From contig CP066694.1 in the NCBI GenBank assembly GCA_016432545.1, forward strand, positions 434,001 to 498,000: 64,000 nt of DNA, given 5' to 3'. Source of the DNA: an archaeon (GTDB lineage: Archaea; Thermoproteota; Nitrososphaeria; Nitrososphaerales; Gagatemarchaeaceae). This document shows, piece by piece, positions 1 through 64,000 of the stretch. Made by a program: the position numbers and the translations under genes. The notes under the pieces are model-generated. The model made no database searches and was not told the origin of the DNA. It saw only the letters and a list, made by a program, of their open reading frames with translations. Within the stretch, counting starts at the first letter, position 1. Each line of letters begins with the position of its first letter.

Positions 1-1395
1 CAGGGCCTCTATCTTGAGAAGACAAGAGGGGTGGATGCCTTCAGATGGGACCTCTGGGCGAGGGCCGAGGAGTACTTCGAAGAGGACGAGAAAAGATACA
101 GGAGGCCCATAGTTGACAGAGAGTATGTCTATCATGACGACGTCTTCGACCACACCACCTACCAGAAAGGCGAGTGGATGCTGCACGAGCTCAGGTACCT
201 GATAGGCGACAGGGCTTTCTTCGCAGGCATTACCGAGCATCTGAGAAGTAACGCACTGGGCAACGTCGACACGCACGACTTGAGGAAGGCCATGGAGAAG
301 ACCAGCGGGGTATCCCTCGAGGAATTCTTTGAGCAGGCCTTCTTCAGCCCGGGCTTTCCCGAGCTGGAGGTAGCCTACGACTGGGACGAAGGCTCAAAGG
401 TTGCGACCGTTACTATGAAGCAGGTCCAGAAGTTGGAGATGGGGACCCCCCGCTTCAAGCTTCCACTCGAGGTAGTCTTCTACGTCGGCGGGAAGAGGGC
501 GAGCACCAGGGTCTGGCTCAGAACCGAGGAACAGTCATTCTCTTTCGGCTTGGCTTCGCGGCCGAACATCGTCGAGGTGGACCCGCAACGATGGATACTG
601 AAGAAGGTCGCATTCAAGAAGGGCATCGACCTGTTGGTTGCTCAGCTCAGAGGGAGCGAGGACGCCTCGAGCAGGGAGGACGCGGCGGGGTCTATAGGAG
701 CGGTGAAGGCTGACTCAGCGATTCCCGCCCTTATCGAGGCTGCCACGAAGGAACAGTTCTGGGCTGTAAGGAGCGCCTCGATTAGAGCCCTCGGCGTGAT
801 CGGCTCCGAGTCGGCCCTGGTGGCCCTTCTCGGTCTTGGCCTTCCGCAGCACCGCAGGGTCAGGCGGGCGGTAGCGGAGGCCCTCGGCCACTTCACGGCA
901 GACAAGGCCAAGGAGACCTTGTCAGGACTTCTGAAGGGCGACCCGAGCCCGTACGTGAGGTGCGAAGCTGCTCTCTCGCTATCCAAGGTATGGAAGGATG
1001 GTGCCCTGCCGATCCTCAAGGAGGCGATGAAGGTTCACACGACCAACCTAGTCCTCTCCGAGGCGTGCCTGCACGCAATCGGAGGGGTCGAAGGAAGAGA
1101 AGCTTCAGAGACGATCTTGGAGAACCTGAGGTACGGGAAGCCGACGAGGGCAAGAATCGGGGCACTGAAGGGGATCAAGAGTAGAGGTGTGGCTCTCCAG
1201 GAGGAGGTCAAAGTGCTGAAGGAGGTACTTCTCCGCGACAAGGAGTTCCGGGTCAGGCAGTATCTGTCGAGCGAAGTGATGCCCGCGCTGGCGGACCGAA
1301 GGTTCCTAGGGGCGCTGAAAGAGTCTTCCGAAGGAGACAAAGACCCGAGGATCCGCAGGACCTCGCTTGAGGCCTACTATCAGATCTTGAACTAG
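1..1395 (+). CDS. M1-family aminopeptidase, C-terminal part with HEAT repeats (5' truncated)
   Basis: The frame is open from the first base, so the gene starts outside the window; the GTG at 31 is internal. The visible protein begins inside the gluzincin catalytic region: the stretch YQKGEWMLHELRYLIGD is typical of M1 aminopeptidases just after the zinc site. The HEXXH motif lies upstream and is not visible. A beta-rich domain follows, then from about residue 205 a run of alpha-helical HEAT-like repeats (for example DSAIPALIEAATKEQFWAVRSASIRALG). M1 enzymes remove N-terminal residues from peptides in the cytoplasm. The HEAT-type C-terminus is seen in several archaeal and bacterial members. 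Family assignment is good; substrate is unknown. Confidence 0.8.
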   Translation, partial: QGLYLEKTRGVDAFRWDLWARAEEYFEEDEKRYRRPIVDREYVYHDDVFDHTTYQKGEWMLHELRYLIGDRAFFAGITEHLRSNALGNVDTHDLRKAMEKTSGVSLEEFFEQAFFSPGFPELEVAYDWDEGSKVATVTMKQVQKLEMGTPRFKLPLEVVFYVGGKRASTRVWLRTEEQSFSFGLASRPNIVEVDPQRWILKKVAFKKGIDLLVAQLRGSEDASSREDAAGSIGAVKADSAIPALIEAATKEQFWAVRSASIRALGVIGSESALVALLGLGLPQHRRVRRAVAEALGHFTADKAKETLSGLLKGDPSPYVRCEAALSLSKVWKDGALPILKEAMKVHTTNLVLSEACLHAIGGVEGREASETILENLRYGKPTRARIGALKGIKSRGVALQEEVKVLKEVLLRDKEFRVRQYLSSEVMPALADRRFLGALKESSEGDKDPRIRRTSLEAYYQILN

Positions 1396-1411
1396 GCCTG
1401 GCCAGACGGGC

Positions 1412-1771
1412 CTACTCTTCGAGCTTCTTCCTCAGCGACTCGCCGTGGGTCGCGGTCACCCTCGACTGCTTGGACGATAGTAGCCTCTTCATCTTGGGGC
1501 CCATCGAATCGAACACAGCCGCGAGGTTGTAGCCGGTCTCCGAGAAGGCACGCCTGTCTCGAGGCGTGAAGACCTCGACTGAGACCTCGTATCGCGCGTG
1601 GGTCTTGGAGGCCTTCTTCGTCTTCACTACGGCCCGGACTTCCTCGATGAATGGGAAGACCTTGTAGAGCTCGGAGGAGAGCCGCTCGAATTTGACCTTC
1701 GCCTCTGCGGCCTCTATCGGCTCTTCTGGAAGGCCCACGATATAGAAGGGCGGCGTCGAAGAGCGTGGCAT
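1412..1771 (-). CDS. Small conserved protein, function unknown
   Basis: 119 residues, convergent with the peptidase. The sequence is soluble, mixed alpha/beta, with no cysteine motif or membrane segment: an EAKVKFERLSSELYKVFPFIEEVRAVVK-like stretch, then a VSVEVFTPRDRRAFSETGYN strand region and a helical basic tail. The pattern loosely recalls the fold of ribosome-associated HPF/RaiA-type domains (a charged beta-alpha-beta unit), but I cannot show homology. A GTG at residue 12 (before GLPEEPIEAA) is an alternative start. Confidence 0.5.
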   Translation of the reverse strand: MPRSSTPPFYIVGLPEEPIEAAEAKVKFERLSSELYKVFPFIEEVRAVVKTKKASKTHARYEVSVEVFTPRDRRAFSETGYNLAAVFDSMGPKMKRLLSSKQSRVTATHGESLRKKLEE

Positions 1772-1831
1772 ATGAAAACAACCCGGGTGTGAAGGGTCCC
1801 GGCTTTATGGATTCTGCCGGATGCTGGGCGG

Positions 1832-2479
1832 TCAGACCTCCAGGACCCCAAGAATCTCAGGGAGGCTGGAGACGACCATGGGAGCCCCTGCTGACCTCAG
1901 GGCAACCTCGGTGTACGACCCGGTCGCGACAGAGACGATGCGCAGGCCTGCTTCTCGAGCCGCGGTGACGTCCTGCACGCTGTCTCCGACATAACACGCG
2001 GAGAGAGGAGTGGAGGCAAGGCCCGCGACCGCCCTGAGCAGCCCCTCCGGGTGAGGCTTCATTTGGAAAACGTCGTCTCTCGTGAGCACGAGTTCGAATT
2101 TCGAGACCAGGCCGTTCCTCTCAAGGATTCTCCTAGCTGCTTTCTTCCCGCTGTTGGTGACGATGCCCAGCCTCACTCCCTTGGCCGAGAGCGCGTCCAG
2201 GGTCTCGTGCGTACCTGGGAAGACGGTCGCGCTGCTTGCGTTCCCCTCTTCGACAGCGTCGAGAATGGAATAGAGTTCCGGCCTAAGGGAAGAGTATGAC
2301 TCCCCCGACTGGCTCTTGGCCGCGTCCAGTATCTTCTGGATGGGGGTTTCGGGGCCAAGCCCGGTCACGTCGTAGCTGCGGTCTTCTAGGGCGCGGACCA
2401 TGGCCGTCCTCGCTCCGAAGACGTCGAACTTGTACCGGACGAGGGTGCCGTCTACGTCAAAGATCACCGCGGCCAGCAT
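1832..2479 (-). CDS. HAD-superfamily phosphatase (phosphoglycolate phosphatase-like)
   Basis: 215 residues. Motif I is VIFDVDGTLVRY near the N-terminus (nucleophile Asp8, acid/base Asp10). A helical cap follows, then motif II IVTNSG, motif III lysine in the KPHPEGLLRAV stretch, and motif IV YVGDSVQDVTAAREAG. This is the order of a subfamily I HAD hydrolase such as phosphoglycolate phosphatase. Such enzymes remove phosphate from small metabolites in the cytoplasm; the actual substrate cannot be read from sequence. It has its own transcription unit between two small minus-strand genes. Confidence 0.85.
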   Translation of the reverse strand: MLAAVIFDVDGTLVRYKFDVFGARTAMVRALEDRSYDVTGLGPETPIQKILDAAKSQSGESYSSLRPELYSILDAVEEGNASSATVFPGTHETLDALSAKGVRLGIVTNSGKKAARRILERNGLVSKFELVLTRDDVFQMKPHPEGLLRAVAGLASTPLSACYVGDSVQDVTAAREAGLRIVSVATGSYTEVALRSAGAPMVVSSLPEILGVLEV

Positions 2480-2483
2480 CGTT

Positions 2484-2627
2484 CTAGATCTTCTTCTTTG
2501 AGAAGAGGAGGAGGATGGCCAAGCCAGCGAGCCCTATGGCTATGGCCAGGATGGCGAATGCTGAGATGAGGTCGGAGCCGGCCTGAAGGACCAACGACGG
2601 CAGGAACAACGCGAATTCTTGGTCCAC
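2484..2627 (-). CDS. Small single-pass membrane protein
   Basis: A 47-residue reading frame starting at GTG 2627. It has a hydrophilic N-terminus (DQEF), two hydrophobic stretches (ALFLPSLVLQAG and ISAFAILAIAIGLAGLAILLLF) and a basic SKKKI tail at the stop. This is a clean membrane-anchor layout with a positive-inside C-terminus. It sits directly upstream of the HAD gene on the same strand. Function unknown. The call rests on composition only; the open region could also be chance. Confidence 0.4.
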   Translation of the reverse strand: MDQEFALFLPSLVLQAGSDLISAFAILAIAIGLAGLAILLLFSKKKI

Positions 2628-2709
2628 ATTTGTATTTATCCGTTGTTGAGAGACCGCGAAGGCCGGACCCGTTAAAGGATTAAGTAACTTGGAAGGTTCC
2701 TAGGGCCAG

Positions 2710-4080
2710 ATGGGTCCCCGCCTCACTTGCTTCGGGGGGGTCGGCGAGATTGGGGGCAACAAGTTCCTGCTTGAAGATTCTGGGTCCAAGGTACTGCTCG
2801 ACTTTGGGACAGGGTTCGTCGAGGGAGCCGACTACTTTGATTCGTTCATCGCCCCCAGAGGGGTGAATGGGGCGGGGGACCTCTTCGAGTTCGGGCTCCT
2901 GCCGCAGATCGAAGGCCTCTACTCCGAGGAATCGCTTCAGAACACAAAGATGCGATACACCGACCCCGAAGTCGACGGAGTCGTCCTCAGCCACTACCAC
3001 AGCGACCACATGGGGCGGATTTCGTACATCGACCCCAAGATCCCAGTCTACTGCGGGGAGACGACAGCTCTCATCCATGATGCCTACAGCGAGGCCTCCG
3101 GGTCGCCGCTCGACGGGCGGGAGCTCAGGAAATTCAGGACGGGAGACAGTTTCAAGGTCGGCGCGTTCGAGTTCGTCCCCGTCCACGTGGACCATTCGAT
3201 ACCGGGGGCCTACGGATTTGTGATACACCACAGCGAGGGGACTATGGCCTACACGGGGGACTTCAGGTTTCATGGACCTGCGGGCAGGATGACTCAGGAC
3301 TTCCTCGACGCGGCGCAGCAAGCCAAGCCGGACGTCCTTCTCACCGAAGGGACCAGGGTCAGAGAGGGAGACGGAAAGTCGGACTCGAGCGAGGAGGAAG
3401 TCCTCCAGGAAGCTACATCAATTGTGGCCGGGACTCAGAACCTAGCTTTCTCCACCTTCAGGGGGAACGATGTCGACAGGATCAACACATTTGACGCAGC
3501 GGCGAAGAAGACGGGGAGGACCCTTGTAGTCTCCATGAAGACTGCGGTCCTCCTTGAGAAGCTGGCTGCCGACAAGAAGCTCAAGGTCCCGAGGGTTGGC
3601 GATGAGGTTCGGGTCTACGTGAAGAGGAAGAGGTCGGGGACCTTCGAAGACTCCGACTATCGGCCCTGGGAACGCAGGTTCCTCGACCATGGCATCACGG
3701 CGACAGAAGTGAGCGAGAAGCAGGGGAGCGTCTTCCTCCACCTAGAGGCCTGGAACTTCCCGGAGCTCGTGGACATCAAGCCCAGGCCGGGCGGGGTCTA
3801 CATCCATGCCGCCACGGAGGCGTTCAACGAGGAGGGAGAGCGCGAGGAAGGGGTGATACGCAACTGGATAGACCACCTGGGGTTCGACTACCGGCAGCTT
3901 CACGCGTCTGGGCATGCGCCGATGCGAGGGGTGGAGGACGCGGTGGCGAAGGTGGGGGCGAAGGTCGTGATACCCATCCACACTGAGCGACCTGACCTGT
4001 TTGCCACATTCAAGGGGAAGGAAGCCTGGACGTTGAGGCCCCCGGCAAAGGGGGTCCCGCTCTCTCTGTCAGACCGGTGA
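2710..4080 (+). CDS. RNase J-like metallo-beta-lactamase/beta-CASP nuclease
   Basis: 456 residues. The metallo-beta-lactamase signature HYHSDHMG (H95, H97, D99, H100) binds two metals; later ligands are in PVHVDHSIPGA and YTGDFRFHG. The C-terminal half has the beta-CASP features HASGHAP and IPIHTERPDLF, as in RNase J. RNase J-type enzymes degrade or mature RNA by 5' exonuclease and endonuclease activity. At 456 residues it is the size of archaeal RNase J-like proteins without a C-terminal extension. A TTAAGTAA box at 2679-2686 lies about 28 nt before the ATG, so a leaderless transcript is likely. It overlaps the next gene by 4 nt. Confidence 0.8.
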   Translation: MGPRLTCFGGVGEIGGNKFLLEDSGSKVLLDFGTGFVEGADYFDSFIAPRGVNGAGDLFEFGLLPQIEGLYSEESLQNTKMRYTDPEVDGVVLSHYHSDHMGRISYIDPKIPVYCGETTALIHDAYSEASGSPLDGRELRKFRTGDSFKVGAFEFVPVHVDHSIPGAYGFVIHHSEGTMAYTGDFRFHGPAGRMTQDFLDAAQQAKPDVLLTEGTRVREGDGKSDSSEEEVLQEATSIVAGTQNLAFSTFRGNDVDRINTFDAAAKKTGRTLVVSMKTAVLLEKLAADKKLKVPRVGDEVRVYVKRKRSGTFEDSDYRPWERRFLDHGITATEVSEKQGSVFLHLEAWNFPELVDIKPRPGGVYIHAATEAFNEEGEREEGVIRNWIDHLGFDYRQLHASGHAPMRGVEDAVAKVGAKVVIPIHTERPDLFATFKGKEAWTLRPPAKGVPLSLSDR

Positions 4081-5906
4081 CAGCTTATTATGAGCTGGAC
4101 TCGGCGGTGAGGCCGTTGCAGAGGCTGAAACTGGAGCCAGGAAACTGGGACCTAGACGACGCCCTTCCAGGAGCCGAGTCCGGAGGCTTCGAGCGGACTG
4201 TCGCCGGGCTGAGGGCAAAGGCCGGTACGTTCGAGGGGATGAGGAAGAACCTCGCGAACTTCGGTCCGGGCGAGGTAGCGGATGCCTTGAAGCTCTATGA
4301 GAGCATGTACGAGGACGTCGCAAGGCTCGGGTCACATGCCTACATGCGCTATTCGACGGACACGGGCGACCAGAAGGCGAAGGCTGCCCTGGACACCGCA
4401 GAAGAAATCAAGGCGGAGGTGGACAACAGGGCCATCTTCTTCAGACTCTGGTGGACGGGCCTGAAGGGTCAAGACGTTGCGAAGCTCCTTCCGTCGGACC
4501 CAGACTACCGGCACTTCCTCGGGCTTTGGCGCGACCTGAAGCCGTTCACCCTCGATGAGAAAGTGGAGCAGGCGGTCAATCTGAAGAACGTGACTGGCTT
4601 CGCGGGATGGACCCATCACTACGACAAGGTCGTCTCCGGGTTCACCTTCACCGTGAAGGTGAAGGGAAGGGCGCTCAAGGACGCGTCCGGAAAGCCAAGG
4701 CAGATGGTCGTCGACGAGGTAACGCGCCTCTTCACCTCTGCTGACGCCCCGACGAGGGAGGCCGCGTACCAGGCCCTGCTTGGCAGGTATGCGAAGGAGG
4801 GCGAAATCCTCGGTGAAGTCTACAGGACGATCGTGAGGGACTGGGGAAACGAGAACATCAAAATGAGGAAGTACGCCTCGCCGATCTCAGCCCGGAACCT
4901 AGAGAACGACGTGAGCGACGAGGCGGTCGCCACCCTCCTGAAGTCCTGCAGGGCCAACGCCCCAGTCTTCCAGGAGTTCTTCAGGCTGAAGGGAAAGATG
5001 CTTGGACTGCCTAAGATGTCGAGGTATCACATCTACGCGCCGCTGGCGAAGAAGGAGAGGAAATTCGAGTACGCGACTGCCGTGCAGATGGTCTCGGACG
5101 CCTACAAGGAGTTCGACCCAAGAATCGCCGGCTTGATGATCAAGGTGTTCGAGAGGGGCCACGTGGACGCCAGCCCAAGGAAGGGGAAGACCAACGGCGC
5201 CTACTGCGCGAGCATAACGCCGGACGTGGTTCCGTACATGTTCCTCAACTACTCGGGGGCCACGAGAGACGTCTACACCATCGCCCACGAGTCTGGCCAT
5301 GCGGTCCACAGCCAGCTGGCCTCCTCGCACTCGGTGCTCACGTTCCAGCCGCCGCTGGTCCTAGCCGAGACGGCCTCGGTTTTTGGAGAGATGATCCTGT
5401 TCGACAAGTACATGCGCGAGGAGAAGGACCCGGAGCTCAGGAGGGCCGTGCTGCTGGAGAAGATCTCTTCGATGTACGCGACCATTGGGAGGCAGGCTTA
5501 CTTCGTGGTCTTCGAGAACGAGGCGCACTCGAAGGTGGTAGAAGGCGCAACAGTCTCCGACCTCTGTGGAGTCTACTCAAGGATCCTGGCCGAGCAGTTC
5601 GGCGCCGCAGTCGCTGTCCCCGACGAGTTCAAGTGGGAATGGACGTACATCCCTCACATCTTCCGCACTCCCTTCTACTGCTATGCCTATGCTTTCGGGA
5701 ACCTGCTCAGCCTTGCGCTCTATGACTCCTACACAAAGGAAGGGAAGGAGTTCGTCCCGAAGTACAGGAAGATCCTAGCCTACGGAGGCTCGGCGAGCCC
5801 GGCGAAGATCCTGGACGAGGTCGGGGTGGACGTAGCTTCCGCGGCTTTCTGGCAGGGCGGCTTCGACGTCATCAAGAGGATGACCTCCGAGCTGCGCAAG
5901 CTGTAG
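4077..5906 (+). CDS. M3-family oligoendopeptidase (PepF-like)
   Basis: 609 residues, starting at a GTG that overlaps the stop of the nuclease gene (GTGA), so translation is probably coupled. The zinc motif is H404-E405-S-G-H408 with the third ligand E431 in LAETASVFGEM. The C-terminal YIPHIFRTPFYCYAYAFG segment is a conserved part of the PepF/M3 active-site cleft. These are soluble cytoplasmic metallopeptidases that cut short oligopeptides. Length matches the family. I find no defect in the motifs. Confidence 0.92.
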   Translation: MTAYYELDSAVRPLQRLKLEPGNWDLDDALPGAESGGFERTVAGLRAKAGTFEGMRKNLANFGPGEVADALKLYESMYEDVARLGSHAYMRYSTDTGDQKAKAALDTAEEIKAEVDNRAIFFRLWWTGLKGQDVAKLLPSDPDYRHFLGLWRDLKPFTLDEKVEQAVNLKNVTGFAGWTHHYDKVVSGFTFTVKVKGRALKDASGKPRQMVVDEVTRLFTSADAPTREAAYQALLGRYAKEGEILGEVYRTIVRDWGNENIKMRKYASPISARNLENDVSDEAVATLLKSCRANAPVFQEFFRLKGKMLGLPKMSRYHIYAPLAKKERKFEYATAVQMVSDAYKEFDPRIAGLMIKVFERGHVDASPRKGKTNGAYCASITPDVVPYMFLNYSGATRDVYTIAHESGHAVHSQLASSHSVLTFQPPLVLAETASVFGEMILFDKYMREEKDPELRRAVLLEKISSMYATIGRQAYFVVFENEAHSKVVEGATVSDLCGVYSRILAEQFGAAVAVPDEFKWEWTYIPHIFRTPFYCYAYAFGNLLSLALYDSYTKEGKEFVPKYRKILAYGGSASPAKILDEVGVDVASAAFWQGGFDVIKRMTSELRKL

Positions 5907-5948
5907 ACGAAGGAGGGGGCCCCAGAGACGAACCGAAGACAGGCGGTC

Positions 5949-6185
5949 GTGTTCTACGGAGGCCTCGGTTTTCTCATCCTGATTGTGATTGTCTTCTACT
6001 ACTTCCTCTCCTCGGGTGGGACGTACGTGACGATAGGCGAGCTCTTCCTGGTCTGGGTCTTCGCGTATCTTGTGCTGTCGCTCCTGGGGCCGCGCCTCAG
6101 ACGCTGGTCTAGAGAGGGGGGCGCCGCAAGACAAGGGAGCGTTGAGCCGCCAAAGGCACAAATAACGAGTGACAGGCCGGAGTGA
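5949..6185 (+). CDS. Small membrane protein of unknown function
   Basis: 78 residues from a GTG start. There are two hydrophobic segments (FYGGLGFLILIVIVFYYFL and IGELFLVWVFAYLVLSLLG) followed by a basic, probably cytoplasmic tail. It lies between the PepF gene and tldD, and its stop overlaps the tldD start by 4 nt. That suggests co-transcription, but the function is not recognisable. Confidence 0.55.
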   Translation: MFYGGLGFLILIVIVFYYFLSSGGTYVTIGELFLVWVFAYLVLSLLGPRLRRWSREGGAARQGSVEPPKAQITSDRPE

Positions 6186-7627
6186 CCATGAAGCGCGAAG
6201 AGGCCAAGGACCTCGCCGAGGCCGCGGTCTCGAAGGCAAGGGCTTCCGGCGCTTCTTACGCTGAGGCGAGAGTTCAGAGCACGAGGGCGCGGCAGTACGT
6301 CCTCAAGAACGGCGAAGCCCAGCCCTCGTTCTTCGGCGAAGGGTACGGCATCGGGATCAGGGTCATCGCAAGGGGAGCCCTGGGGTTCGGGGCCACGAAC
6401 GACATGAAGCGTGAGGCGGTCTCTGACATCGCGGCGAGGGCGGTCAGGCTTGCGAAGGCTTCGTCGTCGCTTTTGGCAAAGCCGATTTCATTCGACGATT
6501 CGAAGGCTTCCAGGCGCAAGTGGGCGGCGCCAGAGAGCAAGAAGGTCGAGAACGCAGACGCGGGATGGCTCAGGAAGGTGCTGGTAGAGATCGAGAAGCG
6601 GATAGCTGATGGGAGGGCTGGGGTAAAGATACCGGGAAGGCTTCTGTTCCTTGCTGCAGAGCTCGAAGAGAAGTACTTCATCAACAGCGACGGGGCCCAG
6701 GTCGAGGCGAGGCTCCCGAGGGTAGGCTTCTTCGGCTCCCTGACGGCGATGGAGGGAGGCTCGGCGGTCCAGAGGTTCATCCAGCAGGGAGAGACCGGAG
6801 GCCTGGAGGTCGTTGACAGGGTCAATCTGGTGGAGAAGATCGAGGAGGAGGCCAGGACCCTCGGGCGCGTCCTCAAGACCGCGGGCAAGCCTCCTACGGA
6901 CACCCTGGACGTGGTGCTAAGTCCGGAGCTCTCGGGCATCGCGGCCCACGAGTCCGTCGGGCATCCTCAGGAGGCAGACAGGGTCCTCGGGAGGGAGGGC
7001 GCTCAGGCCGGAGAGTCGTACCTCAAAGCCGACAGCCTGGGGAGGAAGATCGGCAGCACGGAAGCCAACATAAGCGACGACCCGACTCTGCTTCACTCCA
7101 ACGGGTACACCCCAGTCGACGAGGAAGGAGTCCAGGCGAAGAAGAGGAGGCTGATCAAGGACGGCATAATCAACGAGTTCCTCCAGAACAGGAACACCGC
7201 GACCCAGTTCGGGCTGAGGAGCAACGGGGCGTCCAGGTCGGTGTCCTTCGACAGGGAGCCCATCATCAGGATGTCAAACACCTTCGTGGAGCCCGGCGAC
7301 TATTCGACGGAGGAACTGATCAAGGAGGTGAAGCACGGAGTATTCTTCAAGACCTTCACGGAGTGGAACATCGACGACAAGAGGCTCAACCAGAGGTACG
7401 TTGCCCTCGAGGCCTATCTGATCGAGAAGGGTGAGACGAAGGGTCTCGTGAAGGCGCCGGTACTTGAGATAACGACGCCCCGGCTCTGGGGAAGCGTCAA
7501 AGCCAGGAGCAAGCACATGGAGTTCGAGGCCGCGGTCTGCGGGAAGGGCGACCCGTCCCAGGGGGCCCCGGTCTGGACGGGCGGTCCCGAGACCCTCCTG
7601 CAGGGGATAAAGCTGGGAGCAAGGTGA
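6182..7627 (+). CDS. tldD: TldD-family metalloprotease
   Basis: 481 residues, starting at GTG 6182 (ATG 6188 is an alternative two codons on). The active-site motif IAAHESVGHPQEADRV contains the HExxxH zinc site of TldD. The N-terminal region (EARVQSTRARQYVLKNGE) is the beta-alpha barrel half shared by TldD and TldE. TldD works as a heterodimer with TldE (next gene), degrading unfolded peptides or maturing modified peptides. Only TldD carries the zinc site, which agrees with the pair here. Confidence 0.92.
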   Translation: MTMKREEAKDLAEAAVSKARASGASYAEARVQSTRARQYVLKNGEAQPSFFGEGYGIGIRVIARGALGFGATNDMKREAVSDIAARAVRLAKASSSLLAKPISFDDSKASRRKWAAPESKKVENADAGWLRKVLVEIEKRIADGRAGVKIPGRLLFLAAELEEKYFINSDGAQVEARLPRVGFFGSLTAMEGGSAVQRFIQQGETGGLEVVDRVNLVEKIEEEARTLGRVLKTAGKPPTDTLDVVLSPELSGIAAHESVGHPQEADRVLGREGAQAGESYLKADSLGRKIGSTEANISDDPTLLHSNGYTPVDEEGVQAKKRRLIKDGIINEFLQNRNTATQFGLRSNGASRSVSFDREPIIRMSNTFVEPGDYSTEELIKEVKHGVFFKTFTEWNIDDKRLNQRYVALEAYLIEKGETKGLVKAPVLEITTPRLWGSVKARSKHMEFEAAVCGKGDPSQGAPVWTGGPETLLQGIKLGAR

Positions 7628-7635
7628 GAAGGTAG

Positions 7636-8967
7636 TTGGACCTTCAGGGCCTCAACGAAGAGGCGGTCTCGACGGCTGGGAAGCTGGGCGCGGACGACGC
7701 GGTCTCGCTGGGAGTAAGGAGCGCCGACAGGATGATCAGGTTCGCCAACAGCAGCGTCACGGTAGTCAACCAGGTCGAGGAAGCCGAACTGACGGTGTAC
7801 CTCGCGAAGAACAAGCGCAGGGCGATCGCTTCCACGTCGAACCTCGACTCGTCGAGCGTGAAGAAGTTCGTCCGGGACCTGTTCGGTTCCCTCAAGGGGC
7901 TCCCCGTGTCGGAGTACGTCCCCCTGCCCGAGAAGGCGACCAAGTTCTCCGCGAGCAGGGTCAGCTATGACAAGAGGCTGGTCGACATGGGCGAGGCTCT
8001 TCCGGGCCTTGCGAAGAGCGCGATCGAGGCTTCGCACGAGGCCGGCGGCAAGAGGTCTGCAGGCGTCATCGACGCGGGTGTGGTGACCTACTCGATCCTC
8101 ACATCGGCAGGGGCCAGGGGGACCGACTCGAGGACCGCCATCACTCTGAACATCCGCTCCTTCGCCCAGAAGGACGCCAGCGGGCACGGGCTCTCCTGCT
8201 CTTCGTCGCTGGCAGGCTTCCAGCCGGCCGAGGCCGGGAGGAGGGCGGGCCACGACGCGAAGAAGATGGTCGAGTCGTCCGAGCCTGAGGCGGGAACCTA
8301 CGAAGTGCTCCTCAGCCCCACCGTCGCCTCGAACATCGTAGAGACGGTCGCAGGTGCCGCATCGGCCTTCGCAGTGGATGCTGGGACCTCCTACCTCGCC
8401 GAGAAGCTGGGTAAGAAGGTCGCTTCACGGGCGTTCAGCCTGACCGACCATGGGATCACTCAGGGAGGCCTCGGCGGGCGAGTCTTTGACGACGAAGGAA
8501 GCCCAACCGGTACGACCAAGGTGATCGAGAGAGGGACACTGAAAGGTTACTTCCACAACCTCACCACCGCGAAGAAGTGGAAGACGAAGACGACGGGGAG
8601 CGCGGGCCTTGTGACGCCGCACCCATGGAACATCGAGGTCGGCCAGGGGGACTCCAACTACGACGAGATGCTCAAGGAGATGAAGAGGGGGATAATTCTG
8701 ACGAGCAACTGGTACACCAGGTTCAAGAATTATCGGACGGGCGAGTTCTCGACGGTTCCCAGGGACGGCGCATACTTGGTGGAGAACGGGAAGGTCGTGA
8801 AGTCGCTGAAGGGGATGCGCGCCGGGGGGGACCTGCTTCGTTTCTTCTCCTCGGTCAGGCTGCTTTCAAAGTCCAGGGAGTGGATCGAGTGGTGGGAGGT
8901 GGACACGCCCACGCTGTGTCCGTGGATGCTGGTCGACGGCGTCAAGGTCACAAGGGCCTACGAATAG
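7636..8967 (+). CDS. TldE/PmbA-family protease partner
   Basis: 443 residues from a TTG start, 8 nt after tldD, so the two form one operon. It has the PmbA/TldE architecture (GAYLVENGKVVKSLKGMRAGG near the C-terminus, GTLKGYFHNLTTAKKW before it) and, as expected for TldE, lacks the HExxxH motif. TldE forms the other half of the TldD2E2-type complex and shapes the peptide channel. Confidence 0.9.
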   Translation: MDLQGLNEEAVSTAGKLGADDAVSLGVRSADRMIRFANSSVTVVNQVEEAELTVYLAKNKRRAIASTSNLDSSSVKKFVRDLFGSLKGLPVSEYVPLPEKATKFSASRVSYDKRLVDMGEALPGLAKSAIEASHEAGGKRSAGVIDAGVVTYSILTSAGARGTDSRTAITLNIRSFAQKDASGHGLSCSSSLAGFQPAEAGRRAGHDAKKMVESSEPEAGTYEVLLSPTVASNIVETVAGAASAFAVDAGTSYLAEKLGKKVASRAFSLTDHGITQGGLGGRVFDDEGSPTGTTKVIERGTLKGYFHNLTTAKKWKTKTTGSAGLVTPHPWNIEVGQGDSNYDEMLKEMKRGIILTSNWYTRFKNYRTGEFSTVPRDGAYLVENGKVVKSLKGMRAGGDLLRFFSSVRLLSKSREWIEWWEVDTPTLCPWMLVDGVKVTRAYE

Positions 8968-9016
8968 GGCCTGGCTCACCAAAGCCTCAAAAGCCGCTGG
9001 GCGCGGAGCGGCCAAC

Positions 9017-9523
9017 GTGTGGCCCAACATCCGGAAGCAGTTCGCAAGACAGGTCGTCAGGCCCGACGTAGTAAGGAAGATGATAGAGTGCGGGATGAGG
9101 GTCACTGAGGAGCTGAAGATCTACGTGGGCGACGTCGAGCTGGACTACTCCTCGGTCGCGAGAGCGGTGGGAGTCGACAGGAGGGTCGTCAAGCAGACGG
9201 TGGACCAGATCTGCAAGAACAGGTACCTTTACTCAATCTTCTCAAGGACGAGGCCCCTCGGCACCAGCCTGGTCGACCTCGTGTCTCAGCTGGGATACAC
9301 GGCGCTGGTGGTCGAGGCTGACCCCAGGTCTCCGGGCGTGATGGCCGGGGTGGCAGCGATCCTCGCCAGGCATGGGATGGTCGTCAGGCAGGCCCTTGCT
9401 GATGACCCGGACATGGTCCAGGACGCCAAGATGACGCTGGTCGTCGAGGGCCAGCTTTCGGGGGAGACCATCGAAGAGGTCAGCTCCTTGAAGGCGGTAA
9501 AGAGCATCAAGATCCTGAAGTAG
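9017..9523 (+). CDS. ACT-domain regulator of amino-acid metabolism with N-terminal HTH
   Basis: 168 residues, GTG start. The N-terminal part (VVRKMIECGMRV...DYSSVARAVGVDRRVVKQTVDQI) reads as a helix-turn-helix. Residues 95-168 resemble an ACT domain (SPGVMAGVAAILARHGMVVRQALADD), which normally binds an amino acid or other small ligand. The arrangement fits the archaeal family annotated as predicted regulator of amino-acid metabolism containing an ACT domain. It is followed after 1 nt by a PfkB kinase gene, so they are likely co-expressed. Ligand and targets are unknown. Confidence 0.75.
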   Translation: MWPNIRKQFARQVVRPDVVRKMIECGMRVTEELKIYVGDVELDYSSVARAVGVDRRVVKQTVDQICKNRYLYSIFSRTRPLGTSLVDLVSQLGYTALVVEADPRSPGVMAGVAAILARHGMVVRQALADDPDMVQDAKMTLVVEGQLSGETIEEVSSLKAVKSIKILK

Positions 9524-9524
9524 A

Positions 9525-10484
9525 ATGGCGCGAGCCCACGACGTCGCGGTCATGCACGACTTCTATGTCGACAGGCTCGTGTTCACGTCCGACCTTGGAG
9601 ACCTTACGGGAGCCATCGGCGCAAAGTCCAGGGAGGGGGGCGGAGGGATACATGGGGTCAAGCAGGCGGAGGTCAGGGGCGGGAACGCCGTCAACCTCGC
9701 ACATGCGCTCGCACGCCTGGGACTGAAGACTCTGCTGATCACCCACTGCGATCCGCCCCACGTGGGCATGCTCGAGGCTGCATTCGAGGGCCTCGACGCC
9801 GAGTTGAGGATCAAGGACGGTGAGCCGGGCCTGACGGTGGCGCTGGAGGGGAGGACGAACGTGATGCTCTCCGACCCCGGCCTCGCGGGCGAGTTCGGGC
9901 CCGAGATCCTTGGGCCGGAAGACTGGAAGGGCTTGAAGTCGGCGAAGGTGGTCTGCTCCGTCAACTGGGCCGCGAACAGCAAGGGGACCCAGCTCCTCAG
10001 AGGGCTGAGAAAGAGGCTGGGGCCCGATGCGCGGATCTTTGTCGACCCAGCGGACTTCCGGGACAGGGGTGGAGACGTTCGCGAGCTCTTCGATTCTATC
10101 AGGCGCGGGGGGACGGCAGACTGGGTGAGCATGAACGAGCAGGAGGCAGTCTTTGCTGCAGGGACACTGGGTATTGGGAGTGCTTCGCGGAGGGAGCTCT
10201 GCAGCGGCCTCGCGAGGTGGTTGGGCGTGTCGTTCGACCTGCACTGCGAGGATGCCTCCTACACAAGCAGCGGGAGCAAGGTCTTCGAGGCGAAGACTCC
10301 CCGAGCGAACCCTCTTCGCCTCACCGGCGCGGGCGATGTCTGGGACGCAGGCACGATCTTCTGCAGGCTAAGAGATGAAGCGGACGAGGCGAGACTGAGG
10401 TTCGCCAACAGGGCGGCGCGGCTGTACCTGGCATCGAAGGAGGGCCTTCCTCCGACCGAGTCCGAGGTGAGGAAGGCTCGGTGA
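9525..10484 (+). CDS. PfkB/ribokinase-family kinase
   Basis: 319 residues. Family marks: GGNAVNLAHALARLGLKTLLITH near the N-terminus (substrate binding) and the C-terminal LTGAGDVWDAGTIF signature, with the GAGD anion hole and catalytic Asp. PfkB enzymes phosphorylate sugars or nucleosides. The substrate cannot be inferred from these motifs. It directly follows the ACT-domain regulator and converges on the next gene with no gap. Confidence 0.85.
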   Translation: MARAHDVAVMHDFYVDRLVFTSDLGDLTGAIGAKSREGGGGIHGVKQAEVRGGNAVNLAHALARLGLKTLLITHCDPPHVGMLEAAFEGLDAELRIKDGEPGLTVALEGRTNVMLSDPGLAGEFGPEILGPEDWKGLKSAKVVCSVNWAANSKGTQLLRGLRKRLGPDARIFVDPADFRDRGGDVRELFDSIRRGGTADWVSMNEQEAVFAAGTLGIGSASRRELCSGLARWLGVSFDLHCEDASYTSSGSKVFEAKTPRANPLRLTGAGDVWDAGTIFCRLRDEADEARLRFANRAARLYLASKEGLPPTESEVRKAR

Positions 10485-11015
10485 CTACTTCTCGAGCATG
10501 CGCGAGAAGGTCCAGGACACCGTGCTCAGGATCTCGCTGAGCCTGGCCTTGTCCCTATAGTTCTCGACGGTAAGGCGTCCCACGAGTCCGTTCTTCTCCT
10601 CCACGTCGAAGCGCAGCTCGAGGCCCTTCGAGAGCTTCCCCGCCCTGACGAGCTCCTCGTCCTTCGTCTTCATTCCCTGCAGGATCTTGGTGACGAGGAA
10701 TGACTTGAACGGCGGGGTGGCCGCCTTCAGGCCGACGCCGCCGACCGGCTCTACAGAGACGCTGTCGGGAGTCACCGCAGCAGTCGCGATGACCTCTCCG
10801 CCCTTGTCGCGCTTGATCTCTCGGACTTCAGGTGCCTCCCTCGGCTCTGCCATCATCTCGATGGCAGGGCGGAAAGTGGATGCCCTCAGTGTAGCGTCGA
10901 CATACCCAAGCGTCTCCCTGAGCCTCCCGATCTCCTCCTCGTGCTCTGCTATCCTCTCCTCGAGCCAGAGCTTCAGTTCGGCGGCTTTCTTCAGTTCCAC
11001 GTCCCCGGAAGCCAT
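10485..11015 (-). CDS. Conserved archaeal protein of unknown function with N-terminal coiled coil
   Basis: 176 residues. Residues 1-45 are strongly helical and charged (KKAAELKLWLEERIAEHEEEIGRLRETLG), reading as a coiled coil. The rest is a predicted alpha/beta domain ending in a helix (LSEILSTVSWTFSRMLEK). No catalytic motif, signal peptide or membrane segment. Convergent with the PfkB kinase: the two stop codons are adjacent. I do not recognise the family. Confidence 0.6.
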   Translation of the reverse strand: MASGDVELKKAAELKLWLEERIAEHEEEIGRLRETLGYVDATLRASTFRPAIEMMAEPREAPEVREIKRDKGGEVIATAAVTPDSVSVEPVGGVGLKAATPPFKSFLVTKILQGMKTKDEELVRAGKLSKGLELRFDVEEKNGLVGRLTVENYRDKARLSEILSTVSWTFSRMLEK

Positions 11016-11122
11016 GGTTGCGCGGTCCTGAGCTGCGCACTAAAAAGATTAGCAGCGAGAGGGCCCATGATGGGAGGCGTGGGTGAAAGTGTTAAGACTC
11101 CAGGGCGGGCCGCCCGTGTCCC

Positions 11123-11851
11123 TTGCTGAGGCCGAAGCGTAGGACTGCGCTCGTCGCGGCCGCCTCATCTTTCGCGGCGGTCTACGCGGTACTCGGCCTT
11201 GTCCCGCTCTCCAAGCTGGTAGTAGGCGCCGGGTTCCTGTCGGCGAGCAAGGTCGTGGCCCCGATTGGAGGGATGGTCTTCGGGCCGGCCGTCGGAGGGC
11301 TCGCGGCCGTCGTCGGCGACTTCATCGACGTCGCGCTGGGGAGGATTGTCCTCGACGCGTTCGGGATTCCCATACTGGCCGCGGACGTGGCCATTGCCCT
11401 TACCGCTGGGCTTGCGTTCTCAGGAAGGAGGGTCGCCGCGGTGGTTGTGCCCGTCGCGGCCCTTGCCGTCTACGTCCTCGACCCCGTCTCGGTGCTGCTT
11501 GTCGCTGGGTTCCCGTTCGTTTGGTTCCACTCAGTCGGCTTCGTGCTGCTGGGCTTCGCCCTCCTCCTCGAGAAGAGGGGTGCGCTGTCGAGGCTGAGCC
11601 CGTTCTTCATAGGCGCGGTCGCGTTGTCTTCGGAGCTCTGCGGGCAACTTGTCGGCACTCTGGTCGGCCAGACCCTACAGGTTCAGGTCTACTCTCTGTT
11701 GAGCCCTGATGCCTGGGCTGCGAGGACTTCGATCGTCTTCTGGCTCTATCCTCCCGAGAGGTCGGTCTTCGCCGCCTTGTCGCTGCTGGTGGCGTACCCC
11801 GTGTTGAAGGCCCTGTCCAGGAAGGCCCCGGCGGATCCTAGAGTTTCCTGA
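11123..11851 (+). CDS. Multi-pass membrane protein resembling an ECF transporter S-component
   Basis: 242 residues with about six hydrophobic segments from the N-terminus (ALVAAASSFAAVYAVLGLVPL) onward. The VVAPIGGMVFGPAVGGLAAVVGDFID stretch is the G-rich helix pair common in ECF-type vitamin S-components. No energising A or T component is adjacent. The start is a TTG; the upstream GTG is in another frame. Substrate unknown. Its 3' end overlaps the next, convergent gene by 14 nt. Confidence 0.6.
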   Translation: MLRPKRRTALVAAASSFAAVYAVLGLVPLSKLVVGAGFLSASKVVAPIGGMVFGPAVGGLAAVVGDFIDVALGRIVLDAFGIPILAADVAIALTAGLAFSGRRVAAVVVPVAALAVYVLDPVSVLLVAGFPFVWFHSVGFVLLGFALLLEKRGALSRLSPFFIGAVALSSELCGQLVGTLVGQTLQVQVYSLLSPDAWAARTSIVFWLYPPERSVFAALSLLVAYPVLKALSRKAPADPRVS

Positions 11852-12848
11852 TGATCGCCCTGGCCATCTCTCTGGTGCCCGATTTGCCGCCGAGGTCGTA
11901 GGTGAGATGGGTCCCCTCCTTCATCACCGCATGGGTCGCGCCAAAGATGGCCTTCGCTGCCCTCTTCTCTCCGAGGTAGTCCAGCATCCACGCGCCCGAG
12001 AGGATCGTGGCCGTAGGATTCACCTTGTCCTTGCCTGCGTACTTGGGAGTGCTGCCGTGCGCGGGCTCGAACATGGCGTAGCCGTCACCGAAGTTCCCAG
12101 AGTAGACGACGCCGATGCTCCCGACGAGCCCCGAGGCCTCTTCTGACATGATGTCCATGAACAGGTTGGTCCCGACGATGACGGACCGATTGAACCTCTG
12201 GGGATTCTTCACCAGCTGCTGAGCGAAGTTGTCGATGAAGAGGTCCTCGAGCTCGACCCCTTTGTGGGCCTTGGCTACGCCCCTGACGGAGTCAAGGAAC
12301 ATGGTGTCGGTGACCTTCAGGATGTTGGCTTTCGAGATGGCAAAGACCTTCTTCCACCCCCTCCTGTCAGCCTCCTCGAATGCGAACTTGGCGACCTTCG
12401 TGGACTTGTCTTTCGTGATCAGCCTGATGGCAATCGAGACGTCGTCCGAGAGCTTGTGCTCTATCCCGGCATACAGGCCTTCGGTCGCCTCCCTGACAAG
12501 CACGAAGTCTACGTCGCCGAGGGGCCCTTTCTGTCCGGGGAAGGTCTTGACCGGTCTGACGTTCGCATAGAGATTGAAACGCTGGCGGATGCTGACAGCG
12601 ACGCTCCGAGGCGTGCCTGGAATCGGGAGAGTCGTGGTCGGGCCCTTGAGGCAGCAGTCAGCCGACTCGAGGACCTTCCATGAGGCGTCTGGGACGAAGG
12701 TCGGGCCCTTGCTCTTTTCCCACCATTCAGACCCGGCTTCGCAGGTAAGAAATTCCGCGGATGTCCCCGCAGCTTTCAGGACTTCAAGGGTCGCTCCGAC
12801 CAGCTCGGGGCCGGTCCCGTCCCCCTTGATCACTGCGACCTTCTTCAA
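11838..12848 (-). CDS. NAD(P)-dependent isocitrate/isopropylmalate dehydrogenase family enzyme
   Basis: 336 residues. The N-terminus ([14 protein letters not shown]), [24 protein letters not shown] and C-terminal [25 protein letters not shown] are signatures of the beta-decarboxylating dehydrogenase family. It could be NAD-dependent isocitrate dehydrogenase (TCA cycle), 3-isopropylmalate dehydrogenase (leucine) or a relative. No leuC/leuD or aconitase gene lies nearby to decide. The length is in the short NAD-dependent range. I favour isocitrate dehydrogenase because of the [16 protein letters not shown] stretch, at modest confidence. Confidence 0.8.
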
Positions 12849-12893
12849 GCGGAGGCCGCGGGGCTCAGGACGGGCTTAAACGCTTCGATGGAG

Positions 12894-13175
12894 CTAGCCT
12901 TCAATCTTGAAATCGTGATGCCTCCGCACAGCCGCCTCCCGCACTATGACCGAGTCGACCCGTGCGCGCGGGGGCCCCCTCCTCGCCCACTCCACCAGAA
13001 GAGCCACGTCGTATGGTTCCCCCTCCAGGTGCGCCTGTACGGAACCGTCGGCCAGGTTCTTGACCCATCCCCTCACCCCGTGCTGGGAGGCGAGGCGGGC
13101 CATCGAGGCCCTGAAGAGGACGCCGTGCACAAGGCCGTCGATGATCAGCATCTTTGCCACCTTCATCCAGGCCAC
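12894..13175 (-). CDS. Acylphosphatase
   Basis: 93 residues. The motif GLVHGVLFRASM holds the phosphate-binding loop and catalytic arginine (usual form GxVQGVxFR), and GVRGWVKNLADGSVQAHLEG holds the catalytic asparagine. Acylphosphatases hydrolyse acyl phosphates such as acetyl phosphate. The GTG at 13175 or the ATG at 13166 could be the start. The His in place of the common Gln in the loop is a mild variation. Confidence 0.88.
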   Translation of the reverse strand: MAWMKVAKMLIIDGLVHGVLFRASMARLASQHGVRGWVKNLADGSVQAHLEGEPYDVALLVEWARRGPPRARVDSVIVREAAVRRHHDFKIEG

Positions 13176-13271
13176 CGGCCGGGACGAGGCGCGTGTTTCA
13201 AGCTGACGGGGGGCCGGGCCACGTGGAGGCGTAGGTCAACCGATAAATATGGAGAGCGGGCTCGAAGGGGC

Positions 13272-13586
13272 ATGTCCGAAGTCAAGGTGGAAGCGACTGC
13301 CATCGAGGCTGAGATGTCTAAGATCATCGACCCGGAGCTCGGAAGGCCCATCACGGATCTGAAACTCATCGACAAGGTGCAGGTGGACGGCGGGCACGTG
13401 GACCTCGAGTTTCACCTGACAGCCCAATACTGTCCTCCCGTCTTCGCCTTGAAGATCGCCAGCGACATAAAGAAAGGGCTCCTCGCAGTGAATGGTGTGA
13501 AGGACGCGAAGGTCACCCTCAGGGGGCACTACCTCGCCGATGCGGTCAACAAGCAGGTCAACAAGCCTGCTCCAGTCCCACAGTAG
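13272..13586 (+). CDS. MIP18/DUF59-family Fe-S assembly protein (SufT-like)
   Basis: 104 residues. The frame is open further upstream, but that part lies antisense to the acylphosphatase. The ATG at 13272 sits about 26 nt after an ATAAATAT box (13242-13249), which fixes the start. Motifs DPELGRPITDLKLIDKV, LTAQYCPPVFAL (conserved Cys) and the tail of the DUF59 fold are intact. DUF59 proteins help deliver or assemble Fe-S clusters. No suf genes are adjacent. Confidence 0.85.
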   Translation: MSEVKVEATAIEAEMSKIIDPELGRPITDLKLIDKVQVDGGHVDLEFHLTAQYCPPVFALKIASDIKKGLLAVNGVKDAKVTLRGHYLADAVNKQVNKPAPVPQ

Positions 13587-13635
13587 CCCCTGAAGATCAG
13601 TCAAAGCATATAGAGAACTCGGACTTCTATAGAGT

Positions 13636-14628
13636 GTGAACGCCCGCAAGGTGCTGGAGATGGGGGGAGGGACGTATCTCGTCTCGATTCCAAAGGCGTG
13701 GGCGAAGAAGAACGGGATCACGAAGGGCGCCACGGTCTCGGTGGAAGAGCTCTCGGGCAGGAAGCTGCTCCTGAGACCCATCGAAGATGTCCAGGAGAAG
13801 CCAAAGGAGGTCGTGATCGAGTACCCCGGAGAAGACCTCGCCCAGGTGAGGAACGACCTCACTGGAGCATACCTGTTGGGTTACGACGTGATAAGGATCC
13901 AGGGGCGGAACGTGATCTCGAGAGAAGACAGGGCGGGGATCAAAGCCACGATGGGGAGGCTCGTGGGATTGGAGATCATGGACGAGGACTCGAAGAGGAT
14001 GACCGTTCAGTTCCTCCTGGAGTCCTCGGCGATCGTGCCCGAGAGGATCGTGAGGAGGATGTCGGGCCTCCTCGAGGGGATGCTCAGGGACACGCTGGAG
14101 GGCCTCGCAAAGGGGGACAGGAAGCTACTGGCGATCGTCGGAGAGAGGGACGACGAGGTCGACAGATTGTACTTCCTCCTGGTGAGGGCGACGAGGGACG
14201 CGATAATCAGACCGGGGGTAGCAGAGAGCTACGGCCTGACGCCCGTCGACGTGCTTGACTACAGGGTGGTCGCCAGCTTCCTCGAGAGCGTGGGCGACGC
14301 GGTTACGGAGCTCTCCAAGAGGCTCAACGCGTCCCCCACTTCGAAGCAGGCCTCCAGGGCATATGGTTCGTGCGTCTCTCGATTGATTGAGATGAACGAG
14401 CTGGCCACCAAGGCTTTCATCTCGAGGCGCGCCGGGAGGCTCGGATCGCCGAACCTGAAGGTTCAGAGCCTTGCTGGAGAAGTGAACGCGCTGATAGCGG
14501 AGGCCTCCTCAAGGCAGGGCGGAGAAGGGAGCGGAGTCGCGGAGATCCTGGGCTCGCTGGACAGGGTCAGCAAACTTCTGGTGGACGTCTCCGACCTGGC
14601 AGTTATCACACACGCCACAGCGCAGTAG
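13636..14628 (+). CDS. PhoU-family phosphate regulator with N-terminal SpoVT/AbrB domain
   Basis: 330 residues, GTG start about 27 nt after a GCATATAG box (13605-13612). Residues 1-45 (RKVLEMGGGTYLVSIPKAWAKKNGITKGATVSV) are a swapped-hairpin SpoVT/AbrB DNA-binding domain. The rest is the paired PhoU three-helix bundle. This fusion is typical of archaeal phosphate-uptake regulators. No pst transporter genes are next to it, so its targets lie elsewhere. Confidence 0.85.
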   Translation: MNARKVLEMGGGTYLVSIPKAWAKKNGITKGATVSVEELSGRKLLLRPIEDVQEKPKEVVIEYPGEDLAQVRNDLTGAYLLGYDVIRIQGRNVISREDRAGIKATMGRLVGLEIMDEDSKRMTVQFLLESSAIVPERIVRRMSGLLEGMLRDTLEGLAKGDRKLLAIVGERDDEVDRLYFLLVRATRDAIIRPGVAESYGLTPVDVLDYRVVASFLESVGDAVTELSKRLNASPTSKQASRAYGSCVSRLIEMNELATKAFISRRAGRLGSPNLKVQSLAGEVNALIAEASSRQGGEGSGVAEILGSLDRVSKLLVDVSDLAVITHATAQ

Positions 14629-14697
14629 GTTCGGTGCCCGATGAAGAAGGCGATTCCTGCCAGCAACGCTTAATTATAGAAATCGTTCGGCTGCAAT

Positions 14698-16314
14698 ATG
14701 CCGAGATATCTCTTCGTGACTGGAGGGGTGATGTCAGGCCTCGGCAAGGGCATTACAACCTCCTCGGTTGCGAAGCTTCTCCAGCTCTCTGGCTTGAAGG
14801 TAAGTTGCCTCAAGATCGACCCCTACTTGAACTTCGATGCCGGTACGATGAACCCGTACACCCACGGGGAGGTCTTCGTGACGGACGATGGAGGCGAGAC
14901 CGACATGGACCTCGGCAACTACGAGCGCTTCCTGAACGTCAACATGACAAGGTCCAACAACATCACGACAGGCCAGATCTACAAGAAGGTGATCGACGAA
15001 GAGAGGAAGGGCCGGTTCCTCGGGAAGTCTGTGCAGATCATCCCGCACATAACTGATGAAATTAAGCGCAGGATTCGCGAGCTGGCCGCTGCAGAGAGGG
15101 TCGACATCCTAGTCGTCGAGTGCGGGGGCACCGTGGGCGACATTGAGAGCCTGCCCTTCCTGGAGGCTTTCAGGCAGATGAGGATGGAGGAGGGCTGGGG
15201 ACGCACTCTGTTCATGCACGTCAGCCTCGCCCCAGAGCTCTCGGTCGTAGGGGAGATGAAGACCAAGCCGACCCAGCACAGCGTTCAGGAGATGAGGAGG
15301 ATTGGCATCCAGCCGGACGTCGCCGTGATTCGCGGCACCAGGCCCCTGCCCAAGGAGGCCAAAGAGAAGATCTCCCTCTTCACCAGCGTCCCGCTCGGGA
15401 GCGTGATATCAGACCCCGACGTGGCCTCGATCTACGAGGTTCCCAGGCTACTCGCGAAGGAGGGCATACTGAAGCCCGTCCTGAAGCAGCTGGGCACGAA
15501 GTCGAGGCCTAAGATGTCGAAGTGGAACGGCGTCGCCAGGAGGTTCGTCGGAAAGAGGAGGGAAGTAGACATAGCCCTCATCGGGAAGTACGCCAGCCTC
15601 TCCGACAGCTACGTGAGCGTCAACCAGGCTCTCGCCCACGCGGCGGCCGCGAAGGGGGTCAGGGCGAAGATTTCGTGGATCGAGTCGGAAGAGCTCGAGT
15701 CAGACCCGTCAAAACTGAAGCTCGTCGAAGCTCAGGACGGGATCGTCCTTCCTCAAGGTTTCGGGAGCCGGGGGATCGAAGGAAAGATTGCCGCCGCCAA
15801 CCACGCAAGAGTGAAACAGATACCGTTCCTTGGGCTCTGCTTCGGGTTTCAGCTGGCGACGGTCGCTTTCGCAAGGAACGTCCTCGGATTCGAGGACGCC
15901 AACACGACTGAGGTGGCGCCGGAGACGAGGCATCCTGTGATTGACCTCCTCCCCGAACAGAAGAATGTCTCGGACCTCGGAGGAACGATGAGGCTGGGCG
16001 GGCACGATGTCTTCCTGGAAAGGCCAAGCCGGGCCTATGAGATCTATCGGAGCGCGAAGATCCGTGAGAGGCACAGGCACAGGTTCGAAGTCAATCAGAA
16101 GTACCTGAAGGCGATGGGCGAAAGGGGCCTGAAGTACTCGGCGTTCAGCGACGGCGGGAAACGGGCCGAGATCCTCGAGCTCGAAGGCCATCCGTTCTAC
16201 ATGGGGACGCAGTTCCATCCGGAGTACGTCAGCAGGCCCGAGCGCCCGGAGCCGATCTACTTGGCCTTCTTGGAGGCGTGCGCATCGGCCCCTCGTCGAA
16301 AGAGATCCTCGTAG
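14698..16314 (+). CDS. pyrG: CTP synthase
   Basis: 538 residues. N-terminal amidoligase domain: [20 protein letters not shown] (P-loop), [34 protein letters not shown]-terminal glutamine amidotransferase: [10 protein letters not shown] with the catalytic Cys, and [15 protein letters not shown] with the His-Glu pair. Makes CTP from UTP, ATP and glutamine. A TTAATTATA box (14670-14678) lies about 24 nt before the ATG. The 3' end overlaps the convergent ThiR gene by 58 nt. Confidence 0.97.
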
Positions 16315-17255
16315 GCATCAGAGACCCTGACCGCCAGCGTCGCTACCTCTCTCGCGCTCCTTCCGAAGAGGTAGGTGCTGGGCTCAATCCCCTCGCCGCC
16401 GCGGTCTACCACTGCCCAGAAGTCCGTCGCAGGGGCCTTGAGCCTCCGCTCGAGCGCAGCGGTGGCTGGGTCCCCTTCACCCCTCACGGACCGGCTCGAG
16501 ACCTCGATGCTCTGCACGCGGGTTGTCGAGAGCGCACTCTTCATCTCGTTGTCGTAGAGCAGGTTGATGCAGGCTCTGAACTCCGGCCGCCTTCTCCTGG
16601 CAGTGAGCAAGAACTTCGACAAGTGGCTCGACGCACCTGCGGCGGGCGGAAGCACGCTCATGGCCCGGCCCTTGACGCGGACGATCCGCCCGGGGACAGC
16701 CACCACATCGTCTGGCGAGTCCGAGTCGAAGGCCAGGGAGGCCAGGTTCGCAGAGACCTGCGGGACTACCAGCGGGAAGGTGGCCGATGATTCGAGAATG
16801 CGGACGGCAGCCGAGACCTCAGCTACGCCGAGGGACCTCTTCTTCTCTACAGCCCCGTAAAGCTCGATGCAGACCTCGCAGTCGGCGAGGCCCGGATGGT
16901 CTGCCCTGTGCGGTCCGCACACGGACCCTGCCCCTAACAGTCCGGTCCAGATCGAGGTGAGGGCCTCGACGCCCTGTACCGGGCCGGCCAGGACCCCTTC
17001 CGAGATCCGTCCCACGTTCTCGTCAGCCTCCTTTCGGGACACCGAGAAACGCTCGAGGGTCGCGTAAGGCTTCTCTCCTTTTGATGAGAGGTAGTTGCTC
17101 ACGGATGCCTGGGTGACACCGAGCAGGCTGGATATCCTGCTCTGCGACAGTCCCATGGACCGCAGGCGTCTCGCCACGAGAATCCTCATTGCGGGAAGAT
17201 AAGACTCGACCATTAGTTCGTCCGGGGGCTGCAATCCTATAATCGACTTATTCAC
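16257..17255 (-). CDS. ThiR: HTH and ThiN-domain thiamine regulator
   Basis: 332 residues as drawn. The N-terminal HTH (RILVARRLRSMGLSQSRISSLLGVTQASVSNYLSS) is followed by a cysteine-containing linker (SVCGPHRADHPGLADCEVC) and a C-terminal ThiN-like domain. ThiN is thiamine-phosphate synthase in ThiD-ThiN fusions and serves as the ligand-sensing domain in archaeal ThiR repressors. It faces an ECF-type transporter across a very short gap, which fits a thiamine repressor with its target. The GTG at 17255 lies inside the promoter; TTG 17234 or ATG 17213 (MVESYLP) is a better start. Confidence 0.8.
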   Translation of the reverse strand: MNKSIIGLQPPDELMVESYLPAMRILVARRLRSMGLSQSRISSLLGVTQASVSNYLSSKGEKPYATLERFSVSRKEADENVGRISEGVLAGPVQGVEALTSIWTGLLGAGSVCGPHRADHPGLADCEVCIELYGAVEKKRSLGVAEVSAAVRILESSATFPLVVPQVSANLASLAFDSDSPDDVVAVPGRIVRVKGRAMSVLPPAAGASSHLSKFLLTARRRRPEFRACINLLYDNEMKSALSTTRVQSIEVSSRSVRGEGDPATAALERRLKAPATDFWAVVDRGGEGIEPSTYLFGRSAREVATLAVRVSDAYEDLFRRGADAHASKKAK

Positions 17256-17266
17256 CAGTTTATAAG
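17247..17266. promoter_or_regulatory. Shared bidirectional TATA/operator between ThiR and the ECF gene
   Basis: The sequence is CTTAT, ten bases, ATAAG: an inverted repeat whose right half (TTTATAAG read +, CTTATAAA read -) can act as a TATA box on both strands. Starts placed about 26 nt away on each side would be GTG 17289 (+) and near TTG 17234 (-). Repressor binding here would block both promoters. Inference from sequence layout. Confidence 0.45.
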
Positions 17267-17267
17267 G

Positions 17268-17870
17268 GTGGTCGGACAGGCGAGCAGAGTGGGTTCAGGC
17301 CAGGATCCCCCCGGCGGAAAGAGGCACCCCGGCCCCGCAGTAGCCCTCTCTGTGGTAACAGTCTTCTCGTCTCTCATCGCGCTGGCGACCTTCCTTTCGA
17401 TCAAACTGCCCGAGCCGCTCGGAGAGATTACCTGGGCCCCGCCGATCTATCTAGCCCTGGCCGTCCTCGCAGGGGCCAGGCCCGGATTCGCCGCGACAGC
17501 GATAGGGTCATTCGTCGGCGAGTCGCTGAACATCACCTACCTAGGGTGGCCCGCCATCTATGCGCCGGGCATCGTGTGGGCAAGAGCCCCGGAGGCGCTC
17601 ATCGTAGCCTGGGCGAGCAAGAGGGGCACCAAGACCCTTGTAGCTGCGATGGTCGGAGCGACGGTCTTTGAGACGCTGGCCTTCTTCCTCCCCGATTGGG
17701 CCTTCTACACCTACGGCCTCTTCGGGTACGGATCGCCGACGGACGTGACTTCAGGTTTCTACGCTGCGAGCATAGACTTTCTGACCCTCCTCGACTTGGC
17801 ATTCATTCCGGTCGCCCTGATCCTCGTCAAGGCAGCCGGGCCAGCCTTCAAGAGGCTCGGGTTCGACTAG
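17268..17870 (+). CDS. ECF transporter S-component, probably thiamine or precursor uptake
   Basis: Up to 200 residues. About five or six membrane segments (VALSVVTVFSSLIALATFLSI, AGARPGFAATAIGSFVGESLN, TLVAAMVGATVFETLAFFL, SIDFLTLLDLAFIPVALILV). The S-component style helix AGARPGFAATAIGSFVGE binds the vitamin side. The divergent ThiR regulator suggests thiamine or its pyrimidine/thiazole precursors as substrate; this is inference. No A or T component is present. GTG 17289, about 27 nt after the TATA box, is the likely true start (193 residues). Confidence 0.65.
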   Translation: MVGQASRVGSGQDPPGGKRHPGPAVALSVVTVFSSLIALATFLSIKLPEPLGEITWAPPIYLALAVLAGARPGFAATAIGSFVGESLNITYLGWPAIYAPGIVWARAPEALIVAWASKRGTKTLVAAMVGATVFETLAFFLPDWAFYTYGLFGYGSPTDVTSGFYAASIDFLTLLDLAFIPVALILVKAAGPAFKRLGFD

Positions 17871-17889
17871 GTCTCCGTCGTTGCGCCCA

Positions 17890-18927
17890 ATGGGCAAGGC
17901 CGGGGTCTCGTTCATGAGAGACGCGATCTTCCCCAACCTGGGCTCGAGAAGCCCCCGCGTACTTGTGGGGCCGGGGAGAGGGCTCGACAACGCCGTCGTG
18001 GCCCTGAGGGGAAGGGACGTGATGATAGCGACCGTGGACCCCATTTCGATGGTCCCTTCGCTCGGGCCCGAACTCTCGGCGTGGCTCAGCGTCCACCTGA
18101 TTGCCTCTGACTACTTCGCCTCTGGGACGAGCCCGACCTTCGCCACTTTCAGCTACAACTTTCCGCGCGCGATGGCGGGATCGGAGAGGGGCGGCTATCT
18201 GCGCGCGGTCGGCCGAGAGTGCGGCAAGCTCGGAGTTTCGATAATAGGCGGGCACACGGGCAGTTATCCAGGGGCTGCGTTCACCGTCGTGGGCGCAGGC
18301 TCGATGCTGGGCTTCGCCAGGCGAGGGGGGTTCGTCACACCTGCGATGGCAAGGGCAGGGGATGCGGTCCTGATGACAAAGCATGCGGCAATCGAGGGTG
18401 CCGCCACGCTCGCGCTCTCCTTCCCGGAGAGGGCCAGAGAACGAGTGGGCAAAGGCCTGGCCGTAAAGGCGGAGAGGATGATACGACTCTGTTCGACGGT
18501 CAGGGACTCCGTCGTGGCCGCTAGGGAGGGGCTCGGGGAGGGGGCTGTCACTTCGATGCACGACGCGACCGAGGGCGGGGTGATCGGGGGCCTGGAGGAG
18601 ATGGCGGCTGCATCAAAGAAGGCGTTCGTGGTAGAAGAAGAGGCCATACCAGTATCGCCGGCCGCGAAGGCGGTGTGCGCCGAGTTCGGCCTCGACCCGT
18701 TGAGGACCCTCGGGGAAGGGGCGCTGCTCATCACTTGCTCGCCGGATAGCGTTGGTGGCCTCAAGGCAAGGATGGCCAGGGCCCGAATCGCGGTGGCGGA
18801 GTTGGGGGCCGTGAGGGCCGGGCGGGGGCTACTTCTCAGGCGGAAGGGAGGAGGCGAGAGCCTGGAGGGCCCGGTGGACGACCGCTATTGGGAGGCCTAC
18901 GCTAGAGCCTCAAAGGGCCGCAACTAA
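17890..18927 (+). CDS. AIR synthase-related protein (ThiL/HypE/PurM superfamily)
   Basis: About 345 residues. GPGRGLDNAVVALRGRDVMIATVDPISMVPS at the N-terminus and MHDATEGGVIGGLEEMA in the middle are the ATP-binding features of the PurM/ThiL/HypE superfamily. Located 19 nt after the ECF S-component in the ThiR locus, it could act in thiamine metabolism (ThiL phosphorylates thiamine monophosphate). The motif set resembles the archaeal AIR-synthase-related group more than classic ThiL. TTG 17881 is an alternative start. Confidence 0.7.
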   Translation: MGKAGVSFMRDAIFPNLGSRSPRVLVGPGRGLDNAVVALRGRDVMIATVDPISMVPSLGPELSAWLSVHLIASDYFASGTSPTFATFSYNFPRAMAGSERGGYLRAVGRECGKLGVSIIGGHTGSYPGAAFTVVGAGSMLGFARRGGFVTPAMARAGDAVLMTKHAAIEGAATLALSFPERARERVGKGLAVKAERMIRLCSTVRDSVVAAREGLGEGAVTSMHDATEGGVIGGLEEMAAASKKAFVVEEEAIPVSPAAKAVCAEFGLDPLRTLGEGALLITCSPDSVGGLKARMARARIAVAELGAVRAGRGLLLRRKGGGESLEGPVDDRYWEAYARASKGRN

Positions 18928-18972
18928 CGAGATTCTTTCAAATAACAACGCCTGAGGGGACCCACAGTAAGT

Positions 18973-19860
18973 TTGTCGTCGATTGAGCGCGCGGCCAGGA
19001 TCCTGAAGACCGTCAAGGACGAAGAGTGGAGGACCCTTGCGGCCCTCGAGAGGATCGCCACGAGCTATGGCTCCGCCGACCGCGGGCGCCTGTCACGCTC
19101 GGCGAGGCTCCCCCAGGAGAGAGTCAGCTTCGCGGTGCAGGAGCTGGTGAAGAAGGGGCTCGCCCAACGGCGCGGGGAGGGGTTCGCACTGAGACAGGAG
19201 GGGGTCGAGGTGATGGCCCTGAGGGACTATGTGAAGAAGGACCTGATCTTCGCACTGGGGCCGGCAATCGCCAAGGGAAAGGAGTCTGACGTCTACGAAG
19301 CAGTGACCGAGGAGGGGACGAGATATGCGCTCAAGTTCTACAAGATAGGTCGGACCAGCTTCAAGCAGGTCAGGAGGAGGCGACAGCAGGAAGGCGGGGA
19401 GATCAAGAACTGGGTGACCGCCAACTATGAGGCGGCCAGGAAGGAGTACGAGGCCCTCAAAGACCTGGGCGGGCTGTCGCCTTCGTTCCCTGAGGTCATT
19501 TCCTACAGCAGGAGCACAGTCCTCTCGGAGCAGCTCACGGGGGTGAGGCTGTCGCAGCGCCCGGACCTGGTAGATGCCCGGTCCTCGGAGGCCTCTGTAT
19601 TCGAGGCGATGAGGAAGGCCTACTTGGTCGCGGAGCTGATCAACGCGGACCTCAGCGAGTACAACATACTCACGGACGGGGAGAGGGTTTGGCTCATCGA
19701 CTGGCCCCAGGCGGTCAGGGCGAACCATCCCAACGCCTCCGAGTATCTCAAGCACGACGTCGAAGCAGTAGCCACGTTCTTCAGGAGGGCGTTCGACGTG
19801 GAGATGGAACCCGCGAAGGCGCTGGCATACGTCCGGGGCGAAGCTTCTGCCCTAGAATAG
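18973..19860 (+). CDS. RIO2-type serine kinase/ATPase
   Basis: 295 residues. An N-terminal winged helix (residues 1-80) precedes a RIO kinase domain: ATP loop GKESDVYEA, lysine in YALKFYKIGRTSFKQV, catalytic ADLSEYNIL, metal-binding LIDWPQAV. RIO2 acts in late maturation of the small ribosomal subunit. The usual His/Cys before the catalytic Asp is Asn-Ala here (INADLSEYN), and the metal motif is IDW rather than IDF. TTG start, about 27 nt after a CAAATAAC box. Its 3' end overlaps the SAM synthetase gene by 9 nt. Confidence 0.9.
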   Translation: MSSIERAARILKTVKDEEWRTLAALERIATSYGSADRGRLSRSARLPQERVSFAVQELVKKGLAQRRGEGFALRQEGVEVMALRDYVKKDLIFALGPAIAKGKESDVYEAVTEEGTRYALKFYKIGRTSFKQVRRRRQQEGGEIKNWVTANYEAARKEYEALKDLGGLSPSFPEVISYSRSTVLSEQLTGVRLSQRPDLVDARSSEASVFEAMRKAYLVAELINADLSEYNILTDGERVWLIDWPQAVRANHPNASEYLKHDVEAVATFFRRAFDVEMEPAKALAYVRGEASALE

Positions 19861-21066
19861 CGGGATCTTCTTCTGAAGGATCATCTTCGTGACCTTCCGG
19901 ATGTCCCTCAGGGACTCGTCCAGGATCGACAGGATGTCCGAGCGGACGGCCCCCATCCTTGTCCCCTTCTCCAGGACGACGGCGGCGCTCGCGATCAGGG
20001 GCTGGTCGATCGGCTTCCCGATCCTGCTGAGGACCCTTACGTAGGCCTCCCTGATTCCCCCGACCTCGTCGACGATCTCTCTTGCCGAGAGGATTGCGAG
20101 TGCGTTTAGGATCTTTCCGGTGTGGTTCACTGGGTTCTTCCCTGCCGTTGCCTCCATGGAGTACTGGCGCATCGGGGAGATGAGCCCATTGACCCTGTTG
20201 CCGCGCCCGGTGTTCCCGTCGTCGCCCTGCTCCGCCGAGGTCCCTGTGACCGTGAGATAGTAGTCGCCCCGCTTCAGGTCGTCGGCCGCGTTGAGCTTGT
20301 ACCTTACGTCGAGGTCCACGCCTTCGGCCAGCTTGTCGATCTCCTTCCCCACGTCGCCGAGGACGCTGACGTAGTGGCTCGCGTTGGGGATCAGGGGAGA
20401 GACCATCGCGGCGGCTACGGTGAGCTCGAGCCTCTTCCCCTTCCTCATCCCCATGACCTTGACGTCCTCGCCGACCTCCGGGTACTTCTTCTTGAACGCC
20501 GCAGAGTTGAGCCTGTTCTCTATTCCAAGGACGAGGCCCTCGGTGGGGGTAAGGGGTGCGAATCCCACGCCGATGGAGGTGTCGTTGGAGACGGGCATCA
20601 CCCCCTTCCTCATGAAGACGGAGACGAGGTCGGGCGAGCCCTGCTTGATCTTGGTGTCGATGACTACGTGCCTGTCGGGGTCGAGGAACCGCATGGTCTC
20701 CTTGACGAAGGAGCGGATCGACTCTCTTGCTATCTCCTCCACTGGGATGAGGACGTTCTTACCTTTGAATGGGACTGTCTCGGTCGCCCTTCCCGCGACC
20801 ATCAGGTAGATCGGGGTGCTCACCCTTCCGCCCCCGAACTTGGCAAGGGACTTTCCGCCGACCAGGATACCCTTGTCGACGTTGTGGTGGAGTATCGAGC
20901 CGAATTCGCCGAGGTAGTGAGAACTCAGACCCAGCGAGACGGCTTCGCAGGCGCCGTCGATTAAGCTGTCCGGGTGTCCCTTCCCCTTTCTCTCTACTAT
21001 CTCTACTTCGAAGTCTCTGACGCTGTGGCCCTTGATTTCCTCAGCGTGGAGGGACCTTTGCGCCAA
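19852..21066 (-). CDS. Archaeal-type S-adenosylmethionine synthetase
   Basis: 404 residues of the archaeal MAT family, unlike bacterial MetK: VEIVERKGKGHPDSLIDGACEAVSLGL, LHHNVDKGILVGG, YLTVTGTSAEQGDDGNTGRGNRVNGLI and NPVNHTGKILN. Makes S-adenosylmethionine from methionine and ATP. Follows the Sm-like gene by 12 nt on the same strand, so the two may be co-transcribed. No motif defects seen. Confidence 0.95.
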   Translation of the reverse strand: MAQRSLHAEEIKGHSVRDFEVEIVERKGKGHPDSLIDGACEAVSLGLSSHYLGEFGSILHHNVDKGILVGGKSLAKFGGGRVSTPIYLMVAGRATETVPFKGKNVLIPVEEIARESIRSFVKETMRFLDPDRHVVIDTKIKQGSPDLVSVFMRKGVMPVSNDTSIGVGFAPLTPTEGLVLGIENRLNSAAFKKKYPEVGEDVKVMGMRKGKRLELTVAAAMVSPLIPNASHYVSVLGDVGKEIDKLAEGVDLDVRYKLNAADDLKRGDYYLTVTGTSAEQGDDGNTGRGNRVNGLISPMRQYSMEATAGKNPVNHTGKILNALAILSAREIVDEVGGIREAYVRVLSRIGKPIDQPLIASAAVVLEKGTRMGAVRSDILSILDESLRDIRKVTKMILQKKIPLF

Positions 21067-21078
21067 AGGTAGGCCTCC

Positions 21079-21336
21079 CTAGAGTCTGTCCTCTATCCTG
21101 ATGTAGAGGACGTTGTTGCCCCTTATGACGACCTTCCCATAAGTTGCGATTTTCGCCCCGTTCTCCGTCTCCTCTGCGTCGACGAGGATGACGTTCATGT
21201 ACGGGTCGACGTTGGACATCTTCCCTCTGTACTCTATCTCGCTCTTTAGGCGGACGGCGACCTGCTTGCTCGTTGCTTTTTGGAGGACGCTTAGAGGACG
21301 CTTTGCTTGGGGCTGGGCCTGCGGTTGAGGATTCAC
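21079..21336 (-). CDS. Sm-like (LSm) RNA-binding protein
   Basis: Sm1 motif (VAVRLKSEIEYRGKMSNVDPYMNVILVDAEE) and Sm2 motif (YGKVVIRGNNVLYIRIEDRL) are complete. Archaeal LSm rings bind U-rich RNA. The frame is open up to 21378 (99 residues), but the first part would lie in the promoter. A GTG at 21336 sits about 36 nt after the shared TATA box and gives a Q/P-rich leader (NPQPQAQPQAKR) before the Sm fold, 85 residues in all. Start is inferred. Confidence 0.85.
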   Translation of the reverse strand: MNPQPQAQPQAKRPLSVLQKATSKQVAVRLKSEIEYRGKMSNVDPYMNVILVDAEETENGAKIATYGKVVIRGNNVLYIRIEDRL

Positions 21337-21366
21337 GTCGTGCTTTTTCGCAGGGCGAAAATCACA

Positions 21367-21376
21367 GTTAAAAAGC
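21367..21376. promoter_or_regulatory. Bidirectional TATA box between lsm and radB-like gene
   Basis: GTTAAAAAGC, read as GCTTTTTAAC on the minus strand. The radB-like ATG lies 25 nt to the right of its centre and the lsm GTG 36 nt to the left. It is the only AT-rich block in the gap and fits leaderless transcription of the + gene. Confidence 0.5.
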
Positions 21377-21395
21377 AATCGGTGCGATTCGCGAC

Positions 21396-22127
21396 ATGAA
21401 AGAGGGACTTGGAGGGCTGAAAGATTGGGTGGAGATGGACGGGGCCGAGACGGCCGAAAGGGCCTCCTCCCTCTGGTTCAGCCCGAGCGGGTCAAGGAGC
21501 CTGGACGAACTGCTCGGGGGAGGATACCGGGCAGGGCGGGTCGTCGAGGTCTTTGGTAAGAGCAACAGTGGCAAGACCCAGATCGCCATGCAAGCGGCAC
21601 TGTACTCCTCGATCAAAGGCAGGAGGACTCTGTTCATAGACACGGAGGGCTCGTTCAGGCCAGAGAGGATCGCAGAGATCGCTGCAGCCAGAGGCCTGAC
21701 GAAGAGCGTTGTCCTTGAGAGCATAGTCTATCTTCGGGCGACGACCATGGCCGAGCAGGAGGAGGCGGTCATGCGGGCCGCTGAGAGAGAGCTGACGTCG
21801 GAGTGCGAGTTGGTGATAGTCGACAGCCTCACCAAGAACTTCACCCTCGAGCTCCCAGGAAACGCAAACCTCGCGAACAGGCAGGGAGCCCTGGGAGTCC
21901 ATCTCAGCAGGATGGCCAGGGACGCCATAGTCAACGAGAGGGCCTATCTTGTCACGAACAGGGTCACCTTCGGGTCGCGAAGCGAGGTCGAGATAGGGGG
22001 AAAGACCGTGGACCAGCTGGTCCATGGGTCGCTCTGGCTTGAAAGGTCGGGCGGCTCGCTAAGGGCAACAGACACGCGCACCGGGAAGATAGCTTCGCTC
22101 TCGCTGGGAATCGCGGGAGTAGAGTAA
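21396..22127 (+). CDS. radB: RadB-like RecA-family recombinase paralogue
   Basis: 243 residues, much shorter than RadA and lacking its N-terminal HhH domain. Walker A VFGKSNSGKTQIAMQAAL, then IDTEGSFRPERI, Walker B CELVIVDSLTKNF. The truncated single-domain RecA fold matches RadB-type paralogues that assist RadA. A separate full RadA is at 56984-57976. Leaderless ATG start. RadB is best known from Euryarchaeota; the paralogue here may belong to a related aRadC-type group. Confidence 0.8.
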   Translation: MKEGLGGLKDWVEMDGAETAERASSLWFSPSGSRSLDELLGGGYRAGRVVEVFGKSNSGKTQIAMQAALYSSIKGRRTLFIDTEGSFRPERIAEIAAARGLTKSVVLESIVYLRATTMAEQEEAVMRAAERELTSECELVIVDSLTKNFTLELPGNANLANRQGALGVHLSRMARDAIVNERAYLVTNRVTFGSRSEVEIGGKTVDQLVHGSLWLERSGGSLRATDTRTGKIASLSLGIAGVE

Positions 22128-22132
22128 CGCCC

Positions 22133-23533
22133 TTAGGACGTGCAGAGCCCGGCGGGCGAGGACCCACCGAGGGTGTTGTTGTCGCACTTGTCGTTGGAGT
22201 AGGTGTTGGCGGTGCCGGCGGTCCCTGTCCCGACCGAGTCGTCAGCATAGCCATACCCGGAGTTCTTGTTTGCCTTGTCGTCGCCAAGGGTCGAGGTCAC
22301 CGAACTGACCAAGTGGAAACCGCTCCCGGTGTTGCTGTTCGCCTGGTCCTTCATCAGCGAGTTCGAGGACGACCTCTCTACCAGGAACCCGCCGCCCGTG
22401 TTGGCGTTCGCGTTGCTCTTGCTGATGGAGTTGGAGTTGGACGAGTTGAGCAGGTGGAAGCCTACTCCGACGTTCCTGTTCGCGCGGGCCTTCTCGATGA
22501 GGTTCGTGGAGGAGTTGAAGACCCTGAATCCGTCGCCGCCGTTCCTGTCGGCGCTGGCGTCCCTTACCGCGTTCGACCCGGATGAGAGGATGGAGAACCC
22601 GCCGACGGTGTTCCTGTTGGCGTGGTCCCCTTGCAGCGTGTTGGAGTTAGAGCCCGCAGCGAGAGTGAAACCGATCCCGTTGTGATCCGCGTCGTTGTTC
22701 TTGAGGGTGTTCGATGAAGAGGTCTCGAACCTGAAGCCGCCGGTGTTGAACTTTGCGTGGTTGTTCCTCAGAGTGTTGTGAGATGAACTCTGAAGGAGGA
22801 TGCCGTACCCGGTGTTGTTCCTGACCGCGTTCTCGCGGAGCACGTTGGTGTCGGAGCCGGAGGCCAGGTGGATTCCGGAGCCGCCGTTGTGTATCGCCTT
22901 CCCCTCTCCCAGGGTGTTGGAGGTCGAGGACTGCAGGAGGAAGCCGTCTCCGCCGTTGGAGGAGCCCCTGTCGGCCTTCAGGACGTTGGTAGCCGCGCTG
23001 AGGAGCTTGAAGCCGTTGGCGACATTGTCCGTCGCGATGTTGCCCTTCAGGGTGTCCATGCTGGAGGCCGACACCACGAAGCCGTCGGCCTTGTTGTTCG
23101 TCGCCGAGTTCTTCTCAAGCTTGTCGTTGTTCGAAGAGTTCGTCACCAGGAAGCCGATCGAGTTGTTGGTCGCCGTATTGTGGCGTATCCTGTCCTTTGT
23201 TGATCCTACCAGCTCGACACCGTTCACGAAACCATTCACTGTGCAATTGCCGACGGTCACGTTCTTGAATCCAGAAATGGAGATGCCTGCACCGACCCCG
23301 TTACCTTTCACCAGGTGCCCGGCGCAGTCGAGAGAGATGTTGTCCGCGCCGATGATGAGACCGTCCCCTGGGCAGGGGCCGACGTCTGCCGCGAGCGCGA
23401 CTGACAGGGTAAGAGTAGAACCGCAAGCAGGAGGGACGGCATGGACCGACACGGGCACGATCGATAGTGCGGAAATCAGGAAGAGCCCGACAATCGCGGC
23501 AGGAGTAAGCCTACCGAATCTCCCGGCAGACAT
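22133..23533 (-). CDS. Secreted right-handed beta-helix (NosD-like) repeat protein
   Basis: 466 residues. A signal peptide at residues 1-32 (RLTPAAIVGLFLISALSIVPVSVHA) is followed by many turns of about 23 residues with the pattern N-x-x-x-x-N-x-G-x-G-F-x-L-x-x-S-S-x-N-x-L (for example ANRNVGVGFHLLNSSNSNSI). These are parallel beta-helix coils, as in NosD or pectin-lyase-like proteins. No C-terminal membrane anchor. TATA box GTTATATATC (23557-23566) lies about 28 nt upstream. Probably an extracellular or cell-surface protein; ligand unknown. Confidence 0.75.
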   Translation of the reverse strand: MSAGRFGRLTPAAIVGLFLISALSIVPVSVHAVPPACGSTLTLSVALAADVGPCPGDGLIIGADNISLDCAGHLVKGNGVGAGISISGFKNVTVGNCTVNGFVNGVELVGSTKDRIRHNTATNNSIGFLVTNSSNNDKLEKNSATNNKADGFVVSASSMDTLKGNIATDNVANGFKLLSAATNVLKADRGSSNGGDGFLLQSSTSNTLGEGKAIHNGGSGIHLASGSDTNVLRENAVRNNTGYGILLQSSSHNTLRNNHAKFNTGGFRFETSSSNTLKNNDADHNGIGFTLAAGSNSNTLQGDHANRNTVGGFSILSSGSNAVRDASADRNGGDGFRVFNSSTNLIEKARANRNVGVGFHLLNSSNSNSISKSNANANTGGGFLVERSSSNSLMKDQANSNTGSGFHLVSSVTSTLGDDKANKNSGYGYADDSVGTGTAGTANTYSNDKCDNNTLGGSSPAGLCTS

Positions 23534-23663
23534 GGAGACTCGTTAGAGGTTTACAGATATATAACAAATGTGGAACAGTGTTCTTACTGGCTCGCACGAC
23601 GAGCCTCTCCATTGATGCGCGGGATTTGACAATCGATACAACAGATTTTGTCGTCTGGTCTTA

Positions 23664-24014
23664 TTGAAGGTTAAATACGCTACAAGGCTCGTGCTCTCGA
23701 GCAAGGTCTTGTACGAAGGCGTTTCTTCAGTGCTCCAGTCCCTTAGGGACTCGGAGGTGGACGATGCGAAGAGCAAGCTCGCCGCTCTCATCCCCGCGGC
23801 GCGAAACGAGCGAGAGAGAGGGAGCCTTCTCGCAGCGAGCGGGATCCTCGCGAGCATCACGAAGGCCAAGGACGGGACCCTACAGACGTGGTCTCCGGAG
23901 AGAGTTTCGAGGGCCGCCAGTTCCATTAGCGGGAGCCAGATGTCAGACGAGTTCGACCAGGGGTACGCAGAGACCCTAGTCAGCTACTCGAAGCTCACGC
24001 CGACGCAAGCGTAA
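23664..24014 (+). CDS. Small helical protein of unknown function
   Basis: 116 residues from TTG 23664; GTG 23691 or TTG 23709 would place the start after the TTAAATAC box at 23671-23678 and may be more likely. All-alpha, charged, no cysteines (ARNERERGSLLAASGILASITKAKDGTL). Overlaps the 3' end of the convergent EMC6-like gene by 20 nt. Not recognised. Confidence 0.45.
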   Translation: MKVKYATRLVLSSKVLYEGVSSVLQSLRDSEVDDAKSKLAALIPAARNERERGSLLAASGILASITKAKDGTLQTWSPERVSRAASSISGSQMSDEFDQGYAETLVSYSKLTPTQA

Positions 24015-24270
24015 AGAGCAGTATCCACGTAAACAGGAAGAGCATGAAGTATCCTAGCAGCCCGGTCGTGTACATCTTGCTCGTGCTCTGCTTGTCCAGG
24101 TTTCTGAACCAGAAGAACCTGGCCACGTAGTAAGAAGCAAGGTATCCGATCAGCCCGACCGTCAGGCCGCTAGTGGGGTCGACCCCGAAGATGAAGTGGG
24201 CCCCGGCCCCAGCCAACACCCCCAGTAGAATCCGCGTCCAATAGAGCTTATCAAACTGGGATGAAGGCAC
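23995..24270 (-). CDS. EMC6-like membrane protein
   Basis: 91 residues from GTG 24270; the frame continues to 24360, but that part overlaps the start of the divergent RqcH gene and is hydrophilic. Three hydrophobic helices (ILLGVLAGAGAHFIFG, LTVGLIGYLASYYVARFF, GLLGYFMLFLFTWILLFTL) match the size and layout of the EMC6/archaeal EMC6-like family, which takes part in membrane-protein insertion. Moderate confidence on the family. Confidence 0.6.
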   Translation of the reverse strand: MPSSQFDKLYWTRILLGVLAGAGAHFIFGVDPTSGLTVGLIGYLASYYVARFFWFRNLDKQSTSKMYTTGLLGYFMLFLFTWILLFTLASA

Positions 24271-24277
24271 AGCGTTC

Positions 24278-26125
24278 GTGGCAGAACTATCAGGCTTCGA
24301 AGTCTTGGCGCTCGTCAGAGAAATCGATTTGGCGCTTCGAGGTTCGTACATTAATAACATTTATTCGCTCGGCGAGTCGCAAGTCCTCAGGCTGAGGCGC
24401 CCCGAGGAGGGAGACCGCTGGCTGGTCGCGTCGCCCCGGCGCGGCGTCTGGGTCTCGACCAAGGTCTCAGAAAGGTCAGAGACCTCGCCTTTCACTTCGA
24501 AGCTGAGGGGCGAGCTCGAGAGGGCCAAGTTTCTCAGCGCCTCGCAAGCGGACCTCGACAGGGTCTTCGTGCTGGAGTTCGAGGTCGGAGAGGGGAGTAA
24601 GAAGCTCGTTGTGGAGATGATGCCCCCAGGGAACGTAGTCCTCGTCGACGACGATGGGAGGATAGGCCAGGTCTTGAGGGAGGTCCGCTCCCCTTCGAGG
24701 AGGTTGGTCAAGGGAGGCGCTTACTCACAGCCCTCGCAGAGGAGGCTGAGCCCAATTCAGGCCAGCCCAGCCGAGGTCGCGGCTGCGCTCGGGAAGGAGA
24801 GTACGGTCGGAAAGGCATTTGGGAGGAACTTCTCGATACCGAAGAAGTACGTCGCCGAGACACTGGCGAGGCTGGGTCTCAAGGACGAAGACCCGTCGAG
24901 CCTCCTCGCGGGCAGGGAGCAGGAGGCCGCGGAGGTCCTGGCGAGGATCGTCTCGGCCGCAAGGAAGTCTCCCAGCCCTTGCGTCTGCTCTGTCCAGGAC
25001 GGCGAGGACATCTTTGCTGTCGAGCCGCGAGCGTTCCCGCTAGTCAGGAAGGGTGCGTCGTTGTCGGAGTTGTGCGACGACCTCCTCCTTGCCGATGTGG
25101 AGTCAGACGGCGTGGAGCCCGAAGCCCAGGTGGACGAGAGGAGGCGCCAGGCCGAGCTGACGGTCATGAAGCTTGAAGCCGACGCGAAGAGACTGGAGGA
25201 AGAGGCCAGGGGGACAAAGGCCAGAGCTGTGGAGGCTGCGAAGTCAGAGTCTCTTGCTGAGGCCCTGAAGTTGATGGAGGCCGCCGGGCTTCGCCCCAGG
25301 CGCGCCCCCTCCACAGCTGCGGCTGCGGCTTCGCTGCTCTACGATGAGGCGAAGAGGCTCGAGGAGGGAGCGCGAGACTCGCTCGCGGCCGCGAAGAGGA
25401 TAGGAAAGAAAGCAGGCGCCATCCCTGAGAAGGTCCCCTCTAGAAGGAAGGTGCTGCCTAGGAGGCACTCCGAGTGGTTCGAGAAGTTCAGGTGGTTCCG
25501 GACAAGTGGGGGCAAGCTTGCCCTCGGGGGGAGAGACGCGGGCTCCAACTCACTTCTCGTGAAGAGGCACATGGCGGAAGGGGACACCGTCTTTCATGCC
25601 GACCTCTTCGGCTCGCCCTTCTTCGTCCTGAAGGAAGGAAAGAACCAGAACGACGCGGAGGTCCGCGAGGTCGCGCAGGCGACGGCCGCCTTCAGTAGCG
25701 CCTGGAAGACAGGGCTCGGGGCGGCGGACGCGTACTGGGTCGGCCCTGACCAGGTGTCGACCGCTGCGCCGAGCGGGGAGTTCCTCTCGAGGGGGAGCTT
25801 TGCGATCAAGGGGAAGAAGAACTACGTGACCCGCAACATCCTGGAAGTGGCCGTGGGCCTCGACGAGCGCGGCAGGGTCGTAGCAGGGCCCGAGTCGGCC
25901 CTAGCTCCAGGGCTGAAGGGATACGTCATCCTGAGGCCGCACAAGGAGAAAGGCTCGGATACTGCGAAGAAGGTGCTCAAGGAGCTCCAAGCCTTGGCCG
26001 GTGAGGAACCTGTTGAGGCCACGCTGGACGAAGTCGCGAGAGCCCTGCCCACTGGTGGAGGCAAGGTCGTCAGGAAGGGCACCGAGAGCAGGGCCCCAGG
26101 CAGAAGGCCCCAGTCTGACACCTAG
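24278..26125 (+). CDS. rqcH: RqcH/NEMF (NFACT) ribosome-rescue protein
   Basis: 615 residues. N-terminal NFACT-N (MAELSGFEVLALVREIDLALRGSYINNIYSLG), a long coiled coil around residues 280-370, and the NFACT-R domain (RWFRTSGGKLALGGRDAGSNSLLVKRHM). RqcH binds the stalled large ribosomal subunit and elongates C-terminal tails without mRNA. The N-terminal match fixes the GTG start at 24278. Divergent from the EMC6-like gene with 7 nt between start codons. Confidence 0.9.
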   Translation: MAELSGFEVLALVREIDLALRGSYINNIYSLGESQVLRLRRPEEGDRWLVASPRRGVWVSTKVSERSETSPFTSKLRGELERAKFLSASQADLDRVFVLEFEVGEGSKKLVVEMMPPGNVVLVDDDGRIGQVLREVRSPSRRLVKGGAYSQPSQRRLSPIQASPAEVAAALGKESTVGKAFGRNFSIPKKYVAETLARLGLKDEDPSSLLAGREQEAAEVLARIVSAARKSPSPCVCSVQDGEDIFAVEPRAFPLVRKGASLSELCDDLLLADVESDGVEPEAQVDERRRQAELTVMKLEADAKRLEEEARGTKARAVEAAKSESLAEALKLMEAAGLRPRRAPSTAAAAASLLYDEAKRLEEGARDSLAAAKRIGKKAGAIPEKVPSRRKVLPRRHSEWFEKFRWFRTSGGKLALGGRDAGSNSLLVKRHMAEGDTVFHADLFGSPFFVLKEGKNQNDAEVREVAQATAAFSSAWKTGLGAADAYWVGPDQVSTAAPSGEFLSRGSFAIKGKKNYVTRNILEVAVGLDERGRVVAGPESALAPGLKGYVILRPHKEKGSDTAKKVLKELQALAGEEPVEATLDEVARALPTGGGKVVRKGTESRAPGRRPQSDT

Positions 26126-27942
26126 ACGAGGGAGTCAGCGACGATCTCGGCCACGTCCCTGACGTCCATTCCCGTGTTCATCACCTTGGTCGTGTCCTCG
26201 AACATCGACATGCAGAAAGGACACTCGGTGGCAATCTCCTTCGCGCCCGTCGAGGCAGCCTCCTCAGTCCTGATACCGGCGATCGAACGCTGCTGAGGCA
26301 CCTTGAACCAATAGTTGGAACCCCCCGCCCCGCAGCAGAACGTCTTCTCCTTGCGCCTCCCCATTTCCCTCAGGTCCGACACGGCAGCCCCCAGGACGGC
26401 CCGCGGCTCGTCGAAGACGTTGTTGTACCTGGCCGCGTAGCATGCGTCGTGGAGAGTCACGGAGATCTTCTGGACCTTGTCCGGGGGGAGGCTGATCCTT
26501 CCGTCGCGGATCAGGTCCGAGATGAGCTGAGTGTGATATACGACTTCGAACTTCCCGCCGAACGCCGGATACTCGTTCTTGAGGGAGTTAAAGCAGTGCG
26601 GGCACGAAGCGATCACCTTCTTGACCCCGTAGGAGTTCATCTTCTCTACGTTCTGGATCGCGAGCTCCTGGAACCTGCCCTCCTCTCCCAGGCGACGCGC
26701 GGGGTCCCCAGTGCACATCTCTTCGGGACCCAGGATCGCGAACGAGAGCCCCGCCGACTTCAGTATCTTGCCAAGGGCCTTGGCTATCCCCTGCGCGCGG
26801 GTGTCGAAGGATGAAACGCACCCGACCCAGAAGAGGTACTCCGCGTCCCTGTTGGCGGCCAGGGTGGGGACTCCGAGGCCTGAAGCCCAGTCGGCCCTGG
26901 CGGACTGCCTGAATCCGTACGGGTTCTGGCTCTGGGCCAGGTTCGAGAGAAGCGAGGTCTTCTCCTTGTCGAGCTTGGTCCTGCTCACGAGCTCGCGCCT
27001 AAGGTCGTAGACCACGTCCAGGTGCTGAACCCCGACCGGACAGCTGCTCACGCAGGCGCCGCAGGAGGTGCACGACCAGAGCTCGTCATCGCTCGCGAGG
27101 GAGAAGGGGTCTGTCTCCGGGCCCGACTCCGCGAGCAAGCTCATCTTGCGGACGAGGAGCCTGGGCGAGAGTGGGCGGCCGGCCTCGGTCGCCGGGCAGG
27201 CGGCTTCGCAGGCTCCGATTTCTACGCACGAGTCAAAGGACAGGCGGTCGGACGTCCGAAAGTCAGAGTAGGTCCTGACCCCGGCCCTGATCTCTGAGGC
27301 GTCTGTCTTCCCGGAGATGACGTCGGCCAGGTTGAACGGAATGGTCATCGTGGATAGGGGCCTGTCGTAGGTCGACAGCAGGTTGACAGTGGGGCGAGCA
27401 TAGTAGTAAGCTACGAGCAGGTTCCGGACTGAGCCAAGGATGGCTCCCGTCGCCCACAGCTGAGGGATCCAGAGGACTGCAAGCTCGGAGGCGGTCAGGG
27501 CGATGGCGGCCATGAGGACCAGCTGGAGGGCCGTGGAAGAAGACGAAAGTCGGGCGTCCGTGCGGACGAGGTCTCTCTCGACCCGCTTGCTCCTGCCGAA
27601 CCTCTCAATCCGCCAGGCGAAGGCGGCCACCAGCCCCACGAGGATCGGGAGCGACGCAATCAGGATCAGGAGCCGCAACGCCGGGGCGAGACCAAGGACG
27701 GGGTCGAGCGCGAAGGCCCCTATCGAGAGGCCGACTCCCGCCGCTATCGAGAGGTGCATCAGGAAGACGGGCTCCCCCGTGGAGAGGCGGCCCAGCTCGT
27801 CCTTGGTGAGCCCGAGGAGACGGCCCGGCCTCAGGCTGGAGGGGGACTTCGCAGACTCCCGGAGGACGGCGAAGATGGCGACAGCGACGCTGGCGAGGAA
27901 GCCGGCGTAGACCGCCGCGTATGCGAGGTCGGGAGGAGCCAC
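26122..27942 (-). CDS. Membrane Fe-S oxidoreductase, EtfD-like (ETF:quinone oxidoreductase)
   Basis: 606 residues. Five or so N-terminal membrane helices (residues 6-27, 60-80, 85-110, 138-160, 163-182). Two ferredoxin-like motifs follow: C239, C245, C249 (second Cys of the usual four missing, Ile at that place) and a complete C291-C294-C297-C301. Two CCG/HdrB-type domains hold C375, C410, C447, C450 and C501, C536-C537, C574, C577. This layout fits membrane-bound EtfD/HdrD-GlpC relatives that pass electrons from ETF to quinone. It precedes etfA on the same strand. Confidence 0.8.
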   Translation of the reverse strand: MAPPDLAYAAVYAGFLASVAVAIFAVLRESAKSPSSLRPGRLLGLTKDELGRLSTGEPVFLMHLSIAAGVGLSIGAFALDPVLGLAPALRLLILIASLPILVGLVAAFAWRIERFGRSKRVERDLVRTDARLSSSSTALQLVLMAAIALTASELAVLWIPQLWATGAILGSVRNLLVAYYYARPTVNLLSTYDRPLSTMTIPFNLADVISGKTDASEIRAGVRTYSDFRTSDRLSFDSCVEIGACEAACPATEAGRPLSPRLLVRKMSLLAESGPETDPFSLASDDELWSCTSCGACVSSCPVGVQHLDVVYDLRRELVSRTKLDKEKTSLLSNLAQSQNPYGFRQSARADWASGLGVPTLAANRDAEYLFWVGCVSSFDTRAQGIAKALGKILKSAGLSFAILGPEEMCTGDPARRLGEEGRFQELAIQNVEKMNSYGVKKVIASCPHCFNSLKNEYPAFGGKFEVVYHTQLISDLIRDGRISLPPDKVQKISVTLHDACYAARYNNVFDEPRAVLGAAVSDLREMGRRKEKTFCCGAGGSNYWFKVPQQRSIAGIRTEEAASTGAKEIATECPFCMSMFEDTTKVMNTGMDVRDVAEIVADSLV

Positions 27943-27991
27943 TCGCAGAGGCCGAGCGGTACTCGGCTTATAGGCTTGCCAGAGGCGAGCA

Positions 27992-28924
27992 TCAGGTCCG
28001 CGACGAAAGCGCCGCGGCCAGGGCAGGCACCACCTGATAGAGGTCTCCGACGATCCCGTAGTCAGACGCCTGGAAGATGGGCGCTTCCTTGTCGGTGTTG
28101 ATCGCGACCACCACCTTGGAGTCCTTCATCCCTGCGATGTGCTGGAGCTGCCCCGAGATCCCGACCGCGATGTAGAGCTCGGGCCTGACCGTGACCCCCG
28201 TCAGGCCGATGTGGTGCTCCTCCGGGAGCCATCCTAGGTCGGACGACAGCGGCCTCGAGCACCCGAGCGCCCCTCCGAGGAGGCGCGCCAGCTCTTCGAG
28301 AATGGGCAGGTCTTCTTTCTTCTTGACCCCTCGTCCCGCCGATACTATCACCCTCGCCCTCTTCAGGTCCACGGAGCCGGAGGCCTTCGGGGCCCTCTGG
28401 ACCGTCCTGGTGAGCCGCCTGACTTCCCCTACGTCCAGTTCCACGGTCCCCCCCTCCTTGGTCGAAGCTCTGGCAAAGGACCCGGACTTGACCGTAGCGA
28501 CGCATGGGAGGGTGGCGCGGACCCTCGCGACGACCCTTCCTCCGAAGGCCCCCCGCTCGCCTGTGAGGGACTTCCCGTCGGTGGCGAGTGAAGTGGCATC
28601 GGAGATGCACCCAAGGCCGAGCTTCGCGGCGAGGCGGGCCGCTACCTCCCTTCCGTCTCTGGTGGCTCCGACCAAGACCGCGACAGGTCTCGCACTCTCG
28701 AAGGCCCGGTTCATCGCCTCGGCGGCCACCTCGGGGCTTGTGGCGTCTCCCCCGCCTACGGTGAGGACCAGCCTCTCGCCTGGGCTCGCCGAGCCCCGCG
28801 GGCGTCCTACTTCCACCAAGACCGGGGTCGCGCCCAGTTCCTTCCCCAGAGACTCGGCTGCGGTGTAGAGCTCGCTGGAGAGATCCGGGGACTCCGAGTA
28901 CGCCCAGATTGAGGGACCCTTCAC
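27992..28924 (-). CDS. etfA: Electron transfer flavoprotein alpha subunit
   Basis: 310 residues. The C-terminal FAD site is intact: RPLSSDLGWLPEEHHIGLTG, YIAVGISGQLQHIAGMKDSK, VAINTDKEAPIFQASDYGIVGD. The heterodimer with EtfB carries electrons from acyl-CoA dehydrogenases. Overlaps etfB by 4 nt, so they are translationally coupled. Confidence 0.94.
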   Translation of the reverse strand: MKGPSIWAYSESPDLSSELYTAAESLGKELGATPVLVEVGRPRGSASPGERLVLTVGGGDATSPEVAAEAMNRAFESARPVAVLVGATRDGREVAARLAAKLGLGCISDATSLATDGKSLTGERGAFGGRVVARVRATLPCVATVKSGSFARASTKEGGTVELDVGEVRRLTRTVQRAPKASGSVDLKRARVIVSAGRGVKKKEDLPILEELARLLGGALGCSRPLSSDLGWLPEEHHIGLTGVTVRPELYIAVGISGQLQHIAGMKDSKVVVAINTDKEAPIFQASDYGIVGDLYQVVPALAAALSSRT

Positions 28925-29676
28925 TGCAGGACTCCGTCCTTCCTCAGGGCCTCGAGGAGCTTCTTCGCAGCCTCCTCGGGGGCGCCCTCGAAGATGACGT
29001 GCTTGCGACTGACCTGCTGGACGCGCATTCCGGTGACCTGCGCCGCTCGCTCGGCCGCGGGCATGGCCGGCGACGACTCCTCAATCGGCTTCTTCGCGGC
29101 CTGCATTATCTGGATCAGGGTGGGGTACCTCGGCTCGTTGATCTCGCTGACCACCGAGACCACCGCCGGCATGGGCGCCTCGACGGTCTCCACAGCCTCC
29201 TCGAGAGCCCTCTCTGCCACTACCTTTCCTTCGCCAGCTTCGATCTTTCGGGAGTAGCCGACGTAGGGGAGGCCCAGCAGCTCGGCCAGCATGGGAGGGA
29301 CCTGTCCCGTGTATGCGTCAGAGGAGCCTTCGGAGCAGACGACAAGGTCGAAGGGGCCGGCCCTGGCTATCGCGTCGGACAGCAGCCTCGCCGTGCCCAG
29401 GGTGTCGAGCGCGAAGGGCTGGGAGACGACCAGCGTCCCTCTGTCAGCGCCCATCGCGAGGGCCTCCTTCAGGGACTTCTTCGCATCCGGACCCCCGACA
29501 GTGAAGACCACTACCTCTCCACCCAGCGCGGCGCGGACCCTGAGAGCTTCTTCGACCGCGTTCTTGTCGAAGGTGCTCATCTTTGTCGCTGCCCCTTCCA
29601 GCTGGGGTCTGCCCGAGGGGTCGACCCTCAGCTCCGCCTCGTCGAGCGCCTGCTTCACGCAGACTGCTATCTTCAT
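28921..29676 (-). CDS. etfB: Electron transfer flavoprotein beta subunit
   Basis: 251 residues. MKIAVCVKQALDEAELRVDP, STFDKNAVEEALRVR and the nucleotide-binding CSEGSSDAYTGQVPPMLAELLGLP are typical of EtfB. Binds AMP or FAD and forms the EtfAB dimer. Overlaps both the acyl-CoA dehydrogenase stop and the etfA start by 4 nt: one operon. Confidence 0.94.
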   Translation of the reverse strand: MKIAVCVKQALDEAELRVDPSGRPQLEGAATKMSTFDKNAVEEALRVRAALGGEVVVFTVGGPDAKKSLKEALAMGADRGTLVVSQPFALDTLGTARLLSDAIARAGPFDLVVCSEGSSDAYTGQVPPMLAELLGLPYVGYSRKIEAGEGKVVAERALEEAVETVEAPMPAVVSVVSEINEPRYPTLIQIMQAAKKPIEESSPAMPAAERAAQVTGMRVQQVSRKHVIFEGAPEEAAKKLLEALRKDGVLQ

Positions 29677-30839
29677 CCGGAGCGCGCCAGTTCCCTGCCG
29701 GCGATGAGCAACCTCAATACATCGGAGGTCCCCTCGCCTATTGTAAGGAGCCTGGCGTCCCTCCAGTGCCTGTGGACGTCGTCGGTGGTGTACCCGTGCC
29801 CTCCGAAGAGCTGGATGGCAAGGTCGCAGACCCTGACGGACATCTCGGTAGCGAAGACCTTGGCCTGGGCAGCCTCAGACGAGTACTCGGCCCCCGACTC
29901 CCTTGCCCTGGCCGCGTGCATGCACAGCAGCCTCCCGGCGGTTATCCCTGTCCTCATGTCGGCTATCTTCTCCCTCGTCAGCTGGAAGTCGGAGATGGGG
30001 GAGCCGAAGGCCTTCCTTTGCTTCGTGTAAACCAGGGCCTTTTCGAGGGCGACCCTTGCGATCCCCACGCAGAGTGACCCCATCACGATTCTGCTGCCGC
30101 TGAGCATCTTCTTGGCGTACTCGAAACCCTGGCCCTCGGTGCCCACCAGCGCGCTTTCCCCGACCTCGCAGTCGGAGAAGCGGACCTCGGACGTCCTCGA
30201 CCCGCGCATCCCGAGCTTGGGGAGGTCGGCTCCGAAGCTGATGCCCGGGTTGGACTTCTCGACTATGAAGCTAGAGGGCCCCTTGTCGGTTGCCGCGAAA
30301 ACGAAGTAGACGTCCGCCTCGCCCGCGTTCGTTATGAACGACTTCGACCCGTTGAGGACCCACCCTTTGCCAGACCTCTTCGCCCGGGTCGCCATGGACT
30401 TGGCGTCGGACCCCGAGGTTGGCTCCGTGAGGCTGAACGATGCGACCTTCTTCCCCGAGATGATGTCCGGCACGTACTTCCGCTTCTGCTCCTCGGTCCC
30501 GAACTGAAAGATCCCTTCGGCCGCGGTGTTGTGGATCGCGACGCTCAATGCGAGGCCCGCGTCCGAGTAGCCCGCGAACTCGGCCGCCAGCACGTAGATT
30601 CCGAAGGGGAGCCCGAGGCCCCCGTACTCCTTCGGGAAGGGAATCTGGCAGAACCCCTGCGCGAGCAGGCCCTCCCTGCTGGGGGCCATCTTCAACGAGC
30701 CGTCGTCGATCCCCTTCGAGCGCGGAAGGACTTTACCCTCCATGTAGCCTCCGAGCGCTTCGAGGATCGAGGCGTACTCCTCGTGTTCTGGATAGTTGGA
30801 CTTCAGCAGGAGCCTGTGCTCAGGGCTCAGGAGGGGCAC
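29673..30839 (-). CDS. Acyl-CoA dehydrogenase
   Basis: 388 residues, first gene of the dehydrogenase-etfB-etfA-EtfD operon. FAD and substrate marks: SLTEPTSGSDAKSMATRAKR, GFEYAKKMLSGSRIVMGSLCVGIA, GGHGYTTDDVHRHWRDARLLTIGEGTSD with the catalytic Glu in EGT. Oxidises an acyl-CoA to the 2-enoyl-CoA and hands electrons to the ETF encoded next. Chain length or branching cannot be told. GTG start; the TATA box near 30870 may be shared with the divergent gene. Confidence 0.92.
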   Translation of the reverse strand: MPLLSPEHRLLLKSNYPEHEEYASILEALGGYMEGKVLPRSKGIDDGSLKMAPSREGLLAQGFCQIPFPKEYGGLGLPFGIYVLAAEFAGYSDAGLALSVAIHNTAAEGIFQFGTEEQKRKYVPDIISGKKVASFSLTEPTSGSDAKSMATRAKRSGKGWVLNGSKSFITNAGEADVYFVFAATDKGPSSFIVEKSNPGISFGADLPKLGMRGSRTSEVRFSDCEVGESALVGTEGQGFEYAKKMLSGSRIVMGSLCVGIARVALEKALVYTKQRKAFGSPISDFQLTREKIADMRTGITAGRLLCMHAARARESGAEYSSEAAQAKVFATEMSVRVCDLAIQLFGGHGYTTDDVHRHWRDARLLTIGEGTSDVLRLLIAGRELARSG

Positions 30840-30891
30840 TGAACTTCAGGCGCGCCCCCGGTCGGAGTCATTTAATCGTTCTTGTGAGACG

Positions 30892-32316
30892 ATGAGAAAT
30901 TCTAAAAGAAGTCGGGGCGCGGGGCGCCGCGTGGCGCTCGCAGACAGGCTCGCAGGATACGCTCTTTCCGTAGACTTCAGGTCCCTCGACTCCAGGACCG
31001 TCAAGGAGACGAAGGCGCGCATGGTCGATGCGCTCGGGTGCGCGATCGGCGCATACGGGGAGGCGCCTGCGAGGGCTGCCCGGAGGGCCGTCTCGAAGCT
31101 CTCCTCTCGCGGGCCCTCGACCGTCTTGGGGTCCGGAGCGGGGGCGCCTCCTGACCTTGCCGCCTTCGCCAACGGCCTGATGGTCAGGTACTTCGACTTC
31201 AACGACACCTATCTTTCGAAGGAGCCCGCCCACCCGAGCGACAACATCCCGCCGGTGTTCGCGGTGGCCGAGGCCGAGGACCTCGGGGGCAGGGAAGCGA
31301 TCGCAGCCGCGGTCGTGGCCTACGAGGTCCAGTGCAGGCTCTGCGATGCGGCGGACATCAGGCACCGCGGATGGGACCACGTGAACTACGGCCTGGTCTC
31401 CACGTCCCTTGCGGCAGCGAAGCTGATGGGCCTGGAGGCGGGCAGGGCCGCGCAGGCCGTCAACATTTCCTTGAACTCGCACATCGCGATGCGGCAGGTG
31501 AGGGCGGGGGAGCTCTCCATGTGGAAGGGGGCCTCCTTCGCGAACGCAGCCAGGAACGGGGTCTTCTCGGCCTATCTCGCGAGGGAGGGGGTCACGGGCC
31601 CGACTCCGGTCTTCGAAGGGGAGATGGGCTTCTTCAAGCAGGTCTCAGGGCCCTTCAGGCTGGACGTCGACAAGTTCGGAGGGCGGCTTGGGAGGTTCAA
31701 GGTCAACGAGACCTACATCAAGTTCTGGCCGGCGGAGTACCATGCCCAGACCGCGGTCTGGGCCGCGATCGAAGTCATGAAGAAGGCGGGGCGCGCAGGC
31801 CAGATCAAGGAGGTGCTCGTCGAGACGCACGAGGCCGGGTACACCATCCTTGCGAAGGACAGGGAGAAGTGGCGGCCTGCTACAAAGGAGACCGCGGACC
31901 ACAGCCTGCCGTACATGGTCGCCATGGCCCTCCTGAAGGGAAGGGTAGACAACGAGACCTACTCGGAGGAGAACATCCATGACGAGAAGAACCTCGACAT
32001 GGTGCGAAGGGTGAAGGTAGTCGAGGACAAGAGGCTCACACAGATGTACCCCGCCGGTGGGATGCCCAACAGGGTGACTGTGACCATGGCAGACGGGCGG
32101 AAGGTCTCCTCCCAGGTCGATTTCCCACGGGGGCACCCGCTCAACCCCATGACGAAGCTGGAAGTAGAGGCAAAGTTCCTGAACCTGACGAGGAAGCACC
32201 TGGGGGCGAAGAGGGCGAGGAAGGCGCTCGATGAGCTCTGGCGCCTCGAGACGGCCAGGGACCTCGAGCACGTGCTGGGGCTCCTGAAGGTCGCCGGGCG
32301 CGGTTCAAAGGCTTAA
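30892..32316 (+). CDS. MmgE/PrpD-family protein (2-methylcitrate dehydratase-like)
   Basis: 474 residues from ATG 30892 (GTG 30931 is an alternative; the frame upstream overlaps the divergent dehydrogenase). Signatures: DALGCAIGAYGEAPARAARRA, NGLMVRYFDFNDTYLSKEPAHPSDNIPPVFA and AAGRAAQAVNISLNSHIAMRQVRAGELSMWKG. PrpD converts 2-methylcitrate to 2-methylaconitate in propionate breakdown; other members act on citrate-like acids. No prpB/prpC gene is nearby, so the substrate is open. First gene of a long + strand run. Confidence 0.88.
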   Translation: MRNSKRSRGAGRRVALADRLAGYALSVDFRSLDSRTVKETKARMVDALGCAIGAYGEAPARAARRAVSKLSSRGPSTVLGSGAGAPPDLAAFANGLMVRYFDFNDTYLSKEPAHPSDNIPPVFAVAEAEDLGGREAIAAAVVAYEVQCRLCDAADIRHRGWDHVNYGLVSTSLAAAKLMGLEAGRAAQAVNISLNSHIAMRQVRAGELSMWKGASFANAARNGVFSAYLAREGVTGPTPVFEGEMGFFKQVSGPFRLDVDKFGGRLGRFKVNETYIKFWPAEYHAQTAVWAAIEVMKKAGRAGQIKEVLVETHEAGYTILAKDREKWRPATKETADHSLPYMVAMALLKGRVDNETYSEENIHDEKNLDMVRRVKVVEDKRLTQMYPAGGMPNRVTVTMADGRKVSSQVDFPRGHPLNPMTKLEVEAKFLNLTRKHLGAKRARKALDELWRLETARDLEHVLGLLKVAGRGSKA

Positions 32317-32341
32317 AGCTCAAATTCCTGCGGGTTTCATC

Positions 32342-33334
32342 GTGAAGCTCGCGCTCGGCTTCAACCCCGTGATGAGCGCCGCCGAACTGTCCAGGGTCGC
32401 GTCCAAGGCCGAGGAGTTGGGATACGACTCGGTCTGGGTGCACGAGAGCCTCTTCCAGAGGGACGTAGTCACGTACCTGTCGTCGATGGCCCTCGCGACG
32501 AGGAGCCTGCGGGTCGGTTCGGGGATAATCAACACCTACACAAGGCACCCTGTCGCGGCTGCGTCTACGTTCGCGACCCTCTCCGAGCTGGCAGGGGGGA
32601 GGGTCATCTTCGGCCTGGGGCTCGGGAGCTTCCCTACGATACCGCTCATCGGCCATCAGATCTTCCCAGTGGACAAGTCGAAGCCTCTGAAGAGGGTTCA
32701 GGAATACCTGGAGGTCGTCAGGAGAGTCTGGGGAGGGCAGAAGGTCGACTTCGAGGGCGAGTTCTTCAAGGTCCACAACCTCACCATGGGCTTCAAGGTG
32801 GAGCAGAAGATCCCGATCTTCGTAGCCTCGCTGTCGCCGATGATCCAGTCATACGCCGGCGCGAACGCGGACGGGGCGATCCTCTCTCCCGCGCTCAGCA
32901 CCGTCAAGGCGACCGAGGCGATGGTTGCCAACGTGGCCCGCGGCGAAGGGCGGAAGGGGAGGAAGGTTGAGAGGGCCTCTTACATGATGACGTCCCTCGA
33001 CCCTGACCCGAAGAAAGCGGTCGAGGCGGTGCGCGATTACTACTTCTTCGTCTATCAGCTCTCCGAGGTCGTAAGGCCCGAAGCCCTGTCCCCCTACGGC
33101 GTGACCCCGGAGAGGCTGGCGCCTATGAAAGAGGCCTGGAAGAGGGGCGACCTGCCCGAGGCCAAGCGCCTCGTCCCCGAGGAGGCGATCGAGGCATTGA
33201 CCTTGTCGGGCGGAGTGGACCATGCCAAGGACCGGCTTGCAGAGTACGTCAAGACCGGGGTGACCCTGCCCATCCTGATGCCGATAGGGAACGTCGAGTT
33301 CGCGATGAGGGCCATGTCCGGGGGCCCTGCGTAG
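32342..33334 (+). CDS. LLM-class (luciferase-like) flavin/F420-dependent oxidoreductase
   Basis: 330 residues, GTG start. KLALGFNPVMSAAELSRVASKAEELGYDSVWVHESL and GLGLGSFPTIPLIGHQIFP plus LKRVQEYLEVVRRVWGG are characteristic of the luciferase-like TIM barrel family. In archaea many members use F420; Mer (methylene-H4MPT reductase) is one. Cofactor and substrate cannot be fixed. Follows MmgE/PrpD by 25 nt and abuts the UbiA gene. Confidence 0.85.
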   Translation: MKLALGFNPVMSAAELSRVASKAEELGYDSVWVHESLFQRDVVTYLSSMALATRSLRVGSGIINTYTRHPVAAASTFATLSELAGGRVIFGLGLGSFPTIPLIGHQIFPVDKSKPLKRVQEYLEVVRRVWGGQKVDFEGEFFKVHNLTMGFKVEQKIPIFVASLSPMIQSYAGANADGAILSPALSTVKATEAMVANVARGEGRKGRKVERASYMMTSLDPDPKKAVEAVRDYYFFVYQLSEVVRPEALSPYGVTPERLAPMKEAWKRGDLPEAKRLVPEEAIEALTLSGGVDHAKDRLAEYVKTGVTLPILMPIGNVEFAMRAMSGGPA

Positions 33335-34240
33335 TTGCAGTTCGCGCTGTTCACGAGGCTCGTCAGGGCCCAGTTCGCCCCCATAATGGTGGGGCCAGTC
33401 CTGCTGGGGGCGGCTCTCGCCTGGCACCTCGAAGGCGCGTTTTCCCCTTGGCTCTTTCTGTTTGCGCTCCTGGGCTCCGTGTGCCTGCTCCTCGCGGCGA
33501 ATGCCATCGACGATGTCTACGACTACCAGAGCGGCACAGACGCTGTCGCCGAGAAAGCCTTCCCCCCTGACGCTCCCGGCTGGAAGCCAATCCCGAGGGG
33601 AGTCGTCACGGTCAGGTCGGCGTACCAGGTCTCCTTCGCTCTTTACGCCCTCTCTATCTCGATAGGGGTCGGGCTCTCCCTGGTCGTCGGCTGGTACGCG
33701 CTGGGGATCGCGATTCCCGGGATACTCCTCAGCTACTTCTACACTGCGCCTCCCCTGCGCCTCGACTACAGGGGCCTGGGGCTCGGGGAGCTTTCGATAC
33801 TCTTCAGCTTCGGCCCCATCCCTGCCCTGGGTGCCTACTACGTGATGTCCGGACACTTCTCCCTCCTTCCACTCCTTGTGGCCCTTCCGTCAGGGCTGCT
33901 GACCGTCGCCTTGCTGGTGTCCCACGACCAGATCTTCTACGACGTGTACAAGGAGTCGGGCAAGAGGTCGCTCGCCGTGGTGATCGGGAGGAAGAGCGCT
34001 TCAGTCTTGGTCACCTCCCTCGCCGTTGGAGCATTCGTGCTGCTCCTGGCGCTGGTCGCCGCTGCCGTCGTCCCGGTCATGGGGCTCCTCGCGCTCGGGG
34101 CGCTCCCCCTGCTGGTCGCAGTCTTTGATGTAAAGGGCGAGGAGAGGACCGTCCCCGAGTACGGGCGGAGGACGACCAGGGCATTCGTCTTGTCGACTGT
34201 ATTCACGCTCCTCCTGTCCGCAGGGCTCGTCCTCGCCTGA
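33335..34240 (+). CDS. UbiA-family prenyltransferase
   Basis: 301 residues, eight or nine membrane helices. First Asp-rich motif NAIDDVYDYQSGTD; second SHDQIFYDVYKESGKRSLAV. Reads as a quinone-type (MenA/UbiA) aromatic prenyltransferase, though archaeal lipid and heme a prenyltransferases share these motifs. A quinone product would suit the ETF:quinone oxidoreductase encoded about 6 kb upstream; this link is inference. TTG start immediately after the previous stop. Confidence 0.85.
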   Translation: MQFALFTRLVRAQFAPIMVGPVLLGAALAWHLEGAFSPWLFLFALLGSVCLLLAANAIDDVYDYQSGTDAVAEKAFPPDAPGWKPIPRGVVTVRSAYQVSFALYALSISIGVGLSLVVGWYALGIAIPGILLSYFYTAPPLRLDYRGLGLGELSILFSFGPIPALGAYYVMSGHFSLLPLLVALPSGLLTVALLVSHDQIFYDVYKESGKRSLAVVIGRKSASVLVTSLAVGAFVLLLALVAAAVVPVMGLLALGALPLLVAVFDVKGEERTVPEYGRRTTRAFVLSTVFTLLLSAGLVLA

Positions 34241-34302
34241 GAGGGTGGCTCTGACTGACAAGGTCACTGACCTACGTCGGCGTAGCCGCCGTCTTCGCTT
34301 CG

Positions 34303-34866
34303 ATGCTCGCGCTCTTCCTCCTCCCGCGGGGCCTGTTCATCCCGATCACCTTCGTGGCGACCTCCCTGATGGTGGCGACCGCCTATGCCTCGGGGGCGCC
34401 GAAGCGACCCGCAGGCCTCGGGAGGAACCTCCTCGTGGGCGTCGCCTCCGCTCTCCTCCTCTACCTCGTGTTCTACCTGGGGAACGCAGGGCTCTGGGTC
34501 CTGAAGCCTCTCGGGCTCGACCCCTCGTACCAGTCCTCGATCTACTCCCTGATCGCGTCGCCCTCGAACCCGCTCTCTCTGCAGCTGGCCGTCCTGCTCT
34601 TCGACGCGGCCGGGTACGAGGCCTTCTTCAGGGGCTTCATGCAGAAGCGCCTCGAGGCAAGACTGGGGACTGCGGCCGCCCCTGCCGTCGCGCTCGTGGA
34701 CGCCGGACTCCATCTCGCTACCTTCAACCCGCTCTGGGTCGCCACCACCTTCGTCGCCGACCTCTTCTGGGGCCTGACCTTCAAGTATGGCCGGGGAGCC
34801 ACGGCCAGCTTCACTTCGCACCTGCTATGGGACGTCGCGATCTTCGTCATCAGACCCATAGTGTAA
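34303..34866 (+). CDS. CPBP-family intramembrane protease-like protein
   Basis: 187 residues, five or six hydrophobic helices. The three CPBP motifs appear as AGYEAFFRGFMQKRL, DAGLHLATFN and FTSHLLWDVAIF. The first glutamate of the usual EExxxR is Tyr, leaving one Glu. The other catalytic residues (His in motifs 2 and 3, Asp in 3) are present. Archaeal CPBP proteins include prenyl-protein and bacteriocin-related proteases. The first helix may begin upstream; no ATG/GTG/TTG is available there in frame after the stop at 34252. Confidence 0.65.
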   Translation: MLALFLLPRGLFIPITFVATSLMVATAYASGAPKRPAGLGRNLLVGVASALLLYLVFYLGNAGLWVLKPLGLDPSYQSSIYSLIASPSNPLSLQLAVLLFDAAGYEAFFRGFMQKRLEARLGTAAAPAVALVDAGLHLATFNPLWVATTFVADLFWGLTFKYGRGATASFTSHLLWDVAIFVIRPIV

Positions 34867-34908
34867 ATCGCGAAAGCCAATAATATCAAGGAGAGACGGG
34901 GCCGAGGC

Positions 34909-36042
34909 GTGGCAGAGCGGGTCGAGATCATCGGGGTGGGGTCCGAGGGATTCAGGCCTGCGATAACCGACCTTTCTACTCGAGAGCTGATGTACGAGGC
35001 GGCGGCCAAGGCGTACGACGACGCCGGGGTCGACCCCCGGAAGGACGTAGGCTCTTTCATCACCTGCACCGAGGACTTCTGGGAGGGATGGAGCATCACC
35101 GACGAGATGGTCCCAGACCAGGTCGGAGGCGCGGGAAGGCCGGTCTGCACGGTCCCGGCCGACGGGATCATCGGGCTGGGGCAAGCCCTCATGCACATCA
35201 GGTCGGGCGTCGCCGACGTGGTCGCAGTAGAAGCCCACAGCAAGGTCGCGGACGTCCTTGACAAGCAGGCGGTAGAGAACCTGGCGCTCGACCCCACGTA
35301 CCAGAGGGTGACGGGGGCCAACTCCGACGTCCTGGCCGGCCTTGAGATGAGCGCGTTCATGAAGTCCACCGGTACAACCAGAGATGAGCTCAGCAGGGCG
35401 GTCAGCTCCTCGAAGAAGCGGGCCATGTCCAACTCGCGCGCGAGCTACGGAGCGGACATGAAGCCCCGGGACGTAAGCGAGGCCGAACCCCTGTCGCTCC
35501 CGCTGAGGAGATACGACAAGCCGGACTTCGCCGAAGCTGCTGTGGTGCTGGTGCTCGCCTCGGAGCGCTGGGCGAAGAAGAACAAGAAGGAAGGGGTCTC
35601 AGTGGACGGGCTCGCTTGGATGTCTGCGACCCCGTGGTTCGAGGGTGGGGACGTACAGGGAGCCTCTTACCTTTCGCGGGCCTGGAAGGCGGTGATGAAG
35701 CAGACGGGGCTGAGCAGCACCTCAGGTTTCGACATCCTCGAGGTCGACGACACTTACTCCTACAAGCTCTTCCAACACCTCGGGGCCTTGGGGCTCAACC
35801 TTACGGACGCATCGAAGCTGGCCCAGGACGGCGGCAGGAGGCTGAATCCGAGCGGCGGCTCGCTCGGGACCGGGTACCTGATCGAGGCGTCGGGCTCGCA
35901 CAGGGTCCTCGAGTGCGTGCTGCAACTGACCGGGCGCGCCGGAGGGAACCAGGTCAAGGCCGCAAAGAGGGCCCTGGCGACGTCGTGGAGGGGGAATCCG
36001 ACCGGGACCGGGGCTGCGGTGGCCCTGTCGGTGGGAAGCTGA
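34909..36042 (+). CDS. Thiolase-family protein (SCPx-like), first of an adjacent pair
   Basis: 377 residues, GTG start. Thiolase fold: RPVCTVPADGIIGLGQALMHIRSGVADVVAVEAHSK keeps a Cys at the nucleophile position. In the C-terminal motif NPSGGSLGTGYLIEASG the His of the usual GHP is Tyr. Archaeal SCPx-type thiolases make acetoacetyl-CoA in complex with DUF35 proteins. One nucleotide separates it from the second thiolase gene, and the operon continues with acetoacetyl-CoA synthetase and two DUF35 genes. Confidence 0.85.
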   Translation: MAERVEIIGVGSEGFRPAITDLSTRELMYEAAAKAYDDAGVDPRKDVGSFITCTEDFWEGWSITDEMVPDQVGGAGRPVCTVPADGIIGLGQALMHIRSGVADVVAVEAHSKVADVLDKQAVENLALDPTYQRVTGANSDVLAGLEMSAFMKSTGTTRDELSRAVSSSKKRAMSNSRASYGADMKPRDVSEAEPLSLPLRRYDKPDFAEAAVVLVLASERWAKKNKKEGVSVDGLAWMSATPWFEGGDVQGASYLSRAWKAVMKQTGLSSTSGFDILEVDDTYSYKLFQHLGALGLNLTDASKLAQDGGRRLNPSGGSLGTGYLIEASGSHRVLECVLQLTGRAGGNQVKAAKRALATSWRGNPTGTGAAVALSVGS

Positions 36043-36043
36043 G

Positions 36044-37201
36044 ATGAAGAGGGTCGCGGTCATCGGCGCCGGGATGACGAAGTTCCGCAGGCGGATGCTC
36101 GAGACCGGGAGGGAGCTCTCGTTCGAGGCCTCGAGGATGGCCCTCGACTCGGCCGGGATGGAGATCAAGGACGTCGAGTCCGTTGTCATGGGGACCGCCC
36201 CGGACGCATTCGACGGGGTCCACATGAAGGGGGAGTACCTCATGGACGGGGCCGGCGGGACCAACAAGCCCTACAGCAGGGTCTACGTGGGCGGGGGGAC
36301 GGGCGTCTTCGTCCCGGTCGCAGGATGGTGGCACGTTGCCTCGGGGCAGTTCGACACGTGCCTGGTGGTAGGGGAGGAGAAGATGTCGCCGCTCCATCCT
36401 CACCCGCAGTACGCGTTCTGGAGCATCTTCGACCACACGCTCGAGAGGCCGCTCGGGGTCACGCTGCTCTGGATCTTCTCGCTCGAGATGCGCAGGTACA
36501 TGCACGTCCACGGGATCAAGGAGGAGGACATCGCCCTGGTCTCGGTGAAGAACAAGGGGAACGCGATGGACCATCCGTGCGCCCAGCTCCCGGCCAGGAT
36601 CACAGTCGACGACGTGATGAAGAGCGAGCCGATCTGCCTGCCTGTCAAGAGGCTGGACGTTTCGCCCACCTCCGACGGGGCGGCGGCGGTGATGCTCGCG
36701 TCCGAGGACGTGGCGAGGAAGTACACCGACGACCCGATCTGGATCGACGGCGTCGGCTGGAACGTGGACACCCAATACTGGACCAACAGGGACCTCTACT
36801 ACCCGAGGTACGTCGAGAAGGCCGCAAGGATGGCCTACAAGATGGCGAAGATAGACGAGCCCAAGAAGCAGATCGACTTCGCGGAGGTATACGACCCGTT
36901 CGACTACAAGGAGCTGCACCACCTCGAGGGGGTCCTCCTCGCGGACAAGGGCCAGGCGCCCAGGATGACCCGCGAGGGAATCACTCAGAGGGACGGGGAC
37001 CTCCCGGTCAACCCTTCAGGCGGGCTCCTAGGGGTAGGGAACCCAATCGCGGCTGCCGGGACGATGAAGGTCTGCGAGCTCTTCTGGCAGCTGAGGGGAG
37101 AGGCGGGCAAGAGACAGGTGAAGAAGGAAGTCAACAGGGGCCTCGCCCAGGCCTGGGGAGACCTCTTGCAGGTGGGTACCGTAATCACGATGAGAAGGTA
37201 G
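36044..37201 (+). CDS. Thiolase-family protein (SCPx-like), second of the pair, active-site residues altered
   Basis: 385 residues. Thiolase scaffold (RVAVIGAGMTKFRRRMLETGRELSFEASRMALDSAG; TSDGAAAVMLASED; NPSGGLLGVGNPIAAAGTMKV). The nucleophile region reads YSRVYVGGGTGVF with no Cys, and GHP is GNP. By analogy with paired thiolases this may be a structural partner of the upstream thiolase, giving a heteromer. Function otherwise unknown. Adjacent to acetoacetyl-CoA synthetase (2 nt). Confidence 0.82.
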   Translation: MKRVAVIGAGMTKFRRRMLETGRELSFEASRMALDSAGMEIKDVESVVMGTAPDAFDGVHMKGEYLMDGAGGTNKPYSRVYVGGGTGVFVPVAGWWHVASGQFDTCLVVGEEKMSPLHPHPQYAFWSIFDHTLERPLGVTLLWIFSLEMRRYMHVHGIKEEDIALVSVKNKGNAMDHPCAQLPARITVDDVMKSEPICLPVKRLDVSPTSDGAAAVMLASEDVARKYTDDPIWIDGVGWNVDTQYWTNRDLYYPRYVEKAARMAYKMAKIDEPKKQIDFAEVYDPFDYKELHHLEGVLLADKGQAPRMTREGITQRDGDLPVNPSGGLLGVGNPIAAAGTMKVCELFWQLRGEAGKRQVKKEVNRGLAQAWGDLLQVGTVITMRR

Positions 37202-37203
37202 CG

Positions 37204-39171
37204 TTGTCCGTGGCCTCCGGCGAGGTGCTGTGGGAGCCGGGCGAGTCCCAGAGGAGGGGCTCGAACATAGCGAAGTTCGCGGAGGAGCTCGGCAGGGAGT
37301 GCACCAGCGAGGAGACCTACCGGAAGCTCTGGCAGTGGTCGGTGGAGGACCTGGAAGGATTCTGGGGAGCGGTCTGGGAGTCCATGAAAGTCGAAGGCGG
37401 CGCGCCATACACCCGGGTCCTCGCGGAGAGGAAGATGCCGGGCGCCAGGTGGTTCCCAGGTGCGAGGCTCAACTACGCCCAGAGGGCACTGTCGGTCGGA
37501 GGCCCGGGGCCCGCGCTCGTGTGCGTCGACGAGGAAGGCGAAGCGGAGGAGGTGAGCTGGAGCCAGCTGAAGGCTGAGGTCGGAGCCGCCGCGGCGTGGC
37601 TCCGCGGAGCCGGGGTCGTCAAGGGCGACAGGGTGGCGGCATACCTTCCGAACGTCAAGGAGTCGGTGGTGGGCCTCCTCGCGACCGCAAGCCTAGGAGC
37701 TGTCTGGTCCAGCTGCTCTCCGGAGTTCGGGGCCCAGAGCGCAGGAGACAGGTTCAGGCAGATCGGACCCAGGGTGCTGCTCGCAGGGACCCAGTACTCT
37801 TACGGCGGTAAGCGCTTCGACAGGAGGGAGGCGGTCGAGGAGATCGCCGCTTCACTGCCGACCTTGGAGAGGACGGTCATCCTCCCTGGAGGGGAGGTCC
37901 CCGCGGGCCTCAGGGGAGGGACTGAGTGGGCGGAGCTTTCGGAGGCGCGGGGTACCCTCGAGTTCGAGCAGGTCCCCTTCGACCACCCTCTCTGGGTCCT
38001 CTACTCCTCCGGGACGACGGGCCTCCCGAAGGCCATCGTTCAGGGGCACGGGGGCATAGTGCTGGAGCACCTCAAGGCCCTCTCCCTCCACGTGGATGTG
38101 AGACCGACGGACCGATTCTTCTGGTTCACCACGACCGGTTGGATGATGTGGAACTTCCTGGCGGGGGGCCTTCTCTTGGGAGCGACGGTCGTTCTGTACG
38201 ACGGGAGCCCGACCTACCCTGACCACGGAGCCCTGTGGACTCTGGCGGAGAAGCATGAGGTCACGATCCTTGGGACGAGCGCTGCGCTCGTCGGCGCATG
38301 CATGAAGGCAGGAATCTCTCCTCGCTCGACGCACAGGCTCGGCGCGCTGAGGGAGGTAGGGTCCACAGGCTCGCCCCTCTCGCCCGAAGGCTTTCGCTGG
38401 GTCTACGAGGAAGTGAAGCGGGAGGTCTGGCTCGCCTCCATAAGCGGAGGGACGGACCTCTGCACTGAGTTCGTCGGCGGGTCGCCGGTCCTTCCGGTGA
38501 GGGCCGGGGAGCTGCAGTGCAGGTGCCTGGGGGCTAAGGTCGAGGCCTATGACGAAGGGGGGAGGCCGATCCTCGGCGGGACTGGCGAGCTGGTCATCTC
38601 GGAACCTATGCCGAGCATGCCGCTGTACTTCTGGGGGGACGAGGACGGGTCCAGGTACCGGGAGAGCTACTTCGCGGACTTCCCGGGGGTCTGGAGGCAC
38701 GGCGACTGGATAGAGGTCCTCCCGAGCGGCTCCTGCAGGATACTGGGACGGTCCGACGCGACCATCAAGAGGATGGGCGTCAGGATCGGCACGAGCGAGC
38801 TCTACAGGGTGGTCGAAGCGCTCCCGGAGGTCTATGATTCGCTGGCCGTGGACTTCGAACGAGGAGGGAAGGAGGAGATCCTGCTCTTCGTGGCCCTGAG
38901 GCCGGGGTCGAACCTGGACGCAGGGCTCGTCGAAAGGATCAAGGGTGCGGTCAGGAAGGACCTCTCCCCGAGGCACGTCCCCGACTGGGTCATCGAGGTC
39001 CCTTCGGTTCCCAGAACGATCAACGGGAAGAAGCTCGAAGTCCCGGTGAAGAAGATCATGATGGGGCAAGACGTTTCTGGGTCTCTGAGCCGGGGGTCCC
39101 TGGCAGACCCGGGGTCCGTCGACTTCTTCGTGGCTCTCGCGAGGAGGCTGGAGAGCGGCGGAAAACTTTGA
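37204..39171 (+). CDS. Acetoacetyl-CoA synthetase
   Basis: About 655 residues, TTG 37204 (GTG 37210 is next). The frame is open far upstream but that part is shadow of the thiolase. ANL-family AMP-forming ligase: P-loop LYSSGTTGLPKAIVQGHGG, ISGGTDLCTEF, HGDWIEVLPSGSCRILGRSDATIKRMGVRIGTSE, catalytic Lys near RTINGKKLEVPVKK. The LWQWSVEDLEGFWGAVWES and RWFPGARLNYAQRAL stretches are typical of acetoacetyl-CoA synthetase. Activates acetoacetate to the CoA thioester used by thiolase. Confidence 0.9.
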   Translation: MSVASGEVLWEPGESQRRGSNIAKFAEELGRECTSEETYRKLWQWSVEDLEGFWGAVWESMKVEGGAPYTRVLAERKMPGARWFPGARLNYAQRALSVGGPGPALVCVDEEGEAEEVSWSQLKAEVGAAAAWLRGAGVVKGDRVAAYLPNVKESVVGLLATASLGAVWSSCSPEFGAQSAGDRFRQIGPRVLLAGTQYSYGGKRFDRREAVEEIAASLPTLERTVILPGGEVPAGLRGGTEWAELSEARGTLEFEQVPFDHPLWVLYSSGTTGLPKAIVQGHGGIVLEHLKALSLHVDVRPTDRFFWFTTTGWMMWNFLAGGLLLGATVVLYDGSPTYPDHGALWTLAEKHEVTILGTSAALVGACMKAGISPRSTHRLGALREVGSTGSPLSPEGFRWVYEEVKREVWLASISGGTDLCTEFVGGSPVLPVRAGELQCRCLGAKVEAYDEGGRPILGGTGELVISEPMPSMPLYFWGDEDGSRYRESYFADFPGVWRHGDWIEVLPSGSCRILGRSDATIKRMGVRIGTSELYRVVEALPEVYDSLAVDFERGGKEEILLFVALRPGSNLDAGLVERIKGAVRKDLSPRHVPDWVIEVPSVPRTINGKKLEVPVKKIMMGQDVSGSLSRGSLADPGSVDFFVALARRLESGGKL

Positions 39172-39202
39172 AATGCGATGGCTGGGCAGGAGTGAAGCGC
39201 GG

Positions 39203-39712
39203 ATGAGCTCCAAGATCGCAAAGTACCCGGGGAAGGAGATGAGGATGGACGAGATCAAGGCAGGCAAGTTCCTGATGACCGGGTACGAGACGACCCTCAA
39301 GTATTCGTTCACCTCCGGGGTCGCGATAAGCAGGTTCCTGGACGGGCTCAAGGAAGGCCAGCTGTGGGCCAGGAAGTGCAACGTGTGCGGGAGGACGATG
39401 ATCCCTCCAAGGATGTACTGCGAGGAGGACTTCCGGCCGACCGACGAGTGGGTCCGCGTGAAGGACACTGGCAAGGTCAGCACCTTCTCGATCAGTTTCG
39501 TCAACAACGACGCCAGCAGGAGGAAGAAGCCGATCGTGGTCGCTGTCATAGAGATTGACGGAGCCTCGCCCGAGATGGGCATCCTGCACCTCATGGGAGA
39601 GATAAAGCCCGACAAGGTGCAGGTCGGGATGAAGGTGGAGGCGGTCTGGCTTCCCAAGGCTGAGAGGAAGGGGGCGATAACCGACATCGCCTACTTCAGG
39701 CCGAGGCGCTGA
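39203..39712 (+). CDS. DUF35 Zn-ribbon/OB-fold protein, thiolase partner (one zinc ligand altered)
   Basis: About 170 residues from ATG 39203; an ATG at 39173 in the same frame gives 179. Zn ribbon CNVCGRTMIPPRMYCEEDF has three cysteines and Asp at the fourth ligand position. An OB fold follows (GKVSTFSISFVNNDAS...). DUF35 proteins bind acyl-CoA and scaffold archaeal thiolase complexes. Next to a second DUF35 gene, matching the two thiolase genes upstream. Confidence 0.82.
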   Translation: MSSKIAKYPGKEMRMDEIKAGKFLMTGYETTLKYSFTSGVAISRFLDGLKEGQLWARKCNVCGRTMIPPRMYCEEDFRPTDEWVRVKDTGKVSTFSISFVNNDASRRKKPIVVAVIEIDGASPEMGILHLMGEIKPDKVQVGMKVEAVWLPKAERKGAITDIAYFRPRR

Positions 39713-39714
39713 AG

Positions 39715-40173
39715 TTGCCGCTCCGCGAGAGGATAGCGAGCGTCGACCGCCTGCGGGCATGGACTGACCAGATACCCCTGCACTACGAGTACTCGGCGGG
39801 CGTGGCGGGAGAGAAGTTCCTCCGCGCGCTCATCAAGGGCCGGATCCTTTCGTCGAAGTGCGCCAGGTGCGGGCGGTCTTACCTGCCGCCCAAGGCGTAC
39901 TGCACCAACTGCTACCTCGAGATCAGAGACTACGTCGAAGTGGGGCCAGCAGGAACGGTCTCGGCTGTGACCCAGAGTCACGTCGACTTCAGCGGCAGAC
40001 CCTCGAAGCCGAGGACCTTCGTCTTCGTGACATTCGCGGGAGTCCAGGGCGGGATCGTCCACTACGCGGCGGTGGAGGGGCTCAGGATAGGGTCGAGGGT
40101 GAGGGCGAGGTTCAAGGCTGAGTCGAAGAGGAAGGGGACGCTGCTGGACCTCGAAGGGTTCGAGAAGGCCTAG
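39715..40173 (+). CDS. DUF35 Zn-ribbon/OB-fold protein, thiolase partner
   Basis: 152 residues, TTG start 2 nt after the first DUF35 gene. Complete four-Cys ribbon CARCGRSYLPPKAYCTNC then OB fold (GPAGTVSAVTQSHVDF). Probably pairs with one of the two thiolases in the same operon. Ends 4 nt inside the convergent BCAT gene. Confidence 0.85.
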   Translation: MPLRERIASVDRLRAWTDQIPLHYEYSAGVAGEKFLRALIKGRILSSKCARCGRSYLPPKAYCTNCYLEIRDYVEVGPAGTVSAVTQSHVDFSGRPSKPRTFVFVTFAGVQGGIVHYAAVEGLRIGSRVRARFKAESKRKGTLLDLEGFEKA

Positions 40174-41093
40174 GCCTTCACAGGCGTCAGCCACTGGGAG
40201 TACCGCTTCACCTTCCCGTGGACGACCGAGTCGTAGAGCTTCTGTATCTTGTCAGTGATCGGAAAGCCGTTGTAGCCCACCTTCCTGCCGTCTACTTCTC
40301 TGATCTTTGCGATCCCGACCGCCGTGCCGCTGAAGAAGAGCTCGTCCGACGTGTAGAGCTCCTCCTTGGTGGAATCGTTCCTGTAGAACTTGACCTTGAG
40401 GTCGCGGGCGACCTGGATGACGGTGTCCCTCGTGATGCCTCTGAGGATCCCGGAGCTGGCTGGCGGCGTGCTCAGGATCTCGTCCTTGACGCGGAAGATG
40501 TTCTCCCCCGGTCCTTCGGCGACCATGCCATGGCTGTTGAGCATGATGGCTTCGTCGTATCCGGCCGCGATTGCCTCCATCTTCGCAAGAGCCGAGTTCG
40601 CGTAGTTGGCCGCACACTTCGCCTGTATGGGTAGCGCCCTGGAGTCTATCCTCACCCAGCTAGAGATCGTGGCCCTTACGCCCCTGTCTAGGGCCTGCTG
40701 CCCGAGGTAGGGGCCCCACTCCCACGGGGCTATCGCGACCGAAATCTTGTTCTTGAGAGGGTTGAGCCCCATCTCGCCGTATCCGGTGTAGGCGATCGGC
40801 CTCAGGTAGCAGTCGCTGACTTTGTTCCGGGCGACCAGCTCGACACACGCCTCCTTGAGCTCCTTTGCCGAGAAACCAACGTCCATCCGGTAGATCTTGG
40901 CGCTGTTGAGAAATCTCTCCAGGTGGTCACCAAGCCGGAAGACCGCAGGGCCCGAAGGGGTCGAGAAGCATCGTATGCCTTCGAAGACTGCGTACCCGTA
41001 GTGGAGAGCGTGGGTCAGGATGTGGATCTTGGCGTCGGCCCAATCGACGAACTTGCCGTCCATCCATATCTCGCTGAGGGCCTTCATCGGCAT
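40170..41093 (-). CDS. ilvE: Branched-chain amino-acid aminotransferase
   Basis: 307 residues from ATG 41093 (frame continues to GTG 41111). The start is set by a TAAATACC box (41113-41120), about 23-30 nt away. Class IV PLP enzyme: IWMDGKFVDWADAKIHILTHALHYGYAVFEGIR, PLP Lys in RALPIQAKCAANYANSALAKMEA, GPGENIFRVKDEIL, LRGITRDTVI. Last step of Val/Leu/Ile synthesis or first of their breakdown. A mobile element is inserted 42 bp upstream of this start (41135). Confidence 0.93.
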   Translation of the reverse strand: MPMKALSEIWMDGKFVDWADAKIHILTHALHYGYAVFEGIRCFSTPSGPAVFRLGDHLERFLNSAKIYRMDVGFSAKELKEACVELVARNKVSDCYLRPIAYTGYGEMGLNPLKNKISVAIAPWEWGPYLGQQALDRGVRATISSWVRIDSRALPIQAKCAANYANSALAKMEAIAAGYDEAIMLNSHGMVAEGPGENIFRVKDEILSTPPASSGILRGITRDTVIQVARDLKVKFYRNDSTKEELYTSDELFFSGTAVGIAKIREVDGRKVGYNGFPITDKIQKLYDSVVHGKVKRYSQWLTPVKA

Positions 41094-41126
41094 GTGGCCG
41101 CCGAGGTCCACGGTATTTAGGGATGC

Positions 41127-41134
41127 CTTTGCTC
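41127..41134. repeat. Left target-site duplication of element 1 (CTTTGCTC)
   Basis: CTTTGCTC immediately outside the left inverted repeat; an identical copy lies at 43600-43607. An 8-bp duplication is the length produced by IS6/IS26-family transposases. Confidence 0.9.
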
Positions 41135-41162
41135 GGTTCTGGGTAGTAGTCCTCGGTTGCTC
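41135..41162. repeat. Left terminal inverted repeat of element 1
   Basis: Starts GGTTCTGGG and ends GTTGCTC. The complement of the right end (43575-43599) starts GGTTCTGGG and ends GTTGCTC. The middle differs by a few bases and by 3 nt in length. The GGnnCTG start recalls IS26 ends (GGCACTGTTGCAAA). Confidence 0.85.
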
Positions 41163-41238
41163 GACAAAAATCGTCTCGGTGTGTAATGTCGGTTGCTGGC
41201 GATATGTCTATTTCATTCCCTTTGGTCGGGATGGAAAG

Positions 41239-41976
41239 TTGAGAGGGCCAAGAATCGTCGGAGTCGTGGTCATCCTCTGCCTGCTCACCATCGCGAATCT
41301 TCCCCAGACTGTGAACGGCCAAACTACCCCTTGGATTGACAAGAATGCGGCTACAGAGTATGCGACCAATCTCATCGATAACCTCAACACTCTTGTTGTT
41401 GAGAAATACGGGCAGTATCCCAACTCGACCGTAGCAAAAGCGTTTCCCCTCTTCCACGAATCCCACGATTCCTTCAACGTGACTGTGGTAAGGTGGAGTC
41501 TGATTCACCCTGACCTTGCGACTTTTCTCTTCACCCACATCGCTTCCGATACACCGCAGGTCTACATCAAAAACACCACTTTCCTCGACATGCTCCTCCC
41601 AGGAAAAGGGGCAAACTCGACATTCGTCGTTAACTGCCCAACTTGCCAGTATGGGTTCGATTCTTACTTCAGCAAGGATGACTTCCGCTCCAAGGTCACT
41701 TTCATCCCACTCGTCTGGGTTGCCTACACTTCCTCTGGCGAGATGAATAATCCATTGGAGGTCTCTGCCTCGGTCGCCCACTTCCTCTTCGACAAAGAAC
41801 AGACAGCCCTGTTGAACACGACCTCGACCGCTCAAAGAGGCCCTTCTGACATCTTTACCCCACTGAATGACCTCGTGACCATCATAGTCCTCGTTACTGT
41901 CATCGGGGGGGCTATCGGGGCGTATCGAAACAAGAGCGTGAGACAGAAGGTCGAGAAGTGGTGGCATGGCGGTTAG
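41239..41976 (+). CDS. Element 1 cargo: secreted or C-terminally anchored protein, unknown function
   Basis: 245 residues from TTG 41239; the open frame extends upstream into ilvE and the inverted repeat, which is not plausible. Signal peptide RGPRIVGVVVILCLLTIANL...VNGQ, then an extracellular region rich in N-x-S/T sequons with a CPTC motif (VVNCPTCQYGFDSYF), then a C-terminal helix (LNDLVTIIVLVTVIGGAIGAY) and basic tail. So an outside-facing, membrane-anchored protein. No relation to the cargo of element 2. Function not recognised. Confidence 0.65.
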   Translation: MRGPRIVGVVVILCLLTIANLPQTVNGQTTPWIDKNAATEYATNLIDNLNTLVVEKYGQYPNSTVAKAFPLFHESHDSFNVTVVRWSLIHPDLATFLFTHIASDTPQVYIKNTTFLDMLLPGKGANSTFVVNCPTCQYGFDSYFSKDDFRSKVTFIPLVWVAYTSSGEMNNPLEVSASVAHFLFDKEQTALLNTTSTAQRGPSDIFTPLNDLVTIIVLVTVIGGAIGAYRNKSVRQKVEKWWHGG

Positions 41977-42063
41977 GGCGACCTCAACAGAATCAGCATG
42001 ACCACCGCTAACACTAAGACTACCAATAGAGTGGTTCGGAGGACCAGTCGCTCTTCCTTCAGT
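41973..42063 (-). other. Short open frame with coiled coil and C-terminal membrane helix after the RHH gene
   Basis: In the frame ending at 41973, the codons after the RHH stop read ELKEERLVLRTTLLVVLVLAVVMLILLRSP: a charged helix then a hydrophobic helix. The frame is open back to ATG 42248, but over 42064-42223 it shadows the RHH gene. Possible expression from CTG 42063, which overlaps the RHH stop (CTGA), is inference. Element 2 has no counterpart. Confidence 0.3.
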
Positions 42064-42223
42064 TCCCTGATTTCGTCCTGAAGTATTCGCTCACGATTAT
42101 CCTGACCACTTCGGGAACCGTCGCTATCCTCCTGACCTTCCGCTCCTCCTCCAGCCCTTTCATCATCTCGTGGGTCATGGCGACGGTTATCTTCGGGGTC
42201 GCTTGCTTGGGCGTTCCTATCAC
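42059..42223 (-). CDS. Ribbon-helix-helix (CopG/Arc-like) protein of element 1
   Basis: 54 residues, GTG 42223. KITVAMTHEMMKGLEEERKVRRIATVPEVVRIIVSEYF: a beta strand (KITVAM) then two helices, as in CopG/Arc repressors. It is confirmed by the element 2 homologue, which shares TVAMT, the E-x-R-K-x-R-R core, and P-E-x-x-R-x-I-V-S-E. A TATA box ATTATAAG on the minus strand (42256-42263) puts the transcript start about 10 nt before the GTG. Probably an autorepressor of the divergent promoters; target is inference. Confidence 0.7.
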   Translation of the reverse strand: MIGTPKQATPKITVAMTHEMMKGLEEERKVRRIATVPEVVRIIVSEYFRTKSGN

Positions 42224-42304
42224 CTCCTATGCGGGCATTAGGTGGCATAGGAAGGCTTATAATGGTATTGGTGGTATAGGACGGTGTTAGGTGGCATAAG
42301 ATGG
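42216..42304. promoter_or_regulatory. Operator region with three GGTGGYATARG iterons between RHH and microprotein genes
   Basis: Direct copies at 42241-42251 (GGTGGCATAGG), 42270-42280 (GGTGGTATAGG) and 42290-42300 (GGTGGCATAAG). The flanking 18-bp repeat TTAGGTGGCATA(G/A)GA(A/T)GG lies at 42238-42255 and 42287-42304. Inverted CCTATGC at 42226-42232. The first copy lies between the RHH TATA box and start; the second holds the TATA of the microprotein transcript; the third abuts its ATG. Fits autorepression of both promoters. Confidence 0.6.
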
Positions 42305-42408
42305 CAAGCCTCGAACAAATGCGGGAAGAAATGGGAGCGGACGAATTTGCCGAGTTTCTTGAGGCAGAGGAGTCCCGAAGGGAACTGATGTCGGAGTCGT
42401 GGGACTGA
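42301..42408 (+). CDS. 35-residue microprotein preceding the transposase (element 1)
   Basis: ATG 42301 to TGA 42408, one nucleotide before the transposase ATG. Highly acidic helix with an EQMREEMGADEFAEFLEAEE core. Element 2 has a 29-residue homologue at the same place (EQARLEMDSDDFEAWAQFQE), with conserved E-Q, R-x-E-M, D-x-F, E-S-x-R-E. Conservation of frame and position supports translation. Possibly a transposition regulator or translational coupler; unknown. Confidence 0.6.
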   Translation: MASLEQMREEMGADEFAEFLEAEESRRELMSESWD

Positions 42409-42409
42409 G

Positions 42410-43576
42410 ATGAGCGACCCCCACGACCAGAACAGGATAAGCGAAGAGAGGCGAGACCGTGGCCTCCTAATCGCCCGAGCAGAGGGCCAAGTCCGAAGAA
42501 TCTGGGACGGGCTTTACTTCGTCCGGTCGCAATCAGGTCAAGGGGAGTATCAGGTCTCGCAGAAGGGCGGGAGGTGGGTCTGCTCATGCCCCGACTTCGC
42601 CAACCGATACACGCGCTGTAAGCACATCTGGGCCGTTGAGATTAGCATGAGGATACGAAAAACGGTGGACGGGCAGAGGACAATCGCCGAGGTATCGGTC
42701 TCCGAGTGTTTCTTCTGCCACTCGCAGACTCTCAAAAAGTCTGGAATCCGAAGGAACAGGAGCGGGGACATCCAGAGGTTCGCGTGCCTCGTCTGTCACC
42801 GAACCTTCTCGGTGAATGTGGGCTTTGAACGCATGAAACACAATCCGAAGGCGATAACGATGGCCCTCCAACTCTACTTTAGCGGGGAAAGCCTTCGAAA
42901 TACTCAGAAGGCCCTCAGACTCCTCGGCGTGGAAATCACGCACAAGACAGTCCTGAATTGGATTCGGAAGTATGTGGCCCTGATGGGAAGGTATCTCGAC
43001 CAGATTACGCCTGATGTGGGAGAGAAGTGGAGAGCGGATGAGGTCTATGTCAAGTTCCGAGGCGATATGAAATACCTCTACGCGATGATGGACGACGAGA
43101 CCCGCTTCTGGATAGCGCAACAGGTCGCGGACACGAAATACACGGCAGACATCAGGCCCCTCTTCGCTCAAGCCAAGGAGCGAGCGGGGAAGGTTCCCCT
43201 CGTCCTGATAACGGATGGAGGCCGACACTTCAACAAGCCGTTCAAGCGGGAGTTTCAGTCCACCGACCGCTACTCCCAGCACGTCGCGGACATCACCCTC
43301 AGAGGCAAAGTCCACAACAACAAGATGGAGAGGATGAACGGTGAGGTTCGAGACCGAGAAAAGACCATGCGGGGCCTCAAGAGGACGGACACTCCGATAC
43401 TCAAGGGCCTCCAAATCTACCACAACTTCGTAAGACCCCACGAGTCCTTGAACGGAGAGACTCCTGCCGACCGAGCGGGAATCAGAGTCGAAGGGAGAGA
43501 TAAGTTCCTGACCCTGATTCAGAACGCGAGCAGGGCCAGAGCAACCGAGATTACACAGAAGCAGGGGACACTTTGA
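42410..43576 (+). CDS. IS6/IS26-like DDE transposase with N-terminal SWIM and zinc-ribbon domains
   Basis: 388 residues. SWIM zinc finger C58-x-C60-x9-C70-x-H72; zinc ribbon C100-x2-C103...C126-x2-C129; HTH (SLRNTQKALRLLGVEITHKTVLNWIRKY, 161-188); DDE core D210 (KWRADEVYVK), D269 (LITDGG), E306 in NNKMERMNGEVRDREK, then YHNFVRPHESLNG. The catalytic core and the NN-x2-E spacing match IS26-family enzymes, which normally lack a SWIM domain. The stop lies in the right inverted repeat. Frame intact. Confidence 0.9.
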   Translation: MSDPHDQNRISEERRDRGLLIARAEGQVRRIWDGLYFVRSQSGQGEYQVSQKGGRWVCSCPDFANRYTRCKHIWAVEISMRIRKTVDGQRTIAEVSVSECFFCHSQTLKKSGIRRNRSGDIQRFACLVCHRTFSVNVGFERMKHNPKAITMALQLYFSGESLRNTQKALRLLGVEITHKTVLNWIRKYVALMGRYLDQITPDVGEKWRADEVYVKFRGDMKYLYAMMDDETRFWIAQQVADTKYTADIRPLFAQAKERAGKVPLVLITDGGRHFNKPFKREFQSTDRYSQHVADITLRGKVHNNKMERMNGEVRDREKTMRGLKRTDTPILKGLQIYHNFVRPHESLNGETPADRAGIRVEGRDKFLTLIQNASRARATEITQKQGTL

Positions 43577-43599
43577 GCAACAGTCAATTTCCCAGAACC
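43575..43599. repeat. Right terminal inverted repeat of element 1
   Basis: GAGCAACAGTCAATTTCCCAGAACC; its complement starts GGTTCTGGG and ends GTTGCTC like the left end. The transposase stop codon overlaps its first bases. Confidence 0.85.
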
Positions 43600-43607
43600 C
43601 TTTGCTC
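43600..43607. repeat. Right target-site duplication of element 1 (CTTTGCTC)
   Basis: Perfect copy of the 8 bases at 41127-41134. Confidence 0.9.
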
Positions 43608-43620
43608 ATCGCAACGAGCG

Positions 43621-43629
43621 ATTTATTAT
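43621..43629 (+). promoter_or_regulatory. TATA box of the thiolase gene
   Basis: ATTTATTAT, centred about 27 nt before the ATG at 43653. It lies 14 bp outside element 1, so the insertion left the core promoter intact. Confidence 0.55.
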
Positions 43630-43652
43630 CGCCAGTTGACGACGCCGCGCCG

Positions 43653-44831
43653 ATGTCGGATCCTGTCATCATCTCGGCCTGCAGGACCCCGATCGGCAAG
43701 TTCGGTAAGAGCCTGTTGGGCGTTGGAGCTCCCAAGCTCGGCTCGCTCGTGGTCCAGGAGGCGATGCGCAGGGCAAAGGTCCGCCCGGCCGACGTGGACG
43801 AGGTCCTCTTCGGGAACGTTGTCTCCGCGGGTCTTGGTCAGAACCCCGCCAGGCAGGTCGCGATCGGGGCAGGCATCCCCTTCGCGGTGGGGTCGGTTAC
43901 GATCAACAAGGTCTGCGGCTCGGGCCTGAAGGCTGCGATGCTCGCGGCCCAGTCGATCAAGGCGGGAGACAACGAGGTCGTGGTCGCCGGAGGGATGGAG
44001 AGCATGAGCAACGCGCCCTACCTCATGAGGGGCGCCAGGTGGGGGGTCAAGTTTGGGGAGGCGAGGCTTCTCGACGCAATGATCGCCGACGGCCTCTGGG
44101 ACGCCTATCACGGATACCACATGGGGATCACTGGAGAGATGGTCGCCAAGAAGTTCGGGATTTCGAGGAAGGACGCGGACGAGTTCGCGTACGGGAGCCA
44201 CAGGAAGGCAGCGAGGGCAACCGAGGATGGGACCTTCTCCGAGGAGATAGTCAAAGTGGAGGTGCAGAGAGAGGGGGGCGAGACTATCCAGTTCGCAGCC
44301 GACGAGTGCGTCAGGGGGGACACCACAATGGAGAAGCTCGGGAGGTTGAAGCCGGTCTTCAAGGAGGGCGGGGTCTTGACGGCTGGCAACTCGTCCCAGC
44401 TCAGCGACGGGGCCGCCGCAGTGGTCGTCGCGTCAGAGGAGGCTGCGGATAGGCTGGGCGCGAAGCCCCTGGCGAGGATCAGGGCCTACGGGACTGGCGG
44501 GCTCGAGCCGGCAAGGGTGATGGAAGCCCCCATCCCGACCACGAAGGCGCTCTTGAAGAAGGAGAAGATGAGCATCGGGGACATCGACCTCGTAGAGCAC
44601 AACGAAGCCTACTCCACGGCGTCGATAGCGGTCCGGAGGGCGCTGGGGGTGGAGGAGGAGAAGTTCAACATCAGCGGGGGAGCGGTAGCCCTCGGGCACC
44701 CCATCGGCTGCAGCGGGGCGAGGGTCTTGACGACTCTGCTCTACGGGCTGAAGAAGACGGGCGGGAAGACGGGCCTCGCGACGCTCTGCCTCGGCGGGGG
44801 CAACGCGGTCTCGATGATCATCGAGAGGTAG
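43653..44831 (+). CDS. Acetyl-CoA acetyltransferase (thiolase) with complete active site
   Basis: 392 residues from ATG 43653, 27 nt after a TATA box; the frame upstream is spurious. Active site complete: TINKVCGSGLKAAM (nucleophile Cys), EHNEAYSTASIAVRRAL, ALGHPIGCSGARV (His and second Cys). Forms or cleaves acetoacetyl-CoA or longer 3-ketoacyl-CoA. Contrast with the degenerate thiolase pair at 34.9-37.2 kb. Its 3' end overlaps the convergent acyl-CoA ligase gene by 14 nt. Confidence 0.95.
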   Translation: MSDPVIISACRTPIGKFGKSLLGVGAPKLGSLVVQEAMRRAKVRPADVDEVLFGNVVSAGLGQNPARQVAIGAGIPFAVGSVTINKVCGSGLKAAMLAAQSIKAGDNEVVVAGGMESMSNAPYLMRGARWGVKFGEARLLDAMIADGLWDAYHGYHMGITGEMVAKKFGISRKDADEFAYGSHRKAARATEDGTFSEEIVKVEVQREGGETIQFAADECVRGDTTMEKLGRLKPVFKEGGVLTAGNSSQLSDGAAAVVVASEEAADRLGAKPLARIRAYGTGGLEPARVMEAPIPTTKALLKKEKMSIGDIDLVEHNEAYSTASIAVRRALGVEEEKFNISGGAVALGHPIGCSGARVLTTLLYGLKKTGGKTGLATLCLGGGNAVSMIIER

Positions 44832-46494
44832 CCTCCTCCCTCAGCTTTCGGCGGAAGACCTTCCCGACCAGGGTCTTGGGCAGTTCGGGGACGAACGCGT
44901 AGTGCCTGGGGACCTTGTAACTGGCCAGCTTCTCCTTGCAGAGCGAGCCCAGCGACTCTTCTGCTCCTGCCTCCGCGACGCCCGGCTTGAGGACTACGAA
45001 TGCCTTCACCGACTCGCCCATGTACGCGTCCGCCACCCCGAGGACCGAGGCCTCCTTGACGAGCGGAGACTCGTAGAGGACCTCTTCGACCTCCCTCGGA
45101 TAGACCTTGAGGCCCCCCACTGATATCATGTCCTTCTTCCTGTCGACGATGTAGAGGTAGCCGTCCTGGTCCATCTTCGCGATGTCTCCGGTCAGGAGCC
45201 AGCCGTCCCTGAGCGCGAGCCCCGACTCCACTTCCTTCTGCCAGTACCCCTTCATGACCTGGGGACCCTTCAGCTCCAGCTCCCCGACCTCGCCTACCTC
45301 CACGACCTTGTTCGGGTCGTCGATGTCCACGAGCCTGACGTCGGTGGAGGGAAATGGTATCCCGATGGATCCGTCCTTCGGGAGGCCTTCCTTGAATGGG
45401 TTCGTCGAGCCCACCGCAGCCGACTCGGTCAGGCCATATCCTTCGACCAGGTTGCCCCCCGTCAGGTCGTTGAACTTCTTCCTGACGGCGACTGGGAGGG
45501 GAGCACCGCCCGAGAAGGAGACCCTGACCGTGCCCAGGTCGAAGCTCGCGACCTTGGGGTGGTTGATGACTGCGACGTACATCGTGGGGACTCCGCAGAA
45601 GCACGTCACCTTCTCTCTCTGGATTGTCCGCATCACATCTTCGACATCGAACCTCGGGAGGAGAACGACCGACCCGCCTGAAAGCAGCGGCGCGTTCATG
45701 CAGGCGGTCATCCCGAAGATGTGGAAGAGCGGAAGGACGGCGAGGGAGACGTCAGTCCGGGCGAGCGGGAGGGACATGGCGCCCATAGCAGCCGCTGCGA
45801 GGAGGTTGTAGTGGGTCAGCATGGCGCCCTTGGAGGTGCCGGTGGTGCCTCCAGTGTACTGGATGACTGCAAGGTCTTCCTTGGGCCTGACCTCGGCGAG
45901 TGAGGTCGAGGGCTGCGATGCGCCTACAAGGTCTACGAAGCGCAGGGCGTTCTCCCTCCCCTTGTCCTTCACCTTGGCAAGACCGGCGAGGCGCCTCTTG
46001 ACCCCCGGGAGGTAGTCGGTGACGCTCGCGGTGATGACGTGCCTGAGGGGAAGCCTGCTCCTGCACTTCTCCAGGGCTTCGAAGAGGTCGTTCCCCCTCA
46101 CGACGTCGTTGGCCGCCACCACGATGGTGCTGCCGGAGTCTCTCAGCTGGAGCTCCAGCTCCCTCTCCTTGTAGCGAGGGCTGCAGGGCACAACGACCCC
46201 TCCGGCCTTCAGTATGCCGAAGAACGCGATCACGAACTGAGGAGTGTTGGGCGAAAAGATGGCGACCCTCTCCCCCTTGTGCAACCCCAGGCCCTCGAGC
46301 GCGGCGGCGAAGCGGGACGACAGCTTGTCCACCTCGGAGTACGTGAGCGTCCTTCCTTGGTACCTGAGGCAGGTGCTGCTCCCCCAGGCCGCGGCCGGCT
46401 TCGAGATGACGGAGTAGAGCGGCTCTTCGGGGACCTCGGCCTCCTTTGCGAGGTACCTGGGCCAGGACTTGAGCCACGGCCGCTCGGCTTGCAA
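44818..46494 (-). CDS. Long-chain-type acyl-CoA synthetase (FadD-like)
   Basis: 558 residues. AMP-forming ligase motifs: QYTGGTTGTSKGAMLTHYN, YGLTESAA, LLTGDIAKMDQDGYLYIVDRKKDMISVGGLKVYPREVEEVL, catalytic Lys in TLVGKVFRRKLR. Activates fatty or aromatic acids as CoA esters. Position beside the thiolase fits beta-oxidation supply to the acyl-CoA dehydrogenase/ETF operon. Confidence 0.92.
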   Translation of the reverse strand: MQAERPWLKSWPRYLAKEAEVPEEPLYSVISKPAAAWGSSTCLRYQGRTLTYSEVDKLSSRFAAALEGLGLHKGERVAIFSPNTPQFVIAFFGILKAGGVVVPCSPRYKERELELQLRDSGSTIVVAANDVVRGNDLFEALEKCRSRLPLRHVITASVTDYLPGVKRRLAGLAKVKDKGRENALRFVDLVGASQPSTSLAEVRPKEDLAVIQYTGGTTGTSKGAMLTHYNLLAAAAMGAMSLPLARTDVSLAVLPLFHIFGMTACMNAPLLSGGSVVLLPRFDVEDVMRTIQREKVTCFCGVPTMYVAVINHPKVASFDLGTVRVSFSGGAPLPVAVRKKFNDLTGGNLVEGYGLTESAAVGSTNPFKEGLPKDGSIGIPFPSTDVRLVDIDDPNKVVEVGEVGELELKGPQVMKGYWQKEVESGLALRDGWLLTGDIAKMDQDGYLYIVDRKKDMISVGGLKVYPREVEEVLYESPLVKEASVLGVADAYMGESVKAFVVLKPGVAEAGAEESLGSLCKEKLASYKVPRHYAFVPELPKTLVGKVFRRKLREEATSR

Positions 46495-46601
46495 CGCGTC
46501 GGCGAAGAGAGGGCGACCGGCCTTAAGGATTCCGAGGAGAAATTCGTTCCTCGGCCCGCTTAGGCTTAAGTATGCAGGGAGGCGGTTGCGAGTTGAGAGG
46601 G

Positions 46602-47729
46602 ATGGTCGAGGAGAAGGAGAAGTACCTGGTCCTCTGCGTGGACAGAGACGACGACCTGGGCACCAAGACCAAGATCGAGACCCCGGTCGTGGGGAGGGAG
46701 GCTGTTCTCGCTGCAGCTACTGCGCTCGCCCTCGCGGACCCCGAGGAGGCGGACGCCAACGCGATCTTCTCCTCGGTAAGGAAGTACGACGAGCTGGTCA
46801 GGGCGGGGACTCCCTGCGAAGTCGCGGTGGTCTGCGGGGAGACGAACCGGGGCTTCGAGGCCGACCGGAGGGTGGCGAAGGAGCTGAACAGGGTCCTGAT
46901 CGGGGCCGATTACACGGGAGTGGTGCTCATCTCGGACGGGGGGGAGGACGAACAGGTCATACCGATAATCCAGAGCATCAGGCCCATTGTCTCGGTGCAG
47001 CGGGTGACGGTCAAGCACAGCCAGACGGTCGAGGAGACCTACCAGGTGCTCGGGAGGTACCTGAGGATGCTCGTCTTCGACCCGCACTACTCGAAGTGGA
47101 GCCTGGGAGTCCCAGGGCTGATCTTCATCCTGGCGACGATTCTGATCGTGTCCCAGCACGCCTTTGAGGCGGAACTGACCGCGCTCCTCGTGCTGGGCGG
47201 GGCCTTCTTCATCAGGGGGTTCAGCATCGACAGGACTGTCGCAGGCCTGCTCCAGCGGGGCCCGACGGGGTACATCAGGCTCTTCACGATGGTCGCGAGC
47301 GTCCTGATCGTGGTGGTGGGGCTGATCACCGGGTACGGGAACATGCTGAGCCAGTCCCCATCCGGATATGTGGCGGCGGTCGTCGCAGACCCCGGACTCA
47401 TCTTCGTCTACGGGGCCACCCTCACAGGATACCTGATCAACGGGAGCCTCGCGCTGGTCTGGGCAGGAATCGCGATCTATGCCACGGGCGCGCTCCTCTC
47501 TCACCTTGCCAGGGACAGCGTCCTGTGGAAGAGAGACGGGTTCGTCCTCGCCATGCTCGCGATACTCTACCTCCCGGTGAGGACCTTCTCGGAGTTCTTG
47601 ATCAGGGGGACGACAGAGTCGACCTTCCTCCTGGTCTCCTACGTGCTGATAGGGCTGGCCGCCCTCTTCGCCCTGACCACCACGATCTACCCGAGAGTCA
47701 GGACAAGGGCGGGACCGGAAGCTGAATAG
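46602..47729 (+). CDS. DUF373 membrane protein
   Basis: 375 residues from ATG 46602 (frame open from 46572). N-terminal Rossmann-like domain (KYLVLCVDRDDDLGTKTKIETPVVGREAVLAAATALALADPEEADANAIFSSV) then six or so helices from about residue 165. Archaeal DUF373 proteins are uncharacterised. Here it is 3 nt ahead of a cis-prenyltransferase gene, suggesting a link to lipid or glycan-carrier synthesis (inference). A CTTAAGTA box lies about 34 nt before this ATG. Confidence 0.85.
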   Translation: MVEEKEKYLVLCVDRDDDLGTKTKIETPVVGREAVLAAATALALADPEEADANAIFSSVRKYDELVRAGTPCEVAVVCGETNRGFEADRRVAKELNRVLIGADYTGVVLISDGGEDEQVIPIIQSIRPIVSVQRVTVKHSQTVEETYQVLGRYLRMLVFDPHYSKWSLGVPGLIFILATILIVSQHAFEAELTALLVLGGAFFIRGFSIDRTVAGLLQRGPTGYIRLFTMVASVLIVVVGLITGYGNMLSQSPSGYVAAVVADPGLIFVYGATLTGYLINGSLALVWAGIAIYATGALLSHLARDSVLWKRDGFVLAMLAILYLPVRTFSEFLIRGTTESTFLLVSYVLIGLAALFALTTTIYPRVRTRAGPEAE

Positions 47730-47732
47730 CGG

Positions 47733-48515
47733 ATGCTCGATGGGGCGCTGCGGCTGCTGGGAGCCTACAAGCTCTACGAAAGGCGACTGAGGTCCCAGAT
47801 AGAGCAGGAAGGGAAGCCGACACACATAGGGATCATCCTCGACGGCAACAGGAGGTGGGCAGCCAGCCAGGGCGTCCAGGACGGCCTGGGTCATCAGGAA
47901 GGCGCGAACAGGGCCGAGGAGCTCCTGGACTGGTGCCACGAGCTCAGGATCAAGACCGTGACCCTCTACGTCCTCTCCACCGAGAACCTCGACCGGGGCG
48001 CGGAAGAGCTCAAGGACCTCTTCGTCCTGATCGAGGGGAGGCTCGCCCGGCTCTTGACCGACGAGAGGATAACGAGATACAGGGTCAGGGTGAGGGCGAT
48101 CGGGCAGTTAGGGCTCCTGCCCCAGTCGATACGAGACCTCCTACAGGCGATCGAGGAGAAGACCGCCTCCTTCGACGAGCACTACCTGAACATCGCGGTC
48201 GCGTACGGAGGGAGGGCGGAGATCACCGACATGGTGAGGTCTGTCGCCCAGGACGTGAAGGCGGGGACGCTCGCCCCCGAACAGATCACCGAAGAGACGA
48301 TCTCGAAGCGCCTCTACACCTCGTACCTGCCCAACCAGGAGCCTGACCTCATAATCAGGACGTCGGGCGAGGAGAGGATGAGCGGCTTCCTGCTGTGGCA
48401 GGGGGCCTACTCAGAGCTGGTCTTCATGGACGTCTTCTGGCCCGCCTTTCGGTTCATCGACCTGCTCAGGGCCGTCAGGACCTACCAGAAGCGGCGCAGG
48501 CGGCACGGCAAGTAG
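47733..48515 (+). CDS. uppS: cis-Prenyltransferase (undecaprenyl/polyprenyl diphosphate synthase)
   Basis: 260 residues. HIGIILDGNRRWAASQG (catalytic Asp) and the C-terminal DLIIRTSGEERMSGFLLWQGAYSELVF signature are intact. Builds long cis-polyprenyl diphosphates that carry glycans across the membrane in archaea. Same operon as DUF373. Confidence 0.95.
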   Translation: MLDGALRLLGAYKLYERRLRSQIEQEGKPTHIGIILDGNRRWAASQGVQDGLGHQEGANRAEELLDWCHELRIKTVTLYVLSTENLDRGAEELKDLFVLIEGRLARLLTDERITRYRVRVRAIGQLGLLPQSIRDLLQAIEEKTASFDEHYLNIAVAYGGRAEITDMVRSVAQDVKAGTLAPEQITEETISKRLYTSYLPNQEPDLIIRTSGEERMSGFLLWQGAYSELVFMDVFWPAFRFIDLLRAVRTYQKRRRRHGK

Positions 48516-48555
48516 CGCAAATCGTTATAACCGCTGAACGGAGTGGGCTCTCGAC

Positions 48556-48999
48556 TTGAAGGTAAGCCTCGGGACGCTCAAGTACAAGGGAGAGGAGCTA
48601 GTCACGTTCCTAGAGCCTAGAGTAGGCGTCAAGCCCTCACTCTCCGGTGACACTCTCGAGATGGAAGACTCTGGGCTGAGGCAGGGGGTCAGGCCGAGGC
48701 AGGTCAAGACATACCTGAAGAGGTTCCTCTACATGAACGGGGTCAGGAAGAACTACAGGGTCTTCGTGACAGGGACCGAGCTTAAGATACAGGAGATCGA
48801 ACTTGGCGAGAAGGAAGAGGAAGGCAAGAAGGAGGAGAAGGAAGCGAAGAAGGAAGAGCCCGAGGCCCCGGGGAAGGAAGATTCTCCTGCCGAGGATGCG
48901 CCGGCGGAGCCCGAGGCGAAGGAGCCGAAGTCAGAAAAGCCCAAGAAGGCGGCCCCCAAGAAGCCGAAGGCGAAGAAGAAGGCAGAAGAAGAGGCTTAG
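48556..48999 (+). CDS. Eukaryotic L22e-like domain protein with charged lysine/glutamate tail
   Basis: 147 residues, TTG start 28 nt after a GTTATAAC box. Residues 1-90 form a compact domain; VRPRQVKTYLKRFLYMNGVRKNYRVFVTGTELKIQEIE aligns by eye with the C-terminal part of eukaryotic ribosomal protein L22 ([25 protein letters not shown]... then an acidic tail). The remainder is low-complexity K/E/P/A repeats. This could be a ribosome-associated L22e relative or an unrelated RNA-binding protein. Homology is suggested, not shown. Confidence 0.5.
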   Translation: MKVSLGTLKYKGEELVTFLEPRVGVKPSLSGDTLEMEDSGLRQGVRPRQVKTYLKRFLYMNGVRKNYRVFVTGTELKIQEIELGEKEEEGKKEEKEAKKEEPEAPGKEDSPAEDAPAEPEAKEPKSEKPKKAAPKKPKAKKKAEEEA

Positions 49000-49397
49000 G
49001 CGCCCGGCCTTGCCCGCCGAACCCGCTCTTTGCGAAGTGCCAGCTCTCTGAGCAGCGCCCGCAGATAGTTCCTAGATTCCCTGAGCTCCCTGAGGGCCTG
49101 CTTGAAGTCTCCCACCCTGAAGCTGGCCGAGCCCTTTTTCAGGTTCCTCAGTGCGAACTGGAGGGCCTGCCTCTCGTCAGGGACCGAGTAGGCCCTGACT
49201 TTGATGAACCTTCCCGGGTTCTCCTCCCTCGTATCCACCTTGATGAAGGCGATGCTCTTCTCGACCCTCAGGTACGAGAGCCAGATGTCGCGCTCCTGCT
49301 CCTCGGTCGGCTCTCCGCGGATCTCCGGGACGAGACCCTCGAGGCCCTCCTCCGCGCGCGCCAGGTCGGAGGCGGTCTCCTCTCTCCAGTTGCCCAC
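48996..49397 (-). CDS. Helical protein of unknown function
   Basis: 133 residues, predicted all-alpha and charged, with the C-terminal RHR-like run LRALLRELALRKERVRRARPG. Contains IRGEPTEEQERDIWLSYLRVEKSIAFIKVDTREENPG in its centre. Convergent with the L22e-like gene (4-nt overlap). Not recognised. Confidence 0.55.
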   Translation of the reverse strand: MGNWREETASDLARAEEGLEGLVPEIRGEPTEEQERDIWLSYLRVEKSIAFIKVDTREENPGRFIKVRAYSVPDERQALQFALRNLKKGSASFRVGDFKQALRELRESRNYLRALLRELALRKERVRRARPGA

Positions 49398-49486
49398 GCC
49401 GAGACAAGAGTCCGGGGGTTTTTAGACGGAGACCAGCTTTTGGCCCGTTCATACTTATAACGGGCTGGAAGTCGGCACGCAAACGA

Positions 49487-50167
49487 TTGCCGAAGAAGGC
49501 TGAGCCGAAGATTGGCGGCGCGTGTTTCGTAAAGCTCAACTCGCTGGTGGAACTCGGGAGGCTTTCATGCGCCCTCGAACGCGCCCCCTTCCCGCTCTTC
49601 GCGTTCAAGCACGACGACTTGACCAGGATCGCGGCGCAGGCGGACCTCTACATGGGGACCCCGATCTTCTACTTCTTTGACGCGCCGAGCCCCGGAGAGT
49701 TCCTCGCCTACAGGAACTCGGGAGACGGCGAGGAGGTCCAGCTAGTCCCCGCAGCGAACAACGCCACCTACCTCTACGCCCCCGTGATCAGGGTCAACAA
49801 GATGCCGGAGTCCCTCTCCCCGAAGGAGGAGTTCGGAGACAAGTACATGTCGGTCGAGGTCCTCGACCTGCCGAGCCTCGTCAAGGTCGGGACGTACAAG
49901 ATGCTCTTCGAGGAGCCGCCGCTCCCGCTCTTCTCGTTCAAGAACGGGGCGGGGTGGGTCATCGGCACGTTCGCGAGGATTGACGACTACGAAGAAGCGT
50001 CGATATTCTTCTACACTAAGGCGAAGGAGGCGCCGACCTCGGGGTTCGTAAGGTACTCCCCGGACAAGATTGCGGAGACCTCATTCGTGACGAGGACGGA
50101 CGAGCACGGCTACTACTACATCAAGGTCGTCAAATTGGACGCGCCGCATCCGATGGTCCAGTTCTGA
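49487..50167 (+). CDS. Tandem-duplicated beta-domain protein of unknown function
   Basis: 226 residues, TTG start about 29 nt after CTTATAAC (49454-49461). Two halves align: residues ~28-103 and ~132-220 share L-x-x-x-x-x-P-L-F-x-F-K, then an I-F-(Y/F)-F run and a YxYxxVI(R/K)V-type ending (FPLFAFKHDD...TPIFYFFDA...YLYAPVIRV versus LPLFSFKNGA...ASIFFYTKA...YYYIKVVKL). An internal duplication of an unknown beta-rich domain. Overlaps NUDIX by 38 nt at the 3' end. Confidence 0.6.
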   Translation: MPKKAEPKIGGACFVKLNSLVELGRLSCALERAPFPLFAFKHDDLTRIAAQADLYMGTPIFYFFDAPSPGEFLAYRNSGDGEEVQLVPAANNATYLYAPVIRVNKMPESLSPKEEFGDKYMSVEVLDLPSLVKVGTYKMLFEEPPLPLFSFKNGAGWVIGTFARIDDYEEASIFFYTKAKEAPTSGFVRYSPDKIAETSFVTRTDEHGYYYIKVVKLDAPHPMVQF

Positions 50168-50594
50168 CCTTCGTCGGTCTCCCGGCTTCTGCGACCAGGA
50201 ACTTCTCTGCCCCCGCCAGAATCGACTTCGAGTTGTCGTAGGAGGCCCGGTCGAGGGCTTGGGGGTAGTGATACCAGCCGAAGCCGTGGTGTTCGAAGGA
50301 GATCTTGACGTTGTCGTCCTGGGTCCTCCCCAGCATATACGTCACTTTCTTGTGAACGTTCTTGCCATCGCGCCTGTAGTAGTACTCGATGACCTTCCTG
50401 AAGCCCGGGACGAGCTCGATCTCCTTGAGGCCCGTCTCCTCGCCCACCTCCCGAAGAACGGTCTGCAGCTCGGACTCGCCCTTCTCCATGTTGCCCTTGG
50501 GGAAGTCCCACCTTCCTCCGTTCTCGAGGAGGAGATACCTGCGCCCCTCGGGCCTCTCCGTGTAGACCACGGCCCCGGCTGAATGTTCCTCCAT
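50130..50594 (-). CDS. NUDIX hydrolase (diadenosine tetraphosphatase-like)
   Basis: 154 residues from ATG 50594 (frame open to 50618). NUDIX box: FPKGNMEKGESELQTVLREVGEETGL contains the G-x5-E-x7-REUxEE pattern. N-terminal HSAGAVVYTERPEGRRYLLLENGGRWDFPKG fits the Ap4A hydrolase subfamily, as does the short length. Cleaves nucleoside diphosphate-linked compounds. Element 2 lies about 94 bp upstream. Confidence 0.88.
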   Translation of the reverse strand: MEEHSAGAVVYTERPEGRRYLLLENGGRWDFPKGNMEKGESELQTVLREVGEETGLKEIELVPGFRKVIEYYYRRDGKNVHKKVTYMLGRTQDDNVKISFEHHGFGWYHYPQALDRASYDNSKSILAGAEKFLVAEAGRPTKVRTGPSDAARPI

Positions 50595-50680
50595 GGGCCG
50601 TTTGCCAGGGAGGACCAATTATTAGGACTCTGCGGCGGTTCCTTCTTGTCTTGCCCGCTCGGATCGGTCGGCTCCAGAGC

Positions 50681-50688
50681 GGCACCGA
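50681..50688. repeat. Left target-site duplication of element 2 (GGCACCGA)
   Basis: GGCACCGA directly outside the left inverted repeat; the same eight bases follow the right end at 53123-53130. Confidence 0.9.
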
Positions 50689-50714
50689 GGAACTGTTAAC
50701 CCTCCAAGAGATGG
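50689..50714. repeat. Left terminal inverted repeat of element 2
   Basis: GGAACTGTTAACCCTCCAAG then AGATGG; the complement of the right end (53097-53122) is GGTTCTGGTAACTCTTCTGG then AGATGG: 20 of 26 bases match by eye. Start resembles IS26 (GGCACTGTTGCAAA). Confidence 0.8.
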
Positions 50715-50749
50715 GAAATCCGACTTCTCTCATCTCCAGCCAGTTAACG
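50693..50749. repeat. Subterminal hairpin repeats at the left end of element 2
   Basis: CTGTTAACCCTCCAAGAGAT... (50693-50713) and an inverted second copy CATCTCCAGCCAGTTAACG (50731-50749). The right end also has two copies: CATCTCCAGACAGTTAACAG (53058-53077) and the terminal one. Four copies of the unit, two per end, could be transposase-binding sites. Confidence 0.55.
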
Positions 50750-50827
50750 CTCGTTGGGAAAGTGTCGGCTGAGTGTTCTCCCCACCCTACGCAGGGTTAA
50801 GTAACCAAGAGGGGAATCCCCTTCGTC

Positions 50828-51603
50828 TTGAAAGTCCCTACGCTTCCCGATTGGGTCTTTTTGGGTTCGCTCGTAGTTGGCCCCGTGATACTGACGGTAG
50901 AGTTCGCTTTGCTCTACAAACTGAATCTCGCGGATTCGCTACTGACGATTCTGATTCTCGCAACGGTGTTTACAGGAGCCTCATCTTTTTTATTGACTGG
51001 CTCCATCGGCCGAAGCTGGAATATGTTGACAACTTTACCGGCGAAGTAGAAGTTACCTTCAAAGTAGGAAAAGAAAAGGTCAAGAAGAAAGTCTGGATGA
51101 TGTTCGTGCGCATAGGCAACGGAGGCACGACCCCTGCGCAACAACCGAGGCTTTTGTTCCAACTTTGGAAGAAAGATGAACCCAAGGACAAGTGGAGGCC
51201 TGTCTTCGTCCTTCACAGGGAACTCGGCGATGCGGAGGCCATCCCCATACAGACCTTCGAAGAAGACAGGATGGAAGGCCAATTAGCACTAACTCTCTGT
51301 CGAAGGGGGCTGAGGCCAATCGATAGCATCGAACCAAGGGCGGGTGATAAATTCGTCTTCGGGTTTGCGTTCGAAGACGGCAAGAATTTCTATCTTGCGA
51401 TTGACCATTCCCCAATACCGATTCCGCTCGGAGCAGGGTCGCGCATCGTCAAACTCTCGGCGCGTTCAATCAACCGCTTTCAGAGCCCGTATTACGAGGA
51501 GGAGTTCCTTCTATGGGTAGGCAAGTGGAACGATGTTTCATTGACGAGAATTGAAGGGGACACTATGAAGTTCTTGAAAGGTTTTGTGGAACGAGACTCA
51601 TGA
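50828..51603 (+). CDS. Element 2 cargo: membrane protein read across a -1 frameshift (or broken gene)
   Basis: TTG 50828 opens a frame with two membrane helices (DWVFLGSLVVGPVILTVEFALLYKL, LTILILATVFTGASSF), about 25 nt after TTAAGTAA. It runs into an early stop at 51047-51049. The -1 frame continues from 50992 (IDWLHRPKLEYVDNFTGEVEVTF) to 51603. The switch point is T TTT TTA (50986-50992), positioned exactly as a -1 slippery heptamer in the first frame. Fused product: about 258 residues, two helices and a cytoplasmic beta-rich domain. Function unknown. Confidence 0.6.
50986..50992 (+). promoter_or_regulatory. Slippery heptamer T TTT TTA in the cargo gene
   Basis: Zero-frame codons TTT-TTA preceded by T fit X XXY YYZ for -1 frameshifting. 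It lies where the N-terminal and C-terminal frames must join. A downstream stimulatory structure cannot be judged by eye. Confidence 0.5.
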
Positions 51604-51738
51604 CTTCGCCAGCGCCTCGCTTACGATCGTGCGGATTGTCTCTGGAATCGAATCAAAAGCGCGTCTCTTGCGCTCGGCCTCCAGCCTCCGCTCCAATTCC
51701 TCAGTCATGGCTACTGTGTATTTCTTCATCATCGGCAT
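51598..51738 (-). CDS. Ribbon-helix-helix protein of element 2
   Basis: 46 residues, ATG 51738, about 23 nt after a minus-strand TTAAATAC box. YTVAMTEELERRLEAERKRR then FDSIPETIRTIVSEALAKS: beta strand and two helices of the CopG/Arc type, homologous to the RHH of element 1. Its stop overlaps the cargo stop by 6 nt (convergent). Likely autorepressor of the element's promoters. Confidence 0.75.
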   Translation of the reverse strand: MPMMKKYTVAMTEELERRLEAERKRRAFDSIPETIRTIVSEALAKS

Positions 51739-51755
51739 TCTCCCCGTCCGCTTTC

Positions 51756-51824
51756 GTATTTAACCATACGCCCATAGACGGCTATGGGGGTAAGGGTTAT
51801 ATGGCTGGCGATAGACACCTATGG
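51756..51824. promoter_or_regulatory. Operator and divergent promoters between RHH and microprotein genes of element 2
   Basis: Perfect 7-bp inverted repeat CCCATAG-ACGG-CTATGGG (51771-51788) with a further CCTATGG at 51818-51824. Flanked by GTATTTAA (minus TATA for the RHH, about 51756-51763) and TTATAT (51798-51803, + TATA for the microprotein 28 nt downstream). The CTATGG half-site resembles the CCTATGC/GCATAGG motif of element 1. Confidence 0.55.
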
Positions 51825-51828
51825 AAGC

Positions 51829-51918
51829 ATGACTACCGAACAAGCGCGACTCGAAATGGACTCGGACGACTTCGAGGCGTGGGCGCAATTCCAAGAGAGC
51901 AAGAGGGAGCAGGCTTAG
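51829..51918 (+). CDS. 29-residue microprotein preceding the transposase (element 2)
   Basis: ATG 51829 to TAG 51918, 2 nt before the transposase ATG; leaderless from a TATA box 28 nt upstream. Acidic helix MTTEQARLEMDSDDFEAWAQ. Homologous to the 35-residue protein at 42301-42408. Role unknown. Confidence 0.6.
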   Translation: MTTEQARLEMDSDDFEAWAQFQESKREQA

Positions 51919-51920
51919 AC

Positions 51921-53056
51921 ATGGCCTCTCCCGTTTTTGATTATCGAAAGGCAAGGGGCGAGGCAATCGCCAAGGTCGAGACCAATGTAAGGCGCATAGA
52001 CCAGAGCGAGTATCGCGTGAGGTCTCAGTCGGGCCAAGGGGAATACGCCGTCCTCTCGACCGAGGCGGGCTGGAATTGCTCCTGCCCCGACTTCGCCTTC
52101 CGAGGTCTGAAGTGCAAACACGCCTTCGCGGTAGAACTCTCTCTAAAGATTCGTCAGAGAATAGAGAACGCGAGGCGTCTCGTGCCTCTCGACTTCCAAT
52201 CGTGCCTCTACTGCGGGTCTGAGCAACTCGTGAAGGACGGCCTCCTTCACAACAAGGGAGGGGATATCCAGAGGATATCATGCAAGATTTGCGGTAAGAG
52301 GTTCACCCGAAACATCGGGTTCGAGCGAATGAAGGCAAGCCCAGAGGCGATTACGCAAGCCATGCAACTCTACTTCTCGGGCGTGAGCCTGAGAGGGACT
52401 CAGAGGGCCTTGGCCCTCCAAGGAGTGAGGGTCTCTCATGTCGCGGTTTACAAGTGGATTCGCAAGTATGTCCGAATCATGCACAAGTATCTCCAAACCG
52501 TTAGGCCGAATGTCTCGGACACATGGAGGGCCGACGAGTTGTGGGTGAAGGTCAAGGGCGACATGAAGTATCTTTTCGCCGTCATGGACGACGAGACCCG
52601 ATTCTGGATAGCCCAAGAGGTCGCGGACACGAAGGACAAGTATGACGCTACGAGCCTGTTCTTCAAGGCCAACATAGAAGCGGGGAAAGTTCCAGCGACG
52701 CTGATAACCGACGGCCTCTACACTTACCGAACCGCGTTCAAGAGACAGATAGCGGGGAGGAGGCACGATGTAGCCCAAGTCCACATCAGGGAGATAGCGA
52801 TCGCGGGCAAGGTTCACAATAACAAGATGGAGAGGATGAACGGAGAAGTCCGCGACAGAGAGAAGGTCATGCGGGGCCTCAAGAAGAAGGACACGCCGAT
52901 AGTCGAGGGCCTCCGCATCTACCACAACTTCATCCGACCGCACGAGGCCTCAACGGAGACACGCCAGCCGACCGCGCGGGAATCAAGGTCGAAGGCCCTA
53001 ACAAATGGCTTACCCTGATACAGAACGCCAAGCACAAGGAGACATGGGAGTCATGA
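51921..53056 (+). pseudogene. IS6/IS26-like SWIM-DDE transposase, one-base frameshift near the C-terminus
   Basis: ATG 51921. SWIM C53, C55, C65, H67; zinc ribbon C95, C98, C121, C124; DDE residues D205, D264, E304, all present. After residue 342 (YHNFIRPHE) the frame changes: compared with element 1 a single G is missing at 52945-52948, giving a shifted tail to 53018. The other frame reads GLNGDTPADRAGIKVEGPN... to a TGA at 53054-53056, matching element 1. Core intact, so activity may persist. Confidence 0.85.
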
Positions 53057-53096
53057 GCATCTCCAGACAGTTAACAGGAAGAACTCCCCCGCAAGG

Positions 53097-53122
53097 CCAT
53101 CTCCAGAAGAGTTACCAGAACC
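53097..53122. repeat. Right terminal inverted repeat of element 2
   Basis: CCATCTCCAGAAGAGTTACC then AGAACC, the inverted partner of 50689-50714. Confidence 0.8.
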
Positions 53123-53130
53123 GGCACCGA
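53123..53130. repeat. Right target-site duplication of element 2 (GGCACCGA)
   Basis: Perfect copy of the 8 bases at 50681-50688. Confidence 0.9.
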
Positions 53131-53170
53131 AGGTTTATTATCCAATTTTATGGCGATATAAATTCGAGAC

Positions 53171-54232
53171 TTGGGCAAGATCAAGGTCGCGATTGCAGGG
53201 GTCGGGAACTGCGCGTCCGCGCTCATCCAGGGGATCAACTACTATACCGAAAAGGGGCCCGACGAAGGGCTCACCTACTGGAAGGTCGGCCGGTACACCC
53301 CTGAAGACCTCGAGTTCGTGGCGGCCTTCGATGTATCGGCCAAGAAGGTGGGGAAGGACCTTTCACAGGCGATCTTCAGCGCGCCAAACAACACCGAGAA
53401 GATCAGCGAGGTGGCGAAGATGGGTGTCACGGTCAAGAAGGGGCCGGTCCTCGACGGGATCGGGAAGTACCTGAAGGAGGTCGTCCCGCTCTCAGGGAAG
53501 AAAGACGAGTCAGTGCCAGATGAGCTCGAGAGGTCCGGCGCGGAGATTCTGGTCAACTACCTCCCGGTGGGGAGCACCAAAGCCTCGCACATGTACGCGG
53601 AGGCGGCACTCGAAGCCGGCGTCGGTTTCATCAACGCCATACCTGTCTTCATCGCCTCTGACGAGGCTTGGGCCTCGAGGTTCGCGAAGGCGAACCTGCC
53701 GGTCGCCGGGGACGACGTCATGAGCCAAATAGGCGCCACGGTGCTGCACAAGACGCTCGTGAAGATGGCCATAGACAGGGGCGTCAAGGTGGACGAGACC
53801 TACCAGCTCAACATAGGAGGCGACACCGACTTCCTGAACATGCTCGAGGAGAGCCGGCTCAAGGACAAGAGGGAGAGCAAGACGAGCGCCGTGAGGGCGA
53901 TGTCTCCCTACGAGGTCCCGACCAGGATAGGGCCCAGCGACTACGTGCCGTTCCTCGACAACGACAAGGTCTGCTACATCTGGCTAAAGGGCAGGTACTT
54001 CGGAGGGACCACCGTCAAGATGGACGTCAAGCTCCACGTGGTAGACGCCTACGACAGCGGCGGGGTAATGGTGGACGCGATCCGGGGGACCCGCCTGGCG
54101 CTGGACAGGGGGGTCGGGGGCCAGCTCACGAGCCTCTCCGCGTTCTGCTTCAAGCATCCGCCAGTCCAGATGCCTTACCCGGCGGCAAAGTCCGCCTTCG
54201 AAGAGTTCAGCTCTGGGAAACTGGAACGCTGA
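53171..54232 (+). CDS. Inositol-3-phosphate synthase
   Basis: 353 residues, TTG start. N-terminal NAD loop KIKVAIAGVGNCASALIQGINYY; C-terminal LNIGGDTDFLNMLEESRLKDKRESKT and GPSDYVPFLDNDKVCYIWLKGRYFGG are typical of the synthase. Converts glucose-6-phosphate to inositol-3-phosphate, the precursor of archaeal inositol phospholipids and solutes. The element 2 duplication lies 41-48 bp upstream, and TATA-like TTTATTA/TTTTATGG boxes lie downstream of it, so the core promoter is kept. Confidence 0.93.
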   Translation: MGKIKVAIAGVGNCASALIQGINYYTEKGPDEGLTYWKVGRYTPEDLEFVAAFDVSAKKVGKDLSQAIFSAPNNTEKISEVAKMGVTVKKGPVLDGIGKYLKEVVPLSGKKDESVPDELERSGAEILVNYLPVGSTKASHMYAEAALEAGVGFINAIPVFIASDEAWASRFAKANLPVAGDDVMSQIGATVLHKTLVKMAIDRGVKVDETYQLNIGGDTDFLNMLEESRLKDKRESKTSAVRAMSPYEVPTRIGPSDYVPFLDNDKVCYIWLKGRYFGGTTVKMDVKLHVVDAYDSGGVMVDAIRGTRLALDRGVGGQLTSLSAFCFKHPPVQMPYPAAKSAFEEFSSGKLER

Positions 54233-56930
54233 CGCCCGCCTTCCTTCTGAGGTAGAAGGCAGCAGCCAGGACCAGGACCAGGACGACCCCGGTGGGGATG
54301 TAGTACCTGGTCAGGGCGTTTTCGCCTATAGTGAAGCCGTTGGTCGGAACCTTCCCGACGACAGTGGTACCAGAGTAGTCGAAGGTCAGCTTGGCTCCCT
54401 TGTAGGGGACTGCGATGCCCGATCCTGCGACCGCGGTGGCCGACGCGGTGTTGGAGCCTCCGGCCCTGAGGATGTCGATGTTCATGCTGAGGACGCCCGA
54501 TGAGATCGACGAGTTCTGGAGGCCCGAAAGCGAGAGCCCAGACGGGATGGGCATCGTGAAGTGGACGGTCGAGACATCCACGCCCGAGGTATTGTTGATC
54601 GTCAGGACCAACTGGAAGGGCTTCCCTTCTGTGGGGTTGGAAGGCGAAGTCTTGATGGATACGGCGAAGGGCTGGTAGGCGTAGACGCCCGGGCCGGGCC
54701 TCCTGATTGAGAAGGATGTCGAACCAAAGTAGAAGTTTGAGAAGATGTCAGCACTCGAGAGGTTTCCGGAGGCGGTCGACGAGGCGACCACCTTGTACTG
54801 GAAGCCGAGGCTGCCGCCCGCCGCCACGAGCGGGGTCGTGCTGGAGGGTGCCGCAGTCCCGGTCAGTGTGTCGAACCCGTCAATCACGGCTGAGATGCTC
54901 GCGTTTCGGACATCGAAGGGCCCTGCGTTGGTGGCGTTGACAGACACCTGCGAAGTCATGCCCGCGAAGAACTTGGACGGGTTGTAGGCCTTGGTGTAGA
55001 CGAAGCCTGCAGGGATTGGGACGGAATTCGACTGCCCGGAGAAGACATAGGGCGAGGAGTCGCTGGTGTACGAGAATGGGGCCAGGACGTAGTTCCTTGG
55101 AGTCGTCGTGTTGATCTTCAGGTAGGCGACCTTTGAAGCGGAGAGCGGTAAGGTCGTGTAGTTCAGGACGAATGCTCCGATGCTTCCGTTGCTGCAGGCT
55201 ATCCCTGCCCCCTTAGCAGCCCCGCACCCAAGGGAGGTCGGGAGGTGTCCTCCGGCAAAGAACGACTTCGCGGTCGCAAGGCCCAAGTTGGAAGTCGTGA
55301 AAGTAAGCGTCACGTTGGATCCTCCCCCTTTGAGGGCCGAGATAGTGGCTCCGACCGTGAGCGTGACGAAGGAGATCCTCATCGAGACATGCGAGAACAC
55401 CTCCGAATAGGAGTTGGTCGTCGCGTTGTAGAGGACGCTGTTCGGGTTCCGGTAGGAGACCGCGTACGTCTTCGAGACGTTTACGCCGGTCAGGCCCTGG
55501 GCAGATTCCACGACATCGACCGAGGCAGAGCCTCCGTTGGCTGCTATGCCGCTAATCGAAGTGTTCCCTGCGATCGTCACGGACGAAGCGGCAAGTGTTC
55601 CTATGTTGGTCGCCACGACCTTGACCTTTTGTTCCAAACCCACCACCCTGCCGTAGCCGCCCGACGGGATGGCCCTGGCATAGACGAGTGCATCATCTAT
55701 TCCCAGCGAGAGGGGAATCGCGTTCAACGTGGCCTGGCCGCGTCTCGTCTGCAAGCCTGCCGTGTAAGTAAAGTCCACTTTGAGGGCGGGTATCTCGACC
55801 TTCTCCTGCGCGGTCCCATTGACCTGGAGGGTGTAGACTGGGGTCGTCCTGGACCCCGGCGCAAGGGTCGAGGCCGTCCATGTCGAATTTCCGGTTACCA
55901 GCTTGAACTGGTGAGTTGCCTTCCACCAGTCGTCCTTGATGGTCAGCTTCGTGATTGAGGTGTCGTTTGACAAATTGGAGATCGACAGCGTAACCGAGAG
56001 ATTGTCGCCCGTGTGGAGGACTCCCACGCTCACTGTCCTGGACGCTAGGAGCAAAGCTGGCTGTTCGAGGTCGGTCACGTTCAGGCGATAGATCTTCTTC
56101 CCAGGCGCCACGTTGAGGACGTAGGAGCTCGCGAAGTGAGGCAGGTCGTTTGAAACATTGGCCGTGTCAGTGGAATTGACTATGCCGTCCAGGAACCTCA
56201 CGGAGATGACCGAGGAAGTGCTCTTGTTGGACGCCACGATCGAGCTGAGGGTCGTCCCGAAGTAGGTCTTGATGTCCGGGCGCTTACTTGAGTCTAGCGC
56301 GCTTCCCGACATCGAGCCGATGATAAGCGAGTGGTTGAAGGAGGAACCTGACTTCACGCCCGAGAGGATCACTATCGGGGACGGGGTGGCGATGAAGGTC
56401 GACGAGGTCACGCCGCTAGCGAAACCGCCGAACCCGGTGGGAAGCGAAGAGAGCAGGGTCCTCGGGACTGTCGCGTCGAAGGAGACGGGACTGTAGAAGG
56501 TGTAGACTTCGGACCCGTTGGAATAAGAAACGAAGGCAGACAGGAGGTAAGAGTCAAGACCTTTGGCGGCCGCCTGAGCATGGTCGAACGAATCTGCACC
56601 GACTGTCAGGAAGAGACCCTGAGAGGGCACGAACGGGGCCGGGTAGAGACCGTAACCCGCGGCTCCGAAGACCTGGAAGTCTGACTTCCACGCGGTGGTC
56701 TTGACTGCCGTCACGTTGTACCAGGTCACCCCCGAAGTCGACTCGAGGGCGGAGAGCTTCGAGGACGCGTTGACGTGCGAGAACGAGAGGTACCACAGGG
56801 CGCTCGACCCTGCCACTGAGACGCTCAGCTTCTCCGTGTAGGGGACGGCGGCTCCAGCCTTCAGTACCGGCAGCGCCGAGACGAGCATCAGAGAGATTAC
56901 TAGGATTGCGAGTGCCTGAGAACGCTTCAA
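54207..56930 (-). CDS. Large secreted, C-terminally anchored surface protein
   Basis: 907 residues, TTG start. Signal peptide (QALAILVISLMLVSALPVLKAGA). Long extracellular part rich in Ser/Thr/Asn with repeated Ig/CARDB-like beta sandwiches (for example KVVATNIGTLAASSVTIAGN, SQVSVNATNAGPFDVRNASI, VLTINNTSGVDVSTVHF). C-terminal helix YIPTGVVLVLVLAAAFYLRRKAG. Probably an S-layer-associated or adhesion protein. Overlaps inositol-phosphate synthase by 26 nt at its 3' end. Confidence 0.75.
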   Translation of the reverse strand: MKRSQALAILVISLMLVSALPVLKAGAAVPYTEKLSVSVAGSSALWYLSFSHVNASSKLSALESTSGVTWYNVTAVKTTAWKSDFQVFGAAGYGLYPAPFVPSQGLFLTVGADSFDHAQAAAKGLDSYLLSAFVSYSNGSEVYTFYSPVSFDATVPRTLLSSLPTGFGGFASGVTSSTFIATPSPIVILSGVKSGSSFNHSLIIGSMSGSALDSSKRPDIKTYFGTTLSSIVASNKSTSSVISVRFLDGIVNSTDTANVSNDLPHFASSYVLNVAPGKKIYRLNVTDLEQPALLLASRTVSVGVLHTGDNLSVTLSISNLSNDTSITKLTIKDDWWKATHQFKLVTGNSTWTASTLAPGSRTTPVYTLQVNGTAQEKVEIPALKVDFTYTAGLQTRRGQATLNAIPLSLGIDDALVYARAIPSGGYGRVVGLEQKVKVVATNIGTLAASSVTIAGNTSISGIAANGGSASVDVVESAQGLTGVNVSKTYAVSYRNPNSVLYNATTNSYSEVFSHVSMRISFVTLTVGATISALKGGGSNVTLTFTTSNLGLATAKSFFAGGHLPTSLGCGAAKGAGIACSNGSIGAFVLNYTTLPLSASKVAYLKINTTTPRNYVLAPFSYTSDSSPYVFSGQSNSVPIPAGFVYTKAYNPSKFFAGMTSQVSVNATNAGPFDVRNASISAVIDGFDTLTGTAAPSSTTPLVAAGGSLGFQYKVVASSTASGNLSSADIFSNFYFGSTSFSIRRPGPGVYAYQPFAVSIKTSPSNPTEGKPFQLVLTINNTSGVDVSTVHFTMPIPSGLSLSGLQNSSISSGVLSMNIDILRAGGSNTASATAVAGSGIAVPYKGAKLTFDYSGTTVVGKVPTNGFTIGENALTRYYIPTGVVLVLVLAAAFYLRRKAGVSVPVSQS

Positions 56931-56983
56931 GCGAGACGCCGAAGGCCGACCGTTTTGCCTATAAAACCGTTGAATCGCTTTTC

Positions 56984-57976
56984 TTACTTCTTTCTCGGCG
57001 AGTCTTCCGCCGGGTCGTCGACTCCCTTGTCGTCGAGGAGGAAGACAGCGTCCCTCTCGGGGTGGTACGGGCTGTCGACCATCCTGGCTATGCGGTTCTT
57101 GGCAGCCTTCCTCAGGTAGATCCTGTAGGTGCTGGTGTGGGCGACGACGTGCCCGCCCGTGGGCCTCGTCGGGTCGCCGAAGAACGAATCGGGAGCCGCC
57201 TGGACCTGGTTGGTGACCACCACTGCGACGTTGTAGATCTCCGCGGTCCTCAGGAGCTGGTGCATGAACCTGTTCAGGCGCTGCTGCCTCTCGGAGAGGG
57301 TGCCCCTGCCCACGAACTCGGCCCTGTAGTGCGCGACCGCGCTGTCCAGCACTACGAGCTTCACCTTGTTCGCCTCGATGTACCTGCCGAGATCCTTGAC
57401 AATCAGCTCCTGGTGGGCGCTGTTGTAGGCCCTGGCGACAGTGATCCGCGAGAGTATCTTGTCGGAGTCGAAGCCGCGCGCCTCTGCGATCTCCGCGATG
57501 CGCTCCGGCCTGAAGGTCCCCTCAGTGTCGATGTAGATCGCGCCAGCTCCGAGGCCCCCCTGGTCCTTGTCCGCCTGGACCAACACGCAGAGCGTGTGGC
57601 AGATCTGGCTCTTCCCGCTCCCGAACTCGCCGTAGAACTCTGTCATGGCCCACGTCTCTATCCCACCGCCGAGGAGGTCGTCCAGGTTCTTGGAGCCGGT
57701 CGAGACTCTGTCGATCGCCTTCCGCTTCACGAGCAGGTCGGCCGCGTTCATGAAGTCCGGCTCGAGCCTCTTCAGCTCCACGAGCTTCTTCCTCGCCTTG
57801 TTGTTCAGCTCCACCGCCTTTGAGACGTCGATGTCGACTGCATCCGCGATGTCCATCGGGCCTGCGGTCGCGAGGTCGAGGATTGTCTCAATCCCGGCGT
57901 CGTTGAGCTTCTGTTTCGTGGCCGGACCCACGCCCGGAAGGGTGTCCAACTCCAGCTCTTCGTTAGTTTCAGACAA
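56984..57976 (-). CDS. radA: DNA repair recombinase RadA
   Basis: 330 residues, TTG start about 29 nt after TTAATTAG. N-terminal helix-hairpin-helix (LPGVGPATKQKLNDAGIETILDLATA), Walker A YGEFGSGKSQICHTLCV, Walker B KLVVLDSAVAHYRAE, L2 loop region VVTNQVQAAPDSFFGDPTRPTGGHVVAH. Strand exchange in homologous recombination. Full-length and intact. Confidence 0.96.
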   Translation of the reverse strand: MSETNEELELDTLPGVGPATKQKLNDAGIETILDLATAGPMDIADAVDIDVSKAVELNNKARKKLVELKRLEPDFMNAADLLVKRKAIDRVSTGSKNLDDLLGGGIETWAMTEFYGEFGSGKSQICHTLCVLVQADKDQGGLGAGAIYIDTEGTFRPERIAEIAEARGFDSDKILSRITVARAYNSAHQELIVKDLGRYIEANKVKLVVLDSAVAHYRAEFVGRGTLSERQQRLNRFMHQLLRTAEIYNVAVVVTNQVQAAPDSFFGDPTRPTGGHVVAHTSTYRIYLRKAAKNRIARMVDSPYHPERDAVFLLDDKGVDDPAEDSPRKK

Positions 57977-58014
57977 CTGAATCGGACGGCCCTTCTGGGC
58001 TAATTAAGCGTAGC

Positions 58015-59319
58015 CTAGGGAGAGATCCGTGAAACTGTCCGGGGGAAGAGGCTCGCTGACCTGATGTGCTTGAGCCCGGCGATCCACCTTGTCGAGCGCT
58101 CGACCCCGATCCCGAACCCGGAGTGAGGCGGCATGCCGAACTTGCGCAGCTCCAGGTACCAGGAGAAGGAATCCACGGGGAGGTCCTGCCCGGAGATCCG
58201 CTGCATCAGCTCCTTGTGGTCGTGGATCCTCTGCCCTCCAGTAGCCAGCTCCCCGAACCCTTCGGGCGCTATGAGGTCGGCTGACTTGGTCACCTTGGGC
58301 CTGTCCGGGTAGGTCATGTGGTAGAAGCTCCTCGCGCTCAGGGGATAGTCGGTGACGAAGAAGGGGGACTCCATCGTCATGCTGATCGCCCTCTCGGCCT
58401 CGGTGGGTAGGTCGTCTCCCCACTCGAACCCCAGGCCCTTCTTCTCAGCTATCCCTCGCGCCTCGTCGTAGCTCATCCTAGGGAACGGGACCTCGGGGCG
58501 CTTCAGGGTCCTGCCGAGGACCGCGAGCTCCGCCTTCCTCCTGTCGAGGACCCGCCCCGCCATCGAGGAGAGGAGCCCCTCCTGGACCTTCATGTTCTCA
58601 GGCTGCTCAGTGAAGGCCTGCTCCGCTTCTATCATCCAGAACTCGGTCAGGTGCTTTGACGTCTTCGACTTCTCGGCCCTGAAGGCGGGCTGAAAGATCC
58701 AGACCTTCTGGAGCGCAGGGAGCGCGGCCTCCTCGTAGAACTGTGCGCTCTGCGAGAGGTTGACCTTCTTGCCGAAGTAGTCCACGGAGAAGAGAGTGGA
58801 ACCGCCCTCGACTGCGGCCTGCACGAAGGTCGGGGCCGAGATCAGCTGGAATCCGTTCTCGCGGAAGTAGTCGAAAGCGGCGCCTATCACCTCGGCCCTG
58901 ATCCTCATCGCCGCTATCGCCTTCGGGCCTCTGATGCTCAGGTGCCTCTTGTCGAACAGGAAAGACCGAGACTTGACAGCCGTCTTCGTGATGGGCCAGC
59001 TCTCGGCGGCGGAGACAACCTGGAACTCGCTGGCGGATATCTCCTTTCCGCCGGGGGCCCTCTTGTCGTCCTTCACCTCTCCTCTTACGATAACCGCAGA
59101 CTCTCTTGTGACAGACTTTGCTGCGTTGAAGGCCTCGTCGCTGGCAAGGCCCTTCTTCGCAGAGACCTGCACATAGCCGGAACCGTCTCTCACTACGGCG
59201 AAGACCAGCCCCCCCACCGCGTGCTTCCTCGCCACCCAGCCCTTTACCTCGACTTGTGTCCCCGGCTCGGACGAGACGACCTCGGCTGCTGACCTGACTC
59301 TAGAGTCCTCGTCTTTCAA
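58015..59319 (-). CDS. asnS: Asparaginyl-tRNA synthetase (archaeal class IIb)
   Basis: About 434 residues from TTG 59319, 27 nt after a CTTTTAGCC box; the frame runs on to 59400 but the added part is hydrophobic and overlaps the promoter. N-terminal OB fold (VEVKGWVARKHAVGGLVFAVVRDGSG), class II motifs including FRAEKSKTSKHLTEFWMIEAEQAF and GFGIGVERSTRWIAGLKHIR. The ADLIAPEGFGELATGGQRI stretch is AsnRS-like rather than AspRS-like. Charges tRNA-Asn. Confidence 0.85.
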   Translation of the reverse strand: MKDEDSRVRSAAEVVSSEPGTQVEVKGWVARKHAVGGLVFAVVRDGSGYVQVSAKKGLASDEAFNAAKSVTRESAVIVRGEVKDDKRAPGGKEISASEFQVVSAAESWPITKTAVKSRSFLFDKRHLSIRGPKAIAAMRIRAEVIGAAFDYFRENGFQLISAPTFVQAAVEGGSTLFSVDYFGKKVNLSQSAQFYEEAALPALQKVWIFQPAFRAEKSKTSKHLTEFWMIEAEQAFTEQPENMKVQEGLLSSMAGRVLDRRKAELAVLGRTLKRPEVPFPRMSYDEARGIAEKKGLGFEWGDDLPTEAERAISMTMESPFFVTDYPLSARSFYHMTYPDRPKVTKSADLIAPEGFGELATGGQRIHDHKELMQRISGQDLPVDSFSWYLELRKFGMPPHSGFGIGVERSTRWIAGLKHIRSASLFPRTVSRISP

Positions 59320-59399
59320 CGCGAGATGGCTCGTCCTAGGGGCTAAAAGTGTGACGCGGGAGCCAACGGTTAAAGAAGCGACAAAGGCTCGCGGCCTCA

Positions 59400-60368
59400 T
59401 TGCCCAGGAGGGCCGCCATCCTGCGGTGGACGGGGAGGGGGAGCATAGAGGACCTGAGGAGTTCTGTCGTCTCGACCCTGAAGGACGAGAAGCTGGATGG
59501 TCGCGTGCGGGTGGTGGGTCAATCCATAGTCGTAGGCGGAGCGGAGCCAGTCGCTGTAGCCGCTCTGTTCAGGTTCACGCCAGGGATCTCTTGGGTCGCA
59601 GTTGGCGACTCGGGGAGCTCCTTCAAGGTCATCGTAGAGGCCGGCCGGGACCTCGGACGACGGTACCTGAAGCCTGGGAGAGGGTTTGTGGTCAAGGCAG
59701 ACGCGACGGCCGGAAAGCTGTCCTCCGACTTGGTCGGCGCCCTGACATCTGCACTGGTCGAAGCGGTCAAGGGGGCGAGGGTCAGGGAGGAGAGCCCGGA
59801 AGTCGTCTTCAGGGCAGCGATCGACGAGCGAGGCGGGGCCGTGGGTGCCGAGATAGCGGAGGGCCCAGGCGGGTCCCCGACGGGCCGCGAAGAGGCAACG
59901 TGCCTGGTATCTGGGGGCAAGCACAGTTCAGTTGTCGCATGGATGGCGCTCCTGGCAGGGTACAGGGTCACCCTGGTCCATGCGAGAGTAAACGAGTCCA
60001 GCATGTTGGCAGTCTCCCGCCTATATTCAGAGCTCTCCCATCGCGTGGCCCCCAGGGCGCTGAGGCTGAGCGTGCTTTACTCGAAGTCCCCTTCAGCTGC
60101 ACTGTCAGGCTGGGCCCGGAAAAATGGCGGCGAAGTATTCGGCGGATTCCATCATGGATGTAGCGATGTCCCTCTCGCGCTTGCTGCAACTGCCAAGGCG
60201 CCGCTCTGGATACTCCCGGAGGAGTCATTCGAGTCCGCGTTCACGGGCCTCTCGACGGTCGATCAGAGTGCCAGGGCTGACTGGGTCGAGGGGACAGCAA
60301 GGTGGCGGGAGCGCTCGTATGCCGGGGGCAGGGCCGATGTCAGCGATGTGCTTGACGGCCTCGACTGA
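59400..60368 (+). CDS. THUMP and PP-loop protein (ThiI-like) with an altered PP-loop
   Basis: 322 residues, TTG start about 28 nt after GGTTAAAG. A THUMP-like region around residues 75-140 (GRRYLKPGRGFVVKADATAGKLSSDLVGALTSALVEAVKGARV) precedes an adenylation loop LVSGGKHSSVVAWMALLAGYRVTLVHARVN. The PP-loop signature SGGxDS reads SGGKHSS at 171-177, with His at the usual Asp. May be a tRNA thiolation enzyme relative or an inactive paralogue. No rhodanese domain. Confidence 0.65.
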   Translation: MPRRAAILRWTGRGSIEDLRSSVVSTLKDEKLDGRVRVVGQSIVVGGAEPVAVAALFRFTPGISWVAVGDSGSSFKVIVEAGRDLGRRYLKPGRGFVVKADATAGKLSSDLVGALTSALVEAVKGARVREESPEVVFRAAIDERGGAVGAEIAEGPGGSPTGREEATCLVSGGKHSSVVAWMALLAGYRVTLVHARVNESSMLAVSRLYSELSHRVAPRALRLSVLYSKSPSAALSGWARKNGGEVFGGFHHGCSDVPLALAATAKAPLWILPEESFESAFTGLSTVDQSARADWVEGTARWRERSYAGGRADVSDVLDGLD

Positions 60369-61509
60369 CCGCTGAGTCGAGGGTCCTCACGACCTCCTCC
60401 TTGGCGTTGAAGCTCGCAGCCCAGTAGCCTAATCTCTTCGCCTTGTCTGCGAACCCTCCTCCGGTCATCGCTCGGAGAGAGTCGCGAAGCCCTTCCGCGT
60501 CGAGCTCGTCCTGCTGGAGCACGATGGAGACCCCGAGGCGCGAAGCCTTCTCAGCGTTGCCCTCTTGTTCGGGCTGCCTGGGAATGGGTATCAAGAGTGA
60601 CGGCTTCTGCGAGAGTATCGTCTGGCCGATCGTGCCGTGGCCCGCCCTTGAGACCACTACGTCGCATGCGTGGAAATAGAACTCTGCTATGGAGCACCAG
60701 CCGTAGTACCACCCACCGCCCGTCCTCAGGGGGTCGGGACCCGAGGAAGGGTCCCCCCCCGAGACTACGAAGACGAACTCGTCCGACAGCTCCTTCGAGA
60801 GGACAAGGGCCTTGTTGACCATCGCCGACCTTGTCCTCGGCGGGCCCGAGACCTGCCAGAAGACCTTCGGACGGGGGTCAGCGGCGAACTCGCGCCCGGC
60901 ACCGTCCGGAGTCCCCCTGCCTGATGGGATGAGGAAGCCCACATATCGGGTCTTCTCGACGTTGCTCCCCCAGAGGTTCTTCTCGCTAATCGTGTAGGGC
61001 GGGGGGAGGTCGGGCAGGAGCACCTCGTCGCTGAACTCCCACAGCTTCCCCATCCCGGAGGAAGTGCCGACGGAGAGCAGCCTTGTCGCCGCCCCTTGAT
61101 GCCCGTGGGTGCTCGTCAGGTTCAGCTGGTTGAGCACAGTGAACGTCGGCAGCCTGTGGACCCGCGCCGCGAGGACGGTCGAGAGCGCTGAGTCGCTGAG
61201 GACAACGTCAGGGGCGAAGCGGCCGATGTTCTCGACTTCGTGGGCCACCTGCTGGTAGGTCCTCAGGAGGATCGCGGGGGAGGCGGTGATAGTCTCTCGC
61301 ATCGCGAACTCCCCGGTCGGGGCGTACTTCACGTCGGCCAGGGGAAGCAGGTTGCACGCGAACCCCTTCTTCTCGATCATGGAAGCCACCTCGCCGGAGG
61401 AGGACATCCTCACCTCCCAGCCGAGCTCTCTGAGCGCGCCTGCAACCTCCAGCATCCTGCTTGCGTGACCGAGGCCCGAGCCGAAGCAGCCCACGTAGAC
61501 CCTTGGCAT
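60340..61509 (-). CDS. Glycosyltransferase (MurG/GT28-like)
   Basis: 389 residues from ATG 61509; the frame continues upstream to 61668 over the AMMECR1 gene. N-terminal VYVGCFGSGLGHASRMLEVAGALRELG is the acceptor-binding glycine loop. C-terminal VVSRAGHGTIGQTILSQKPSLLIPIPRQPEQEGNAEKASRLGV is the nucleotide-sugar donor site of GT-B enzymes. Transfers a sugar to an unknown acceptor, perhaps a lipid or surface glycan. Confidence 0.82.
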   Translation of the reverse strand: MPRVYVGCFGSGLGHASRMLEVAGALRELGWEVRMSSSGEVASMIEKKGFACNLLPLADVKYAPTGEFAMRETITASPAILLRTYQQVAHEVENIGRFAPDVVLSDSALSTVLAARVHRLPTFTVLNQLNLTSTHGHQGAATRLLSVGTSSGMGKLWEFSDEVLLPDLPPPYTISEKNLWGSNVEKTRYVGFLIPSGRGTPDGAGREFAADPRPKVFWQVSGPPRTRSAMVNKALVLSKELSDEFVFVVSGGDPSSGPDPLRTGGGWYYGWCSIAEFYFHACDVVVSRAGHGTIGQTILSQKPSLLIPIPRQPEQEGNAEKASRLGVSIVLQQDELDAEGLRDSLRAMTGGGFADKAKRLGYWAASFNAKEEVVRTLDSAVSRGRQAHR

Positions 61510-61510
61510 C

Positions 61511-62125
61511 TTAGGATGCTCTCTGTTTGACTTCGCGAACAGGGCCACCCGGGGTCGCCTCTGCGAAGATCTGGGCCTGGAAAATTTGAACCTCGGTCTC
61601 CGGGTCGAGCCACGAATCTGGAGGGAGCCCTGCCTTCGTGCAGGCCTGGGAGAGGAACTCGGTCGCATCCATGCCGAACTCCGTTGCGACCTGGGGCAGG
61701 AGGAGGCCGCTGTAGTGACCTCTGCTCACCATCAAGCCGTCGACCCCGACCCTGACCTTAGATGGGAAGTCGGTCCTCTTGGCTGAGGCCAGCTTCGCAG
61801 GGGGCGACAGGACGCTGACCTCGAAGAGCACCGAACCAAGCTCTCTGGTAGACACCGGTCGGAACCTCGGGTCCTCGGTCGCAGCCGAGACAGAGGCGGA
61901 GGTGATCGCCTCACCGAGTCTCATGACGGGGTACGGGTACCCGATGCACCCTCTCAGTTTCTCCGGCCCGTCCGAAGCGCTGTTTATGGTAACGAAGACG
62001 CCGGTCTCCTTCAAGAAAGCCCCCTCCCAGCCCCGATTGAAGGGCGCTTGGCCCGCGAGCAGCCCGGACACCGAGGCCCTAGCGAGGCGGACCGCTTCTT
62101 CTCCCTCTTCTGGCGACAGAGGCAA
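61511..62125 (-). CDS. AMMECR1-domain protein
   Basis: About 204 residues from TTG 62125 (the frame runs to 62152). Hallmark LRGCIGYPYPVMRLGEAI and VLSPPAKL...VGVDGLMVSRGHYSGLLLPQVATEFG. Conserved in archaea and eukaryotes; molecular function still unclear. Precedes the glycosyltransferase by 1 nt on the same strand and overlaps Mut7-C. Confidence 0.88.
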   Translation of the reverse strand: MPLSPEEGEEAVRLARASVSGLLAGQAPFNRGWEGAFLKETGVFVTINSASDGPEKLRGCIGYPYPVMRLGEAITSASVSAATEDPRFRPVSTRELGSVLFEVSVLSPPAKLASAKRTDFPSKVRVGVDGLMVSRGHYSGLLLPQVATEFGMDATEFLSQACTKAGLPPDSWLDPETEVQIFQAQIFAEATPGGPVREVKQRAS

Positions 62126-62618
62126 TCGATTTCTCCCTGAGGCGCCTCTCAAGCGACCTTAACTTTTTCCAGTGGCTGCCCTTCCAGTAGACCTTCCCGC
62201 ACTCAGAACAGGCGTAGAAGAGCCTGTGCCGCTCTTCCGACGCCCGAGGGACGCGTCCCCTGAGGTCTCGCTTCGCAATCGCTTGCAGGGTGCCGTTGCA
62301 GACCGAACACCTTGGAGCACCAAGGCGCAGTGGGTTCTCGGCCTCTTCGAATTCCTTGGCCATGGACGCGATCCGGCCCGAGTCACTGATGCCGATGACC
62401 AGCACGGCTCTTACCCCTTTGGACCTAGCTCGCGCCGCGAGTGCCCTGTCCGCAGTGACTACGACCCTGCCCTGTTCCCTGGCGATTTGGATGAGGCCTT
62501 CGTCGTTCCCATGCTTGTAGTACAACGAGTCGACGCCGAAGGCGCGGAGCTTCCTGGCAAGGGAGCCGAGCATTGCGTCCACGATGACGCCTTCTGGGGC
62601 TCTTCGGTGCGGAGACAT
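62079..62618 (-). CDS. Mut7-C (PIN-fold) RNase-domain protein with zinc ribbon
   Basis: 179 residues. VDAMLGSLARKLRAFGVDSLYY, EGLIQIAREQGRVVVTADRALAARA (acidic residues of the PIN-like site) then a zinc ribbon CSVC...CSEC near the C-terminus (CSVCNGTLQAI and YACSECGKVYWKGSHWKKL). This is the Mut7-C layout. Probably an RNA-cleaving enzyme. Overlaps AMMECR1 by 47-74 nt depending on start. Confidence 0.85.
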   Translation of the reverse strand: MSPHRRAPEGVIVDAMLGSLARKLRAFGVDSLYYKHGNDEGLIQIAREQGRVVVTADRALAARARSKGVRAVLVIGISDSGRIASMAKEFEEAENPLRLGAPRCSVCNGTLQAIAKRDLRGRVPRASEERHRLFYACSECGKVYWKGSHWKKLRSLERRLREKSIASVARRGRRSGPPR

Positions 62619-62633
62619 CTCCGCCTCCTTTGC

Positions 62634-63722
62634 TTACCTCGTCGTCTCTGCAGACTTGACCGCCATGTAGAGGCGCCTGGCGGCAGGGTCTTTCTCGAAG
62701 TGCTCCCTGATCGGAGAGATTATCCTGTCCAGAGACTCCCCTACACCCCTCTTCAGGTCCGCCGGGTGCAGCTTGCCAGCGAGGAAGGCTGTTTCCAGCT
62801 CCTCATAGGAGGCGAACTCCTCGTTGCCGCCGAACTTCTCAGGCCGCTCGACCTTGAGGGTCTTCTGTTTCCTGAAGATGATGTACTTCGAGTACTCCAT
62901 TGGAGCGTTCCCTTCGAGGACCTTCGCAGGGCAGTAGGCAGAGTTGAGCTTCTTCAGTATCACTTCTTTGCCGTCGTGCACGAAGATCGATGTCTCAGGC
63001 TTGCTCTTGCTCATCTTGCTGGTGATCTCCGAGTCCACCGCCGCGCTCTCGTCGAAGCCCTCCGCCTCCTTCTTCCCCTGCAGCCCTATCAGCATGTGAT
63101 GATGTATTGCCACTGGCTTCTTCCACTTCATCTTCTCCGCGATCTCTCGAGCGAGTATGTTGGCCCTGCGCTGGTCGAGGCCGAGCTGGCATATGTCCAC
63201 GTCCAGCCAGAAGATGTCGGCGACCTGCATCATCGGGTAGAAGAGCTGGGCCGTATGGACGGCCTCCTTGGTCGTCCGGCCTGCGATGGTAAGCGCCCTC
63301 TGAGTCCGTGCCAGGGTAGTCTCCTGTGCGACCGTGACCACACGCTTCCAATAGTCCTCTTGCCTGGCGGCCTCGCTCGTCCAGAGGACCTCGACCTTTG
63401 ACATGTCGACGCCGGCCGCGCGCCACACCTCCACGAAGTACTTCCCGACCTCCTGGATCTTGTCCAGGTCGCCGCCCATCTTGTTGTTGACCCAGGCGAA
63501 CCAGTCCGCTATCCAAAGCTTCATCTTGACCCCGGCCTTGACCATGTCCTCGACGAGGATCGGCCTCAAGACTCCGAAGGGGAGGTGGGCGAGCCCGCTG
63601 GGCTCGAAGCCGTCGTATGCGGTCGGATGGTCGTTGGTCTCCAAGAGGGTCCGGAGCTCCCTCTCAGTGATGATCTCCTCGCCGACACCCTTGAGGAGGC
63701 TCATCCTGGACTCGAGGTCCAT
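62634..63722 (-). CDS. tyrS: Tyrosyl-tRNA synthetase (archaeal type)
   Basis: 362 residues. HIGH-like HLPFG in PSGLAHLPFG; KMSKS in SEITSKMSKSKPETSIFV; YDGFEPSG and HHHMLIGLQGKKE around the active site. Short archaeal/eukaryotic TyrRS without an S4 domain. Charges tRNA-Tyr. Same-strand neighbour of Mut7-C after 15 nt. Confidence 0.95.
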   Translation of the reverse strand: MDLESRMSLLKGVGEEIITERELRTLLETNDHPTAYDGFEPSGLAHLPFGVLRPILVEDMVKAGVKMKLWIADWFAWVNNKMGGDLDKIQEVGKYFVEVWRAAGVDMSKVEVLWTSEAARQEDYWKRVVTVAQETTLARTQRALTIAGRTTKEAVHTAQLFYPMMQVADIFWLDVDICQLGLDQRRANILAREIAEKMKWKKPVAIHHHMLIGLQGKKEAEGFDESAAVDSEITSKMSKSKPETSIFVHDGKEVILKKLNSAYCPAKVLEGNAPMEYSKYIIFRKQKTLKVERPEKFGGNEEFASYEELETAFLAGKLHPADLKRGVGESLDRIISPIREHFEKDPAARRLYMAVKSAETTR

Positions 63723-63807
63723 CTAGCGCTGCCTCCCTGAAGGCGCGGTGCTAAGGTAATGAGACTGAAGCTCTTGGAGCAATGGGCCCATTCGGGGTCG
63801 GACCTTC

Positions 63808-64000
63808 CTAGACCTTTGGCACGTCCCTTCCGTTTTTCCTCGAGAGCAGGAAGGAACCCACGATAAGGATTGTGACCAGGACGGCCGCCGGCGCCTGGGC
63901 CGGGAATTCGGGGATGCCGCCCGACGACAGGGTCGTTGTGGACTGGGTGCTCGATGTGGCGACGGAGGCAGTCGTCTGGGTCGAGACCGTGGTCGGAGAC
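63808..64000 (-). CDS. C-terminal end of a surface protein with IPEFP sorting signal (5' part outside window)
   Basis: The last 63 codons on the minus strand: a Ser/Thr-rich stalk (TTVSTQTTASVATSSTQSTT), then GGIPEFPAQAPAAVLVTILI, a hydrophobic helix and a basic tail (SRKNGRDVPKV). This matches the (I)PEFP C-terminal signal common on secreted proteins of Nitrososphaeria. The start lies beyond base 64000. Confidence 0.75.
   Translation of the reverse strand, partial: SPTTVSTQTTASVATSSTQSTTTLSSGGIPEFPAQAPAAVLVTILIVGSFLLSRKNGRDVPKV

Follow-up and report, generated by a model that had tools for sequence, protein, structure and literature searches.

What kind of element does a transposase gene belong to when it joins a SWIM zinc finger to an IS6-type catalytic core, and where do such elements insert? 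The window analysed here, a stretch of 64,000 nucleotides from a 1.5-Mb archaeal chromosome, encodes a 388-aa protein that the earlier note had read as an IS26-like DDE transposase behind a SWIM finger and a zinc ribbon. We find that this gene belongs to a complete mobile element, one of ~70 related archaeal elements. The earlier note saw the gene only and missed the ends, the target duplication, the passengers, the promoter-proximal insertion and a second copy in the same window.

A SWIM finger and a zinc ribbon precede the transposase core

42410..43576, + strand: transposase gene, SWIM - ribbon - HTH - DDE, 388 aa (Pfam, ligands read directly, 16-row alignment, AlphaFold2)
42548..42643, + strand: SWIM finger, aa 47-78 (Pfam)
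42707..42796, + strand: zinc ribbon, aa 100-129 (NCBIfam search, 16-row alignment, residues read directly)
43025..43423, + strand: IS240-type DDE domain, aa 206-338 (Pfam)

The proposed combination of SWIM finger, zinc ribbon, HTH and IS6-type core in one chain holds. In the 388-aa protein, Pfam places a SWIM domain (PF04434) at residues 47-78 with 22.3 bits, above the cut-off of 19.6, and DDE_Tnp_IS240 in the same chain with an E value of 1.3e-14. Residues read directly give C58, C60, C70 and H72 as SWIM ligands, C100, C103, C126 and C129 as ribbon ligands, and D210, D269 and E307 as the catalytic triad; the two aspartates are those named earlier, but the glutamate is residue 307 rather than 306. 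In a 16-row alignment of relatives the SWIM ligands, C100, C103, C126 and the triad are invariant, as is R314, the K/R seven residues past the glutamate, while C129 varies; the HTH lies upstream of the triad. DDE_Tnp_IS240 matches 16/16 of these relatives, and SWIM 13/16 at E<=0.01. The CxC...CxH motif is present in ~75 chains from dozens of genomes and in nearly all family chains that reach the N-terminus; the two domains share a chain across many genomes. The occurrence of SWIM finger, ribbon and IS6-type core in one chain across the relatives is far beyond chance.

Structure prediction agrees with this architecture. AlphaFold2 with a 50-row alignment yields a pLDDT of 90.9 and a pTM of 0.82, with SWIM, ribbon, HTH and RNaseH-like fold as separate parts; the model from the 16-row alignment is poor (pLDDT 61.6). 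In a PDB comparison the core resembles retroviral integrases, ISCth4, Mu and TnsB, and a sequence search of solved structures returned nothing useful for the transposase. SWIM fingers are also known in the DDE transposases of the MULE/MuDR and FAR1 types, which are eukaryotic and carry the finger C-terminal to a Mutator-type core, whereas here it is N-terminal.

We also observed an N-terminal SWIM finger on an unrelated core (Pfam DDE_Tnp_1, E values of 8e-9 to 5e-13) in Chloroflexi, Woesearchaeota and Thermoplasmata, at loci L053:3001-3990, L055:3001-3990, L061:950-1939 and L064:3001-3990. In prokaryotic transposases, SWIM appears to be a portable module.

The transposase gene is part of a passenger-carrying element

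41135..43599, + strand: element 1, complete transposon, 2,465 bp, ends GGTTCTGGG / CCCAGAACC (ends, duplication, empty sites)
41127..41134, no strand: left target duplication of element 1, CTTTGCTC, 8 bp
43600..43607, no strand: right target duplication of element 1, CTTTGCTC, 8 bp, perfect
41114..41121, - strand: TATA box CCTAAATA belonging to the neighbouring aminotransferase gene and lying 5 bp beyond the duplication
41180..41197, + strand: left subterminal repeat TGTGTAATGTCGGTTGCT of element 1, matching the right arm at 17/18 positions
43540..43557, - strand: right subterminal repeat TGTGTAATCTCGGTTGCT of element 1
41179..41976, + strand: passenger gene of element 1 (265 aa, start uncertain), with two membrane segments and of no known family
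41973..42587, - strand: possible second passenger ORF of element 1, C-terminal coiled coil and membrane anchor
42301..42408, + strand: 35-aa acidic ORF, possible leader, stopping 1 bp ahead of the transposase start
50689..53122, + strand: element 2, 2,434 bp, duplication GGCACCGA at 50681-50688 and 53123-53130
50773..51603, + strand: element 2 passenger gene for a 276-aa protein of no known family, with a relative in the L029 element (42%)
51921..53018, + strand: element 2 transposase with SWIM finger, sharing 55% identity with the element 1 enzyme; its C-terminus is out of frame

When inverted repeats were sought near the transposase ORF by ungapped comparison, no relative gave any; the ends were missed there because the cargo pushes them further out. 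Composition marks two low-GC blocks in the window, at 41.15-43.6 kb and 50.7-53.15 kb, and their edges are the transposon ends. The empty site of element 1 is seen in ~20 genomes of the same genus, in which the joined flanks run uninterrupted (~800 bp, 71-76% identity), and the joined flanks of element 2 are likewise uninterrupted in several of these genomes. We considered a composite transposon formed by both window copies and rejected it, since each has its own duplication and their transposases are only 55% identical.

The possible second passenger ORF of element 1 has a relative in locus L015 (35%); its true start probably lies further in, as the annotated ORF overlaps the transposase start. 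In element 2 the C-terminal 34 residues of the transposase find their match in a different frame (window 52943-53044), and this copy is probably damaged by a frameshift. Micro-ORFs like the one at 42301..42408 lie upstream of the transposase in 7 other loci. An acidic micro-ORF of ~30 aa (MTTEQARxEMDADEFAEFL...) stands directly 5' of the transposase in eight high-GC elements (window 42301-42408 and 51829-51918, plus others), and could possibly be a leader or regulator.

Two simpler accounts of the gene have to be set against these observations. One holds that it is an ordinary short IS6 insertion sequence with extra zinc fingers, its neighbours being host genes rather than cargo. IS6 is indeed the best profile, and earlier surveys know only IS-like elements of one or two genes in these archaea. 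However, inverted repeats close to the ORF were not found, ends with perfect duplications enclose neighbouring genes in ~70 elements, and the joined flanks are contiguous in sister genomes. We consider this account very improbable in general, and for element 1 it is refuted because of the empty sites. The other, a domesticated transposase kept as a host gene, would fit a single-copy gene that is strongly diverged from its counterparts elsewhere in the genome (30-62% identity), yet the ends and duplication are intact, all catalytic residues are present, the element is absent in sister species and conserved synteny across species was not seen; we give it less credence still.

A family of archaeal elements with IS6-type ends

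Elements of this kind are numerous. We identified 39 complete elements with ends and a perfect 8-bp duplication (17 in the first loci and 22 in further genomes) and later 31 more, a few of which overlap or are near copies. Shifting the compared positions by 1-13 bp gave duplication matches in only 7/623 cases. The elements are 1.9-6.8 kb long, and their hosts are Nitrososphaeria and Bathyarchaeia. Some are damaged, by the frameshift in element 2 and by stops in several relatives.

The terminal inverted repeats span ~14-24 bp and start with GGTTCTG. Across 34 ends the consensus start is GGTTCTG(T/G), with GG in 34/34, T6 in 34/34 and G7 in 33/34, so that the GG start, the G at position 7 and the 8-bp duplication (8/8 duplications) are those of IS6-type elements; the ends resemble the IS6 consensus GGTTCTGTTGCAAA (PMC6807381). 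Additionally, at many ends a word particular to the element, such as CGGTTGAT or CGTCGGAT, recurs ~27, 36 or 48 bp inward, and end-by-end shuffling finds these inner direct repeats at p<0.05 in 15/34 ends. The outer repeat and the element-specific inner repeat are suggestive of a bipartite putative binding site.

The host genome of the window, whose genus also contains records named 'Thaumarchaeota archaeon', has three close SWIM transposases, 54-62% identical among themselves, together with one distant SWIM transposase (~30%) and one ribbon-only transposase. A free-standing 82-aa SWIM protein lies upstream of the distant SWIM transposase and overlaps it (L011:1148-1396 and 1336-2745; ~1,310 kb in the same genome). 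By profile search, the family occurs in 49/398 genomes of the phylum (E<=1e-30), in 17/257 genomes of the class to which the Bathyarchaeota record L021 belongs (E<=1e-100) and in 55/250 genomes of the family that holds Nitrosotalea devanaterra (E<=1e-100). Named records with the family include Bathyarchaeota, Nitrosotalea, Nitrosocosmicus, Gagatemarchaeum, Methanoperedens and Sifarchaeum. The transposase is also encoded on four contigs recorded as viral, of which two contain complete elements; among plasmids, the search hits were limited to ordinary IS6 (21-29% identity) and one Geobacillus DDE protein that SWIM does not match.

Insertion at a fixed distance from promoters

Alignment of the empty sites revealed a TATA-like box adjoining the duplication. 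The best TATA box lies 3-10 bp out in 30/39 elements, against 12.7% in the control, with a matrix chosen after seeing the sites. The motif YTTAWAWA (<=1 mismatch) starts at exactly +5 in 19/39, where 0.6 would be expected from intergenic positions. In a pre-specified test on 31 unused elements, 18/31 had it at exactly +5, against an expectation of 0.29, and the next best offset had 2; about half of the sites are thus without a TATA box at exactly +5. At element 1, the box CCTAAATA is 28 bp ahead of the in-frame ATG of the aminotransferase gene. Base preferences beyond the motif resemble a BRE, with A at +1 in 25/38 and A at +3 in 32/38, and 25/30 sites have an outward ORF beginning on the TATA side, compared with 7/30 on the other side. 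The outward gene start falls most often 31 bp after the start of the TATA box, and a TATA-to-start spacing of ~31 bp is that expected for leaderless archaeal genes. The BRE-like motif and the gene start ~31 bp on indicate that the TATA-side sites are real promoters. The orientation of the element is free (17 versus 16), and the duplicated bases themselves hold little information.

Insertions also accumulate at these points. In 10/39 elements the duplication is directly adjoined by an end of a further element, which happens at none of the random sites. L112 has two elements back to back and one duplication in triplicate, and elements are stacked in the same way in L252 and in L232 (the contig of L016). 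Such stacking is what repeated insertion at one fixed promoter-side point would give. At L107, L109, L110, L112 and L115, from several genomes, the target promoters are of a single type, CTTATAAAGTACTnGTACCGTACCATACGGTATGG, in which a palindrome follows the TATA box.

The short archaeal IS6 elements that lack SWIM (~667-711 bp; L190-L209 and L222) offer a comparison. In 16 copies from two genomes of the same order, a TATA-like box lies at 8-13 bp in 11/16, an interval chosen after seeing the data, against 12.7% in the control, and never at 3-7 bp. Since these elements too lie near TATA-like boxes, target choice need not depend on SWIM. A preference for promoters may have preceded the SWIM group, with the spacing differing between the two, and promoter-proximal insertion may be general in archaeal IS6.

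A promoter-sparing transposon and its possible mechanism

Taken together, the ends, duplication, cargo, empty sites, promoter register and stacking, all read in the DNA, point to the transposase of a passenger-carrying, promoter-sparing DNA transposon of an IS6-related archaeal group, a reading that we hold with considerable confidence and in which the roles of SWIM and of TBP/TFB are inferred. In the mechanism that we envisage, the DDE core would cut and join the ends, as in other DDE enzymes, and the SWIM finger, ribbon and HTH would read the bipartite ends. The TBP/TFB-promoter complex would guide the transposase to its target, in much the way that Pol III factors guide Ty3 in yeast. In the sequences themselves, the duplication of about half of the elements stops exactly 5 bp short of a host promoter's TATA box, so that the element lies immediately upstream of the BRE and the promoter stays whole, and new copies can insert again at the same promoter and build up stacks.

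The TATA register could also arise from a preference of the transposase itself for DNA sequence or bendability, with no part for TBP/TFB, in what would still be a real transposon. That the register can be seen in the sequence alone is compatible with such a preference, while the BRE-like columns and the well-placed outward gene starts point to the use of whole promoters, and the bases of the duplication carry little information; we regard a preference of this kind as a possible but less probable source of the register. Targeting through TBP/TFB would make the elements a distinct, unnamed archaeal group of unit transposons, one that disseminates genes for defence and other functions and takes promoter-bound TBP/TFB as its landing mark, a counterpart of Ty3 built on a DDE DNA transposase; the chances of this fuller picture appear to us about evenly balanced. 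With archaeal TBP and TFB, the fixed register allows a direct in vitro test of a targeting mechanism, and it could yield a site-directed insertion tool for archaea. The Ty3 and Ty1 elements of yeast insert at a fixed position just upstream of the core promoter and spare the gene; they are retroelements acting at Pol III promoters, whereas the elements described here are DNA transposons at archaeal promoters, where any protein contact is putative.

Relation to IS6 and other transposons

The label 'IS26-like' given by the earlier note was right as to the wider family and too narrow as to the group. The best family is NCBIfam transpos_IS6 (7e-33), with IS1 (1e-12), IS481 (3e-11) and IS3 far behind, but the 388-aa protein scores 114 bits, below the NF033587 (IS6) cut-off of 125, while ribbon-only relatives reach 148. 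In a tree built without IS26 itself and without clostridial sequences, whose deep branches are weak to moderate, the SWIM group and its ribbon-only relatives form their own branch (88/93), apart from IS1216, IS257, ISRle7 and the IS6 of halophiles. The core is related to IS6, and in the tree it stands apart from the bacterial IS26 group. In the view of Harmer and Hall, the IS26 family should not take in archaeal IS6; Varani and colleagues retain a single family and report clostridial members with zinc-finger extensions.

With IS6/IS26 (IS26, IS257, IS1216) and the short archaeal IS6, the elements share the IS240-type DDE core, the HTH, the K/R seven past the glutamate (R314), ends that begin with GG and have G at position 7, and the 8-bp duplication. 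They differ in the length of the transposase (388 aa with SWIM and ribbon, compared with ~210-250 aa), and in their passengers, their size of 1.9-6.8 kb, their separate branch and their +5 promoter register. Clostridial IS6 of clades h/i (VII/VIII) also have an N-terminal CxxC ribbon before the HTH, but these are bacterial, and SWIM is not described there (PMC6807381, PMC7986276). For the ribbon-only IS6 elements, ends were not found within the stretches fetched. A single member of the IS6 family with a passenger gene, ISDsp3, is named in PMC7986276. The casposons of Thaumarchaeota occur in the same archaea and are likewise multi-gene elements with inverted repeats and target duplications (PMC6563490), but they use a Cas1 integrase and PolB, whereas these much smaller elements use an IS240-type DDE recombinase. 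Like unit transposons of the Tn3 and Tn7 types, they hold a transposase and passengers between one pair of ends; unlike these, they have an IS6-type core, and among the ~40/136 cargo proteins scanned there is no recombinase, resolvase or Tns accessory protein.

Passenger genes

Passenger DNA flanks the transposase, on one side or on both, in nearly all elements, and comprises one to several genes; type II and type IIG restriction systems are among them. The cargo identified includes:

L027: Tsp45I restriction enzyme and its methylase
L025: methylase fused to an Mrr domain
The window's own genome and L008: AbiV
L037: GmrSD/HNH nuclease
L102: fused methylase-specificity protein
L112, 6344-10916: type IIG enzyme with specificity subunit
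L127: methylase and specificity subunit
L125: PIN and GIY-YIG
L104: NYN
L101: HicA, weak match
L020, L028, L031, L104: MazE/AbrB-like proteins
L110, L112: proteasome-like proteins
L116: response regulator

A clear restriction, methylase or abortive-infection gene is found in at least 7/39 elements, a lower bound as the scan covered ~40/136 cargo ORFs. Most of the other scanned cargo, including both window passengers, belongs to no family. A 2019 survey of Thaumarchaeota reported IS-like transposons of 1-2 genes and no passenger-carrying transposons detected in archaea (PMC6563490), compared with the ~70 described here. The full-text literature searched, which leaves out most subscription journals and ISfinder, holds no report of a SWIM-IS6 fusion, an archaeal cargo transposon or a TATA-targeted archaeal insertion. 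The elements are a vehicle that moves restriction and abortive-infection genes among ammonia-oxidising archaea, Bathyarchaeia and their kin, and the many cargo genes without a family are candidates for new functions, defence among them.

Two recurring clusters of cargo proteins of 60-90 aa are common to otherwise different elements, one in L020, L028, L031 and L104 and the other in L025, L108, L122 and L124; one of the two is MazE/AbrB-like. It is possible that these small proteins form an addiction or regulatory module of the transposon.
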